DNA of 45,664 nt. It comes from Anaerolineales bacterium. GTDB taxonomy: Bacteria > Chloroflexota > Anaerolineae > Anaerolineales > Villigracilaceae. Location: the NCBI GenBank assembly GCA_025056175.1, contig JANWWK010000011.1, positions 1-45,664 on the forward strand. The letters run 5' to 3'. Made by a program: the position numbers and the translations under genes. Shown here one piece after another: positions 1 to 45,664 of the stretch (position 1 is its first letter; every line of letters starts with the position of its first letter). The notes beneath the pieces were generated by a model. It did no database searches. It was not told the origin of the DNA and was given only the letters and a program-made list of their open reading frames with translations.

Positions 1-1897
1 TTTGTGTTGGGGCAGCCGTCGGTTCTGGGGAGGGCAAAACCGGCGTTGGTTGGGGTTGATAAACTGCGTTCACGTCGGCAGGTTCAGGCTGAACACGCTC
101 GCCAGGGGCAAAGACATCCAGCAATCCGTTGAAAATGACGAACCCGTTGTTGGTGCCGAGCGAGAGCGTGGCGGAACGCAAATCGAGGACAAAAATCCCG
201 TTTTCCCCAAGCACACGCGCGCCTTCGGAAGTAATTTCCAGCGCGGTATTGGCATTCAGACCAATCGCAAGCAGGTCGGGGTGGTTGTAGGCCAGCGAGA
301 ACAGCCGCCCAAAGCGTTTATCGGCCAATACTTGCGGTTGCAGGGTGATGGGAAGCAATCCCACGCCTGTTTCGATTTTGGTTTTGCCCTGCAGAAAAGA
401 GCGTTGAACGGCAATTTCTTCCTGCTCAGCGTCGCCGGTGGGAGTGGGGCCGTGTGCGGCATAGAAAGCGCCGAAGAGCGTGGCGGCGGCGTTATCGGCC
501 AGGATGGGTTTGCCCTGCATCCAGTACATTTCTTTCACCCATTGCGGAGGGGTCATCTTGCTGGCATCGCGGCCCACGAAGACGAAGCCGGTCACTTCGG
601 GCGGGGGCGCTTGGTGAAAGACGCCGTTTGCATCGGCTACCCAAACGTTCGTTTTTGCGCCCAATTTGGTCAGGGCGTCAGCGTAGCGTTTGGCTGCGCG
701 TTCGTTGGCGGCAGGCGATGCACCGCCATCGGCAATCACCAGCAGGTTGGCGTTTTGGCCGCCCGCCAGTTCGATGAAGCGTTTGAGAATGGGGTTGTCC
801 TCGAGCGAATTGGAAATATCACCGGAAAGAATGAGCGCGCCCGCGCCGGGCGGCAGAGAGAGAGAATCGAACGAACGCTCGATTGTTTCGGCGGGCTCGT
901 AACGTACATCCCCTCTTTGCGGCACACGGGTCTTCAGGTTGTAGGCCGAATCGCCCGGTGAGAGCAGAGTGAGCAGGATGTTGCGCACGCTGATGAGCGG
1001 TGGGTGGTTTGGGGAGAGGGTGATGTAGCGAACGGAATCGGCAGCGTGATAGGTTTCGGCATCCAGAATAGTCACCGTGTATAGACCAAAGACATCGCGT
1101 ATCAGGCTTCCCTCGGCAGCTACGCCGGTATAAGCATCTACACCCACGCCCAGATGGGGCAAATCGGGGCGGGTGATGACGCTGATGAGTCGTCCTATGC
1201 GGGCACGCTGTTGAAAATGCTGGTCTATGATGGCTTCTTGAACGCCAAACGACAAACCACGCTTTTCTGCCGTGTTCCAGACTTCAACCGAATTGAAAAA
1301 CAGGGCATTTTCGGGGGCATAGTTTGGGTTATAAGCCGCCAGCATGACTCTGGATTGCATGGCTCCCCCGGCGCTTGTGCCAGCAATCACCGTCCCCTCT
1401 GCATGAAGTTCGGCCAGTCGCCGTTCGGCAGGAGTATCTATGAGGGCCTGCATAGCAACGGCCTGGTCGCCGCCCAGAATGAAGACCGCTGAGACTTTTC
1501 CGCTCATCATCTCCAAAACGGCGGGGTCGGCGGCATCGGAACGCGTAAAAAGGGGCAGCAATACCACTTTACAGGTCAGTTCGGCAGGGGCATTGCGACG
1601 ACATGCGCCCTCCACTTGCCGGCGGCGCTCTTCAGCGTCCTTCAGGTTTTGGGTGCGTTCGGCCTGGCTGATTTGTTCGGCGTTTGTGGCGTAAGGCGCC
1701 GGTAAAATGAGGATTTTGACCACACCGTTGTGCGCATTCGCAACGGCGTATCTGGCAAAGCCGTTGTAAATATCAGTATAGCCACCCCCGATGGGAAGTA
1801 ACACGCCAGGGGATGTCTGTGCATGTGCGGAAGAAAACAGGGAGGCAAACAAAAAAATGATAGAACTGATGACCAGGAACGAGCGGCAGGAAAACAC
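1..1897 (-). CDS. Secreted two-domain peptidase S51 (cyanophycinase-like) protein, 3' end outside window
   Basis: The gene starts with GTG at 1897, after AGGAGG at 1903-1908 (5-nt spacer), and stays open to the left edge (632 codons seen). An N-terminal signal peptide ends near SSAHAQ (residue ~27). Residues ~33-300 form an S51 domain: LGGDQ (Q145), the nucleophile motif AGTSAGG (S175), DQHF (D225, Q226, H227) and R231, R233, R236. These match the substrate pocket of cyanophycinase, but the Glu expected after GVGVD is Ala255. Residues ~340-600 resemble a second S51 domain without a Ser nucleophile (ADNAAA at the elbow position) and without the DQH motif, so it is probably a non-catalytic domain. 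A Pro-rich stretch (PQPTPVLPSPEP) follows at the edge. The protein is probably exported and may trim or bind extracellular Asp-rich peptides. It is the last visible gene of the operon and its ribosome site overlaps the stop of the permease before it. Family assignment is firm; activity and substrate are inference. Confidence 0.85.
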   Translation of the reverse strand, partial: MFSCRSFLVISSIIFLFASLFSSAHAQTSPGVLLPIGGGYTDIYNGFARYAVANAHNGVVKILILPAPYATNAEQISQAERTQNLKDAEERRRQVEGACRRNAPAELTCKVVLLPLFTRSDAADPAVLEMMSGKVSAVFILGGDQAVAMQALIDTPAERRLAELHAEGTVIAGTSAGGAMQSRVMLAAYNPNYAPENALFFNSVEVWNTAEKRGLSFGVQEAIIDQHFQQRARIGRLISVITRPDLPHLGVGVDAYTGVAAEGSLIRDVFGLYTVTILDAETYHAADSVRYITLSPNHPPLISVRNILLTLLSPGDSAYNLKTRVPQRGDVRYEPAETIERSFDSLSLPPGAGALILSGDISNSLEDNPILKRFIELAGGQNANLLVIADGGASPAANERAAKRYADALTKLGAKTNVWVADANGVFHQAPPPEVTGFVFVGRDASKMTPPQWVKEMYWMQGKPILADNAAATLFGAFYAAHGPTPTGDAEQEEIAVQRSFLQGKTKIETGVGLLPITLQPQVLADKRFGRLFSLAYNHPDLLAIGLNANTALEITSEGARVLGENGIFVLDLRSATLSLGTNNGFVIFNGLLDVFAPGERVQPEPADVNAVYQPQPTPVLPSPEPTAAPTQ

Positions 1898-1906
1898 AGA
1901 AACCTC

Positions 1907-2803
1907 CTAGCGTGGTGCATGACGCGGGTCGAGTGCATCACGCAGGCCATCGCCAATGTAGTTGATGGAAATGACGACCAGGAAAATCATCAGCCCAGGG
2001 AAAATGGCCGTCCAGGGGGCTGTAGTCATCTGGCTTTGGGTATTCGAGAGCATATTGCCCCACGTGGGCGTGGGCAATTGCACACCAAAGCCCAGATAAG
2101 AGAGACCACTCTCACTGATAATGGCACTCGAAAGGCCCAGAGTCGCCGAGACGATGATGGGACTGGCAACGTTGGGAAGAATATGCTGAAACAAGGTACG
2201 CAAATTCGAACCACCCAGTGCACGGCAAGCCTGAACGAACTCACGTTCCCGTAAAGCCAGGGTAGAAGCGCGCACCATGCGCGCCGTTCCCATCCAGGAA
2301 AGCGCACCGATGACGAACGCAATTGGCAAAAACGAACCGGCTTGCAGATAAGGCAGGTCGAGCGTGCGCAGAAACATGCCCAGCGCAATCAGCACGAACA
2401 GGCGCGGAATGGAGAGAAAAATTTCCGTAATCCGCATCAAGATGCTATCTACCCAGCCGCCATAGTAGCCGGAAACCAGCCCGATAAGTGACCCCAGAAC
2501 AATCGAAACAGCCATCGCAAGTAGTCCAACCGAGAGAGAAATACGCCCCCCGTAGAGAATCCGCGTCCATAAATCTCGACCCAAATCATCAGTGCCAAGC
2601 CAATGTGTAGCAGAAGGCGGCTGAAAGCGATTGAGTAGATTCTGCTTCATCGGGTCATAAGGAGCTATGAGAGGCGCAATTGCGGTTAGTACGACAATCG
2701 AAAAAACGATGACAATTCCGACCAGCGCCATTTTGTGCTTGCGAAACCGACGCCAGAACAACAGCCAGGGCGATTGGGGAACATGGGTAACGGAGGGTTT
2801 CAT
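1907..2803 (-). CDS. Peptide ABC transporter permease, DppC/OppC type
   Basis: A 298-residue inner-membrane permease. The cytoplasmic N-terminus (FWRRFRKHKMALVG) and the sequence NRFQPPSATHWLGTDDLGRD are hallmarks of DppC/OppC proteins. About six membrane segments follow. The EAA loop that docks the ATPase is visible around REFVQACRALGGSNLRTL. It should pair with the permease encoded 9 bp upstream to carry di- or oligopeptides delivered by the binding lipoprotein. No ATPase gene (dppD/dppF type) is present in the window, so the ATPases lie beyond the left edge or elsewhere. Peptide specificity is inferred from the family and from the S51 peptidases in the same operon; nickel or sugar-oligomer relatives of this family exist. 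Confidence 0.9.
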   Translation of the reverse strand: MKPSVTHVPQSPWLLFWRRFRKHKMALVGIVIVFSIVVLTAIAPLIAPYDPMKQNLLNRFQPPSATHWLGTDDLGRDLWTRILYGGRISLSVGLLAMAVSIVLGSLIGLVSGYYGGWVDSILMRITEIFLSIPRLFVLIALGMFLRTLDLPYLQAGSFLPIAFVIGALSWMGTARMVRASTLALREREFVQACRALGGSNLRTLFQHILPNVASPIIVSATLGLSSAIISESGLSYLGFGVQLPTPTWGNMLSNTQSQMTTAPWTAIFPGLMIFLVVISINYIGDGLRDALDPRHAPR

Positions 2804-2812
2804 ACGGGTGAC

Positions 2813-3784
2813 CTAGGACAGACGAATGCGCGGGTCAAGCGCGGCATACACCAAATCCACCAGCAAAGTGGAAAGGACGATAAGCGCGGAGTAAATCATC
2901 AGGGTTGCCATGACCAATGGGTAATCATTCTTCATGGCAGCAGTAAAATACAACCGACCAATTCCTGGCCAGGCAAAGATGGTTTCTGTGAACAGCGCGC
3001 CGCCAAACAGCGAGGGCAGGTCTAAACCGACCAGAGTCACCAGAGGGATGATGGCATTCCGCAAACCGTGTTTGTAGATAACTTTCCACTCTCGCAAGCC
3101 TTTTGCACGCGCTGTGCGGATGTAGTCCTCGTGGATGACATCCAGCATAGAGGAGCGCAGGTAGCGCATGTATTCTGCCGAAGAGACGAACGTGAGCATG
3201 GTGACAGGCAAGATGAGATGCCGAATGCGGTCCCACAGCGAGAACGGTTCGCCCAGAGTATACATGCCGGCTCCCGGCAACAGTGGACGCCCATCGGGGC
3301 CTTTGAGCAAAACGGCAAAGACAATGATAAGCACCAGCCCAAACCAGAACACCGGCAGCGATTGTCCCGCAAAGGCAAGCGTGGTGAAGAAATGGTCGAA
3401 CCAGGAATACTGTCGAACAGCGGAGAAAATTCCCAGTGGAATTGCCACCAGCAACGTGCATATCATCATCAATCCCATTAACAGTAACGTGTTCGGCAAG
3501 CGGCTGGCAATTTCTTCTAACACCGGGCGCTTGGAGGTCAGAGATTTTCCCCAATCTCCCTGTAACAGATTGCCGAGCCATTTCAAGTAACGCACAGGAA
3601 TTGGGTCGTCAAGACCTAATTTTGCACGGATACGCGCCAAATCTTCCGGACTCATATCCGATTTCTCGGCATACACGGTCATAAACCCGCCGGGCGCCGC
3701 GGAAATCAGCCCAAAAAGGATAAAACTGATTGCCAGCAGGGTAAGAGCGGCTTGGAACAGGCGACGAATGAGATATGTGGTCAT
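2813..3784 (-). CDS. Peptide ABC transporter permease, DppB/OppB type
   Basis: A 323-residue membrane permease starting MTTYLIRRLFQAALTLLAIS, the usual DppB/OppB beginning. The long periplasmic segment after helix 1 (residues ~30-90) contains PEDLARIRAKLGLDDPIPVRY and GDWGKSL, both typical. The EAA loop is at DYIRTARAKGLREWKVIYKHGLRNA. A GTG at 3796 would add four residues, but it lies in the stem of a strong hairpin and neither start has a clear Shine-Dalgarno site; the ATG at 3784 fits the family. It is followed 9 bp later by the partner permease. Confidence 0.9.
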   Translation of the reverse strand: MTTYLIRRLFQAALTLLAISFILFGLISAAPGGFMTVYAEKSDMSPEDLARIRAKLGLDDPIPVRYLKWLGNLLQGDWGKSLTSKRPVLEEIASRLPNTLLLMGLMMICTLLVAIPLGIFSAVRQYSWFDHFFTTLAFAGQSLPVFWFGLVLIIVFAVLLKGPDGRPLLPGAGMYTLGEPFSLWDRIRHLILPVTMLTFVSSAEYMRYLRSSMLDVIHEDYIRTARAKGLREWKVIYKHGLRNAIIPLVTLVGLDLPSLFGGALFTETIFAWPGIGRLYFTAAMKNDYPLVMATLMIYSALIVLSTLLVDLVYAALDPRIRLS

Positions 3785-3795
3785 AGCAATTTGCA

Positions 3796-3827
3796 CGTCA
3801 GGACAGGCCGGGCAGCCTGTCCTGACG
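3796..3827 (-). promoter_or_regulatory. Intercistronic hairpin between binding protein and permease genes
   Basis: A perfect 13-bp inverted repeat (3796-3808 and 3815-3827) with a 6-nt loop sits between the binding-protein stop (3846) and the permease start. No T-run follows on the minus strand, so it is not a classical terminator. In other importer operons such hairpins protect the upstream mRNA and keep the binding protein in excess over the permeases; that role is inferred here. Confidence 0.7.
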
Positions 3828-3845
3828 AGATAAAGTGTGTCTGGG

Positions 3846-5594
3846 CTATTTGCTTAACCACCAGTCTTGTGCCTTCCAGGCAAAATCCACAAAACTGGGG
3901 GAGATGAGCAAGTTGCGAAATTCTTTGCGGTGTCCGGTAATGGAGAGCCGTTCGTACAGATAGATGCGGGGAATATCTTTATTAATTTGCTCGGCCACTT
4001 TGCAGTAGAGCGCTTTGCGCGTGGCGGTATCCATCGAAACGGCAGCTTCGTCAATCCACCGGTCCACATCGGGGTTGATATAGCGGCTGAAATTGGCACC
4101 AGACCACTCATTTTCGGCGGTGGGAATACGATAGCTGGTGTAGTTGCTGAAGAGGTGGCTATCAGGGTCTAACGCCGGGCCGGTGGTGTAGAGAATGATG
4201 TCAAATTTACCCAGGTCGCGCAACCCATCGCTCTCGCCACCGGCGAAGAAGACATCCGAAGGCATGTTTTCGATGGTCAGTTCGATGCCCACTTCTTTCA
4301 GCATTTCGGCCAATACCTGCTCGGTTTGCTCGCGCAACAGATTACCACTGGTGGAATTGATTTTCAGGCTCAGACGCATGCCATTTTTTTCGCGGATACC
4401 ATCCGTTCCCACGTTCCAGCCGGCTTCTTCGAGCAGGGCTTTGGCTTTTTCGGGGTTGTATTCGCTGGGCGGCTGGGGACAGGCAAACGGCCCCACCGGC
4501 AACACCGTGCTGCCAGGTTTGACGTTCCCGTACAGCAAAGTATCGGCAATTTTTTGCTTGTCAATAGCGTATTGAATGGCCTGACGTACACGCAAATCAT
4601 ACAAGATAGGATGCGGGTTGGCAGCAGGATCGGCAGGAGCGCTACCATCATTCGCGCCAAAGTTCAACACCAGAAGTTCATTTTCTCCGGTGATGGCCGC
4701 AGAGAAGGTGACTCCTTGTGCTTCCATTTTGGTCAGCGAAGGCAGGTCAGCTTCGGTAATATCCCACAAGGCATGAATTTCACCAGTGCCGAGCAACTGG
4801 ATGCCTACTTCGCGGGAGGGCAGAACGCGGATGATGACCTTATCCAGATAGGGCTTGCCTTCTTCGCGGTAATACGGATTGCGGACGAAGGTGAGATGGT
4901 CGCCAGGCACCCACTCTTCTAACACGAACGGTCCGGTTCCCCAGGGCTTCTGATTGTATTCCCATGTTTCCATCTGGTCGAGTGGACCGGCATCGCTCGG
5001 CACAATGTAAGCAAACAGGCGCAAATACGGGGCATATAATTCAGAGAATGTGGCAACCACCGTATAGGGGTCAGGACATTCGAGCGTCTCGATGTCACGG
5101 TAGCCTGAGGTACTGACTTGTGAGAGGTCGGAAAGTGCGCCTTCCATAGTGAACTTTACGTCATCACACGTAAATTCCTTCCCATTCGAGAACTTGACCC
5201 CTTTTTTCAATTTCCATGTGACCACCAGACCATCTTCTGAAACGGTCGGCAGTTCTTCGGCCAAAACGGGAACGTATTCCCCTTTTTCATCTACCTGAAC
5301 CAGGCCTTCGACGAATAGAGAGGTCACGGCATCTTCGATAGAGGATGTGGTGAGCAACGTGTTGAGAATGGCCGGTTCCTGCGGCGTGCCGAAAATAAGT
5401 GTGCCGCCCTTGACTGGCGCGTTGGGGTCAACAGTGGGGGCTTCGGTGGCCGCAGGCTGAGCAGGTTGCTGTGGCTGCGCGGGCTGTTGTGGCTGTTCGG
5501 GCTGGGAAGGAGCCGGGGTGGCCGGGCTTCCGCAGGCGGCCAGAATCAGCGCCAGCGCCGTTATGAGGAAGAACAGGGGTTTGAACGACTTCAT
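3846..5594 (-). CDS. Peptide-binding lipoprotein (SBP family 5) of ABC transporter
   Basis: A 582-residue extracytoplasmic solute-binding protein. The start at 5594 (MKSFKPLFFLITALALILAA) is chosen because AGGAG lies 7 nt upstream; the open frame reaches back to 5627. The lipobox LAAC puts the acylated Cys at residue 21, followed by a Pro/Gln/Ala linker (~22-60). Family 5 features follow: GGTLIFGTPQEP, VPVLAEELPTVSEDGLVVTW, VKFSNGKEFTCDDVKFTME and the C-terminal part DLRVRQAIQYAIDKQKIAD. It should capture di/oligopeptides at the cell surface and hand them to the two permeases downstream. A hairpin after the stop probably raises its share of the mRNA. The ligand cannot be read from sequence; the neighbouring cyanophycinase suggests Asp-Arg-like dipeptides (inference). 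Confidence 0.9.
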   Translation of the reverse strand: MKSFKPLFFLITALALILAACGSPATPAPSQPEQPQQPAQPQQPAQPAATEAPTVDPNAPVKGGTLIFGTPQEPAILNTLLTTSSIEDAVTSLFVEGLVQVDEKGEYVPVLAEELPTVSEDGLVVTWKLKKGVKFSNGKEFTCDDVKFTMEGALSDLSQVSTSGYRDIETLECPDPYTVVATFSELYAPYLRLFAYIVPSDAGPLDQMETWEYNQKPWGTGPFVLEEWVPGDHLTFVRNPYYREEGKPYLDKVIIRVLPSREVGIQLLGTGEIHALWDITEADLPSLTKMEAQGVTFSAAITGENELLVLNFGANDGSAPADPAANPHPILYDLRVRQAIQYAIDKQKIADTLLYGNVKPGSTVLPVGPFACPQPPSEYNPEKAKALLEEAGWNVGTDGIREKNGMRLSLKINSTSGNLLREQTEQVLAEMLKEVGIELTIENMPSDVFFAGGESDGLRDLGKFDIILYTTGPALDPDSHLFSNYTSYRIPTAENEWSGANFSRYINPDVDRWIDEAAVSMDTATRKALYCKVAEQINKDIPRIYLYERLSITGHRKEFRNLLISPSFVDFAWKAQDWWLSK

Positions 5595-5623
5595 GCTTCT
5601 TCTCCTTTTGGATTTCTTTCCGG

Positions 5624-6430
5624 TCATTCAGCCGGGAGCGTTTTGTGCGGGAGGCGCACCTGGCGCGTCTTCCCGTCATACACACAGCCGTCGGTCAAAA
5701 CATGGAGTTTGAGATTTGCCACTGCAACTGCGCCACGACGTTCGATTTCGGCTACATCCGTCGCAGTGATTTCGCGCCCATCCACAATTGTCACCGCGCC
5801 AGAGCCACAGACGATGATGGTTTCATCGTCTTCTACGATGGCGGCGGTATCTTCATCTATCCCGACTCCGAGAATGCCAGGGTGGGTGGCAACGGCGTAA
5901 ATCAGGCGTCCCAGCCGGTCACGCTGACGGAAGTGCTGGTCGAAGGTGAAGCGGTCGGTGAATCCCAGCCCCGGCGTAAATTGAACGATGCCCGCGCGCG
6001 GGGTGGGGCCATTTTTGCCGTAAGCAATCATGGTTTTGGAGAGAACCGAAGCGCCTGCGCTGGTGCCGGCAATGACACAACCACGTTGGTAGGCCTGGTG
6101 CAGGGCCGTTTCGAGGGCGGTTCCGCCCAGAAGTTGCGTCAGGCGCATTTGTGCGCCGCCAGTAAAGAAGATGCCGCTGGCTTCGGCGAGGATGCGTAGA
6201 TGTTCAGGTTGGTCGGCTTCGCTTCGAGAGCGGAATTCGAGCGAAACGGCCTGGCCGGCGCCCAATTCCAGACATTGCTGAACGTAGACATTCCCGGTTT
6301 CCTGCAGCGCCGAAGCCTGGGGCAGAATAACGATGCTGGCAGAACGTCCGCCGGCGCGCTGGATGAATTCGCTCATCACGCGCGGGTGTTCTTTGTCCAT
6401 CGCGCCGCCGATGGGCATCAACGTTCTCAT
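5624..6430 (-). CDS. cphB: Cyanophycinase-like peptidase S51, cytoplasmic
   Basis: A 268-residue protein with no signal peptide, close to the ~270 residues usual for CphB. The nucleophile elbow is AGTSAGAS (S124), with FTGGAQ (Q94), FDQHFRQRDRLGR (D164, Q165, H166, R170, R172, R175) and GIDED (E193). The H-to-E distance (27) and the Arg spacing (+4, +6, +9) equal those I recall for Synechocystis cyanophycinase (S132, H174, E201, Q101, D172, Q173, R178, R180, R183), so the whole pocket is kept. Cyanophycinase cuts the Asp-Arg polymer cyanophycin to beta-Asp-Arg dipeptides. The ATG overlaps the stop of the GntR gene (ATGA). No cphA synthetase is in the window, so the enzyme may act on imported peptides; other S51 enzymes cut alpha-aspartyl peptides, which is the main alternative. 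Confidence 0.85.
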   Translation of the reverse strand: MRTLMPIGGAMDKEHPRVMSEFIQRAGGRSASIVILPQASALQETGNVYVQQCLELGAGQAVSLEFRSRSEADQPEHLRILAEASGIFFTGGAQMRLTQLLGGTALETALHQAYQRGCVIAGTSAGASVLSKTMIAYGKNGPTPRAGIVQFTPGLGFTDRFTFDQHFRQRDRLGRLIYAVATHPGILGVGIDEDTAAIVEDDETIIVCGSGAVTIVDGREITATDVAEIERRGAVAVANLKLHVLTDGCVYDGKTRQVRLPHKTLPAE

Positions 6431-7131
6431 GGCTGACCTGCTTTCTGTGTCTTCAAGGCGGTGTTCAGGGAGCCAAGCAAATGGCGGGCTGTGGTGAGGA
6501 TGTGAACACGCATGGCTTCTTCGGCCGACGAGGGTTGATGCGCGGCCAGTGCTTCAAAGATGGCGCGATGTTCGGCGCTATCGGTTTCATCCCGTTCAGG
6601 AAGCGGTTGGCTGGCAGTAGCGGCAAAGTTGCCAATTAACATTGTGGGGAAGGCCGCCCACATTTGCCCCAATGTGCGGATGAGATACTCGCGGCGGCTG
6701 GCGTTGAAAATGGTCTGATGAAAGCGCCGGTTGAGTTGACGATAGAGATTGACCCGCTCTGGCGCGGCGTTGGCTTCCATCTCATGCATCAGGGTTTCCA
6801 GTTCCTTCAGTTCTTCCGGCGTGATGCGTTCGGCGGCATACGCAGCGGCGCGGCCCTCCAGAAAAGCGCGGTGAGCATACAGGTCTTCGATGTCTTCTGC
6901 CGAAAACTCGATAACCCGCACGCCGCGATACGGCACGTGTTCAATCAATCCTTCGGCAGCCAGTTCCTTGAGCGCCTCGCGCACCGGCATCTGGCTGACA
7001 TTGAGTTCTTGCGCCAGTCGTTCTTGTCGAAGCCATTCTCCGGGTTTGTAACGGCCTTCCAGGATGGCGGTGCGCAACTGGTCGGCCACCAGATTGCGGA
7101 GTTGACGGTGCGTAGATGCGTCGGTCAGCAT
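6427..7131 (-). CDS. GntR-family regulator, FadR/FCD subfamily
   Basis: A 234-residue repressor-type protein. Residues ~10-75 form the GntR winged helix (LRTAILEGRYKPGEWLRQER, then LNVSQMPVREALKELAAEGL). Residues ~85-220 form the helical FCD ligand domain (FLEGRAAAYAAERI, NRRFHQTIFNAS, EHRAIFEALAA, VHILTTARHL); the His residues of the metal site are present, while the usual Asp of the DxxFH motif is Asn. It is the first gene of the operon, overlaps the cyanophycinase gene by 4 nt, and probably controls the unit through the repeats at 7161-7185, with an imported peptide or amino acid as inducer (inference). No strong Shine-Dalgarno site precedes the ATG. Confidence 0.88.
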   Translation of the reverse strand: MLTDASTHRQLRNLVADQLRTAILEGRYKPGEWLRQERLAQELNVSQMPVREALKELAAEGLIEHVPYRGVRVIEFSAEDIEDLYAHRAFLEGRAAAYAAERITPEELKELETLMHEMEANAAPERVNLYRQLNRRFHQTIFNASRREYLIRTLGQMWAAFPTMLIGNFAATASQPLPERDETDSAEHRAIFEALAAHQPSSAEEAMRVHILTTARHLLGSLNTALKTQKAGQP

Positions 7132-7160
7132 AAGAAGATGGACCCCGAATTGTGATTTTA

Positions 7161-7185
7161 GATATTAGATATAATATCGAATATC
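7161..7185 (-). promoter_or_regulatory. Candidate operator/promoter region of the GntR-cyanophycinase operon
   Basis: An AT-rich run of repeated half-sites, GATATT / GATAT / ATATC / AATATC, lies 30-54 bp upstream of the GntR ATG. It contains the dyad GATAT-A-ATATC and the wider dyad GATATT-N6-AATATC. On the minus strand it also contains TATTAT, a possible -10. Autoregulation by the first gene is the usual arrangement in this family; the site assignment is inference. Confidence 0.5.
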
Positions 7186-7231
7186 AGAATAGCACGTTCG
7201 CAAGCGCGAGTCAAGCAAAAACGGATTTTTT

Positions 7232-7261
7232 AAGAAAAACTGCCGGTGTGATGACCGGCAG
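7232..7261 (-). terminator. Rho-independent terminator of the DUF4349 gene
   Basis: An 8-bp perfect stem CTGCCGGT/ACCGGCAG (7240-7247 and 7254-7261, 6-nt loop) is followed on the minus strand by TTTTTCTT. It lies 40 nt downstream of the stop at 7302. Confidence 0.8.
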
Positions 7262-7301
7262 CGATTCGACAGGCAGAGAACAGGAGAAGCGCAGGCGCTG
7301 T

Positions 7302-8330
7302 TTATTCGCCGCTTCTGGCTGGAGGCGTCTTTTTGCGCGTGGCGAGTTTGAGAATGCCCCAGAACAACAGCGCAGGCGGCGCTATCAGCGGCACAATCAC
7401 GATGACGACCCAGATTGCCAGTTCGATGAGCGCCCGGTAGATGCGCGTCAGCGTTTTGGTAGCAGAATCTACCGTGCTGCCGGGATTCCACGGCTGGGGT
7501 GTGGGAGTAGGCGTCAGTGTGGGGGTAGGAGTGGGGGTGAGCGGTGGAATCTCCGGCTCCAGGGTGATGGTGATGGTCGAAAACGCGGCGCGGTTGGAGA
7601 GGTAGTTCATGCGTCCCTTCACTTTTTCGATTTCGGCTTCAATTTTCGCCAGTTCGCTGTTGATGCGCAGGGATTCTTCGACAGTTTGGGCGTTATCCAG
7701 AAAACTGCGGATGCGGGCGCGCGTGGCTTCCAGGTTAGTCAACTGCGATTGCAGGTCAACGTATTCATCACTCACATCCTGGCCGGAGGCGTTTTCATCC
7801 AGCACGCGCACGGCAATCCCCCGCAGGCGGCGCAAAGCGTTCTCGAACTGGTCTGCCGGAACGCCGATGGTCAGGCTGGCGTATTTGTAATTCTGACCAT
7901 CCGGGCCGGTCTGATACCAGGTGCGAGAGGAAATGACGTATCCGCGCACATCGCCAACCACCTGAAGGGTGCGGTCGAGCGCGGTATCGGTCTCTTGCAC
8001 CAGCAATCGGATTTGCCCATCCTTGATGACCATGCGGTCACTGCCCGGCAGACCGGTTAACGTGTCGCTGCCGGTCTGGATGATGACATTCGCGCCGGGC
8101 ATATCGCCTGGAGCAGGCGCTTCGGCGCCGACGCCCGCGTTCTTTTGCGCTTCGGGGAGCAGCGGAGCGCCGCTATCCGCGCGATAAGGTTGGGCTGCCG
8201 TCGCTTCCGGCAGAACATAGTCCTGCACGGCAGGCGCAGCCGGCACAGATGTTGCGCGCGGGCTACAGGCCGCCAGAAGAAATGCGGCGGTTATCAGGCC
8301 GAAAAACAGGGGGCGAGCAGGTGATTTCAT
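7302..8330 (-). CDS. DUF4349 lipoprotein with C-terminal membrane segment
   Basis: A 342-residue envelope protein. The start at 8330 (MKSPARPLFFGLITAAFLLAAC) has GGAGG 5 nt upstream and a lipobox LAAC; the frame is open 30 codons further up without a better start. Residues ~100-270 form the DUF4349 region: MVIKDGQIRLLVQETDTALD, then YASLTIGVPADQFENALRRL, then a long helical, probably coiled-coil stretch (DEYVDLQSQLTNLEATRARI, EIEKVKGRMNYL). A Thr-Pro repeat linker (TPTPTPTLTPTP) leads to one membrane segment near residues 300-325 and a basic tail. DUF4349 proteins are envelope proteins of unknown function. It has its own terminator. Confidence 0.85.
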   Translation of the reverse strand: MKSPARPLFFGLITAAFLLAACSPRATSVPAAPAVQDYVLPEATAAQPYRADSGAPLLPEAQKNAGVGAEAPAPGDMPGANVIIQTGSDTLTGLPGSDRMVIKDGQIRLLVQETDTALDRTLQVVGDVRGYVISSRTWYQTGPDGQNYKYASLTIGVPADQFENALRRLRGIAVRVLDENASGQDVSDEYVDLQSQLTNLEATRARIRSFLDNAQTVEESLRINSELAKIEAEIEKVKGRMNYLSNRAAFSTITITLEPEIPPLTPTPTPTLTPTPTPQPWNPGSTVDSATKTLTRIYRALIELAIWVVIVIVPLIAPPALLFWGILKLATRKKTPPARSGE

Positions 8331-8461
8331 GGCATCCTCCGTTTGGGTTGGCCCCAACCGGTGTTCGGCGTTCCGGATGGGGCAGGGCGATTTTGCACAA
8401 AGGACGCCAGGCGGGTGCATTTGGTTCCGTCAAGAAGCCAGGAGAAGATAACGGATGAAGG

Positions 8462-8869
8462 TTATCCGGTATCCACCGCCCGGAGCGCCCCCAACAACAG
8501 CAACAGGCCGGCGGCATCGAAGACGATGAAACGCATGATGGCAGCCGCCAACACGCTATATTCAGGCGTCAGTGTGGTCAGGATGTACGTTTCCCCCATC
8601 AGGCCCACCGCCTGCATGAGCGCTGCCAGTTGCAAAGCCAGGCGGTTGCGAACGGGCTGCCACAAAGCGGCCAGATAAGGGATATTCCACATCAGGAAGA
8701 GCAACCCCACCCCGCGCACAGCCACAGCCCCAGGAACACCTTCCAGCAGGAAAGACGGAGCAAAGCGCTCGGGCCAGAGGAAAAAGACCGTCGCCGCTTG
8801 AAGGTTCCAGGCCGTGACGGGCAGAATCAGTCCACGCGCCAGCCACAGGGGAGACCCATGGCGATTCAT
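8462..8869 (-). CDS. Small integral membrane protein
   Basis: A 135-residue protein of unknown function with about four hydrophobic segments (residues ~8-30, 44-66, 78-96 and 105-130). Its ATG overlaps the stop of the glycosyltransferase gene (ATGA), so it is translationally coupled and is the last gene of the polysaccharide-type operon. No catalytic motif is visible. Confidence 0.7.
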   Translation of the reverse strand: MNRHGSPLWLARGLILPVTAWNLQAATVFFLWPERFAPSFLLEGVPGAVAVRGVGLLFLMWNIPYLAALWQPVRNRLALQLAALMQAVGLMGETYILTTLTPEYSVLAAAIMRFIVFDAAGLLLLLGALRAVDTG

Positions 8870-10071
8870 GCCACCAGTTCCCGCAAACAGGCTTCTAATT
8901 TTTCCGCCAGCGCCTGCCGGCTGAAGTGCCGCTCCAGGTAAGCGCGCCCGGCCAGCCCCATTTGCAAAGCAGCATCGCGGTTAGAGGCCAGTTCCAGCAC
9001 GGCTCCGGCCAGAGCCTGAGGGTCGCCGGGGCGGCAAAACAGCCCGGCGCCAGCTGCCTGAACCACCTCACGGATGACGCCATCAATTGCCAGAATGGTC
9101 GGGCGGCCAGCGGCCATATAGTCAAAGACCTTGTTCGGGTATGTGGTTTTGTACTCTTCGAGCGGTTTCAAAATGGCAAGGCAGGCATCGGCTCCGGCCA
9201 GCGCAGCGCGCATTTCGTTTTTTGGCACGGGCGGCAGAAAGGTGACGTTTTTCACCCCCCATTCGTGTGCGCGCGCCTGCAGGTTGGGCTTTTCTTTGCC
9301 ATCGCCCAGCAGGACAAAGTGAATATCCAGGCGGTGAGCCAGCAGACGAGCGGCTTGCAGGACGACTTCCAAATCGTTAGAGATACCGTGCGCTCCGGCA
9401 TAGAGAACGACGAACTTATTTTGCAGGCGATGCGCCGTGCGAAACGCATTGCCCGTATCAAGCGGGTCGAACATCTCCGGGTCGGAACCGTTGGGAATCA
9501 GTTCCACCCGCCGCGCGCCCCGCGCCGAAACAGGCTGTATATACCCGGGGCTGTTGACCACCATCAGGTCGGCGTGGCGGTATAGGAAGCGTTCCAGCCA
9601 GCGTGACAGGGCTATCAGGATAGGATTTTTCAGCACCCCAACGGCAATGGCAAAATCGGGCCACAGGTCACGCACCTCAAAGAGGAAGCTGGCCCCTTTC
9701 AGTCGCGCCAGCAGCCAGGCCGTCCAGCCCTGAAAGATGGGCGGTGAGGTGCCCCACACAACATCCACATCCTGCACTCCTAAGCCAGCGAAGAACGAGG
9801 AAAACGTAAACGAAAAGAAGGCCAGCAAACGGTGAAAAAACGATTTGTGTAGGGCGCTGTAGGTGTAAGCGCGCAGGATGTGAACCCCCGGCGAAGACGA
9901 GAGATTCGATGGAGCGTTTCCGCTTTTGGTTCCGGTCAGGTAACTGACCGGGCTGGCAATCACCGTCACGCGGTGACCTTTGGAAGCCAGGAAGCGTGCA
10001 AATTCGTGGTGCCGCGTGCCGCCGGGTTCATCGAGCGCGGCAAACGCCTGATGGATGAGCAGGATGTGCAT
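8866..10071 (-). CDS. Glycosyltransferase family 4 (WbuB-like)
   Basis: A 401-residue GT-B fold glycosyltransferase without a signal peptide. The N-terminal domain has MHILLIHQAF and EFARFLASKGHRVTVIASP; the C-terminal nucleotide-sugar domain has FVVLYAGAHGISNDLEVVLQ, FVLLGDGKEKPNLQ and YPNKVFDYMAAGRPTILA, the acidic donor-binding segment typical of GT4. It resembles WbuB-type transferases that act on undecaprenyl-linked glycans at the cytoplasmic membrane. It follows a heparinase II/III-like gene by 33 nt and overlaps the membrane protein gene after it. Donor and acceptor are unknown. Confidence 0.87.
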   Translation of the reverse strand: MHILLIHQAFAALDEPGGTRHHEFARFLASKGHRVTVIASPVSYLTGTKSGNAPSNLSSSPGVHILRAYTYSALHKSFFHRLLAFFSFTFSSFFAGLGVQDVDVVWGTSPPIFQGWTAWLLARLKGASFLFEVRDLWPDFAIAVGVLKNPILIALSRWLERFLYRHADLMVVNSPGYIQPVSARGARRVELIPNGSDPEMFDPLDTGNAFRTAHRLQNKFVVLYAGAHGISNDLEVVLQAARLLAHRLDIHFVLLGDGKEKPNLQARAHEWGVKNVTFLPPVPKNEMRAALAGADACLAILKPLEEYKTTYPNKVFDYMAAGRPTILAIDGVIREVVQAAGAGLFCRPGDPQALAGAVLELASNRDAALQMGLAGRAYLERHFSRQALAEKLEACLRELVA

Positions 10072-10104
10072 GAGAAGACCGTTGTGTGCCAGGAAAGGCT
10101 GTTT

Positions 10105-12075
10105 TCAGCCCTGGACGGAGGAGAAAGAGATGCAGGTAACGAAACGAATGGGTTCTTCTGATTCTACTTCAACCGCCAGCGAAAGCGCAGGGGATTTCAG
10201 GCCATAGGTCGAAGAAAACCAGCCGCGCAGCATCTCATCGGCGGTGTGGCCGGTTTTGCCCCACAGCAATTGCCCGGCGCGAACGAGGGTGACATCGGGC
10301 CATTGGGCCGGGTTGCACACTATCATCAACGAGACCTGAAGGAGCGGTGAGCGCAATTTCATCTGAAATTCCCGGCTTTCTTTTGTCAGCGCGCACGCTG
10401 TCACCTCCCAGGCGGGCAAGAGCCAGTGCAGGCGTGCCGTGTGCGGGCGGCGACTGGCAACGTGCAGAGTATCGGTCACCACCCATGTTTCATCGGGCGT
10501 CACTTCCACCCGGCGCTCATGTTTCACGCCAAAGCGTTTTTCGTAAGCAGTGTGATAGGCTGTCAGCGCCGTCCTGGTCTCGTCACGCCAGGCACATTGG
10601 ATATGCCGCCAGTCCAGGTAAAGGAAACGCCCGGCGCGGGTGAACTGGTCGGCGTCTTCTACGGTCACTGTATTGTGAAAACGAGCGTGCGTGAGGGCAT
10701 TGTTCCAGGGAGGCGACGCGTTGTAGAGATAGGTGCCGGGGTCGAGAGTGATGTTCTGTCCCTGACACCACAGGTCGAGGTGCAATAAATCGGCGTGACC
10801 GGGCCGAGAGCGGAAGGTAGCTGTCCGCAAATAAGCCCACGAATTGCTGCCAGGAGCAACCACTTTCGGCAACGGATGCGGATGGGAAAGTGGAGGTGAC
10901 TTGCCCGGATTTTGAATGGTCCGATGACTGACCCCAAACCACAGTGCCATCTCATCCCAGACGCCGGGTGGGGTGGCTTCGTGTGCAAAGGCACGCAGGG
11001 CGGCATACACAACGGGGCGAAAATCGGCAAAGGCGAGCGAAGCCAGCGGAAAGAGATAGGCCCCATCGTTTGGCCCCAGGTTGGGAACACGCCCAGAGAA
11101 CGGGTCGAGCAGAACGGCCAGCCAGCCTGCAGCGCGCGCCAGGTTTTCACGGCTGCGATGGGTAAATACCGCTTCTCCTGCAACACGTTCACATGCGAAA
11201 ACCCACAACGCTGTCTGTAGCATCAGACGATGGTAATTGGTGGAATGCTGAACATATTCGCCGGTTTCGTCAATCTGGTTCTCCAGACACCAGTTCAGCC
11301 AGCGCAAGCCGGCCTTTTGCCAGCGGGGTGCGTGGGGGTGGGTTGGCAAGGCTAGCCCGGCAGTGTAGAGGGCAACCGCTTCGGTCAGCAGGTGGTTGTT
11401 GTTCTGTGAACGGGCGTAGAGCAGGGTGGGGGGAAGGCGCAGGGCATGTTTGGCAATTGCTTGCGTCAGCGCTGCCATGCGTTCAGGCGCACTGGCCTGT
11501 GCGGGTGCGAAGACCTGCCCGGCCCAAACGAACGCCAGCAGCCGCAAGGCGGCTTCCTGCCCGCTCATCCAGTTTTCCCCCAAAAAAGGCGGGTTGGCGG
11601 CCTGAAATGCCTCGAAGAAGCGCCAGAACGCTTCGGCATAGCGCTCTTCGCGCGTGAGGTGATACGCCCGCCCCAAAGGGAAGACCCAGCCAAAACGCGC
11701 CGGCTCCCAGATGAATTTGATGTCCATCGGCCCAGTCCGATGCGCGGTGCGTTCGCACTCCGTCCAGTGCCTTAAGGAAGGCGGTTTCAGGTTGATGTCC
11801 ACCGGCTCACCGCCAAATTGACGATAGCGGCCTGCCACCACTTCTTCGGCAGCGGCGGTCAATTCGTTCATGCCATCGTCACCGAGCAAGGTCAGGAGCG
11901 ACTCTCGGGCAGGAAGGTCGAAGAGAAAACGAAACGTGGGGAGAGAACCATCTGGATTGGTGGCCTCCTGCAGGCGAAAATACCCCGTCTGCACCCCCAG
12001 CCGATAGAGCGCATTCAGCACAACGGCGCGCAGGCCCAACTCGCGGGCAGCGCGGAACGGCAGCAGCCAATTCAT
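10105..12075 (-). CDS. Heparinase II/III-like (alginate-lyase fold) protein
   Basis: A 656-residue protein. The start at 12075 ([14 protein letters not shown]) is chosen because it overlaps the Nudix stop as ATGA; a TTG at 12093 would add six residues. An (alpha/alpha) toroid spans ~residues 90-370, with the Tyr-His pair of the family in [15 protein letters not shown]. The C-terminal beta domain (~400-650) carries [20 protein letters not shown] and [14 protein letters not shown], the family signature. Such proteins cleave uronic-acid polysaccharides or help build exopolysaccharides when next to glycosyltransferases, as here. No signal peptide is visible, which fits a biosynthetic or cytoplasmic role better than a secreted lyase. 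Confidence 0.85.
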
Positions 12076-12611
12076 GCCGAAATTCGCCCCCAATACGAGA
12101 GTGCAAAAAACAGGGTGCTGACCTGCATGGCTTGAAGGAATTCGCCGCGCTGTGCCATGCGTATTACTTCAGGCAGGGGCACGCGGTGAACTTCCATGCG
12201 GTTCACATCTTCGGTAGATTGCGGTCCCTGATAAACTACATTCAGCGCCAGGAAAGGGTGATAGCGGTTGGTGTGATTATCGGGATTGGGGGAAATGACC
12301 GGCAGTGCGATGAACTGTCCGCCTCCATAGCCGGTTTCCTCCAGCAGTTCGCGCCGGGCAGCCTCCAGCGGGGTTTCGCCGGGGTCAATCATCCCGCCAG
12401 GGATTTCCCAGATGATGTCGTCTACCCCGCGCCGATACAGGCGCACCAGCACAACCTCCTGCGCGGGGGTCAGCGCCAAAATACCGGCCCAATCGTTGAA
12501 CTCCAACAGGAGCGGCTCGATAATGCGGCCATCGGGCAGTTGGGCGGTTTCTACCCGCGCTTTGGGATGAACGCGGCGCGAAGCAAGGTAACGAGGGCGT
12601 TCGATGGGCAT
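12072..12611 (-). CDS. Nudix hydrolase, ADP-ribose pyrophosphatase-like
   Basis: A 179-residue protein with a complete Nudix box at [20 protein letters not shown] followed by ETGY (G-x5-E-x7-REUxEExGU pattern). The sequence [16 protein letters not shown] and the later [16 protein letters not shown] resemble ADP-ribose/ADP-sugar pyrophosphatases. It would cleave a nucleoside diphosphate linked to another group, possibly a nucleotide sugar given the glycosyltransferase downstream. It starts 3 nt after the R2lox stop and its own stop overlaps the next start. Confidence 0.88.
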
Positions 12612-12614
12612 AGT

Positions 12615-13547
12615 TCAGGCATCGTCCCGTTCGATGACCGACTGTGTGACGCGGTGGATTTCATCCAGACTGGCGCCGCGCGCTTTTTCCAGGCGTTCCG
12701 CGCGTTTGCTGAACTGATTCATTGCATACTCAATGAAATCTTCCTCTACCAGCCCAAATGGAACGACTGTATAAGCTGCAAACGCATCCCCGATAACACC
12801 AATGGCATACGGCAGCAGCGTGTTCATCTGCGCTTGCAGTTCATCCCACACGGCAGGATGTTCGGCCACCAGGCGTGAGAGCAGATAAATCCCATACGCA
12901 ATGTGACGTGACTCATCCTGTTTCAGGAGCGCGATGCCCTTGCGCAGGCCAGGCATCAGGTTTTGACGCTGAAGAGCAGTGAAGAAGGCGTGATACCCTG
13001 TTTCAGCCAGTACACCCTCGACGACCATGTTATAGGTCACCGAAGCACGCGCTTGTGCAGCAGGCGAGGCATCGTTTTCGAGCGCAAGCAGGGCCTGGGG
13101 CAGAGCTTCGTAGAAAATACGACGGTAATTTTCGCTATGATAGCGCTCCAGGCTGCTGCTTTCAGGTTGCGAGAAGGACGCAGACGAAGAAGGAAACACG
13201 GCGACCTCATCCAGAAAGCGGCGGAAAAAATCGGTGTGCTTGGCTTCCTCGAACAGGAAAGTGGTGAGATACATTTCTTCTTCAATTCGCCCTTCTGCAG
13301 CAATCACGCGGATAAGCGGCAGCAAATCCAGCGTAACGGCCTCCTCACCAGAGACGAACATGCCCAACAGCCGCCAAATCAGGTCTTTTTCTTCAAGGGT
13401 CAGGGCGGTCCAATCGGCGCGGTCTTTGGAAAAATCAATTTCCGATGGATTCCACACGCCGAGTTTCTTGGCGCGCTCATACAGGCGCATGGGCGGCAAA
13501 CTGCGGTTTAAACCGCGCGTGGTGGTCGCAAAGGATGTATGGTTCAT
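12615..13547 (-). CDS. R2-like ligand-binding oxidase (R2lox, Mn/Fe)
   Basis: A 310-residue ferritin-like protein, the size of R2lox. The ATG at 13547 follows AGGAG by 5 nt. Metal ligands are visible as GEEAV (E69), FEEAKH (E101, H104), VVEG (E177) and DESRH (E212, H215). The residues of the Tyr-Val ether cross-link known in R2lox are present at matching places: V71 in EAVT and Y172 five residues before E177. This separates it from true ribonucleotide reductase R2. R2lox assembles an Mn/Fe centre, binds a fatty-acid-like ligand and is thought to be an oxidase of unknown substrate. It is the first gene of a minus-strand unit with Nudix, heparinase-like and GT4 genes, divergent from a winged-helix regulator. 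Confidence 0.88.
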   Translation of the reverse strand: MNHTSFATTTRGLNRSLPPMRLYERAKKLGVWNPSEIDFSKDRADWTALTLEEKDLIWRLLGMFVSGEEAVTLDLLPLIRVIAAEGRIEEEMYLTTFLFEEAKHTDFFRRFLDEVAVFPSSSASFSQPESSSLERYHSENYRRIFYEALPQALLALENDASPAAQARASVTYNMVVEGVLAETGYHAFFTALQRQNLMPGLRKGIALLKQDESRHIAYGIYLLSRLVAEHPAVWDELQAQMNTLLPYAIGVIGDAFAAYTVVPFGLVEEDFIEYAMNQFSKRAERLEKARGASLDEIHRVTQSVIERDDA

Positions 13548-13637
13548 ACGCTCTCCTCTCTCGTTTGTCCAATTAAACCACGAACGGACGGAATGCGCGA
13601 AGTCTGGCATGCAAATTTGCGTTTGGCGTTGGGTATG

Positions 13638-13684
13638 CCTTAACCAGGCCTTAACTTGACAAACACTATCAAGCCTTCAATAAT
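13638..13684 (+). promoter_or_regulatory. Promoter of the winged-helix regulator, with repeats
   Basis: TTGACA at 13656-13661 and AATAAT at 13679-13684 are 17 bp apart, in the 187-bp AT-rich gap between divergent genes. Just upstream, CCTTAAC occurs twice, 11 bp apart (13638-13644 and 13649-13655), one helical turn, and CTTGA-N9-TCAAG (13655-13673) forms a dyad over the -35. These are candidate binding sites for the adjacent regulator. Confidence 0.6.
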
Positions 13685-13734
13685 ATAAATAAAAATTGAA
13701 TACTCAAATAAAACACAAAAAATGAAATGAAGAA

Positions 13735-14370
13735 ATGGACTTACCAGACCAGAAATCCATCTCCCTCAAAGCCCTGAAAGCCATCAGCGACCCGTTCCGG
13801 GCGCGTCTCCTGGCTGTGTTTGCCGAGTCGCCTTCCACCGTCCCCCAGGCGGCAGAGCGGCTTGGTCTGCCCGTTACGCGCCTGTATTACCACGTTCATC
13901 ATTTAGAAAAACACGGCTTCATTACAGTCGTGGAAACGCGCCCGGCGGGTGGAATGGTGGAAAAAGTGTATTTCGTCACCGCGCGGCAGTTCATCGTAGA
14001 CCGCCAGGAGTTTTCAACCCAGCCAGAGCAAGCCCTGGCGCAGGCCGACATTCTGATTGACTTCACCCTCACGGAAGCGGCCAAAGCCATCCGTAAGAGC
14101 GTAAAAAACGCCGCGATTGACCTGACCCAGCCCGCCCCACATCCGCGCGCCTTACAGATTCGGCGCGGATTGGGGCGCGTCACCCTCTCGCAGGCGGTCG
14201 CGTTTCAGCACAAAGTCAATGCGCTGGTCGAGGAATTTACCGCGCTGCAAAGCCAGGAATCCGAAGAACAGGGAGAATACCTGCTGGCCCTGGCGTTCTT
14301 TCCGGTCTCCTTGCGCGATAAAGCGGACGAAACCACGTTTGCGGTCCGAAGCGATTTTGCAGAGCAGTGA
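13735..14370 (+). CDS. ArsR-like winged-helix transcriptional regulator
   Basis: A 211-residue protein. Residues ~8-85 form an ArsR-type winged helix: LKALKAISDPFRARLLAVF, then VPQAAERLGLPVTRLYYHVH and HLEKHGFITVV. Residues 90-211 form an alpha-helical C-terminal part without recognised motif or clear metal-binding Cys/His cluster. The ATG at 13735 lies in an A-rich leader with only a weak Shine-Dalgarno (GAAGAA). It is transcribed away from the R2lox operon and is the obvious candidate regulator of that operon or of itself; this is inference from position. Confidence 0.8.
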   Translation: MDLPDQKSISLKALKAISDPFRARLLAVFAESPSTVPQAAERLGLPVTRLYYHVHHLEKHGFITVVETRPAGGMVEKVYFVTARQFIVDRQEFSTQPEQALAQADILIDFTLTEAAKAIRKSVKNAAIDLTQPAPHPRALQIRRGLGRVTLSQAVAFQHKVNALVEEFTALQSQESEEQGEYLLALAFFPVSLRDKADETTFAVRSDFAEQ

Positions 14371-14502
14371 TAAAAGGAGCGGAAACGCATGGAAAAAGCA
14401 TTTTGCGTAACGATTTTTCCGTGTTGCTTCGTGTTTTCTGCGTTTTCCGTGTACAAAAGCGCCTTTCACGCAGGCGCGCAAAGAACCAAAAAAGTCTAAA
14501 CT
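14371..14502 (+). other. Non-coding stretch after the regulator gene
   Basis: No gene is visible. It holds a T-rich stretch with repeated CGTGTT/CGTTTT words (14418-14452) and a small dyad GCGCCT-N7-AGGCGC (14459-14477) that could act as a weak terminator. The rest of this 316-bp gap is the repeat element at 14503-14655 and a 31-bp leader with GGAG before the next gene. Confidence 0.5.
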
Positions 14503-14655
14503 GTAACTATCTACCCTCACCCTAACCCTCTCCCAAAGGGAGAGGGAAACGGCCGCAAATCGGCGATGTCGCTGCCAAAGGCGGCAAAAATCTAGGCCAT
14601 TTCTCCCCTCTCCCGTAGGGAGAGGGGCCGGGGGTGAGGGAGGCTAGATAGTTAC
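14503..14655. repeat. MITE-like element with inverted ends and two internal hairpins
   Basis: A 153-bp non-coding unit. Its ends are inverted: GTAACTATCTA at 14503-14513 and TAGATAGTTAC at 14645-14655, each continuing inward to a CCCTCACCC / GGGTGAGGG pair. Inside are two strong stem-loops, CCCTCTCCC-AAA-GGGAGAGGG (14526-14546) and CCCCTCTCCC-GTA-GGGAGAGGGG (14605-14627). Similar CCCTCTCCC-rich palindromic repeats are, from memory, scattered in many bacterial genomes including Chloroflexota. No transposase is nearby. Confidence 0.75.
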
Positions 14656-14686
14656 TCTAAACTTTAGAAGTATCGAAGGAGAAACG

Positions 14687-15802
14687 ATGAAACCGCAAGC
14701 CTTTGAAACCATCCGAAAAGTTTTGAAACAGGTGGGCGTGATTGCTTTCTTTACCCTGGCCGGGCTGGGCGTGGGCGTCCTGCTGCGCCGCCTGGATTTC
14801 AACCCCGGCCCGCTCCCGGCGCTCTCGATACCGCAGGTCATTCTCATCGGGCTGGCTGCCATCTACCTGGTATTGCTGACCCACGAACTCGGCCACCTGC
14901 TGGCCGGGAAACTGGCCGGGATGCGCCCCTTCCTGTTGATTACCGGCCCTTTGAAGGTCTTTGCTACCCAAAACGGCTTGCAAATCGGCCTTAACCGCAA
15001 CCTGTCGCTGGCCGGCGGCCTGGCAGCCTGCCTGCCCCGCACGACCGACAATCTTCGGCGTCAACTGCTCATCATGGCCGCCGGTGGACCGCTCACCAGT
15101 CTGCTGGGCGGCGTGGTGGGGATGGGGCTGTTCTTTCTGTTGCCGCCTGAATCGCTCTGGAAGGTTTTTGGCCTTCTATTCGGCGTGACGGCCCTGGCGA
15201 TTTTCATTGCCACCAGCATTCCCGGCAAGACCGCCGGTTTCCAGACCGACGGCGGACAAATTCTCTCCCTGCTGCGGGGCGGCGCGGATGTGGAACAGCG
15301 CGCCCTGCTGGTCATCCTGCAAGCCGAGTCACTCCAGGGCGTTCGCCCGCGCGAGTGGTCTGCCGACATTCTGCGCCGCCTGCTCAAAATGCGCGCTACC
15401 CCCATGCTCGATGCCGCCGCGCAATTGATGAATTATTACCACGCCCTCGATAGCAACGACCCGACCCGCGCCGAAGAGTCCTTGCGAACCCTGCTACAGA
15501 ATGAAGCGGAATTGCCGGAAGGCTTGAAACAAGCCGTGTATCTGGAGCAGGCCTTCTTTCTGGCGCTCTATCGGGAGGACACAAACGCTGCTGACACTTT
15601 CTTCCGCAAGAGCGCGGGGGCGCTGGTCGAAAAATCCACCTTGCTGCGCGCCGAAGCCGCCCTCTTGTTTGCCCAGGGCCAGCGTGACCAGGCACGCCAG
15701 AAAGCAGAACAGGCCATCCGGCACGCCAGCCAGTCCTTCGACCGCGGCGCGGCGGTTGCCGAGCGGGAATGGCTTCAGCCCATTTTGTCGTCACCTTCTT
15801 GA
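14687..15802 (+). CDS. M50-type (site-2 protease-like) membrane metalloprotease with helical C-terminal domain
   Basis: A 371-residue membrane protein. Segments at ~16-33 and ~48-65 precede the zinc motif HELGH (H66, E67, H70) in LVLLTHELGHLLAGK. Further segments lie at ~125-150 and ~160-175. TDGGQI (D188) supplies the second metal-ligand motif of the M50 family. Residues ~195-371 are soluble and helical, with TPR-like character (ALYREDTNAADTFFRKSAG, then AALLFAQGQRDQARQKAEQA). GGAG lies 6 nt before the ATG. It probably cuts a membrane-embedded substrate; the helical tail may bind it. Substrate unknown. Confidence 0.82.
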   Translation: MKPQAFETIRKVLKQVGVIAFFTLAGLGVGVLLRRLDFNPGPLPALSIPQVILIGLAAIYLVLLTHELGHLLAGKLAGMRPFLLITGPLKVFATQNGLQIGLNRNLSLAGGLAACLPRTTDNLRRQLLIMAAGGPLTSLLGGVVGMGLFFLLPPESLWKVFGLLFGVTALAIFIATSIPGKTAGFQTDGGQILSLLRGGADVEQRALLVILQAESLQGVRPREWSADILRRLLKMRATPMLDAAAQLMNYYHALDSNDPTRAEESLRTLLQNEAELPEGLKQAVYLEQAFFLALYREDTNAADTFFRKSAGALVEKSTLLRAEAALLFAQGQRDQARQKAEQAIRHASQSFDRGAAVAEREWLQPILSSPS

Positions 15803-15832
15803 ATCTTTCTCGACAATTTTTGTAAAGAACCC

Positions 15833-15884
15833 TTGACATATCGCGCAGGATTGTTTATACTCCGAACTGTAAAGTTTGCTTTAC
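15833..15884 (+). promoter_or_regulatory. Sigma-70 promoter with palindromic operator at the start site
   Basis: TTGACA (15833-15838) and TATACT (15856-15861) are exactly 17 bp apart. The dyad GTAAAG-TTTG-CTTTAC (15869-15884) sits at the expected transcription start. It is a good candidate operator for the XRE regulator encoded second in this unit. Confidence 0.75.
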
Positions 15885-15927
15885 TTATTGTCAATGTTCG
15901 ATAACTTTACGAAGGAGATGTTTGACG

Positions 15928-16308
15928 ATGAAGCAAGTGACCAAACGCTACATGCGCGAATTTTTCCTCAGTACCGCCGCTTATGTACTGTTGATTATCG
16001 TTTCCACGCAGATTACGGGCGCTTTTCCCGAGGCCTCCTGGCGCGGCCTGGTGGCCGTCACCCCGGTCGTTCCCACGATATTCATGGTAGCGGCTTTTGT
16101 GCGCTACCTGAACGGCATTGACGAACTCCAGCAGCGCATTCAACTCATGTCAATTGGTTTTTCGGCGGGCGTTACCGGCCTGCTGACCTTTGCCTACGGT
16201 TTCCTTGAAACAGTTGGCTTCCCTCACATGCCGCTTCTCTGGGTTTTCCCCATGCTGATTGCGCTGTGGGGGCTTGGAACCGCCTATTTTTCGAGGAAAT
16301 ACCAATGA
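15928..16308 (+). CDS. Small integral membrane protein preceding XRE regulator
   Basis: A 126-residue protein of unknown function with about four membrane segments (residues ~12-30, 40-58, 73-92 and 98-118) separated by a charged loop RYLNGIDELQQRIQL. The ATG at 15928 follows AAGGAG by 10 nt; a TTG two codons earlier is an alternative. Its stop overlaps the XRE start (ATGA). Such membrane protein/short XRE pairs are common in bacteria, but their role is not well defined. Confidence 0.75.
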   Translation: MKQVTKRYMREFFLSTAAYVLLIIVSTQITGAFPEASWRGLVAVTPVVPTIFMVAAFVRYLNGIDELQQRIQLMSIGFSAGVTGLLTFAYGFLETVGFPHMPLLWVFPMLIALWGLGTAYFSRKYQ

Positions 16309-16520
16309 AAAACAGGCTCAAGGTCTTGCGCGCCGAACGCGATTGGTCGCAGGCTGACCTGGCCGAGATGTTGGATGTCTCGCGCCAGACGATTAATGCC
16401 ATTGAGACCGGGAAATACGACCCCAGCCTGCCCCTGGCCTTCAAAATTGCCCGCCTGTTTCATCTCTCCATCGAGGAAGTTTTCTTTCCAGACAAGGATG
16501 AACCTCCCCATGAACGATAA
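16305..16520 (+). CDS. Short XRE-family transcriptional regulator
   Basis: A 71-residue protein that is essentially one helix-turn-helix: RLKVLRAERDWSQADLAEML, then DVSRQTINAIETGKYDPSLP, then FKIARLFHLSIEEVF. It has no ligand domain, so any signal may come from the membrane protein it overlaps. It likely binds the palindrome at 15869-15884 and autoregulates (inference). The next gene begins inside its last codons. Confidence 0.88.
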   Translation: MKNRLKVLRAERDWSQADLAEMLDVSRQTINAIETGKYDPSLPLAFKIARLFHLSIEEVFFPDKDEPPHER

Positions 16521-17967
16521 ACCGTTTGCGCTGCTGATACTGATTTCCCTGTTCCTTTCAGCCTGCGCCCCGCAAAGTTCACCCGCCGCGCCCCGGCCTT
16601 CGATTCCGCTCGAAACATGCGCCCTGGTCTCGCCGCGCGGCGCGCAGACCGATGCCCGCTGCGGCACGCTGACCGTCCCCGAAGACCGCGCCAACCCTGG
16701 CGGGCGGCAAATTGCCCTGAACATCGCCGTCATCCCGGCTATCAAGCGCAACCCGGCCCCCGACCCGCTCTTCCTGCTCGCGGGCGGGCCGGGCCAATCG
16801 GCCATCGAGTCTTTCCCATCCATGTTGCCGCTCCTGTACGACATCCACGAAAGCCGCGACATCGTCCTGGTCGACCAGCGCGGCACGGGCAAGTCCAATC
16901 CCCTGCGCTGCCTCGACCTGGAAGACCAGACCCTGACCGATGAGCAGGCTCTGGAGCAGTTGAAAACCTGTCCCCAGCGGCTGGATGCCGACCCGCGCTT
17001 TTACACCACCGAAATCGCCATGACCGACCTGGACGAAGTCCGCGCCGCGCTTGGCTACGACAAAATTAACCTGTACGGCGCGTCTTACGGCACGCGCGCC
17101 GCGCTCACTTACCTGCGGATGTTCCCGCAGCGGGTACGCACCGTCACGCTCGATGCCGTCGTAGAAGCGGACTTTGTGATGTTCCTGGATGCCGCCGCCG
17201 ACGGACAGGCCGCGCTCGATGCCTTCTTCGCCCGCTGTCAGTCCGACCCGGATTGCAGCGAGGCTTTCCCCAACCTGGAAAAGGAGTTTGCCGAAGTGCT
17301 GGCGCGGCTCGAACAGTCTCCAGCAGACATCACCATCCCGCACCCGCTCACCAATCGTCCGCTCAACCTGACGGTGACGCCGCGCCTGGTGACGAACATG
17401 GTCTTCAACACCCTCTACATCCCCGACCTGACCGCCACCCTGCCGGTTGCCATTCATGCCGCCTACACGGACGCGAATTACATCCCGCTGATTTCATCAG
17501 CGTTCATGGTCGCCGACGCCGGATTGTATGATGGCATGTTTTACGCCGTGACCTGTACCGAAGACGCCCCGCTGATTGACCCTGCCGAATCGGCCCGCCG
17601 CAGCGCGGGGAGCGTGTTCAGCGACCGGACAATCGACTTCGCCGCCGTGTGCGCCGAATGGCCGAAGGGCCAGGTTTCCCCCTCCTTCCGCGCTCTGGTG
17701 CGTTCAGATGTCCCCGTCCTGATTCTTTCCGGTGAAGCAGACCCCATCACTCCACCGTATCATGCCGAGCGAGCGGCGGAGGGTCTCAGCAACCATCTGC
17801 ACATTATCTTTCCTGGCATGGGACACGGCAATCTCTCCAGCCGCTGCGTTGCCAATATCCTGCGTGATTTCCTCCAGGCCGGTTCGCTGGACGGGCTGAA
17901 TACCGCCTGCGTTGCCGGAATCCAGCCGCCGCCGTTTTTCGTTGATTTCAGCGGGCCACAGCCCTAA
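16510..17967 (+). CDS. S33-family alpha/beta hydrolase lipoprotein (tripeptidyl/prolyl aminopeptidase-like)
   Basis: A 485-residue exported hydrolase. The start at 16510 gives MNDKPFALLILISLFLSAC, a signal peptide with lipobox (Cys19); an ATG at 16498 would add four residues. It overlaps the XRE gene by 11 nt. Motifs in order: LFLLAGGPGQSA (oxyanion region), DIVLVDQRGTGKSNP, nucleophile YGASYG (S192), acid in SGEADPITPP (D411) and GMGHGN (H439). The C-terminal part matches the TAP-like domain of actinobacterial tripeptidyl aminopeptidases. It would release short peptides or Pro-containing residues outside the cytoplasm. Substrate not determined. Confidence 0.87.
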   Translation: MNDKPFALLILISLFLSACAPQSSPAAPRPSIPLETCALVSPRGAQTDARCGTLTVPEDRANPGGRQIALNIAVIPAIKRNPAPDPLFLLAGGPGQSAIESFPSMLPLLYDIHESRDIVLVDQRGTGKSNPLRCLDLEDQTLTDEQALEQLKTCPQRLDADPRFYTTEIAMTDLDEVRAALGYDKINLYGASYGTRAALTYLRMFPQRVRTVTLDAVVEADFVMFLDAAADGQAALDAFFARCQSDPDCSEAFPNLEKEFAEVLARLEQSPADITIPHPLTNRPLNLTVTPRLVTNMVFNTLYIPDLTATLPVAIHAAYTDANYIPLISSAFMVADAGLYDGMFYAVTCTEDAPLIDPAESARRSAGSVFSDRTIDFAAVCAEWPKGQVSPSFRALVRSDVPVLILSGEADPITPPYHAERAAEGLSNHLHIIFPGMGHGNLSSRCVANILRDFLQAGSLDGLNTACVAGIQPPPFFVDFSGPQP

Positions 17968-17976
17968 TTCACGGAC

Positions 17977-18022
17977 TCAAACGTCTCTCGACGTTTGAAA
18001 ACCGAAAATCGGGAGATTTTCG
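17977..18022. repeat. Two tandem perfect hairpins between the S33 and natA genes
   Basis: TCAAACGT-CTCTCG-ACGTTTGA (17977-17998) and CGAAAATC-GGGA-GATTTTCG (18003-18022) are adjacent 8-bp perfect stem-loops filling most of the 73-bp gap. Neither is followed by a long T-run, so they look like mRNA-processing or REP-type hairpins more than terminators. Confidence 0.65.
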
Positions 18023-18040
18023 ACTCCAAAAGGTAAATCT

Positions 18041-18775
18041 ATGATTGTCGTTCAATCCCTCTCCAAATCCTTCGGCAAAGTCAAGGCCGTGCAAAACGTC
18101 TCGTTTTCCGCGCCAGATGGACAGATTACCGGACTGCTTGGTCCCAACGGTGCCGGGAAAAGCACTACCCTGCGCATGCTCTACACCCTGCTCAAGCCCG
18201 ATAGCGGTACGGCGCAGGTAGATGGCTTCGACATCACCCGCCAACCGCTCGAAGTGCAGCGACGAATCGGCGTGCTGGCCGACGCGCGTGGCCTGTACCC
18301 GCGCCTGACCAGCCGCGAGAACATCCGCTACTATGGCCGCCTGCACGGCCTGGGCGGAGAACCGCTTGAACGACAAATTGACGACCTGCTGGCAATGCTC
18401 GATATGCAGGAAATTGCCGACCGCCCGACCGAGGGCTTCTCAACCGGCGAAAAACTCAAGGTGGCGATAGCCCGCGCCCTGGTGCATAACCCGCAGAACG
18501 TCCTGCTCGATGAACCGACCAACGGCCTGGACGTGATGAGCACCCGCGCCATGCGCCAGTTCATTCAGCGGCTGCGCGAACAAGGCAAGTGCGTTCTGTT
18601 CACCAGTCACATCATGCAGGAAGTGGCCGCGCTGTGCGACCAGATAATTATCATTTCACACGGCCAGGTAACGGCCAGCGGCGCCCCCGACGACCTGCGC
18701 CGCCAGACCGGGCAGGAGAACCTGGAAGACGCCTTCGTGGCTGCCATTGGCTCGGCGGAAGGATTGGAACGATGA
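18041..18775 (+). CDS. natA: ABC exporter ATPase, NatA-like
   Basis: A 244-residue ATPase. Walker A is GPNGAGKST (residues 34-42); Walker B is NVLLDEPTNGLD; the switch His is in FTSHIM. The signature reads FSTGEKLKVAIARAL, with STG in place of SGG, as in NatA of the Na+ exporter NatAB. It energises export by the ABC-2 permease whose ATG overlaps its stop (ATGA). Na+ export is the best-known function; drug or peptide export is possible in this subfamily. Confidence 0.88.
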   Translation: MIVVQSLSKSFGKVKAVQNVSFSAPDGQITGLLGPNGAGKSTTLRMLYTLLKPDSGTAQVDGFDITRQPLEVQRRIGVLADARGLYPRLTSRENIRYYGRLHGLGGEPLERQIDDLLAMLDMQEIADRPTEGFSTGEKLKVAIARALVHNPQNVLLDEPTNGLDVMSTRAMRQFIQRLREQGKCVLFTSHIMQEVAALCDQIIIISHGQVTASGAPDDLRRQTGQENLEDAFVAAIGSAEGLER

Positions 18776-19947
18776 ACCGCATTTGGGTAATTTTCCACAA
18801 AGAAATGCTCGACAACCTGCGCGATTACCGCAGTTGGACGACCGGCGTCTTTTGGGCTTTGTTTGGCCCCCTGATTATGGGCGCGGTGATTATGATGGTC
18901 GGCAGCACCTTCCGCGAGAGCGCCAGAGAATCGCTGCGCCTGCCCGTGTTGGGCGCGGAAAATGCTCCCAGCCTGGTGGCTTTCCTCCGACAGCAGGATG
19001 TCATCATCGAAACTGCGCCCGCCGACCCCGAAGCGGCGGTGCGGGCTGGTGAAATCAACGTCGTTCTGGTCATTCCGCCCGAATACGGCGAAGATTTCGC
19101 CGCCGGGAAATCGGCTCGGGTGCGGCTGGTCTTCGATAGCACCCGCCAGTCGGCGCTGGGCGACATCCGTCAGGCAAGCCGTCTGCTCGAATCGTATAGC
19201 GAGTATCTTGGGATGCTGCGTCTCACGCTGCGCGGCGTCAGCCCGGAAGTGATGCGGGCGGTGCAGGTCGAAGAGCGCGATACGGCCACCCCGCAGAGCC
19301 AGGCCCTGGTTTTCCTCTCGATGCTGCCGTATTTCATCATCTTTGCCATTTTCAACGGCGCGGCGCCGGTCATTACGGATGCCACCGCCGGCGAACGCGA
19401 GCGCGGCTCGCTGGAACCGCTGCTCATCAACCCCCTGCCGCGCGGCTGGTTCGCAGTGGGCAAAATGCTCGCGGCCATCCCCTTTGCGGCCCTCAACCTG
19501 GTGATTACCCTGGCTGGTTTCGCCGCGATTTTCAACCTGCTGCCAGTGGAGGAACTGCTGGGCATGCAAATCCAGATGGACGCAGGCGCGCTGACGGCCA
19601 TCTTCCTGGTGTGCCTGCCGATTGTCTTGCTGGCCTGCGCCATCCAGACCCTGATTGCCTCTTTCACAAAAACCACCAAAGAAGCCGGGACTTACCTGCC
19701 CTTCGTCGGCCTGATTCCGGCCTTACCGGGCATTGCCCTGGCCTTCCTGCCGGTCAAGCCGGAGTTGTGGACGATGCTCATCCCCACCTTCGGCCAGCAG
19801 ATTCTCATCAACCAGTTCCTGCGCTCCGAGCCAATCCTGATGAACAACATCCTCATCTCGGCCCTGGTCACGCTGGCGGTTTCGGTGGTCATCACCTGGG
19901 GGGCGATTAAATTCTACGAAAACGAGCGCATTATTCTGGGGAGATGA
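18772..19947 (+). CDS. natB: ABC-2 permease, NatB-like
   Basis: A 391-residue permease. The start at 18772 (MNRIWVIFHKEMLDNLRDYR) is fixed by the ATGA overlap with natA; the frame is open further upstream within natA. One N-terminal membrane segment (~22-42) is followed by a large extracytoplasmic domain (~45-170, PVLGAENAPSLVAFLRQQD), then about five helices from ~175, including the conserved DATAGERERGSLEPLLINPL. This is the NatB/ABC-2 arrangement. Together with NatA it forms an exporter under the XRE-controlled promoter or a local one. Confidence 0.87.
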   Translation: MNRIWVIFHKEMLDNLRDYRSWTTGVFWALFGPLIMGAVIMMVGSTFRESARESLRLPVLGAENAPSLVAFLRQQDVIIETAPADPEAAVRAGEINVVLVIPPEYGEDFAAGKSARVRLVFDSTRQSALGDIRQASRLLESYSEYLGMLRLTLRGVSPEVMRAVQVEERDTATPQSQALVFLSMLPYFIIFAIFNGAAPVITDATAGERERGSLEPLLINPLPRGWFAVGKMLAAIPFAALNLVITLAGFAAIFNLLPVEELLGMQIQMDAGALTAIFLVCLPIVLLACAIQTLIASFTKTTKEAGTYLPFVGLIPALPGIALAFLPVKPELWTMLIPTFGQQILINQFLRSEPILMNNILISALVTLAVSVVITWGAIKFYENERIILGR

Positions 19948-19970
19948 AGACACCCCCACACCCCCGTATC

Positions 19971-20003
19971 AAACAAGGCCCGCTCCGGCGGGCCGATTTG
20001 TTT
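19971..20003 (+). terminator. Terminator of the natAB unit
   Basis: Stem GGCCCGC-TCCG-GCGGGCC (19977-19994), flanked by AAACAA and TTTGTTT that extend the pairing and supply T residues. It lies 24 nt after the natB stop. Confidence 0.75.
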
Positions 20004-20052
20004 ACTCTCTGCACAATTTCCCGTTTTTACGGTCGTTTCCACAAAACTGTTG

Positions 20053-20067
20053 TACAATTTTCCCTTA
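20053..20067 (+). promoter_or_regulatory. glgA -10 element implying a leaderless mRNA
   Basis: TACAAT at 20053-20058 ends 8 nt before the glgA ATG (20067). There is no Shine-Dalgarno site in the 18 nt before the ATG. A transcript starting ~7 nt after the -10 would begin at or next to the start codon. The -35 is weak (no TTGACA match at 17 bp). Confidence 0.5.
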
Positions 20068-21491
20068 TGAAACCACTACGCATTCTCTTCCTGGCCTCGG
20101 AAGCCGACCCCTTTGTCAAGGTTGGCGGGCTGGGCGATGTGGCGGGGTCGCTGCCGTATGCGTTGCAATCGCTGGGGCAAGACCTCGATGTGCGCCTGGT
20201 CATCCCCTTTCATCCCACTATCCGCGCCGAAGGGCTGACCCTGGTGCGTGAAACGGTCTTCACCATTCCCCACTATGGCCGCGAAGTGCCGGCGCAAGTG
20301 TTTTGCACCGATGTCAAGGGGCTGCCGGTATATCTGATTTCCGGCGCACCGGTGACAGGTTCGCTCAAAGTGTATGACCCGAATCCCAAAGCCGATGGAG
20401 AAAAATACGTCTTTTTCTCAATGGCCGCACTGGAAATGGCACGCCGGCTCGATTGGCGGCCCGACATCGTTCATGCCAACGATTGGCACACCGCCCCAGC
20501 CGTCTACGGCGTCCGTCTGATGCAGGAGGACCCGTTTTGGAAGGGCGTCAAGACCGTGTTTTCGGTGCATAACCTGGGTTACATGGGCGCCGAAGCCGAA
20601 AGCGCGCTTCTGGCCTACGGTTTGCCGCCGATTGAAGAGCCACTTTTGCCAGAATGGGCGCGTCGTCAACCAATGGGACAGGCGCTGTGGGCGGCAGATA
20701 CCATCGTGGCCGTTTCTCCCTCCTACGCCGAAGAAATTCAAACGCCCGAATACGGCTACGGATTGGAAACCTACCTGCAAGCGCACCGCGAGAAAATCAC
20801 CGGCATCGTCAACGGCATCGATTACGCCCTGTGGAACCCAACGAAAGACAGCGCTCTGGAAGCCAATTTCGATTCAACCCGGCTGGAAGAGCGCGCCCGC
20901 AACAAGTCCAACCTGCAAGCCCAATTTGGCCTGACCGAACTGCCCGAAGCCCCGCTGCTGGCAATGGTCACGCGCTTCGATTTCCAAAAAGGGGTAGATA
21001 TTGCCCTCAACGCGCTGCGCATGGTCACTGCCCAACCCTGGCAGGCCATCCTGCTCGGCACAGGCAACGCCGCACTCGAAGAAGCCGCCCGCCTGCTCGA
21101 AGCGCACTTCCCCAACCGCGTGGCCGCCGTCATTCGTTTCGATGCCCGTCTTTCACGCCAGATTTATGGCGGCGCCGACATTCTGCTCATGCCTTCGCGC
21201 TACGAACCGTGCGGCCTGGCGCAAATGATTGCCATGCGCTACGGCGCCATCCCGCTGGCGCGCGCCACTGGCGGGTTGCGTGATACGATTGCCGATGGAC
21301 GCACCGGTTTCCTTTTCACCGAACCCTCACCTTCTGTCATGGCTGCCTCCATCCGCCGCGCTGTTCGCGCCTACCGCAACCGTGAAACCTGGCAAGCCAT
21401 GCAGCGCGCCGCGATGGCCGAAGATTTTTCCTGGGAAAAATCGGCCCGGCAATATGTGGATTTGTACCGCACGCTTCAGCGTGATGCGTAG
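20067..21491 (+). CDS. glgA: Glycogen synthase (GT5)
   Basis: A 474-residue enzyme that adds glucose from ADP-glucose (or UDP-glucose) to alpha-1,4-glucan. The start at 20067 (MKPLRILFLASEADPFVK) is chosen over 41 further upstream codons because it gives the standard GT5 beginning. KVGGLGDV (residues 18-25) is the ADP-glucose loop; DIVHANDWHTAP, VFSVHNLGYMG, IVNGIDYALWNP, VTRFDFQKGVD and PSRYEPCGLAQMIAMRYG are all family signatures, the last with the catalytic-domain Glu. It is followed 35 bp later by malQ. Confidence 0.95.
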   Translation: MKPLRILFLASEADPFVKVGGLGDVAGSLPYALQSLGQDLDVRLVIPFHPTIRAEGLTLVRETVFTIPHYGREVPAQVFCTDVKGLPVYLISGAPVTGSLKVYDPNPKADGEKYVFFSMAALEMARRLDWRPDIVHANDWHTAPAVYGVRLMQEDPFWKGVKTVFSVHNLGYMGAEAESALLAYGLPPIEEPLLPEWARRQPMGQALWAADTIVAVSPSYAEEIQTPEYGYGLETYLQAHREKITGIVNGIDYALWNPTKDSALEANFDSTRLEERARNKSNLQAQFGLTELPEAPLLAMVTRFDFQKGVDIALNALRMVTAQPWQAILLGTGNAALEEAARLLEAHFPNRVAAVIRFDARLSRQIYGGADILLMPSRYEPCGLAQMIAMRYGAIPLARATGGLRDTIADGRTGFLFTEPSPSVMAASIRRAVRAYRNRETWQAMQRAAMAEDFSWEKSARQYVDLYRTLQRDA

Positions 21492-21526
21492 CCAGGCCGC
21501 TAAAATCTTCCTACCGATGAGGTACT

Positions 21527-23011
21527 ATGACCTTCAAACGCTCCTCCGGCATTCTTCTACATCCCACCAGTTTCCCCGGTCCTTACGGCATTGGCGACCT
21601 TGGCCCTGCCGCTTACCGCTTCATTGACTATCTGGTGGAAACCGGATGTAAACTGTGGCAGGTGCTGCCGCTCGGTCCGACCGGCTACGGTGACTCTCCC
21701 TATCAATGTTTTTCGGCCTTTGCAGGCAACCCTTACCTGGTCAGCCCCGATTTTCTCAAGAACGATGGCTTGCTGACCGAAGAAGATTTCGCTGGTATGC
21801 CCACCTGGCCCGAAAACCGCGTAGATTTCGGACTGGTCTTCCAGTGGAAACCATCCCTGCTCGATAGCGCCTACCGACGCTTCGAGTCCATCCCCGATAC
21901 GCCGTTGCGTGAAGAGTTCGAGGCCTTTTGCGCCCAAAACGCCTCCTGGCTGGACGATTTCGCCCTGTTCATGGCGCTCAAAGATGCGCATGGCGGCGTT
22001 GCCTGGAACGAATGGCCGGTGCCTTTGCGTCGCCGCGACCCTCAGGCGCTTGCTCAGGCCCGCGAACAACATGCTGACGCCATTCGCCGGCAGCAATTCC
22101 GACAATTCCTGTTCTTCCGGCAGTGGAACGCGCTGCGGAGTTACGTGCACAGCAAGGGCATTCAAATCATCGGCGATATTCCTATCTTCGTAGCGATGGA
22201 TTCTGCCGATGCGTGGGCCAACCCCGAGCTGTTCTACCTGGACGAAAACGGCAAACCCACTGTCGTGGCGGGCGTCCCGCCAGATTACTTCTCCCCCACC
22301 GGCCAATTGTGGGGAAACCCCCTCTATCGCTGGGATGTCCATAAACAAAACGGCTACCAGTGGTGGATTGAACGCATCCGCGCCATTTTGAGCCTGGTAG
22401 ACATTGTCCGCATTGACCATTTTCGTGGATTTGCTGGCTACTGGGAAATTCCTGGCAATGCTCCCACCGCCGAAACCGGACGCTGGGTGCCAGGGCCGGG
22501 CATTGAACTGTTTCAGGCCATCCGAAACGCGCTTGGCGACCTGCCCATCATTGCCGAAGATTTGGGAGAAATCACGCCGGATGTCATCGAACTGCGCGAT
22601 ACGCTTGGCCTGCCAGGCATGAAAATCTACCAGTTTGGCTTTTCTGGGCCGGAGAACCCCTTCTTGCCGCATCACTACCCGCGCAACTGCGTGGTCTATA
22701 CCGGCACGCATGATAACGATACCGCCTGGGGCTGGTATCGTACCGCGCCGCAGCATGAAATTGACTTTGCCCGCCGCTACCTCAACATCAGCGGAAACGA
22801 TTTTGCCTGGGACCTGATTCGCTCGGCCTGGGCTTCGGTGGCCGTGTTTGCGCTCGCCCCCTTGCAGGATTTTCTGAACCTGGGCAGTGAAGCACGCATG
22901 AACTTCCCTGGCAAAGTGGGCGGTTACTGGTCCTGGCGCATGCCGCCCGATTGCCTGACCGACGACCTGAAAGGGCGCATCCGAGAGTTGAATTACCTGT
23001 ATCAGCGTTAA
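21527..23011 (+). CDS. malQ: 4-alpha-glucanotransferase (amylomaltase, GH77)
   Basis: A 494-residue enzyme that transfers alpha-1,4-glucan segments between chains. The N-terminus RSSGILLHPTSFPGPYGIGD is typical. The catalytic nucleophile is D297 in VRIDHFRGF, the acid/base E344 in IIAEDLGE, and the third carboxylate D396 in GTHDND. It lies directly after glgA and probably helps recycle maltodextrins made during glycogen turnover. GAGG lies 4-5 nt before the ATG. Confidence 0.95.
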   Translation: MTFKRSSGILLHPTSFPGPYGIGDLGPAAYRFIDYLVETGCKLWQVLPLGPTGYGDSPYQCFSAFAGNPYLVSPDFLKNDGLLTEEDFAGMPTWPENRVDFGLVFQWKPSLLDSAYRRFESIPDTPLREEFEAFCAQNASWLDDFALFMALKDAHGGVAWNEWPVPLRRRDPQALAQAREQHADAIRRQQFRQFLFFRQWNALRSYVHSKGIQIIGDIPIFVAMDSADAWANPELFYLDENGKPTVVAGVPPDYFSPTGQLWGNPLYRWDVHKQNGYQWWIERIRAILSLVDIVRIDHFRGFAGYWEIPGNAPTAETGRWVPGPGIELFQAIRNALGDLPIIAEDLGEITPDVIELRDTLGLPGMKIYQFGFSGPENPFLPHHYPRNCVVYTGTHDNDTAWGWYRTAPQHEIDFARRYLNISGNDFAWDLIRSAWASVAVFALAPLQDFLNLGSEARMNFPGKVGGYWSWRMPPDCLTDDLKGRIRELNYLYQR

Positions 23012-23015
23012 AACC

Positions 23016-23048
23016 AGCACTTCCGAAGGTATCTTCTTCGGGAGTGCT
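23016..23048 (+). terminator. Terminator of glgA-malQ
   Basis: A 13-bp stem (23016-23028 with 23036-23048, one G-U pair, 7-nt loop) starts 5 nt after the malQ stop. The following T-run is weak (TGCTTC), so termination may be partial. Confidence 0.65.
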
Positions 23049-23144
23049 TGCTTCAGCGCAGCGTCTCTATCCTGTCTGCCACCGCTATCGTGCAACGTAT
23101 CCAGGAAATCATTGTGAAACCTGCACAATGCGTAAGGAGGGCCT

Positions 23145-24041
23145 ATGAAATCTGTTAATCCGTTACTGGCGCTTGCCTGGCTGGCGGTGTTGCTGGCTTC
23201 TTTGCCCAAAATCGTTCTTCAAGAAGCGTTCCGTATTCCGCTTTCTGCCGATTTACAGGCCGGTATGACTCTTACGCTTGCTGTGTTGTGCCTGGCGTTG
23301 ACCTTTGTCTGGCGCGCTGTGCGTCCGTTACGCCTGTTTCTGGGTCTGATGGCTGTCTTGACCCTGACCGAGTGGCTGGTGTATGCGCGTTTGGGCAGGT
23401 TGCCCGTGTATGCGGTCTGGCTGGAGCATTCCTCGTTTTCGGTCTCGCTGCTGGCTCAGCAATCGTTGCGCTTGATGGTAACGCTGGTCATTATCGGGAT
23501 TTTGTTTTTGGTCAAGAAGCGTGCTTCGGCTTTCTTTCTGGCGAAAGGCGAGCTTTCCGCGCCTGTGGAGCCGGTGCGCTGGTTGGGAGCAGGCCCCGGC
23601 GAGCGATGGAACCGCTTTGGACGCAACTTTACGTTCTACATCAGTTTGGGAACGCTGGTTTTTCTGGTGTTAGCCGGACGGCCTGCGCTTGAAACGGCGG
23701 TGCAGGCCATGGTGTTGCTGCCGGCGGTTTTACTGGCCGCTGCCTTGAATGCCTTCAACGAGGAGATGACCTACAAGGCGTCTTTTCTGTCTGTCTTAGA
23801 AGAACCGGCGGGCAAACAACAGGCGCTTTGGTTAATGGCGGCATTTTTTGGGCTGGGACATTATTACGGTGTGCCGTATGGGGTTATTGGCGTGTTGATG
23901 GCCGGCTTTTTGGGCTGGCTGTTGGGCAAATCTATGCTTGAAACGCGCGGCCTGTTTTGGGCCTGGTTCATTCACTTCTGGCAGGATGTGCTGATTTTTT
24001 CGTTTATGGCGATGGGGTCTATTCGGCCTGGCGGGTCGTAA
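23145..24041 (+). CDS. CPBP-family (Abi/Rce1-like) intramembrane metalloprotease-like protein
   Basis: A 298-residue membrane protein with about eight hydrophobic segments. AAGGAGG stands 4 nt before the ATG. CPBP motifs are visible: EEMTYK (E206, E207; the usual last residue is Arg, here Lys211), FFGLGH, and a third His in WFIHFWQD. Members of this family cut prenylated or other membrane proteins, or mature bacteriocins. No bacteriocin gene is seen nearby. Substrate unknown. Confidence 0.82.
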   Translation: MKSVNPLLALAWLAVLLASLPKIVLQEAFRIPLSADLQAGMTLTLAVLCLALTFVWRAVRPLRLFLGLMAVLTLTEWLVYARLGRLPVYAVWLEHSSFSVSLLAQQSLRLMVTLVIIGILFLVKKRASAFFLAKGELSAPVEPVRWLGAGPGERWNRFGRNFTFYISLGTLVFLVLAGRPALETAVQAMVLLPAVLLAAALNAFNEEMTYKASFLSVLEEPAGKQQALWLMAAFFGLGHYYGVPYGVIGVLMAGFLGWLLGKSMLETRGLFWAWFIHFWQDVLIFSFMAMGSIRPGGS

Positions 24042-24046
24042 TTTGA

Positions 24047-24088
24047 AAAATTGACTGCCGCTCATCAGGCAGACAGGCGGCAGCCAAT
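24047..24088 (-). terminator. Terminator of acnA, in the convergent gap
   Basis: CTGCCGC/GCGGCAG stem (24055-24061 and 24077-24083, 15-nt loop) extended by ATTG/CAAT, followed on the minus strand by TCAATTTTTC. It separates acnA from the convergent CPBP gene. Confidence 0.7.
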
Positions 24089-24095
24089 GTGGGGA

Positions 24096-26804
<2,709 letters not shown>

Positions 26805-26995
26805 ACCATCTCCTTTGGCTATCAATTGTGGCGTTGTGCCTGTCGGTCTGCCTATCTCAACGTAAGTGAGGAAGAAAACCAACAAAACACCTTTGGCGCT
26901 TCGTGAATGGACGGAATACATCCTCCTTTCACAAAGAATCCAAAGGTGCGCCTTTGTTATCCTTTGCAGGGGAACTTGTTTAATGTGATTTTACC

Positions 26996-27031
26996 AAAAA
27001 ACCGGTTCTCCAGGGTTGACCGTGAACCCGG
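26996..27031 (-). terminator. Candidate terminator of the secA-add unit
   Basis: On the minus strand an imperfect stem CCGGGTTC/GAACCGG (one bulge, 15-nt loop) is followed by six T. It lies ~190 nt after the add stop. Confidence 0.5.
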
Positions 27032-27111
27032 CTCTTTGTTGACGGATATGCTGCTCCTCTTCCACATGCGTAAACCATGCGTGGCCGTGGGCGCTTTTCT
27101 GGGGGAGTGGG

Positions 27112-27216
27112 TCAGGGTAAGGGTAAAGTAATGCCATTGAGCGTGAAATAAGTTTTCACCTGGTCGAGCGCCGCGTAGAGTTCCTAAGCGTTACCGGTGG
27201 CGTACTGCCTGCCTTT
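27112..27216 (-). pseudogene. Possible decayed coding remnant
   Basis: In one minus-strand frame just after add, the conceptual peptide GRQYATGNA, a TAG stop, then ELYAALDQVKTYFTLNGITL and a final stop reads like natural protein rather than random sequence. There is no start codon or ribosome site. It may be the tail of a lost gene; the length is too short to be sure. Confidence 0.2.
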
Positions 27217-27219
27217 TGC

Positions 27220-28263
27220 TCAAGCCTTGCTCAGTTCCTTGCGGAGCGATTCGACCAGTTTCTTCTTCTCGCCTTCGGGCAGGAAGGAAGCCTGCGCCGC
27301 CGCAATGATGCGCTCTTTGAGCGTTTCGCGCGGGATTTTTAACTCCTCGACCGCCACGCGGTACTCATTCGAGAGCGTAATTTGCGAAATGGAGGGGTCA
27401 TCGGTATTGAAGGTGATGTTCAGATTTTTGGCAAGCATTTGCGGGGCCGGATGGCTGGCAAGGGATTTGACCACGCCCGTCTGGTAGTTGCTGGTGAGGC
27501 ACACCTCGAAGGCTGTACCGTGTTCGCGCGCCAGAGCGGTGGTAAAGTCGTCTTCCAGCACGCGCACGCCGTGACCGATGCGCTCAGCGGAGAATTTTTC
27601 GATGGCTTCGCGCACGTTTTGGGGCCCGGCCCATTCGCCTGCGTGCAGGGTAATTCGCAACCCTGCCTGCCGCGCCTCGTTAAAGAGCGGGATGAATGGC
27701 GCCGCCGGATATTCGGCCTCGTTGCCGGCCAAATCCAGCCCGACGATGTTCTCGCGGCCTTTTTCGACGGCAATCCAGGCCACCTGTTCGGCCAGTTCCA
27801 GCGGCTCGTGGCGGTTGACGGAAGCAATCAGCCGCACAATCACTTTGTATTTCTTTTCGGCCTCGCGCGCAGCTTTGCACACCCAATCGGTCACATCTTC
27901 CAGCGGAAAACGCTCGGCGCGGCTGAGCGCAACCGGTGTGAAACGCAATTCCATGTAGCGCACGTTGTCTTTGGCCGCGTCTTCCACTGCTTCATAGGTA
28001 ATCCGTTCGATGACTTCGGGCGAGCGGTAGAACATGCGCAGGGTGTTGAATTTGGACAGGAAGTTATCGAAGGTGAAATTGTCTTCGTCCTGCACCTGCA
28101 CCAGGCGCGAAAGGCGCACTACGTTTGCGGGCATGGTCATGCCGTGTTTACGGGCAACATCCAGCATGGTTTGGAGCCGCAGAGAACCTTCCAGGTGACG
28201 ATGTAAGTCCACTTTGGGAAGACGTCGGAATTCATCGGGGGCAGGGGTGAACAGGCTGGACAT
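27220..28263 (-). CDS. add: Adenosine deaminase
   Basis: A 347-residue zinc enzyme that deaminates adenosine (and deoxyadenosine) to inosine. Zinc ligands are visible in KVDLHRHLEG (H21, H23); LHAGEW supplies the third His and the catalytic Glu; FNTDDPS gives the Asp pair. The length is normal for the family. It begins 17 bp after the secA stop with GAGGAAGG upstream, so it is probably co-transcribed with secA. Adenine deaminase relatives share the motifs, but the sequence order fits Add. Confidence 0.92.
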   Translation of the reverse strand: MSSLFTPAPDEFRRLPKVDLHRHLEGSLRLQTMLDVARKHGMTMPANVVRLSRLVQVQDEDNFTFDNFLSKFNTLRMFYRSPEVIERITYEAVEDAAKDNVRYMELRFTPVALSRAERFPLEDVTDWVCKAAREAEKKYKVIVRLIASVNRHEPLELAEQVAWIAVEKGRENIVGLDLAGNEAEYPAAPFIPLFNEARQAGLRITLHAGEWAGPQNVREAIEKFSAERIGHGVRVLEDDFTTALAREHGTAFEVCLTSNYQTGVVKSLASHPAPQMLAKNLNITFNTDDPSISQITLSNEYRVAVEELKIPRETLKERIIAAAQASFLPEGEKKKLVESLRKELSKA

Positions 28264-28280
28264 GAGATAACCCTTCCTCG

Positions 28281-31200
28281 TTATCGTTTTTTATGTCGCT
28301 TGCGTCCATCACGCTTTGACTCAGTGGCTGGAGACGGCGCAGGCGTAACCGGTTCTTCCGCTGGCGCCGCTTCTGTGGTCTGCACCGCTACGGGCCGGGG
28401 CAAATATCGGAAAGCCCGGTCAATCACACCTGCGCGGATTTCGCCCATCAGGTTTTGGAACATTTCGGACGCTCTCACCTTATATTGTACCAGCGGGTCG
28501 CGTTGTCCGTAAGCCTCCAGGCCAATGGAAACCCGCAGAGCTTCAACGCGTGTCAGGTAATCTACCCATTGCTCGGTGATGACACCGAGCAAAACCGAAC
28601 GGTAGATTTCGGTCATGCGGCGGCGGCCCAATTCGGCTTTGAGTGCGGCGCGTTGTTCTTCGGTCAGCGTGGCAGGCGAGGCGTTGGGGTCGAGAGACAG
28701 GGCGGTGACATCGAACCCAAAATCGCTCAGATGTTCGGCGTTTTGCATCAGTCGGACATATTCGGCTTCGCCCCAGCCTTCGGCCAGGGTCGCAGCAGCC
28801 TGTTCCAGGTGTTCCAGCACGTCCAGGTCGAGGGTTTCGGGTTTGCGCTCGGCGAGTAACTGTGCAGCGGCGTGGAAGTAGTTAACACGCTGATATTCGA
28901 CCGCTTCCACCTTGCGGGTTTTCAGGTTCATGCCCATTCGGCGGCCTATAGAGAGCGTGGAGAGAATGCGAATGAGAGCAGATTCATCCCGTTTGGGGAA
29001 GCGTGCCAGCAGCGCATCTAACTCTCTGGCAATCTGGCCGTTTTCGCCCAGCAATCGCTCGCGGCGCTTTTGGAGTGCGCTTTCAGCCGTCTGTGTCAGG
29101 CGCGCAGCGGCTTCGTCCCAGTCCATACGTGCCAGGTCTTCGGCTTTCAGGCCGGTGGGTTCGCCCAGACGTAGTTCCAGCCCGGCGTTCAGGCGGGCCA
29201 GGCTGACGGTCGTCAGCGCCAGGTCAATCTGTTCTTTGAGCGGCTCTTCAAGCGCAGCAGGGTTGGTGGCAAGCAGTTTGATTTGCTCATTCGTCAGGCG
29301 CGGTTCGAGGTGGAGGGTGGCTTTGAGTTCGTTGAGCAGGTCGGCGGGGCGTTTTGGTTCTTCGTTTTCGCGCAGGGTTTCCAGGAAGGCATCCAACGCT
29401 TCAAAGCGCTCTTCGATTTGTGCATCCAGGCTTTCGGAGGCGCGTTGGATGTTTTGGGCCAGGGTTTTGAGCAGGTGTGCTTCATCGGCTTCCAACGCGC
29501 GGCGGGTGAGTTCCAGAATATCAGCGCGCGGGTCGTCTTCGTCAATCTCATCCAGCAGCAGACGGTAGGTAAACGAGGGGCAAACGCGGTTTTCTCCGTA
29601 CACAAAAGGCGGCTGAATTTGTTCCAGCCAGGCCAGCAGTTTCCACAGACCTTCTTCGGGGTCCTGCAAGGCGAGAGGCACACGCACGGCAATTTCTTCT
29701 TTCAGAAGCGCGGCTACATCTTCGGTCAGGTCGTCTTTGGTCATGGCGCGGTCGCGTTGCGCGTAGATGATGGTGCGTTGTTTGTTCAAGACATCATCAT
29801 ATTCCAGCAAGTGCTTGCGGACATCGAAGTTAGCGCCCTCTACGCGGTGTTGTGAGCCTTCGATGAGGTTGGTCACCATGCGGTTTTCGAGCGGAAAATC
29901 GTCATCCAGCCGGAAGCGGGTCATGAGATTTTCGACTTGTTGACCGCCAAACAGCCGCATCAAGTCATCTTGCAGGGAGAGGTAGAAGCGCGAGGAACCG
30001 GGGTCACCCTGACGTGCGGCGCGTCCGCGCAACTGGTTGTCTATCCGGCGGGCTTCATGGCGCTCTGAGCCGATGACATGCAGACCACCCAGGCGGCGCA
30101 CCTGCTCCATTTCTTCAAAATACTTCAGGAAGAAGCGGATTTCGGCTTCGTAAATGCCGTAATCTTCGGGTGCGAGGGTAAGGATGGCCTGCCGTTGTTC
30201 TTCCAGGCGCATGTTGTAAGGGTCGTAACCGGTGCGGCGCAAAACGCGGCTGACAACAGCCAGCACTTCTTCGGCCAGTTCACCGCCGAGTTTGATGTCC
30301 ACGCCGCGTCCGGCCATGTTGGTTGCAATGGTGACGGCGCCAAACGCCCCGGCGCCAGCAATGATTTGGCTTTCTTCGGTGTGCTTGCGGGCGTTCAACA
30401 CCTGGTGCGGCACCCCGCCCTGAATGACGGCTTTCAGCCGCTCGGCATATTCGCCTGGCAGGTGCATTAAGTCGAGCAGGCGGTTCAGGTTGGAAGTCTC
30501 CTCCAGGTTAATGGAGGCTTCCAGCGGTTTGGCGAACGCGCGCAGGAACGAGGGTTCTAACTGGTCGAGCGGTTTGTAGAGTGGTTCCAGTTCAGCGTAA
30601 AGACGCCCATCTTCTTCTTTATTGTTTTTCTCGAACCACAGCTGGCGCAGGAGTTTAACCTGTAACAGACGCCGCACCGGCTCGGCGCGCAGGCGGCTGG
30701 AGAGCCGTTCAGAGGACTCGACGGAGGTCGTCCCCACCAGAACGGGGCGCCCCAGCACATGGTCACGGACGATTTCGGTGACGATGGCGCGCAGTTTGGC
30801 TTCCACCGTGCGATAGACGACATCGGGATAGTCGGTGCGCCGCCAGTAGACGGGTTTCTTCTCCGGGTCGCCGCGCCGTGCAAACCAGGCAATTTCGTAC
30901 CCTTCGGGGTCTTTTCCCTTCACTTCTACCAGCGGAGAGTCTTTTCCCGCCAGGGTGGCCTGATATTCCAGGTTGGTGGGGATGGGCAAGACTTCGAGTT
31001 TGTAGATTTTGTGAAATTCTTCGGCTTCGGTCAGCGCAGTACCGGTCATGCCTGCCAGTTTTTGGTACATGCGGAAGTAGTTTTGCAGGGTGATGGTGGC
31101 GTAGGTGACGTTTTCTGGCTCGACCTTGACACCTTCTTTGGCTTCGACGGCCTGGTGCAGACCATCGCTCCAGCGCCGTCCGGGCATTTGCCGTCCGGTA

Positions 31201-32300
31201 AATTCGTCAATGATGACCACCTTGCCGCCCTGTACGAGATAGTCTTTGTTGCGATGGAACAGGTATTGGGCGCGCAGGGCTTGCTCCAGATAGCCCAGTA
31301 AACGTGCCTGTTCGGGGGTGACGTCTTCGGGACGGTCGGGGTCACGCAGGGGTTTGCCCAGAATTTGCTCCACGTGCGCCACGCCAATTTCGGTCAGCGC
31401 AATTGAGCGGTCTTTTTCGTTGATTTCGTAGTCCTCGGCATTCAACTGTTTGACCACTCGTGCCATCTCGTAGTAAATATCCAGCTCGCCCGCGGCTGGC
31501 CCGGAGATGATGAGCGGGGTACGCGCTTCGTCAATCAGGACGTTGTCTACCTCGTCCACAATTGCGTAGTAATGTCCGCGTTGGACCTTGTCGTCCAGGC
31601 GATAGACCATGTTATCGCGCAGGTAATCGAAGCCGAATTCAGCGTTCGTGCCGTAGGTGATGTCGGCCAGGTAGGCTTCGCGACGTTCGACCATGCGGAG
31701 TTGATGCTGGTCTTCACGGGGCGATTCCTTTTCGGGGTCATACAGGAACGCTTTCTTTCCGTTTTCGGTGCTGGCGGCCATTTGCAAGACGCCCACCTTC
31801 AGGCCGAGTTTGTGGTAAATCGGCCCCATCCAGCGCGCATCACGGCGGGCCAGGTAATCGTTGACGGTGACCAGGTGCACGCCGCGTCCCGTCAGAGCGT
31901 TCAGATATAGTGGCAGGGTAGCGACGAGCGTCTTGCCTTCACCGGTGCGCATTTCGGCAATCATACCTGCGTGTAAGGCCGCTCCGCCAATGAGTTGCAC
32001 GTCATAATGACGCAGGCCCAAGGTACGCTTGGAGGCTTCGCGCACGGCAGCAAATGCTTCTGGCAGCAATTCGCCGAGCGCGGCTTGTTCGGCCTGGCGT
32101 CGTTCTGCTTCGTCGGTTATATCGTTGCGTTGTGCCGCAATGCGGGCGCGGAATTCGTCCGTTTTGGCGCGCAGGGCGTCATCGGAGAGTTTTTCGTATT
32201 CGGCTTCCAGGGCGTTCACTTGCCGCGCCAGGGCGGCGAATTTTTCAATTTGGCGTTGGTGGGGGTTTCCCCCAATCAGTCGGATAAATTTTGAGAGCAT
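28281..32300 (-). CDS. secA: Protein translocase ATPase SecA, enlarged by internal insertions
   Basis: SecA drives preproteins through SecYEG. At 1339 residues it is far longer than the ~800-950 usual. All core motifs are present: Walker A MRTGEGKT (~117-124), VNDYLARRDARWMGPIY, YGTNAEFGFDYLRDNM, DEVDNVLIDEARTPLIISG (~249-267), TGTALTEAEEF, ATNMAGRGVDIKLGG, RIDNQLRGRAARQGDPGSS and a C-terminal GLEAYGQRDPLVQYKVRAS. Extra segments lie at ~443-488, ~538-630, ~674-737 and, largest, ~858-1213 in the helical wing region. The tail is basic (KRDGRKRHKKR) and lacks the zinc-binding CxC motif. The ATG at 32300 follows AAGG by 5 nt. The reading frame is uninterrupted, so this is not a frameshift or fusion artefact visible here. 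Confidence 0.95.
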   Translation of the reverse strand: MLSKFIRLIGGNPHQRQIEKFAALARQVNALEAEYEKLSDDALRAKTDEFRARIAAQRNDITDEAERRQAEQAALGELLPEAFAAVREASKRTLGLRHYDVQLIGGAALHAGMIAEMRTGEGKTLVATLPLYLNALTGRGVHLVTVNDYLARRDARWMGPIYHKLGLKVGVLQMAASTENGKKAFLYDPEKESPREDQHQLRMVERREAYLADITYGTNAEFGFDYLRDNMVYRLDDKVQRGHYYAIVDEVDNVLIDEARTPLIISGPAAGELDIYYEMARVVKQLNAEDYEINEKDRSIALTEIGVAHVEQILGKPLRDPDRPEDVTPEQARLLGYLEQALRAQYLFHRNKDYLVQGGKVVIIDEFTGRQMPGRRWSDGLHQAVEAKEGVKVEPENVTYATITLQNYFRMYQKLAGMTGTALTEAEEFHKIYKLEVLPIPTNLEYQATLAGKDSPLVEVKGKDPEGYEIAWFARRGDPEKKPVYWRRTDYPDVVYRTVEAKLRAIVTEIVRDHVLGRPVLVGTTSVESSERLSSRLRAEPVRRLLQVKLLRQLWFEKNNKEEDGRLYAELEPLYKPLDQLEPSFLRAFAKPLEASINLEETSNLNRLLDLMHLPGEYAERLKAVIQGGVPHQVLNARKHTEESQIIAGAGAFGAVTIATNMAGRGVDIKLGGELAEEVLAVVSRVLRRTGYDPYNMRLEEQRQAILTLAPEDYGIYEAEIRFFLKYFEEMEQVRRLGGLHVIGSERHEARRIDNQLRGRAARQGDPGSSRFYLSLQDDLMRLFGGQQVENLMTRFRLDDDFPLENRMVTNLIEGSQHRVEGANFDVRKHLLEYDDVLNKQRTIIYAQRDRAMTKDDLTEDVAALLKEEIAVRVPLALQDPEEGLWKLLAWLEQIQPPFVYGENRVCPSFTYRLLLDEIDEDDPRADILELTRRALEADEAHLLKTLAQNIQRASESLDAQIEERFEALDAFLETLRENEEPKRPADLLNELKATLHLEPRLTNEQIKLLATNPAALEEPLKEQIDLALTTVSLARLNAGLELRLGEPTGLKAEDLARMDWDEAAARLTQTAESALQKRRERLLGENGQIARELDALLARFPKRDESALIRILSTLSIGRRMGMNLKTRKVEAVEYQRVNYFHAAAQLLAERKPETLDLDVLEHLEQAAATLAEGWGEAEYVRLMQNAEHLSDFGFDVTALSLDPNASPATLTEEQRAALKAELGRRRMTEIYRSVLLGVITEQWVDYLTRVEALRVSIGLEAYGQRDPLVQYKVRASEMFQNLMGEIRAGVIDRAFRYLPRPVAVQTTEAAPAEEPVTPAPSPATESKRDGRKRHKKR

Positions 32301-32363
32301 AGACACCTTTCAGAAGCGAAATTATAGCATAGCCCGCAGCGCTCACTTTCTTGACCCTGGCAT

Positions 32364-32388
32364 GAAAAAATCCCGGCACGAGGCCGGG
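32364..32388 (-). terminator. Terminator of the small-membrane-protein unit
   Basis: CCCGGC-CTCGT-GCCGGG stem followed on the minus strand by ATTTTTTC. It is 39 nt after the stop at 32427 and ~64 nt upstream of secA. Confidence 0.88.
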
Positions 32389-32426
32389 GAATTTAGAGAA
32401 GCGCTTTTCTGACTTCAAACATGCAC

Positions 32427-32960
32427 CTATTTGCTCTCGGTGACTTCAATGTCCGTGCCGCCTTGCGCACTGGGGGTAAAGGTGACATCGAAAGACTTCT
32501 TGCCGCCGCTATCACAGGTAACTGTCCACTTTTCTTTCCATACCCCGGCGGAATCCGGTTGCTGGATGACCTCGATGGTGACTTTGGTCGGGTCGGAGGC
32601 GGAACAGCCCGCAAAGGCTGCGCTTAAGACCACATTGAACCAGGTATCGGCGCGCAGCGTTTCATCGCCCAGCCCGCCCTGCGGGAGAATGCCCTCTGTG
32701 TCAAACGGCACCGCCGGGCTGGGTGTGCCGTTTTCATAGGAATCGGGTGGGGGCAAATGTTCGTTGATGGTGGCATAGGTGTTACTGATGAGCGGGCCCA
32801 TAACGTTCAGTGCAAAAGATCCGCCAGCAATCAGACAGCAGCAACATAAGACCACGGCTGCACCAATGCCGATGATGAGACCCAGGTTGGATTTCTTGGG
32901 CGGTGCAGGTTGGGGTTCAAACGGGGCCGGTTCAGGTTGAATCAGGGTTTGTTCGCTCAT
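32427..32960 (-). CDS. Membrane-anchored protein with tetra-Cys transmembrane segment
   Basis: A 177-residue protein of unknown function. The start at 32960 (MSEQTLIQPEPAPFEPQPAP) has AGGAG 7 nt upstream; the frame is open further up without a ribosome site. A Pro-rich cytoplasmic head (~1-24) leads to one membrane helix, GLIIGIGAAVVLCCCCLIAG, with four consecutive Cys. The rest (~50-177) is predicted outside the membrane: a Pro/Ser-rich part, then a compact domain with two Cys (AGCSAS and TVTCDSG) that could form a disulfide. It follows a second, tiny protein with the same CCCCLI helix. Confidence 0.72.
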   Translation of the reverse strand: MSEQTLIQPEPAPFEPQPAPPKKSNLGLIIGIGAAVVLCCCCLIAGGSFALNVMGPLISNTYATINEHLPPPDSYENGTPSPAVPFDTEGILPQGGLGDETLRADTWFNVVLSAAFAGCSASDPTKVTIEVIQQPDSAGVWKEKWTVTCDSGGKKSFDVTFTPSAQGGTDIEVTESK

Positions 32961-33063
32961 GGGGTTTCTCCTTGGTAGGTCGGTCGGAAAAGGTCTTCTC
33001 GATTTACGAAATGTATGATACTGAAGTTGCTCTTCCGAACGATAGCCCAAAAGGGGGAGGTCT

Positions 33064-33204
33064 TCAACCGGCCAGGTACAGGCTCAGCGGCCCTTCGAGC
33101 AGCGCAAAGGCTACAATCAGACAGCAACAGCAAAACACGAGCAACAACACAATCGCACCGGCAATGACCAGCGGTTTGTTTGCGGGAAGTTCCAGGTTTT
33201 CCAT
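33064..33204 (-). CDS. 46-residue single-pass membrane protein with CCCC motif
   Basis: MENLELPANKPLVIAGAIVL followed by LLVFCCCCLIVAFALL and a short tail. The ATG at 33204 has AGGAG 5 nt upstream (GAGAGGAGAAACG), a strong site, so the small gene is likely real. It is one helix with four Cys in a row, matching the helix of the 177-residue protein 103 bp downstream. Palmitoylation-like modification, metal or helix packing are all possible roles; none is shown. Confidence 0.7.
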   Translation of the reverse strand: MENLELPANKPLVIAGAIVLLLVFCCCCLIVAFALLEGPLSLYLAG

Positions 33205-33292
33205 CGTTTCTCCTCTCTCGTTGGCTGAAAAAAATGAGCAGAATGGCGTCGCAGCCATCCTGCTCATTTTACTTGTTTTTGTTCTGGCGCGT

Positions 33293-33601
33293 TTACTTCG
33301 TCCGCTCTACAAATTCGAGCAATTGTTTGCGATAGGCGGTAAATGCTTTCCGCCCTTGCTCTGTCAGGCGACAGAGAGTCAACGGGTATTTGCCGCGAAA
33401 GGTTTTTTGAATTTCGATGTAACCGGCATCTTCAAGTTTGGTCAGGTGGGTGGAGAGATTGCCCTTGGTAAGACCGGTTTCGCGTTGAAGGAAGACAAAG
33501 TCGGCACTTTCGACGGCGGCCAGAATGGCGACGATAACGGTGCGTGCGGGTTCGTGGAGCAGGCGGTCTATTTCGGTCAAGGAGCGCAGATCATTTGTCA
33601 T
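33293..33601 (-). CDS. Winged-helix transcriptional regulator (MarR/HTH_34-like)
   Basis: A 102-residue protein made of one winged helix: LTEIDRLLHEPARTVIVAIL, FLQRETGLTKGNLSTHLTKL and EDAGYIEIQKTFRGKYPLTL, then RLTEQGRKAFTAYRKQLLEF. It has no separate ligand domain. Its start overlaps the end of the membrane protein gene by 11 nt. This two-gene arrangement of a multi-pass membrane protein with this regulator is common. It probably binds the palindrome at 34263-34284 (inference). Confidence 0.87.
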   Translation of the reverse strand: MTNDLRSLTEIDRLLHEPARTVIVAILAAVESADFVFLQRETGLTKGNLSTHLTKLEDAGYIEIQKTFRGKYPLTLCRLTEQGRKAFTAYRKQLLEFVERTK

Positions 33602-34235
33602 GGCTCTCCTCCGCAGGCATGGGGTTTTCCCGCAGGTATTTCCACAGATGGAAAGTGCCCATCAGGAGCAACCCGAGGCCTGACAACCCGTAGAAGGCGA
33701 TGAGCCCGAGATTTTCGGGCCAGTTCAACCATCCGGTGATTGCGCCGAGCGTCAGACTGATGGCGGCGTAAACGAAAAAGCGCGCGATGCCGAAGTGAAT
33801 CCCCAGATAGACGACGACTGCGCCGAAAATCAGCCCGGTTGCGGCGGCTGTCCAATCGAATCCGGCAGGCTGGTTCATGACCACCCACACCAGCAGGAAT
33901 GCAGTTGCAGCGGAGAGTGCGCCCAGCAGCACCATGCGCTTCCAATACGCAGGCCCTTGAGCGCGGCGAAAGGCAACATAACCGGTGCGGGGAAAGGTGA
34001 GACGTTCTTTGAACGCCATCACCAGCCGGTTGATAAGGAACCCGCCGCCAATCATAACGAGCAGAAAGACGGCAATCATCATCGGGCCAATCCATGTTGC
34101 TCTGAGCAGAAATTCGGCGTAAAAGTACGCAGCCAGCAACAGGCACATGCCGCCAAGCGAAAACTCGAACGTGCCATCCAGATACCAGTATCGGAAGGCG
34201 CGTTTCTGTGCGTCGTGAAGCGGGTCGGTTGACAT
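33591..34235 (-). CDS. Integral membrane protein co-transcribed with regulator
   Basis: A 214-residue protein with about six membrane segments (residues ~28-47, 53-72, 103-122, 127-146, 151-168, 175-195) and a charged loop between the second and third (NRLVMAFKERLTFPRTGYVAFRRAQ kept short here as the region ~72-98). AGGAG precedes the ATG by 5 nt. It is the first gene after the palindrome-covered promoter, and is coupled to the winged-helix regulator, which suggests a sensor or stress-response role. Function unknown. Confidence 0.78.
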   Translation of the reverse strand: MSTDPLHDAQKRAFRYWYLDGTFEFSLGGMCLLLAAYFYAEFLLRATWIGPMMIAVFLLVMIGGGFLINRLVMAFKERLTFPRTGYVAFRRAQGPAYWKRMVLLGALSAATAFLLVWVVMNQPAGFDWTAAATGLIFGAVVVYLGIHFGIARFFVYAAISLTLGAITGWLNWPENLGLIAFYGLSGLGLLLMGTFHLWKYLRENPMPAEESHDK

Positions 34236-34262
34236 AGGATTCTCCTTTTGAAAACTAGTTTT

Positions 34263-34309
34263 TTATACAAACCTGTTTGTATAATACAGAATTTTGCCCG
34301 CTCTGTCAA
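34263..34309 (-). promoter_or_regulatory. Promoter with perfect palindromic operator
   Basis: On the minus strand TTGACA (34309-34304) and TATTAT (34286-34281) are 17 bp apart. A perfect 22-bp palindrome, TTATACAAAC-CT-GTTTGTATAA (34263-34284), overlaps the -10 and covers the transcription start. A protein bound there would block RNA polymerase, so the downstream regulator is probably an autorepressor. Confidence 0.85.
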
Positions 34310-34450
34310 GAGGGAATTTTCACAGCAAGCCCACAGCCAGTTTTTACGCTGTGTTTATCTTGGTTTATGCTTTCTTTAACTCGTCAGTTCTAGAATGAGA
34401 CTGCTTGTAAGCCCTCTGTGCGGGCAAAAAATCTCTATTCGGAGGTTGGT

Positions 34451-35578
34451 ATGTCCCTCAAACGAATTCTATACGCCCTGTTTCTTGTCCTCATCGCTGC
34501 GATTTCGGGTTTGTCTGGTGCGGCAGCAGGTGGATGGGCAGTTTACCAGGCGTTGCGGCAAAATCAATCTACCGCATCTTCGCTGGTCGTCTCTTCGCAG
34601 ACTGCACCAGTCATTACCGTCAGTGCCACTGATATTCAGACGACCATCACACAGGCGGTTCGCAAAGTCTCTCCCGCGGTGGTGACCGTTGTCGGCACTA
34701 TTCCCGGTCAGATGACCTTTTTCGGTCCGACTGCCGACCAGACGGTGAGTGGCAGCGGCGTGTTCATCTCGGCTGATGGATACATTCTCACCAATCATCA
34801 CGTCATTGAAGATGCCCATGCGCTCACCGTCATTCTGGCCGATGGCACACAACAACCGGCCGTCCTGGTTGGCTCAGACCGCTATTCCGATATTGCCGTT
34901 CTCAAGACCCAAGGCCAGGTGCCTGCGGTGGCCGTGCTGGGCAATGCCGATAAACTTGACCCCGGCGAAACGGTGATTGCTATCGGGTCGCCGCTTGGAG
35001 AGTTCAAAAACACGGTGACGGTTGGTGTGGTCAGCGCAACCGGGCGTGCGTTGGATACGGGCAATGGCTACCTCATCGAGAATTTGATTCAAACCGATGC
35101 AGCTATCAATCAGGGGAACTCCGGCGGTCCGCTCGTGAACCTGGCTGGTGAAGTCATTGGTATCAACACAATGATTGTGCGTCAGACCAATAGCGGCAGC
35201 GTGGCCGAAGGGCTGGGCTTTGCCGTGCCGGTTAACCTGGCGCAGATGGTGGCGGAACAAATCATTCGCAACGGATATTTTGCACGTCCCTATCTGGGCA
35301 TCAGTTTTCAGCCCATTACCCCCGAAATCGCTCTGCGGTATCGTTTGCCGGCGCAATACGGCGCGTATGTTACCCGTGTTGCGCCGGGCAGTCCGGCAGC
35401 GCAAGCCGGTTTGCAGCCGGGTGATATTATCACTCATCTGGGAGACGTTGAAATCAACGAGTCCCGCTCGTATCTGAATGCGTTGTTTTCTTTTGCCCCC
35501 GGCGAGCAGGTGACGATTGCGTTTTTTCGTGAAGGCCAACGACGCGAAACCGTGGTGACGCTGGGCGAGAGCCGATAA
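34451..35578 (+). CDS. htrA: HtrA/DegP-type serine protease, membrane-anchored
   Basis: A 375-residue protease for envelope protein quality control. The ATG at 34451 has GGAGG 5 nt upstream. An uncleaved or cleaved N-terminal helix (KRILYALFLVLIAAISGLSG) anchors it. The trypsin-like domain (~60-270) carries H117 (LTNHHV), D147 (YSDIAVL) and S224 (GNSGGPL). One PDZ domain follows (~280-370: RPYLGISFQPITPEIALRYR, then SPAAQAGLQPGDIITHLGDV). It is a single-gene unit. Confidence 0.93.
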   Translation: MSLKRILYALFLVLIAAISGLSGAAAGGWAVYQALRQNQSTASSLVVSSQTAPVITVSATDIQTTITQAVRKVSPAVVTVVGTIPGQMTFFGPTADQTVSGSGVFISADGYILTNHHVIEDAHALTVILADGTQQPAVLVGSDRYSDIAVLKTQGQVPAVAVLGNADKLDPGETVIAIGSPLGEFKNTVTVGVVSATGRALDTGNGYLIENLIQTDAAINQGNSGGPLVNLAGEVIGINTMIVRQTNSGSVAEGLGFAVPVNLAQMVAEQIIRNGYFARPYLGISFQPITPEIALRYRLPAQYGAYVTRVAPGSPAAQAGLQPGDIITHLGDVEINESRSYLNALFSFAPGEQVTIAFFREGQRRETVVTLGESR

Positions 35579-35603
35579 TTCACAGCGTTATGCAGAGAAC
35601 TTA

Positions 35604-35639
35604 AACAAAAAGGCGCGCAGGGCAATTCCCTGCGCGCCT
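35604..35639 (-). terminator. Terminator of the MFS gene, possibly bidirectional
   Basis: A perfect 12-bp stem AGGCGCGCAGGG/CCCTGCGCGCCT (35611-35622 and 35628-35639) with a 5-nt loop is followed on the minus strand by TTTTTGTTT. On the plus strand the T-run after it is poorer but it may also end htrA transcripts. Confidence 0.85.
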
Positions 35640-35652
35640 GACGGAGTGGCTT

Positions 35653-37020
35653 TTAAGCCGTTTGTCGCTCATATTGTTTCACGTCGTCTATCCCCTTTTT
35701 GACGTTGACAAAGGGCAGAAGAATGAGCCCCATGATAAAGAAAAAAATCAACGAGAGAATGGCCGGGCGCAGGTTGCCGAAAACCTGATTCATTAGCCCA
35801 AACAGGAACGGTCCAATCCACGACGTTCCTCGTTCTGAAATTTCATAAAACGAGTAAAATTCAGCTTCTTTGCCCTGTGGCACCATTTGCGCGAACAAAC
35901 TGCGGCTGATGGCTTGTGACCCGCCCAGCACCAGCGCAATGAAACCGCTCAGGATGAAAAACTCCGTCACGCGTGTTTCAGGGCGCAACCCCACATAAGC
36001 ATAAATCACCACGCCCGACCAGATGACCAGGCTGACCAGGATGGCTTGTTTGGCGCCAATCCACCCGGCCAGTTTGCCCCAAAAGAGTGCGCCGAAAAAG
36101 GCCACGAACTGAATCAGCAAAATCACAATCGTCAACATCCCGGTTTCGATTTCCAGCCCGCCCCGTGCCAGCGGCGCAGCGGCAAATGTGGCCGCTACTG
36201 CGATGACGGTTTGAATGCCATCATTATACAGGAAGTAAGCCAGCAGGTATTTGAGTGTTTCGGGGAAGTGCTTTAATTCGCCGATGGTGTGGCGCAGCTG
36301 CTTGAACCCGATGCTCAGATAGTTCTCCCCGGCAGGCAGGGCGCGGCGCGCCCGGCGCGAACGCAGACGCGCCCAGGTGAAGAACGAGAACCCCATCCAC
36401 CATAATCCGGCGGAAGCCAGGTTAATGCGCACTGCCAGGCCGGTTGGCACGCCGAGAGTCTCCCGAAATTGATAAAAAATCAGGTTAAACAGGAGCAGCG
36501 CGCCGCCTCCGAGATAGCCCATTGCCCAACCATACGCCGAGACGCTGTCACGCTGGTCTTCACTGGCAATATCGGGCAGGTAAGCATTGTAAAATACTGC
36601 CGCCGCCCCAAAGGACAGGTTGGCGAGAATGAACAACAGGCCGCCCAGCCACCACAAATCGCCCTGCACGAAGAACAACAGCGTAGCGGCAAGCGCTCCG
36701 AATGTGGCAAAAAATTGCATCATGCGCTTGCGCAGATGCGAATAATCGGCAATAGCCCCCAAAATTGGCAGGAACAAGACCTGCATCCCGACCGAAATCG
36801 AAACGCAGTATGGCAGGAACGAATCGGGCGCAATTGGAATACCTGCCAGCCGCGCCAGTCCATCGGCATAAGGCCGGGCGGCTTCGGTTGCCAGCGAAGC
36901 CAGATATGGCCCCAGAAAAACCGTACCGACCGTTGTGCTGAAGGCGCTGTTGGCCCAATCGTACATCGCCCAGCCGAAAATTTCACGCTTATCATTTGGG
37001 GTGGGTTCGGGGGATGCCAT
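35653..37020 (-). CDS. MFS transporter, UMF1/Atg22-like
   Basis: A 455-residue transporter with about twelve membrane segments. The ATG at 37020 (MASPEPTPNDKREIFGWAMY) has AAGGAG 5 nt upstream; a GTG at 37026 is less likely. The opening GWAMYDWANSAFSTTVGTVF is the signature of the UMF1 family related to yeast Atg22. FLPILGAIADYSHLRKRMMQ and the C-terminal QAISRSLFAQMVPQGKEAEF also fit. Atg22 exports amino acids from the vacuole; bacterial substrates are not settled, but small metabolites are likely. Confidence 0.88.
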   Translation of the reverse strand: MASPEPTPNDKREIFGWAMYDWANSAFSTTVGTVFLGPYLASLATEAARPYADGLARLAGIPIAPDSFLPYCVSISVGMQVLFLPILGAIADYSHLRKRMMQFFATFGALAATLLFFVQGDLWWLGGLLFILANLSFGAAAVFYNAYLPDIASEDQRDSVSAYGWAMGYLGGGALLLFNLIFYQFRETLGVPTGLAVRINLASAGLWWMGFSFFTWARLRSRRARRALPAGENYLSIGFKQLRHTIGELKHFPETLKYLLAYFLYNDGIQTVIAVAATFAAAPLARGGLEIETGMLTIVILLIQFVAFFGALFWGKLAGWIGAKQAILVSLVIWSGVVIYAYVGLRPETRVTEFFILSGFIALVLGGSQAISRSLFAQMVPQGKEAEFYSFYEISERGTSWIGPFLFGLMNQVFGNLRPAILSLIFFFIMGLILLPFVNVKKGIDDVKQYERQTA

Positions 37021-37308
37021 TCGCACTCCTTTTGAGGTTGTTCACCGCTTGTGTTTGTGCTTTTTCCGACGGCGCGTGTAGAATATGGCTGTTGACGATA
37101 CCTGATAACGGCAACGGTCTGGATTGTACTCTTTTTATCCGATTTTTTCAAAATCCTTTACTTAACATTAACCCTGATTTGTTTCTGCGTTGCCCCATGT
37201 ATGCTGCCCCGCTTTGGATTTTTGCTCAAGACCCACTGCAACCTTCTTGAAACGTCCTTGCACGATTTGAAAATTACCAATTGTGTTAATATCAGCGCAG
37301 GTGCTTGT

Positions 37309-38262
37309 ATGAACTATCGCTTGTTTGCTTCTGCCTCCATCGAAACCAACCTTATCCCGGCTGGAAAGTTGCCGGCTTTTATTGACTCTTATAAGCATGA
37401 ATTTCAAACTGGCGTTTTGGAGGTGGATTTCCAAAATTATTCTGGTCATTACCTTTTGTTTGCGCGTGGCGAATTGGTGAACGTTTATCGCTATGCCGGT
37501 GCAGTAGAGCGGCTCGACCCAACCACCTGGTTTCAATCCATAGATACCTCCAAGGGCAAAGCTTATCTGCGTGCCTTGGCGCTTACCCCTCAGGCTGTAC
37601 GTCTGGTCAAGATTTTGCTGGAACAAAATGCCGATGCTTTCCTGCCCTTACCGCCGGAGACCTTGCTCGAAGAACAATTTCGCTATTGGCAGCAAGAACC
37701 GCTGCCGGCGCTGGCGCACCTGCGTTGGCCTCATGCTGAAGCTCTTGCGCTTTTGCCAGGTCAGGGAAGTCCTCCGCATTATACGCTCTTCATCTCCGAA
37801 AATCAGATTTTGCATTCCGCCGGCGGCATGATGGCCCTGTATGGCTGGAAAGAGCCGTGCAGCGCCACGCGGCTGCTCTCCAGTCAGGCGCATACCCCGG
37901 CGTGGGATGAATATATGCTCTATCACTCCTTTGGCTTCATGACAGGCCGCCTGCTGGAGCGCATGGTCGAGCTGACCGGGCCGACCCTGGTGCAGAACAT
38001 TGCCCGCGAAATCAACTTTGCCGCTGCCGCCCATGGTTGGAGCATTACCCTGAATGGCATGAACGTAACCGACCAGACAATTTTCTCCTCCCCGCTTGAA
38101 GCCGCAGATGTCTATTCCCGCCTGCTGGAAATTCTCCTGCGCCACATGGATATTACTCTCGGCGCCGACTTGCTGGCCGTGCTGATGCGCGAAGCCGCCT
38201 TGCACCTGTCCAAACCCTACCGTTCCATCTTGCAAGAATATTTACTGATTACCCCCGTATAA
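37309..38262 (+). CDS. Uncharacterised protein with DUF4388/PATAN-like N-terminus
   Basis: A 317-residue soluble protein. The start at 37309 (MNYRLFASASIETNLIPAGK) is preceded by a weak CAGG; the frame is open 36 codons further up with no better site. Residues ~15-60 (KLPAFIDSYKHEFQTGVLEV, then YLLFARGELVNVYRY) resemble the DUF4388/PATAN domain found in response-regulator and gliding proteins, where a short segment is followed by GVL and an FxxGxxV turn. The middle (~130-220) is unrecognised; the C-terminus (~225-317) is helical (LLERMVELTGPTLVQNIARE, YSRLLEILLRHMDITLGADL). No membrane segment. It stands just before rpoB but has no known link to transcription. Confidence 0.6.
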   Translation: MNYRLFASASIETNLIPAGKLPAFIDSYKHEFQTGVLEVDFQNYSGHYLLFARGELVNVYRYAGAVERLDPTTWFQSIDTSKGKAYLRALALTPQAVRLVKILLEQNADAFLPLPPETLLEEQFRYWQQEPLPALAHLRWPHAEALALLPGQGSPPHYTLFISENQILHSAGGMMALYGWKEPCSATRLLSSQAHTPAWDEYMLYHSFGFMTGRLLERMVELTGPTLVQNIAREINFAAAAHGWSITLNGMNVTDQTIFSSPLEAADVYSRLLEILLRHMDITLGADLLAVLMREAALHLSKPYRSILQEYLLITPV

Positions 38263-38265
38263 ACA

Positions 38266-38295
38266 TTGACAGTTCTTAGAACTGTTCGATATAAT
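38266..38295 (+). promoter_or_regulatory. rpoB promoter containing a palindrome in its spacer
   Basis: TTGACA (38266-38271) and TATAAT (38290-38295), both consensus, are 18 bp apart. The spacer holds a perfect dyad ACAGTTCT-T-AGAACTGT (38269-38285) that begins inside the -35. It lies 3 nt after the stop of the preceding gene and 85 bp before the rpoB ATG. Confidence 0.85.
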
Positions 38296-38304
38296 CTCAA
38301 TTTG

Positions 38305-38333
38305 CCGTCATGCTGCGTGGCATGATGGTTTTT
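38305..38333 (+). terminator. Hairpin plus T-run in the rpoB leader
   Basis: A 9-bp stem CCGTCATGC/GCATGATGG (one G-U pair, 6-nt loop) is followed by TTTTT. It lies 43 nt after the stop of the preceding gene, so it could be that gene's terminator, but it is also downstream of the rpoB promoter and would be at the very 5' end of the rpoB mRNA. Confidence 0.65.
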
Positions 38334-38379
38334 GTGTTCCTGTAAATTCGTTTAATCCTATGGTCAGGAGTGTTTTTCG

Positions 38380-41300
38380 ATGACTTCCGCGCTCTTCAGC
38401 AAGAACTATGCCCGCATTCCGGTCGAGCTCAGTTTGCCGAACCTTATCGAAGTCCAGCTGGATTCCTTCGAGCGTCTCAAGCGGGAGGGCCTGGGCGATT
38501 TGTTCCACGAAGTCTCGCCGATTGAATCTTACAACAAGGGCATGAAGTTGTACTTCCCCAGCCGCAGTCCCGAATCGCAGGAATGGGGTCTGAAATACTG
38601 GTTTGGCGAACCCAAGCATAGCATCGAAGAGTGCGTCGAACGCGACCTGACGTATTCCAGCCCGCTCTATGTCTCCGTCCTGCTGGCCGGGCCGGATGTC
38701 CCCGAACCCATCAAGCAGGACATCTTTCTGGGCGATTTCCCGGAGATGACCGATAAAGGCACGTTCATTATCAACGGCACCGAGCGCGTGGTCGTCTCCC
38801 AGTTGATTCGTTCGCCGGGTGTCTATTTCGAGGCCCCGGTAGACCGCTCCACCGGCCGACCACTGGCAATGTCGAAGCTGATTCCAGACCGTGGCGCATG
38901 GATGGAATTTGAGACCCGCAAGAACGATTACATCATCCTGAAATTTAACCGCAAGCGCACCGTGCCGATTACCGTCTTCCTGCGTGCGCTGGCTGCCGTG
39001 GACGATGGCCGCCCCGATGCCGTCTTGACCACTGGCAGTGACGAAGAAATTATCTCCCTGTTCCAGGATGTAGACAACAACCCCGACCGGTTGTTCATCC
39101 CCAGCACGCTGCGCCAGGAGCCGGAGTGGGACTTGAGCGGTGGGCTGACGGTTGCGCAGGCTGCCCTCATCGAATTCTTCAAGCGCATGCGCCCCGGTGA
39201 CCCGGCCACCCTGGAGAACGCCCGCGCTTTTCTGGAAGAGCAGTTGTTCGACCAGCGACACTATGACCTGGAGCGCGTAGGCCGCTACAAACTCAATCAG
39301 AAACTTGACCTGAACGTCCCCATCCCGCACCGCACCATCACCAAGCTCGATGTTATCCGCCTGATTCGGCGCATGATTCAAATCAACAATGGCGTTGAGC
39401 CGCCCGATGATATTGACCACCTTGGCAATCGCCGTGTCAAAACCGTGGGCGAACTCATTCAAAACAAGCTGCGCATTGGCCTGCGCCGCATGGAACGGGT
39501 CATCAAAGAGCGCATGTCCATTCGTGACCAGGAACATCTCTCTCCGGTCACGCTGGTCAATATCCGGCCGGTGGTGGCAGCCCTGCGTGAGTTCTTTGGC
39601 TCCAGCCAGCTTTCGCAGTTCATGGACCAGACCAATCCGCTGGCCGAACTGCGTCATAAGCGCACGCTCTCTGCGCTCGGTCCGGGCGGTCTGCGCCGTG
39701 AACGCGCCGGGTTCGACGTGCGCGATGTGCATCACTCGCACTATGGCCGTATTTGTCCCATCGAAACACCGGAAGGCCCTAACATCGGTCTGATTGGCCG
39801 TCTGGCCTCCTTTGCGCGCGTCAACGAATATGGATTCATTGAAACTCCCTACCGGCGGGTGGTCAAATCCCTGCATTCTACCGACCCCGCCCTGGTAGGG
39901 CGCGCGCTGCGCGAAGATGTCGTCATCAACGGTGAAACAGTGGCAAAAGCCGGGCAGCGCGTCGATGCCGACCTGGCCGCTCGCATTGCCCCCGCCAACC
40001 GCATGATTCTGGTCGTACCGTTCGTTTCGAGAACGATGGAATACCTCTCCGCGGATGCCGAAGACAAGTTCGTCATCGCGCAGGCCAACGCTGAACTCAA
40101 TGAGCATCAGGAATTTGTCAGCCGGCGCATTGCCAGCCGCTACCACTCCGGCTTTCTCGATTCAGCCCCCGAAAACCTGGATTACATGGACGTCGCCCCG
40201 CATCAGGTGGTGGGTATCAGTGCTGCGCTCATCCCCTTCCTGGAACACGATGACGCCAACCGCGCGCTGATGGGCTCCAACATGCAGGCACAGGCCGTCC
40301 CGTTGGTGCGTCCGGAAGTCCCCACCGTCTCCACCGGCATGGAATACTATGCTGCGATGGACTCGGGGCAGGTGGTGGTGGCCGACTCCGATGGCGAGGT
40401 CATCTCCGTCACCGGCAAGGAAATCGTCATCCGCCGCACGGATGGTACTCTGCAAACCCACACCCTGCGCAAGTATCAGCGCTCGAACCAATCCACCTGC
40501 ATTGACCAGCGCCCGGCGGTGGTGAAAGGCCAAATCGTCAAAAAAGGCGACATCATTGCCGATTCCTCCTCCACCGATGGTGGACAGCTGGCATTGGGGC
40601 AGAACGTGGTGGTGGCGTTCCTCTCGTGGGAAGGCGGCAACTTTGAAGACGCCATTCTCATTTCTGAGCGGCTGGTACAGGAAGACCGCTTTACTTCGGT
40701 TCACATCGAAAAATACGAAGTGGAAGCGCGCGATACCAAACTTGGCCCGGAAGAAATCACCCGCGACATCCCGAACGTGGGTGAAGACGCCATCAAAGAC
40801 CTGGACGAGAACGGCATCATCCGCATCGGCGCGGAAGTTGGCCCCAACGACATCCTGGTCGGCAAAATTACGCCCAAAGGCGAGAAAGAACTGACCCCCG
40901 AAGAACGCCTGCTGCGCGCTATCTTTGGTGAAAAATCGCGCGATGTCAAAGATACCTCGCTGCGCATGCCGCACGGTGAACGCGGCAAAGTGGTGGATGT
41001 TAAAGTCTTCACCCGTGACGATAATGCTGACCTTTCGGCTGGTGTGGATATGATGGTGCGCGTCTCGGTAGCGCAGCGCCGCAAAATCACCGCTGGCGAT
41101 AAAATGGCCGGGCGGCACGGAAACAAAGGTGTTGTCTCGCGCGTGGTGCCGGTGGAAGACATGCCTTTCCTGGAAGATGGTACGCCTGTGGACATCATCC
41201 TCAACCCGCTGGGCGTGCCGGGCCGCATGAACATCGGCCAGGTGCTGGAAGTGCATCTCGGTTGGGCCGCCAAACGGCTGGGCTATCGCGCCGTCACCCC

Positions 41301-42276
41301 CGTCTTCGACGGCGCCAAAGAGTCCGAAATCGAAGCCGAACTGGCGCGTGCCTGGATTGTGGATGAAGCCTGGCGCGTGGCCGCTGCAGACGCCTGGAAA
41401 TGGCTCTCCGAACAGCAATACTCTGCCGAGATGCTGCGCGACGACGAAGAAGTCCGCTTGTTGTATCTGGAACACTGGCTGGGTGGTCATGGCTACGATG
41501 TTTCACGCATTGCGCTCGACCCTCGCTATGCGCGCATGATGACCGCGCGGCAATGGCTGGTTGAAAAGGGTTACAATCCCGACGAAATCATGAGCTTTGA
41601 GCTCACTCCGTCCAGCCGCGTAGAAGCCAGCAAAGACCAGAAAGCCATTGAAGCCTGTCTCAAACTCTGGCTCGAAACAATGGGCTATGCCGATGTGCCG
41701 GCAGAAGAAGTGTCGCAAAAAGCCGCCCAGGTGATGATGGAAACCGGCGTGCCGATTCCTACGCTGGGCAAACAAGTCCTGCGCGATGGCAAGACCGGCG
41801 AACGCTACGACCAACCCGTGACGGTCGGCGTGATGACCATTCTCAAACTGCATCACCTGGTGGAAGACAAAGTTCACGCGCGCTCAACGGGCCCGTACTC
41901 GCTGGTCACACAGCAACCCCTCGGCGGTAAAGCGCAATTTGGTGGGCAGCGCTTCGGTGAAATGGAGGTGTGGGCGCTGGAAGCCTACGGCGCGGCCTAT
42001 ACGCTTCAGGAAATGCTCACCGTCAAGTCGGATGATGTCACCGGGCGTGTCAACACCTACGAAGCCATCGTCAAAGGTGAACCAATTGAGGAACCCAGCA
42101 TTCCGGCCTCCTTCCGTGTCCTGGTCAAAGAGTTGCAGTCGCTTGGCCTGGCGGTGGAAGCCATCAACGAAGCCGGAGATGTCATCCGCTTTGGTAAAGA
42201 TGAAGAAAAGGTACATCCGCCCAAACTGGAGACCGGCTTGCTTGGACTGGGTGAAGATTTGATGGGCATGAAATAG
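38380..42276 (+). CDS. rpoB: RNA polymerase beta subunit
   Basis: A 1298-residue subunit, complete at both ends. Landmarks: [20 protein letters not shown], rifampicin-pocket region [20 protein letters not shown] and [13 protein letters not shown]-type sequence (here [14 protein letters not shown]), then [73 protein letters not shown] and [20 protein letters not shown]. Between PVFDGAKES and [13 protein letters not shown] (~residues 974-1132) there are ~110 residues more than in the shortest beta subunits, a lineage insertion in the area where other bacteria also carry inserts. AGGAG lies 9 nt before the ATG. Neither rplJ-rplL nor rpoC is adjacent. Confidence 0.97.
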
Positions 42277-42305
42277 TTGACTCACCCAAACGGTTGTGAT
42301 AAAAT
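42277..42305 (+). promoter_or_regulatory. Promoter of the str operon
   Basis: TTGACT (42277-42282) starts at the base after the rpoB stop codon; TAAAAT (42300-42305) is 17 bp further, with an extended -10 TGA directly before it. This is a strong promoter giving a ~135-nt rpsL leader. Confidence 0.82.
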
Positions 42306-42350
42306 ACCCAGCCGTTGCCCATCGGTAAGACTCTTTTACCATTGCGTGAG

Positions 42351-42391
42351 ACAAGTGAGGCCATCCGGCAAGATTGTGATGGCCTCCTTGT
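42351..42391 (+). promoter_or_regulatory. Long hairpin in the rpsL leader
   Basis: A 14-bp stem with one bulged T (42351-42365 pairing with 42378-42391) closes a 12-nt loop. A smaller dyad GGTAA-N7-TTACC lies just before it (42324-42340). The T content after the stem is modest, so it may be an attenuator, a barrier to rpoB read-through, or a binding site for autoregulation by a ribosomal protein. Confidence 0.6.
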
Positions 42392-42447
42392 TTGCTCTCG
42401 AACTGACCACCGTTTGTTATTCGCAAGAAATTTTTTCGGAGGCAAGT

Positions 42448-42900
42448 GTGCCAACAATCAATCAACTCATTCGCAAAGGCCGCCAGTCGAAAAAGGTCAA
42501 GAGCAAGGCGCCGGCTTTGCAGTACACATTCAACGCCAATAAGCAACGCCGCTTCCGCCAGGCGGGCGGCGCACCCCAAAAGCGTGGTGTTTGCACGGTC
42601 GTCCGCACGATGACCCCCAAGAAGCCGAACTCCGCGCTGCGCAAAATTGCCCGCGTGCGCCTGACCAACGGCATCGAAGTCACCGCGTACATCCCTGGCG
42701 AAGGACACAAACTGCAAGAGCACTCTGTGGTGCTGGTACGCGGCGGTCGTGTGAAAGATTTGCCCGGCGTGCGCTATCACATCGTGCGCGGTTCGCTGGA
42801 TACGACCGGCGTGGATAAGCGCAAACAGGGACGTTCTAAATATGGCGCCAAGCGGCCCAAACCCGGCGCGCCGGCTGCGCCTGCCAAGGGCAAAAAGTAA
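42448..42900 (+). CDS. rpsL: Ribosomal protein S12
   Basis: 150 residues starting with GTG at 42448 ([16 protein letters not shown]), with GGAGG 5 nt upstream; the longer open frame back to 42277 is leader. Decoding-site sequence [17 protein letters not shown] carries the Lys of streptomycin interest, and [20 protein letters not shown] the second conserved loop. After KYGAKRP the protein ends with an Ala/Pro/Lys tail ([13 protein letters not shown]) longer than in E. coli S12 (124 residues). First gene of the str operon. Confidence 0.97.
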
Positions 42901-42922
42901 CCCGTAAGTGATGGAGTAAACC

Positions 42923-43390
42923 ATGCGTAGAGGAAAGCCTGAAGTTCGTCCGATTGCGCCTGACTTGCGCTACAACAGCGTCTCGTTGGCGACTTTCGTC
43001 CAGCACATGATGATGCGCGGCAAAAAATCTCTGGCCTATCGGCTGATGTACGATGCGCTGGCTATCATCGAAGAAAAAACCGGTAAATCCGGCATCGAGG
43101 TCTTTGAGACTGCTCTCAAGAACGTTGGGCCGGTGATGGAAGTGCGTCCGCGCCGTGTGGGTGGCGCTACCTATCAAGTGCCGATGGAAGTTCCTGCTCA
43201 GCGTCGCCTGACTCTGGCGATTCGCTGGATTCTTGCGTCTTCCCGCGCCCGCTCGGGCAAATCCTTCCCCGAAAAACTGGCGGGTGAATTGATGGATGCT
43301 GCTACCAATCAGGGCGCTTCTATCCGCAAGCGGGATGAAACCCACAAGATGGCCGAAGCCAACCGCGCTTTTTCGCATTATCGCGCGTAG
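42923..43390 (+). CDS. rpsG: Ribosomal protein S7
   Basis: 155 residues, the normal length. S7 nucleates assembly of the 30S head on 16S rRNA. MRRGKPEVRPIAPDLRYNSV, then GGATYQVPMEVPAQRRLTLA and the C-terminal KMAEANRAFSHYR are family signatures. GGAG lies 6 nt before the ATG; the gap from rpsL is 22 bp. Confidence 0.97.
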   Translation: MRRGKPEVRPIAPDLRYNSVSLATFVQHMMMRGKKSLAYRLMYDALAIIEEKTGKSGIEVFETALKNVGPVMEVRPRRVGGATYQVPMEVPAQRRLTLAIRWILASSRARSGKSFPEKLAGELMDAATNQGASIRKRDETHKMAEANRAFSHYRA

Positions 43391-43419
43391 AGAATTGATT
43401 CTTTAGAGGTCTTTGACGA

Positions 43420-45492
43420 ATGGCGCGTAAATACCCGCTCGAAAAGTATCGCAATATCGGCATCATTGCCCATATTGACGCCGGTAAAACGACGACGACC
43501 GAGCGTATCCTGTTCTATACCGGTAGAACTCACCGTATTGGTTCTGTGGATGAAGGCACCACCGTCACCGACTGGATGGTGCAGGAGCGCGAACGTGGTA
43601 TCACGATTGTTTCTGCCGCGGTCTCGGCTGAGTGGAAAGGGTATCAGCTGAACCTGATTGATACTCCCGGCCACATTGACTTCACCGCCGAAGTCCAGCG
43701 CTCTCTGCGCGTTCTCGATGGCGGTATTGTTGTGTTCGATGCCGTGCAAGGCGTGGAGCCGCAATCTGAAACCGTCTGGAGGCAGGCCGACCGCTACGGC
43801 GTTCCGCGTATTTGCTTTGTTAACAAGATGGACCGCGTCGGCGCTTCGTATGAACGTTCGATTGAATCCATCCGGCAGCGTCTGGGCGCGAACCCGATTG
43901 CCATGCAATTACCCATCGGCAGCGAGGCCGAGTTCAAAGGGATGGTGGACTTACTTGAAATGAAAGCCATCCTGTTTGATGACGAACTGGGCAAAGAGCC
44001 GAAGATAGTCGAAATTCCTGCCGACCTGACGGCGCGGGCAGAGGAAATGCGGCATGTGATGGTTGAAAAAATCGCCGAGACCGACGATGATTTGACCATG
44101 AAGTATCTGGAAGGTGAGGAAATCACCGTTCCTGAACTCAAAGCCGCCTTGCGCCGCGCGGTGATTGCTGGCAAAGCCTTCCCTGTGTTCTGCGGTTCTT
44201 CGTTGCGGAACAAAGGCGTTCAACCTGTGCTGGATGCCGTCATTGACTACCTGCCCTCGCCGCTCGATATTCCTGCCGTGCGCGGCACCTCGCCCGATAA
44301 CCCCGAAGAAATCATTGAACTGCCCGCCTCCGACGATGCGCCCTTGAGTGCGCTGGTGTTCAAAATCGTCACTGACCCGTATGTGGGCCGCCTGGCCTAC
44401 TTCCGCGTCTATTCTGGCGTCATTACGCAAGGGACGATGGTCACCAACTCGACCAAGCGCAAACGTGAGCGCATTGGGCGTCTGATTCGCATGTATGCCG
44501 ACCGGCGCGAAGACATCGAAGAAGTGCGCGCAGGTGATATTGCTGCAGCACTGGGCTTTAAGGAATCCTTTACCGGCGATACGCTGTGCGATACCAAACC
44601 GATTATCCTGGAGAGCATTTCGTTCCCTGAACCCGTTATCACCATTGCGGTGGAACCCAAAACCACCAGTGACCAGGAGAAGATGGGTGAGGCGCTCCGC
44701 AAATTGGCCGAAGAAGACCCCACCTTCCGGGTGCGCACCGATGAAGCCACCGGACAAACGCAAATTTCCGGTATGGGTGAACTGCATCTGGACATTATCG
44801 TAGACCGCATGATGCGCGAGTTCAAAGTACAGGCCAACGTTGGCAAACCGCGTGTGGCCTACCGCGAATCCATCACCCGCCGCGTAGAAAAAGTGGATTA
44901 CAAGTATGCCAAACAGTCCGGCGGGCGCGGTCAATACGGCCACGTGGTGATTTCGATGGAACCTGCCGAACGGGGCGCAGGCATCATTTTTGAGAACAAC
45001 ATCGTCGGGGGTGTCATTCCGAAGGAATACATCCCGGCGGTCGAAAAAGGCATTCGCGAGGCTGCCGAAACCGGTGTCCTGGCTGGCTACCCGGTCGTGG
45101 ATGTCAAGGTCAGCCTGTTCGATGGCTCGTATCACGAAGTGGACTCGAGCGAAATGGCCTTCAAACTGGCTGCTTCGATGGCCTTCAAAGAAGGCGTGCA
45201 GCGTGGCGGTGCGGTCTTGCTCGAGCCGATTATGAAAGTCGAAGTCGTCACGCCTGAAGAATACCTGGGTGACGTGATTGGACAACTGAACAGCCGACGC
45301 GGCCTGATTCAGGGCATGGAAATGCGCCCTGGCAATGCACAGGCCGTCAGCGCAATGGTGCCCCTGGGCGAAATGTTCGGCTATGCCACCGAACTGCGCT
45401 CCGCCACACAAGGGCGCGGCGTTTTCTCGATGGAATTCAACCATTATGCCCCGGTGAGTGAATCGGTGGCAAAGGAAATTCTCAAATCGTAA
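43420..45492 (+). CDS. fusA: Elongation factor G
   Basis: A 690-residue translational GTPase that drives translocation. G1 is [12 protein letters not shown] (residues ~17-28), switch sequence RERGITI, G3 DTPGHIDF, G4 NKMDR. Domains II-V follow, with the domain IV sequence [11 protein letters not shown] and C-terminal [20 protein letters not shown]. It lies 29 bp after rpsG with GAGG upstream. Length and motifs are those of the housekeeping EF-G rather than a paralogue. Confidence 0.97.
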
Positions 45493-45527
45493 TTTTTCCT
45501 CAAGCACCACACAAGGAGTAATCAAGC

Positions 45528-45664
45528 ATGGCAAAACAGAAATTTGACCGCAGCAAACCGCACCTGAACGTGGGAACGATGGGTCACATTGACCACGGCA
45601 AGACGACTCTGACGGCGGCGATAACAAAAGTGGCGTCGCTGATGGGGCAGGCGGAATTCAAGGC
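45528..45664 (+). CDS. tuf: Elongation factor Tu, 5' part only
   Basis: Begins ATG at 45528 after AAGGAG (9-nt spacer). The 45 visible codons read [20 protein letters not shown], then [16 protein letters not shown], which contains the G1 loop GHIDHGKT of EF-Tu. The gene is cut by the right edge. It completes the classical order rpsL-rpsG-fusA-tuf. Confidence 0.95.

Follow-up and report, generated by a model that had tools for sequence, protein, structure and literature searches.

Cyanophycin is a nitrogen store of cyanobacteria. To our knowledge, little has been worked out about which genes enable neighbouring cells in phototrophic mats to draw on it. Nitrogen makes up 26% of the polymer by mass (PMC10206079). 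Of interest is the L21-Spi-D4 cyanophycin utilization locus (Ben Hania et al., as described in PMC10206079), where cyanophycinase genes stand together with a scavenging transporter and with iadA; that account also reports utilization clusters in genomes without cphA. Two enzymes serve as further references: CphB (PDB 3en0; also 7uqv and 7uqw), encoded near cphA, and CphE, the secreted cyanophycinase of Pseudomonas, as characterized in PMC3235067. In Escherichia coli, the iaaA gene for a beta-aspartyl peptide peptidase adjoins gsiABCD, an Opp-type importer.

How does the present locus compare? The window, i.e. the whole stretch of 45,664 nucleotides analysed here, is an entire contig of an Anaerolineales bacterium, and it carries a six-gene operon that pairs S51 peptidase genes with an importer. 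As in the L21-Spi-D4 locus, cyanophycinase genes accompany a scavenging transporter in a genome where no cphA is recognized. The present locus differs from that description in several points: the Opp-type importer has no ATPases, the regulator is a GntR protein whose operator is conserved, the surface S51 protein is a tandem with an altered triad, and neither iadA nor iaaA is present in the locus. The cytoplasmic S51 enzyme shares the triad, the pocket residues and a similar length with CphB, but is encoded with an importer. The second S51 protein resembles CphE in being secreted and in having the Ser, the His and the pocket residues; unlike CphE as described, it is a tandem, membrane-anchored protein with Ala in place of Glu and a degenerate second domain. 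The E. coli pair differs in its peptidase family and in its importer, for which glutathione is the annotated substrate and which brings an ATPase of its own. Among the papers listed, judged by titles and abstract openings, none describes the six-gene operon. The word 'cyanophycin' has no occurrence in the main text of the genome paper on Chloroflexus aurantiacus J-10-fl (PMC3150298). It is probable that the operon scavenges cyanophycin from foreign cells, which would most likely be cyanobacteria, and that fragments are imported and digested inside the cell.

The operon and its putative switch

All six genes lie on the minus strand, in the order GntR/FCD regulator, cytoplasmic S51, substrate-binding protein (SBP) family 5, permease B, permease C and secreted S51. 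The gaps in transcription order are -4 (ATGA), -4 (ATGA), 49, 9 and 9 bases. The co-directional genes, their overlaps and short gaps had been noted in an earlier, sequence-only reading, and every gene was found where that reading had put it. The contig's own end cuts the last gene. In the window there are no Rfam matches and no tRNA genes.

The regulator (6427..7131, 234 aa) combines a winged helix with an FCD domain in profile searches (FCD 90.8 bits, GntR 67.3 bits), which places it in the FCD subfamily of the GntR family. It is likely the repressor of its own operon. A sigma-70-like promoter, recognized by eye on the minus strand (7186..7214), consists of TTGACT (7214-7209), a 17-base spacer and TATTCT (7191-7186). 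Four bases past the -10 element begins a palindromic operator (7158..7181, not assigned to a strand) with the consensus TTAGATATNATATCTAA, which is matched with one mismatch at 7165-7181 and with two in an overlapping copy at 7158-7174. With up to two mismatches the pattern is found ahead of the regulator gene in all seven testable operon copies, and TTGAC stands at the matching promoter position in all seven by eye. Elsewhere it has no match in 1,359,280 bases of fetched, partly overlapping loci, and none in 100 shuffles of the window. In the proposed scheme, the GntR/FCD protein would sit on this palindrome and keep the operon repressed, and an imported product would lift the repression.

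A different palindrome, CAGGAC...GTCCTG, considered as a possible repeat element, has one copy in the window and one 3' of the tandem S51 gene on contig C3; it is absent from seven other stretches of the same genome and occurs three times among all other loci.

Two S51 proteins and an importer

The cytoplasmic S51 enzyme (5624..6430, minus strand, 268 aa) scores 256.6 bits against the cyanophycinase equivalog TIGR02069 (cut-off 126.6), and its structural matches are PDB 7uqv, 3en0 and 7uqw. The triad S124-H166-E193 is complete and the pocket consists of Q94, D164, Q165, R170, R172 and R175, exactly the nine residues named in the earlier reading. The residues critical in CphB, as listed in PMC3235067, are kept in all 16 members of this S51 clade. 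Judged by its sequence, the enzyme is a sound cyanophycinase. It is about 40% identical to plasmid cyanophycinases, where cphA adjoins or is one gene off in all ten records examined, out of 15 listed among 36 matches. In eight fetched Chloroflexota loci whose enzymes are 43-47% identical to it, cphA lies within 5 kb in six.

The secreted S51 gene (1..1897, minus strand) runs off the window edge after residue 632. Exactly the first 141 bases of contig C3 (17,802 bases) are identical to the cut end of the operon; the contig continues the gene, and the joined protein has 698 aa. It comprises a signal peptide (a hydrophobic N-terminus ending AHAQ, by eye), S51 domain 1, a degenerate S51 domain 2, a Pro/Thr linker and a hydrophobic C-terminal anchor, also recognized by eye. 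An AlphaFold2 model built from four sequences had a mean pLDDT of 45.3, too low for a fold search. Domain 1 has S175, H227 and an intact binding pocket, but the catalytic Glu is Ala, so that the complete Ser-His-Glu triad of CphE is missing. This pattern, with Ser, His and pocket residues kept and Glu replaced by Ala, is found in all eight operon copies. The second, secreted S51 protein of the earlier reading is present, but in tandem and surface-anchored form; with a catalytic residue exchanged in every copy, it cannot be equated with a plain second cyanophycinase.

Does the surface protein cut cyanophycin? As an active exo-cyanophycinase, it might already release beta-Asp-Arg outside the cell; the importer would carry the dipeptide, and the cytoplasmic enzyme would finish stray oligomers only. 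We regard this two-step scheme as possible rather than probable. Arguments for it are the score of the secreted protein on the cyanophycinase model (140.9 bits, above the cut-off of 126.6), the Ser, His and pocket residues kept in every copy, and the S51 peptidase MccG, where, as reported in PMC9239234, changing the third-triad Asp to Ala substantially decreased protection, and changing Ser or His to Ala abolished it. However, the Glu that the surface protein lacks in all eight copies is kept by the secreted CphE enzymes described in PMC3235067, so cutting is doubtful; and the scheme would leave the cytoplasmic cyanophycinase little work.

In the favoured reading, with import of fragments, the membrane-anchored tandem protein would hold cyanophycin at the surface through its intact Asp-Arg pocket, nicking it slowly at most. 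Fragments would then enter through permeases B and C with the help of the lipoprotein, driven by an Opp-type ATPase pair whose genes lie outside the operon. The cytoplasmic cyanophycinase would cut these fragments to beta-Asp-Arg, and a further enzyme would free Asp and Arg. Fragments are invoked as the imported species because a lone beta-Asp-Arg dipeptide would leave the cytoplasmic cyanophycinase nothing to cut. More tentatively, the tandem protein might be a cyanophycinase turned receptor, which has kept its pocket and lost its Glu, captures the polymer and hands fragments to the importer for intracellular digestion. This would amount to a 'selfish' uptake of cyanophycin that includes an unrecognized beta-Asp-Arg hydrolase.

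The importer consists of SBP family 5 and two permeases, the usual parts of the Opp/Dpp type. The binding lipoprotein (3846..5627, minus strand) has 593 aa as called and a lipobox, LILAAC, by eye; the Met at codon 12 is a likelier start than the called one. Its named solved relatives bind peptides or nickel, and its sequence therefore does not fix the ligand. Permease B (2813..3796, minus strand, 327 aa) was identified by a profile match and permease C (1907..2803, minus strand, 298 aa) by Opp4C (361.2 bits, cut-off 350). Between the SBP and permease genes lies a hairpin of 14 pairs (3796..3827, minus strand) that touches the first base of the permease B start codon; the fold of the whole gap has -27.5 kcal/mol. 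A strong hairpin occupies this gap in seven of the eight operon copies, with differing sequences, and likely serves an excess of binding protein over permeases.

ATPases, cphA and the last enzyme

In this genome the operon has no ATPases of its own. The sequence-only reading had suggested that the importer ATPases and an isoaspartyl dipeptidase may lie past the left edge of the window. On C3, joined by the 141-base overlap, neither is found behind the operon, which ends with the secreted S51 gene; the genes beyond it lie on the opposite strand, and the suggested genes are therefore not there. The same operon end is seen in a relative of 81% identity (L012), again with neither behind it. For the ATPases, the suggestion is borne out in one relative, G205, where both directly follow the operon. 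Other Opp ATPases of the present genome lie on contigs C74, C63, C11 and C58. Those on C11 form a pair 65% and 73% identical to the operon-end ATPases of G205, and the pair is the best candidate for the importer's power source.

The earlier reading had noted that cphA is absent from the window. In the genome, too, no match exceeded the curated cut-off, and among 15 relatives tested there was none above it either. An enzyme for beta-Asp-Arg is equally elusive: no IadA in this genome exceeds the cut-off of an equivalog model that a divergent IadA could escape, and IaaA has no match in it. One of the seven other operon genomes (G331) has IaaA. Amidohydrolases adjoining the cytoplasmic S51 gene in G159 and G150 were considered for the last step and rejected as imidazolonepropionases (HutI 431.9 and 442.2 bits); a weak IadA match on contig C55 of this genome is 81-83% identical to them. 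The idea of a dedicated uptake-and-degradation unit is thus upheld by the cyanophycinase score, the linkage and the absence of cphA, and weakened where no known beta-Asp-Arg enzyme is found.

Might the operon instead serve a general uptake of the peptides that decaying protein yields, isoaspartyl or Asp-rich ones, with cyanophycin only incidental? The importer does belong to a broad peptide family, and the pairing of iaaA with gsiABCD is analogous. But the cytoplasmic enzyme reaches only 27.3 bits on the dipeptidase E model, a known isoaspartyl dipeptidase was not found in this genome, and the CphB residues listed in PMC3235067 are retained throughout the clade; we judge this reading rather improbable. 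Far less credible is the detoxification of an imported peptidyl-nucleotide antibiotic, the way in which S51 enzymes of the MccG group act, since that group, as described in PMC9239234, has Asp as third triad residue where Glu193 and a full cyanophycinase pocket are found here, nor would a resistance operon be expected to encode a surface S51 protein beside an importer.

Distribution and significance

The survey of gene neighbourhoods supported the proposed linkage of S51 enzyme and importer. The six-gene order is kept in eight of the 16 genomes that have this S51 clade (this one and seven more, counting G181, whose regulator is cut by a contig start), and these belong to two classes. The same enzyme is tied to a full SBP-B-C-D-F Opp set in G527 and to permeases B and C in G197; G160 was counted neither as carrier nor as non-carrier of an importer. 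In the S51 tree, several of whose inner clade branches are weak, operon carriers and non-carriers are interleaved. Five of the 16 genomes have no importer genes near the enzyme, as would be seen if the six genes were neighbours without a common function, but eight conserved copies in two classes, the 4-base overlaps and the single operator make mere adjacency highly implausible.

The operon is common to several Chloroflexota, one of which (G331) is very probably Chloroflexus aurantiacus J-10-fl, a strain that PMC3150298 describes from a hot-spring mat where cyanobacteria also occurred. Nak57 originates from hot-spring mats as well (PMC6013643), and at least two of the Chloroflexota with the operon come from such mats. 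For hot-spring mat Synechococcus spp., PMC4400912 lists glycogen and cyanophycin as stores.

With one carrier very probably a cultured mat organism, the scavenging idea is directly testable. The carriers in which no isoaspartyl dipeptidase is recognized point to an unrecognized enzyme for the last step. If the receptor reading is true, little dipeptide would be released to neighbours, a situation comparable to selfish polysaccharide uptake. The operon thus constitutes a candidate gene set, with its own switch, for the use of cyanophycin by mat Chloroflexota.

Gene set and conservation of the operon

The six genes lie where the sequence-only reading had placed them, all on the minus strand and spaced by -4, -4, 49, 9 and 9 bases: a GntR/FCD regulator, a cytoplasmic S51 (cyanophycinase-family) peptidase, a family 5 binding protein (SBP), permeases B and C, and a secreted tandem S51 protein. 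The window is one entire contig of the genome (G000:C12), and a relative's secreted S51, used as query, located the C-terminus of the last protein at the start of another contig, C3. The two contigs have exactly 141 bases in common, which resembles a k-mer overlap left by assembly. The next open reading frames on C3, from base 674, run opposite to the operon; by eye, one resembles a YigZ-type protein and another an aminotransferase. It had been suggested that importer ATPases and an isoaspartyl dipeptidase may lie past the left edge, but they are absent from C3, where E. coli GsiA, IaaA and IadA gave no tblastn match at E 1e-6. Anaerolineae bacterium Nak57 (L012) has the same six genes, with an S51 81% identical to the window's, followed by an alpha/beta hydrolase, a CoA-transferase, a hydroxyacid dehydrogenase and a HAD hydrolase.

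Is the peptidase regularly linked to an importer, as proposed? A sample of 81 relatives and 400 phylum genomes yielded 16 genomes, G000 included, with an S51 at least 50% identical to the cytoplasmic enzyme, and the linkage holds for part of them. The six-gene order occurs in eight of the 16: G000, G152 (Nak57 again), G181 (regulator gene cut off by the contig start), G186, G168, G205, G331 and G582. In G527 the cyanophycinase precedes another Opp operon, itself complete (SBP, B, C, D, F), whose SBP is only 30% identical; in G197 permeases B and C precede the enzyme, the contig ending before them. No importer genes were seen near the S51 gene in five genomes (G158, G151, G159, G150 and G179), and the G160 contig stops about 670 bases behind it. 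At the G527 locus (L155, 7491-10104) a divergent S9 peptidase and a creatininase-family gene are also adjacent. The cyanophycinase gene sits beside ruvB in four relatives without a nearby importer (L143, L146, L147 and L148), three of which (G158, G159 and G150) carry IaaA elsewhere in the genome.

The cytoplasmic enzyme and its relatives

The cytoplasmic S51 scores 256.6 bits against the TIGR02069 cyanophycinase model (cut-off 126.6) and 27.3 bits against the dipeptidase E model; its top three matches among solved structures are all cyanophycinases, and all nine residues named earlier for binding and catalysis are correct. Plasmid relatives at about 40% identity comprise 36 records. In each of the 10 examined among the 15 listed, cphA adjoins the S51 gene or is one gene off, and in eight of these 10 the intervening gene is an isoaspartyl peptidase/asparaginase. 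Within the phylum, the search at E 1e-30 picked out 47 of 400 genomes, and neighbourhoods were examined for 11 of them. At 43-47% identity, cphA lies within 5 kb of S51 in six of eight Chloroflexota loci (G135, G294, G323, G287, G454 and G554); it was not found near that of G037, and the G096 contig, only 3,205 bases, does not allow judgement. None was seen near the S51 of G030 (38% identity).

In a tree of 22 S51 sequences the window's 16-member clade stands apart from the six cphA-linked ones (support 97/93). Operon carriers and non-carriers are interleaved inside it, and several of its branches have weak support. G331, most likely Chloroflexus aurantiacus J-10-fl, lies outside the window's class and has the complete operon (L153, G331:C1:3716000-3735000). 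Its S51 pairs with that of G181 inside the clade (support 99/97), and the SBPs of G331 and the window share 87% identity, whereas the SBP of G205, of the window's own order, reaches only 57%. These relationships, despite the differing class, suggest that the operon moved between classes.

Synthesis, import and the last step

No cphA exceeds the cut-off anywhere in G000 (best 109.9 bits against 850), which extends to the genome what had been noted for the window, and none of 15 relatives has a match at E 1e-60. As control, the cphA model passes in one of 14 named genomes, with weak matches in all 14; IadA passes in one and PF01112 in five. The best IadA score in G000 is 21.1 bits (cut-off 331.25), this match being a HutI relative; IaaA (PF01112) gave no match in G000. 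PF01112 is present in four of the 15 relatives and, among their seven operon carriers, only in G331.

In G205 two Opp ATPases directly follow the tandem gene. Ten matches to Opp ATPases are spread over four contigs of G000; the pair on C11 is 65% and 73% identical to that of G205, and the pairs on C74 (51% and 61%), C63 (47% and 43%) and C58 are less so. SBP family 5 occurs there at eight loci (our grouping of ten matches). At those on C34, C59 and C46 the stretches read contain no ATPase either, and importers that share ATPases would thus be nothing unusual in G000.

Surface protein, likely switch and significance

The joined secreted protein has 698 residues. Its two S51 domains are preceded by a signal peptide and followed by a linker rich in Pro and Thr, then a hydrophobic anchor and finally a basic tail; the signal peptide and the anchor were judged by eye. 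In all eight operon copies domain 1 keeps the Ser, His, GGDQ Gln, Asp-Gln and three Arg, and where the cytoplasmic enzymes have the motif G(I/L/V)DE it reads G(V/I)DAYT, with Ala for the catalytic Glu. Domain 2 aligns with a profile of the cytoplasmic S51 proteins at an hhalign probability of 99.2% (E 9e-20), with other residues where the aligned nucleophile and His would stand. Secreted CphE enzymes are described as carrying Glu at the third triad place (PMC3235067), unlike domain 1, and in MccG, another S51 peptidase, Asp to Ala at that place is reported to have substantially lowered protection (PMC9239234). Because of the substitution and these comparisons, the surface protein would either cut slowly or act as a binder.

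Among 150 class genomes, eight more near-full-length tandem proteins and two partial ones occur outside full operons (L085-L091), their catalytic residues lost to varying degrees. Seven of the eight were aligned (G021 was left out) and are more eroded; G129 and G085, for example, are without the catalytic Ser. The tandem genes of G055 and G114 have a stop codon within the matched stretch. Permease C fragments lie immediately upstream of the eroded G129 gene (L085, 10609-10955), as if both were the rest of a lost operon.

A palindrome, TTAGATATNATATCTAA, precedes the regulator gene in all seven operon copies with upstream DNA (that of G181 is cut): four matches are exact, two have one mismatch (window and G582) and one has two (G331). 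With up to two mismatches it was found nowhere else in 1,359,280 fetched bases (overlapping loci), nor in three mononucleotide shuffles, nor in 100 dinucleotide shuffles of the window. It begins four bases past a -10-like TATTCT, itself 17 bases behind TTGACT (by eye). Another pair of palindromes, CAGGAC...GTCCTG, similar to each other, occur within the operon (window 3799-3824) and just behind it (L077, 350-375), and are absent from seven further stretches of the same genome. Hairpins between binding-protein and permease genes are a known occurrence. Here the SBP/permease B gap has a strong hairpin in seven of eight copies, of unlike sequences and without shuffle control (whole-gap fold energies -27.5 to -62.5 kcal/mol); the 20-base stretch of G331 has none.

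Anaerolineae bins are said to have cyanophycin-degrading potential (PMC6646835). In 45 of 52 genomes with both cyanophycinase and isoaspartyl dipeptidase genes but without cphA, these genes are described as clustered, frequently together with transporters for amino acids, and a cyanophycin utilization locus is cited (PMC10206079). As facts of sequence, the gene set and its conservation are firm, and so is the likely switch. The substrate is likely cyanophycin; we infer that its fragments would be imported and that the surface protein may act as a receptor. The operon fits the idea of those clusters without the dipeptidase, and with that gene missing it would represent a variant of the described utilization locus.
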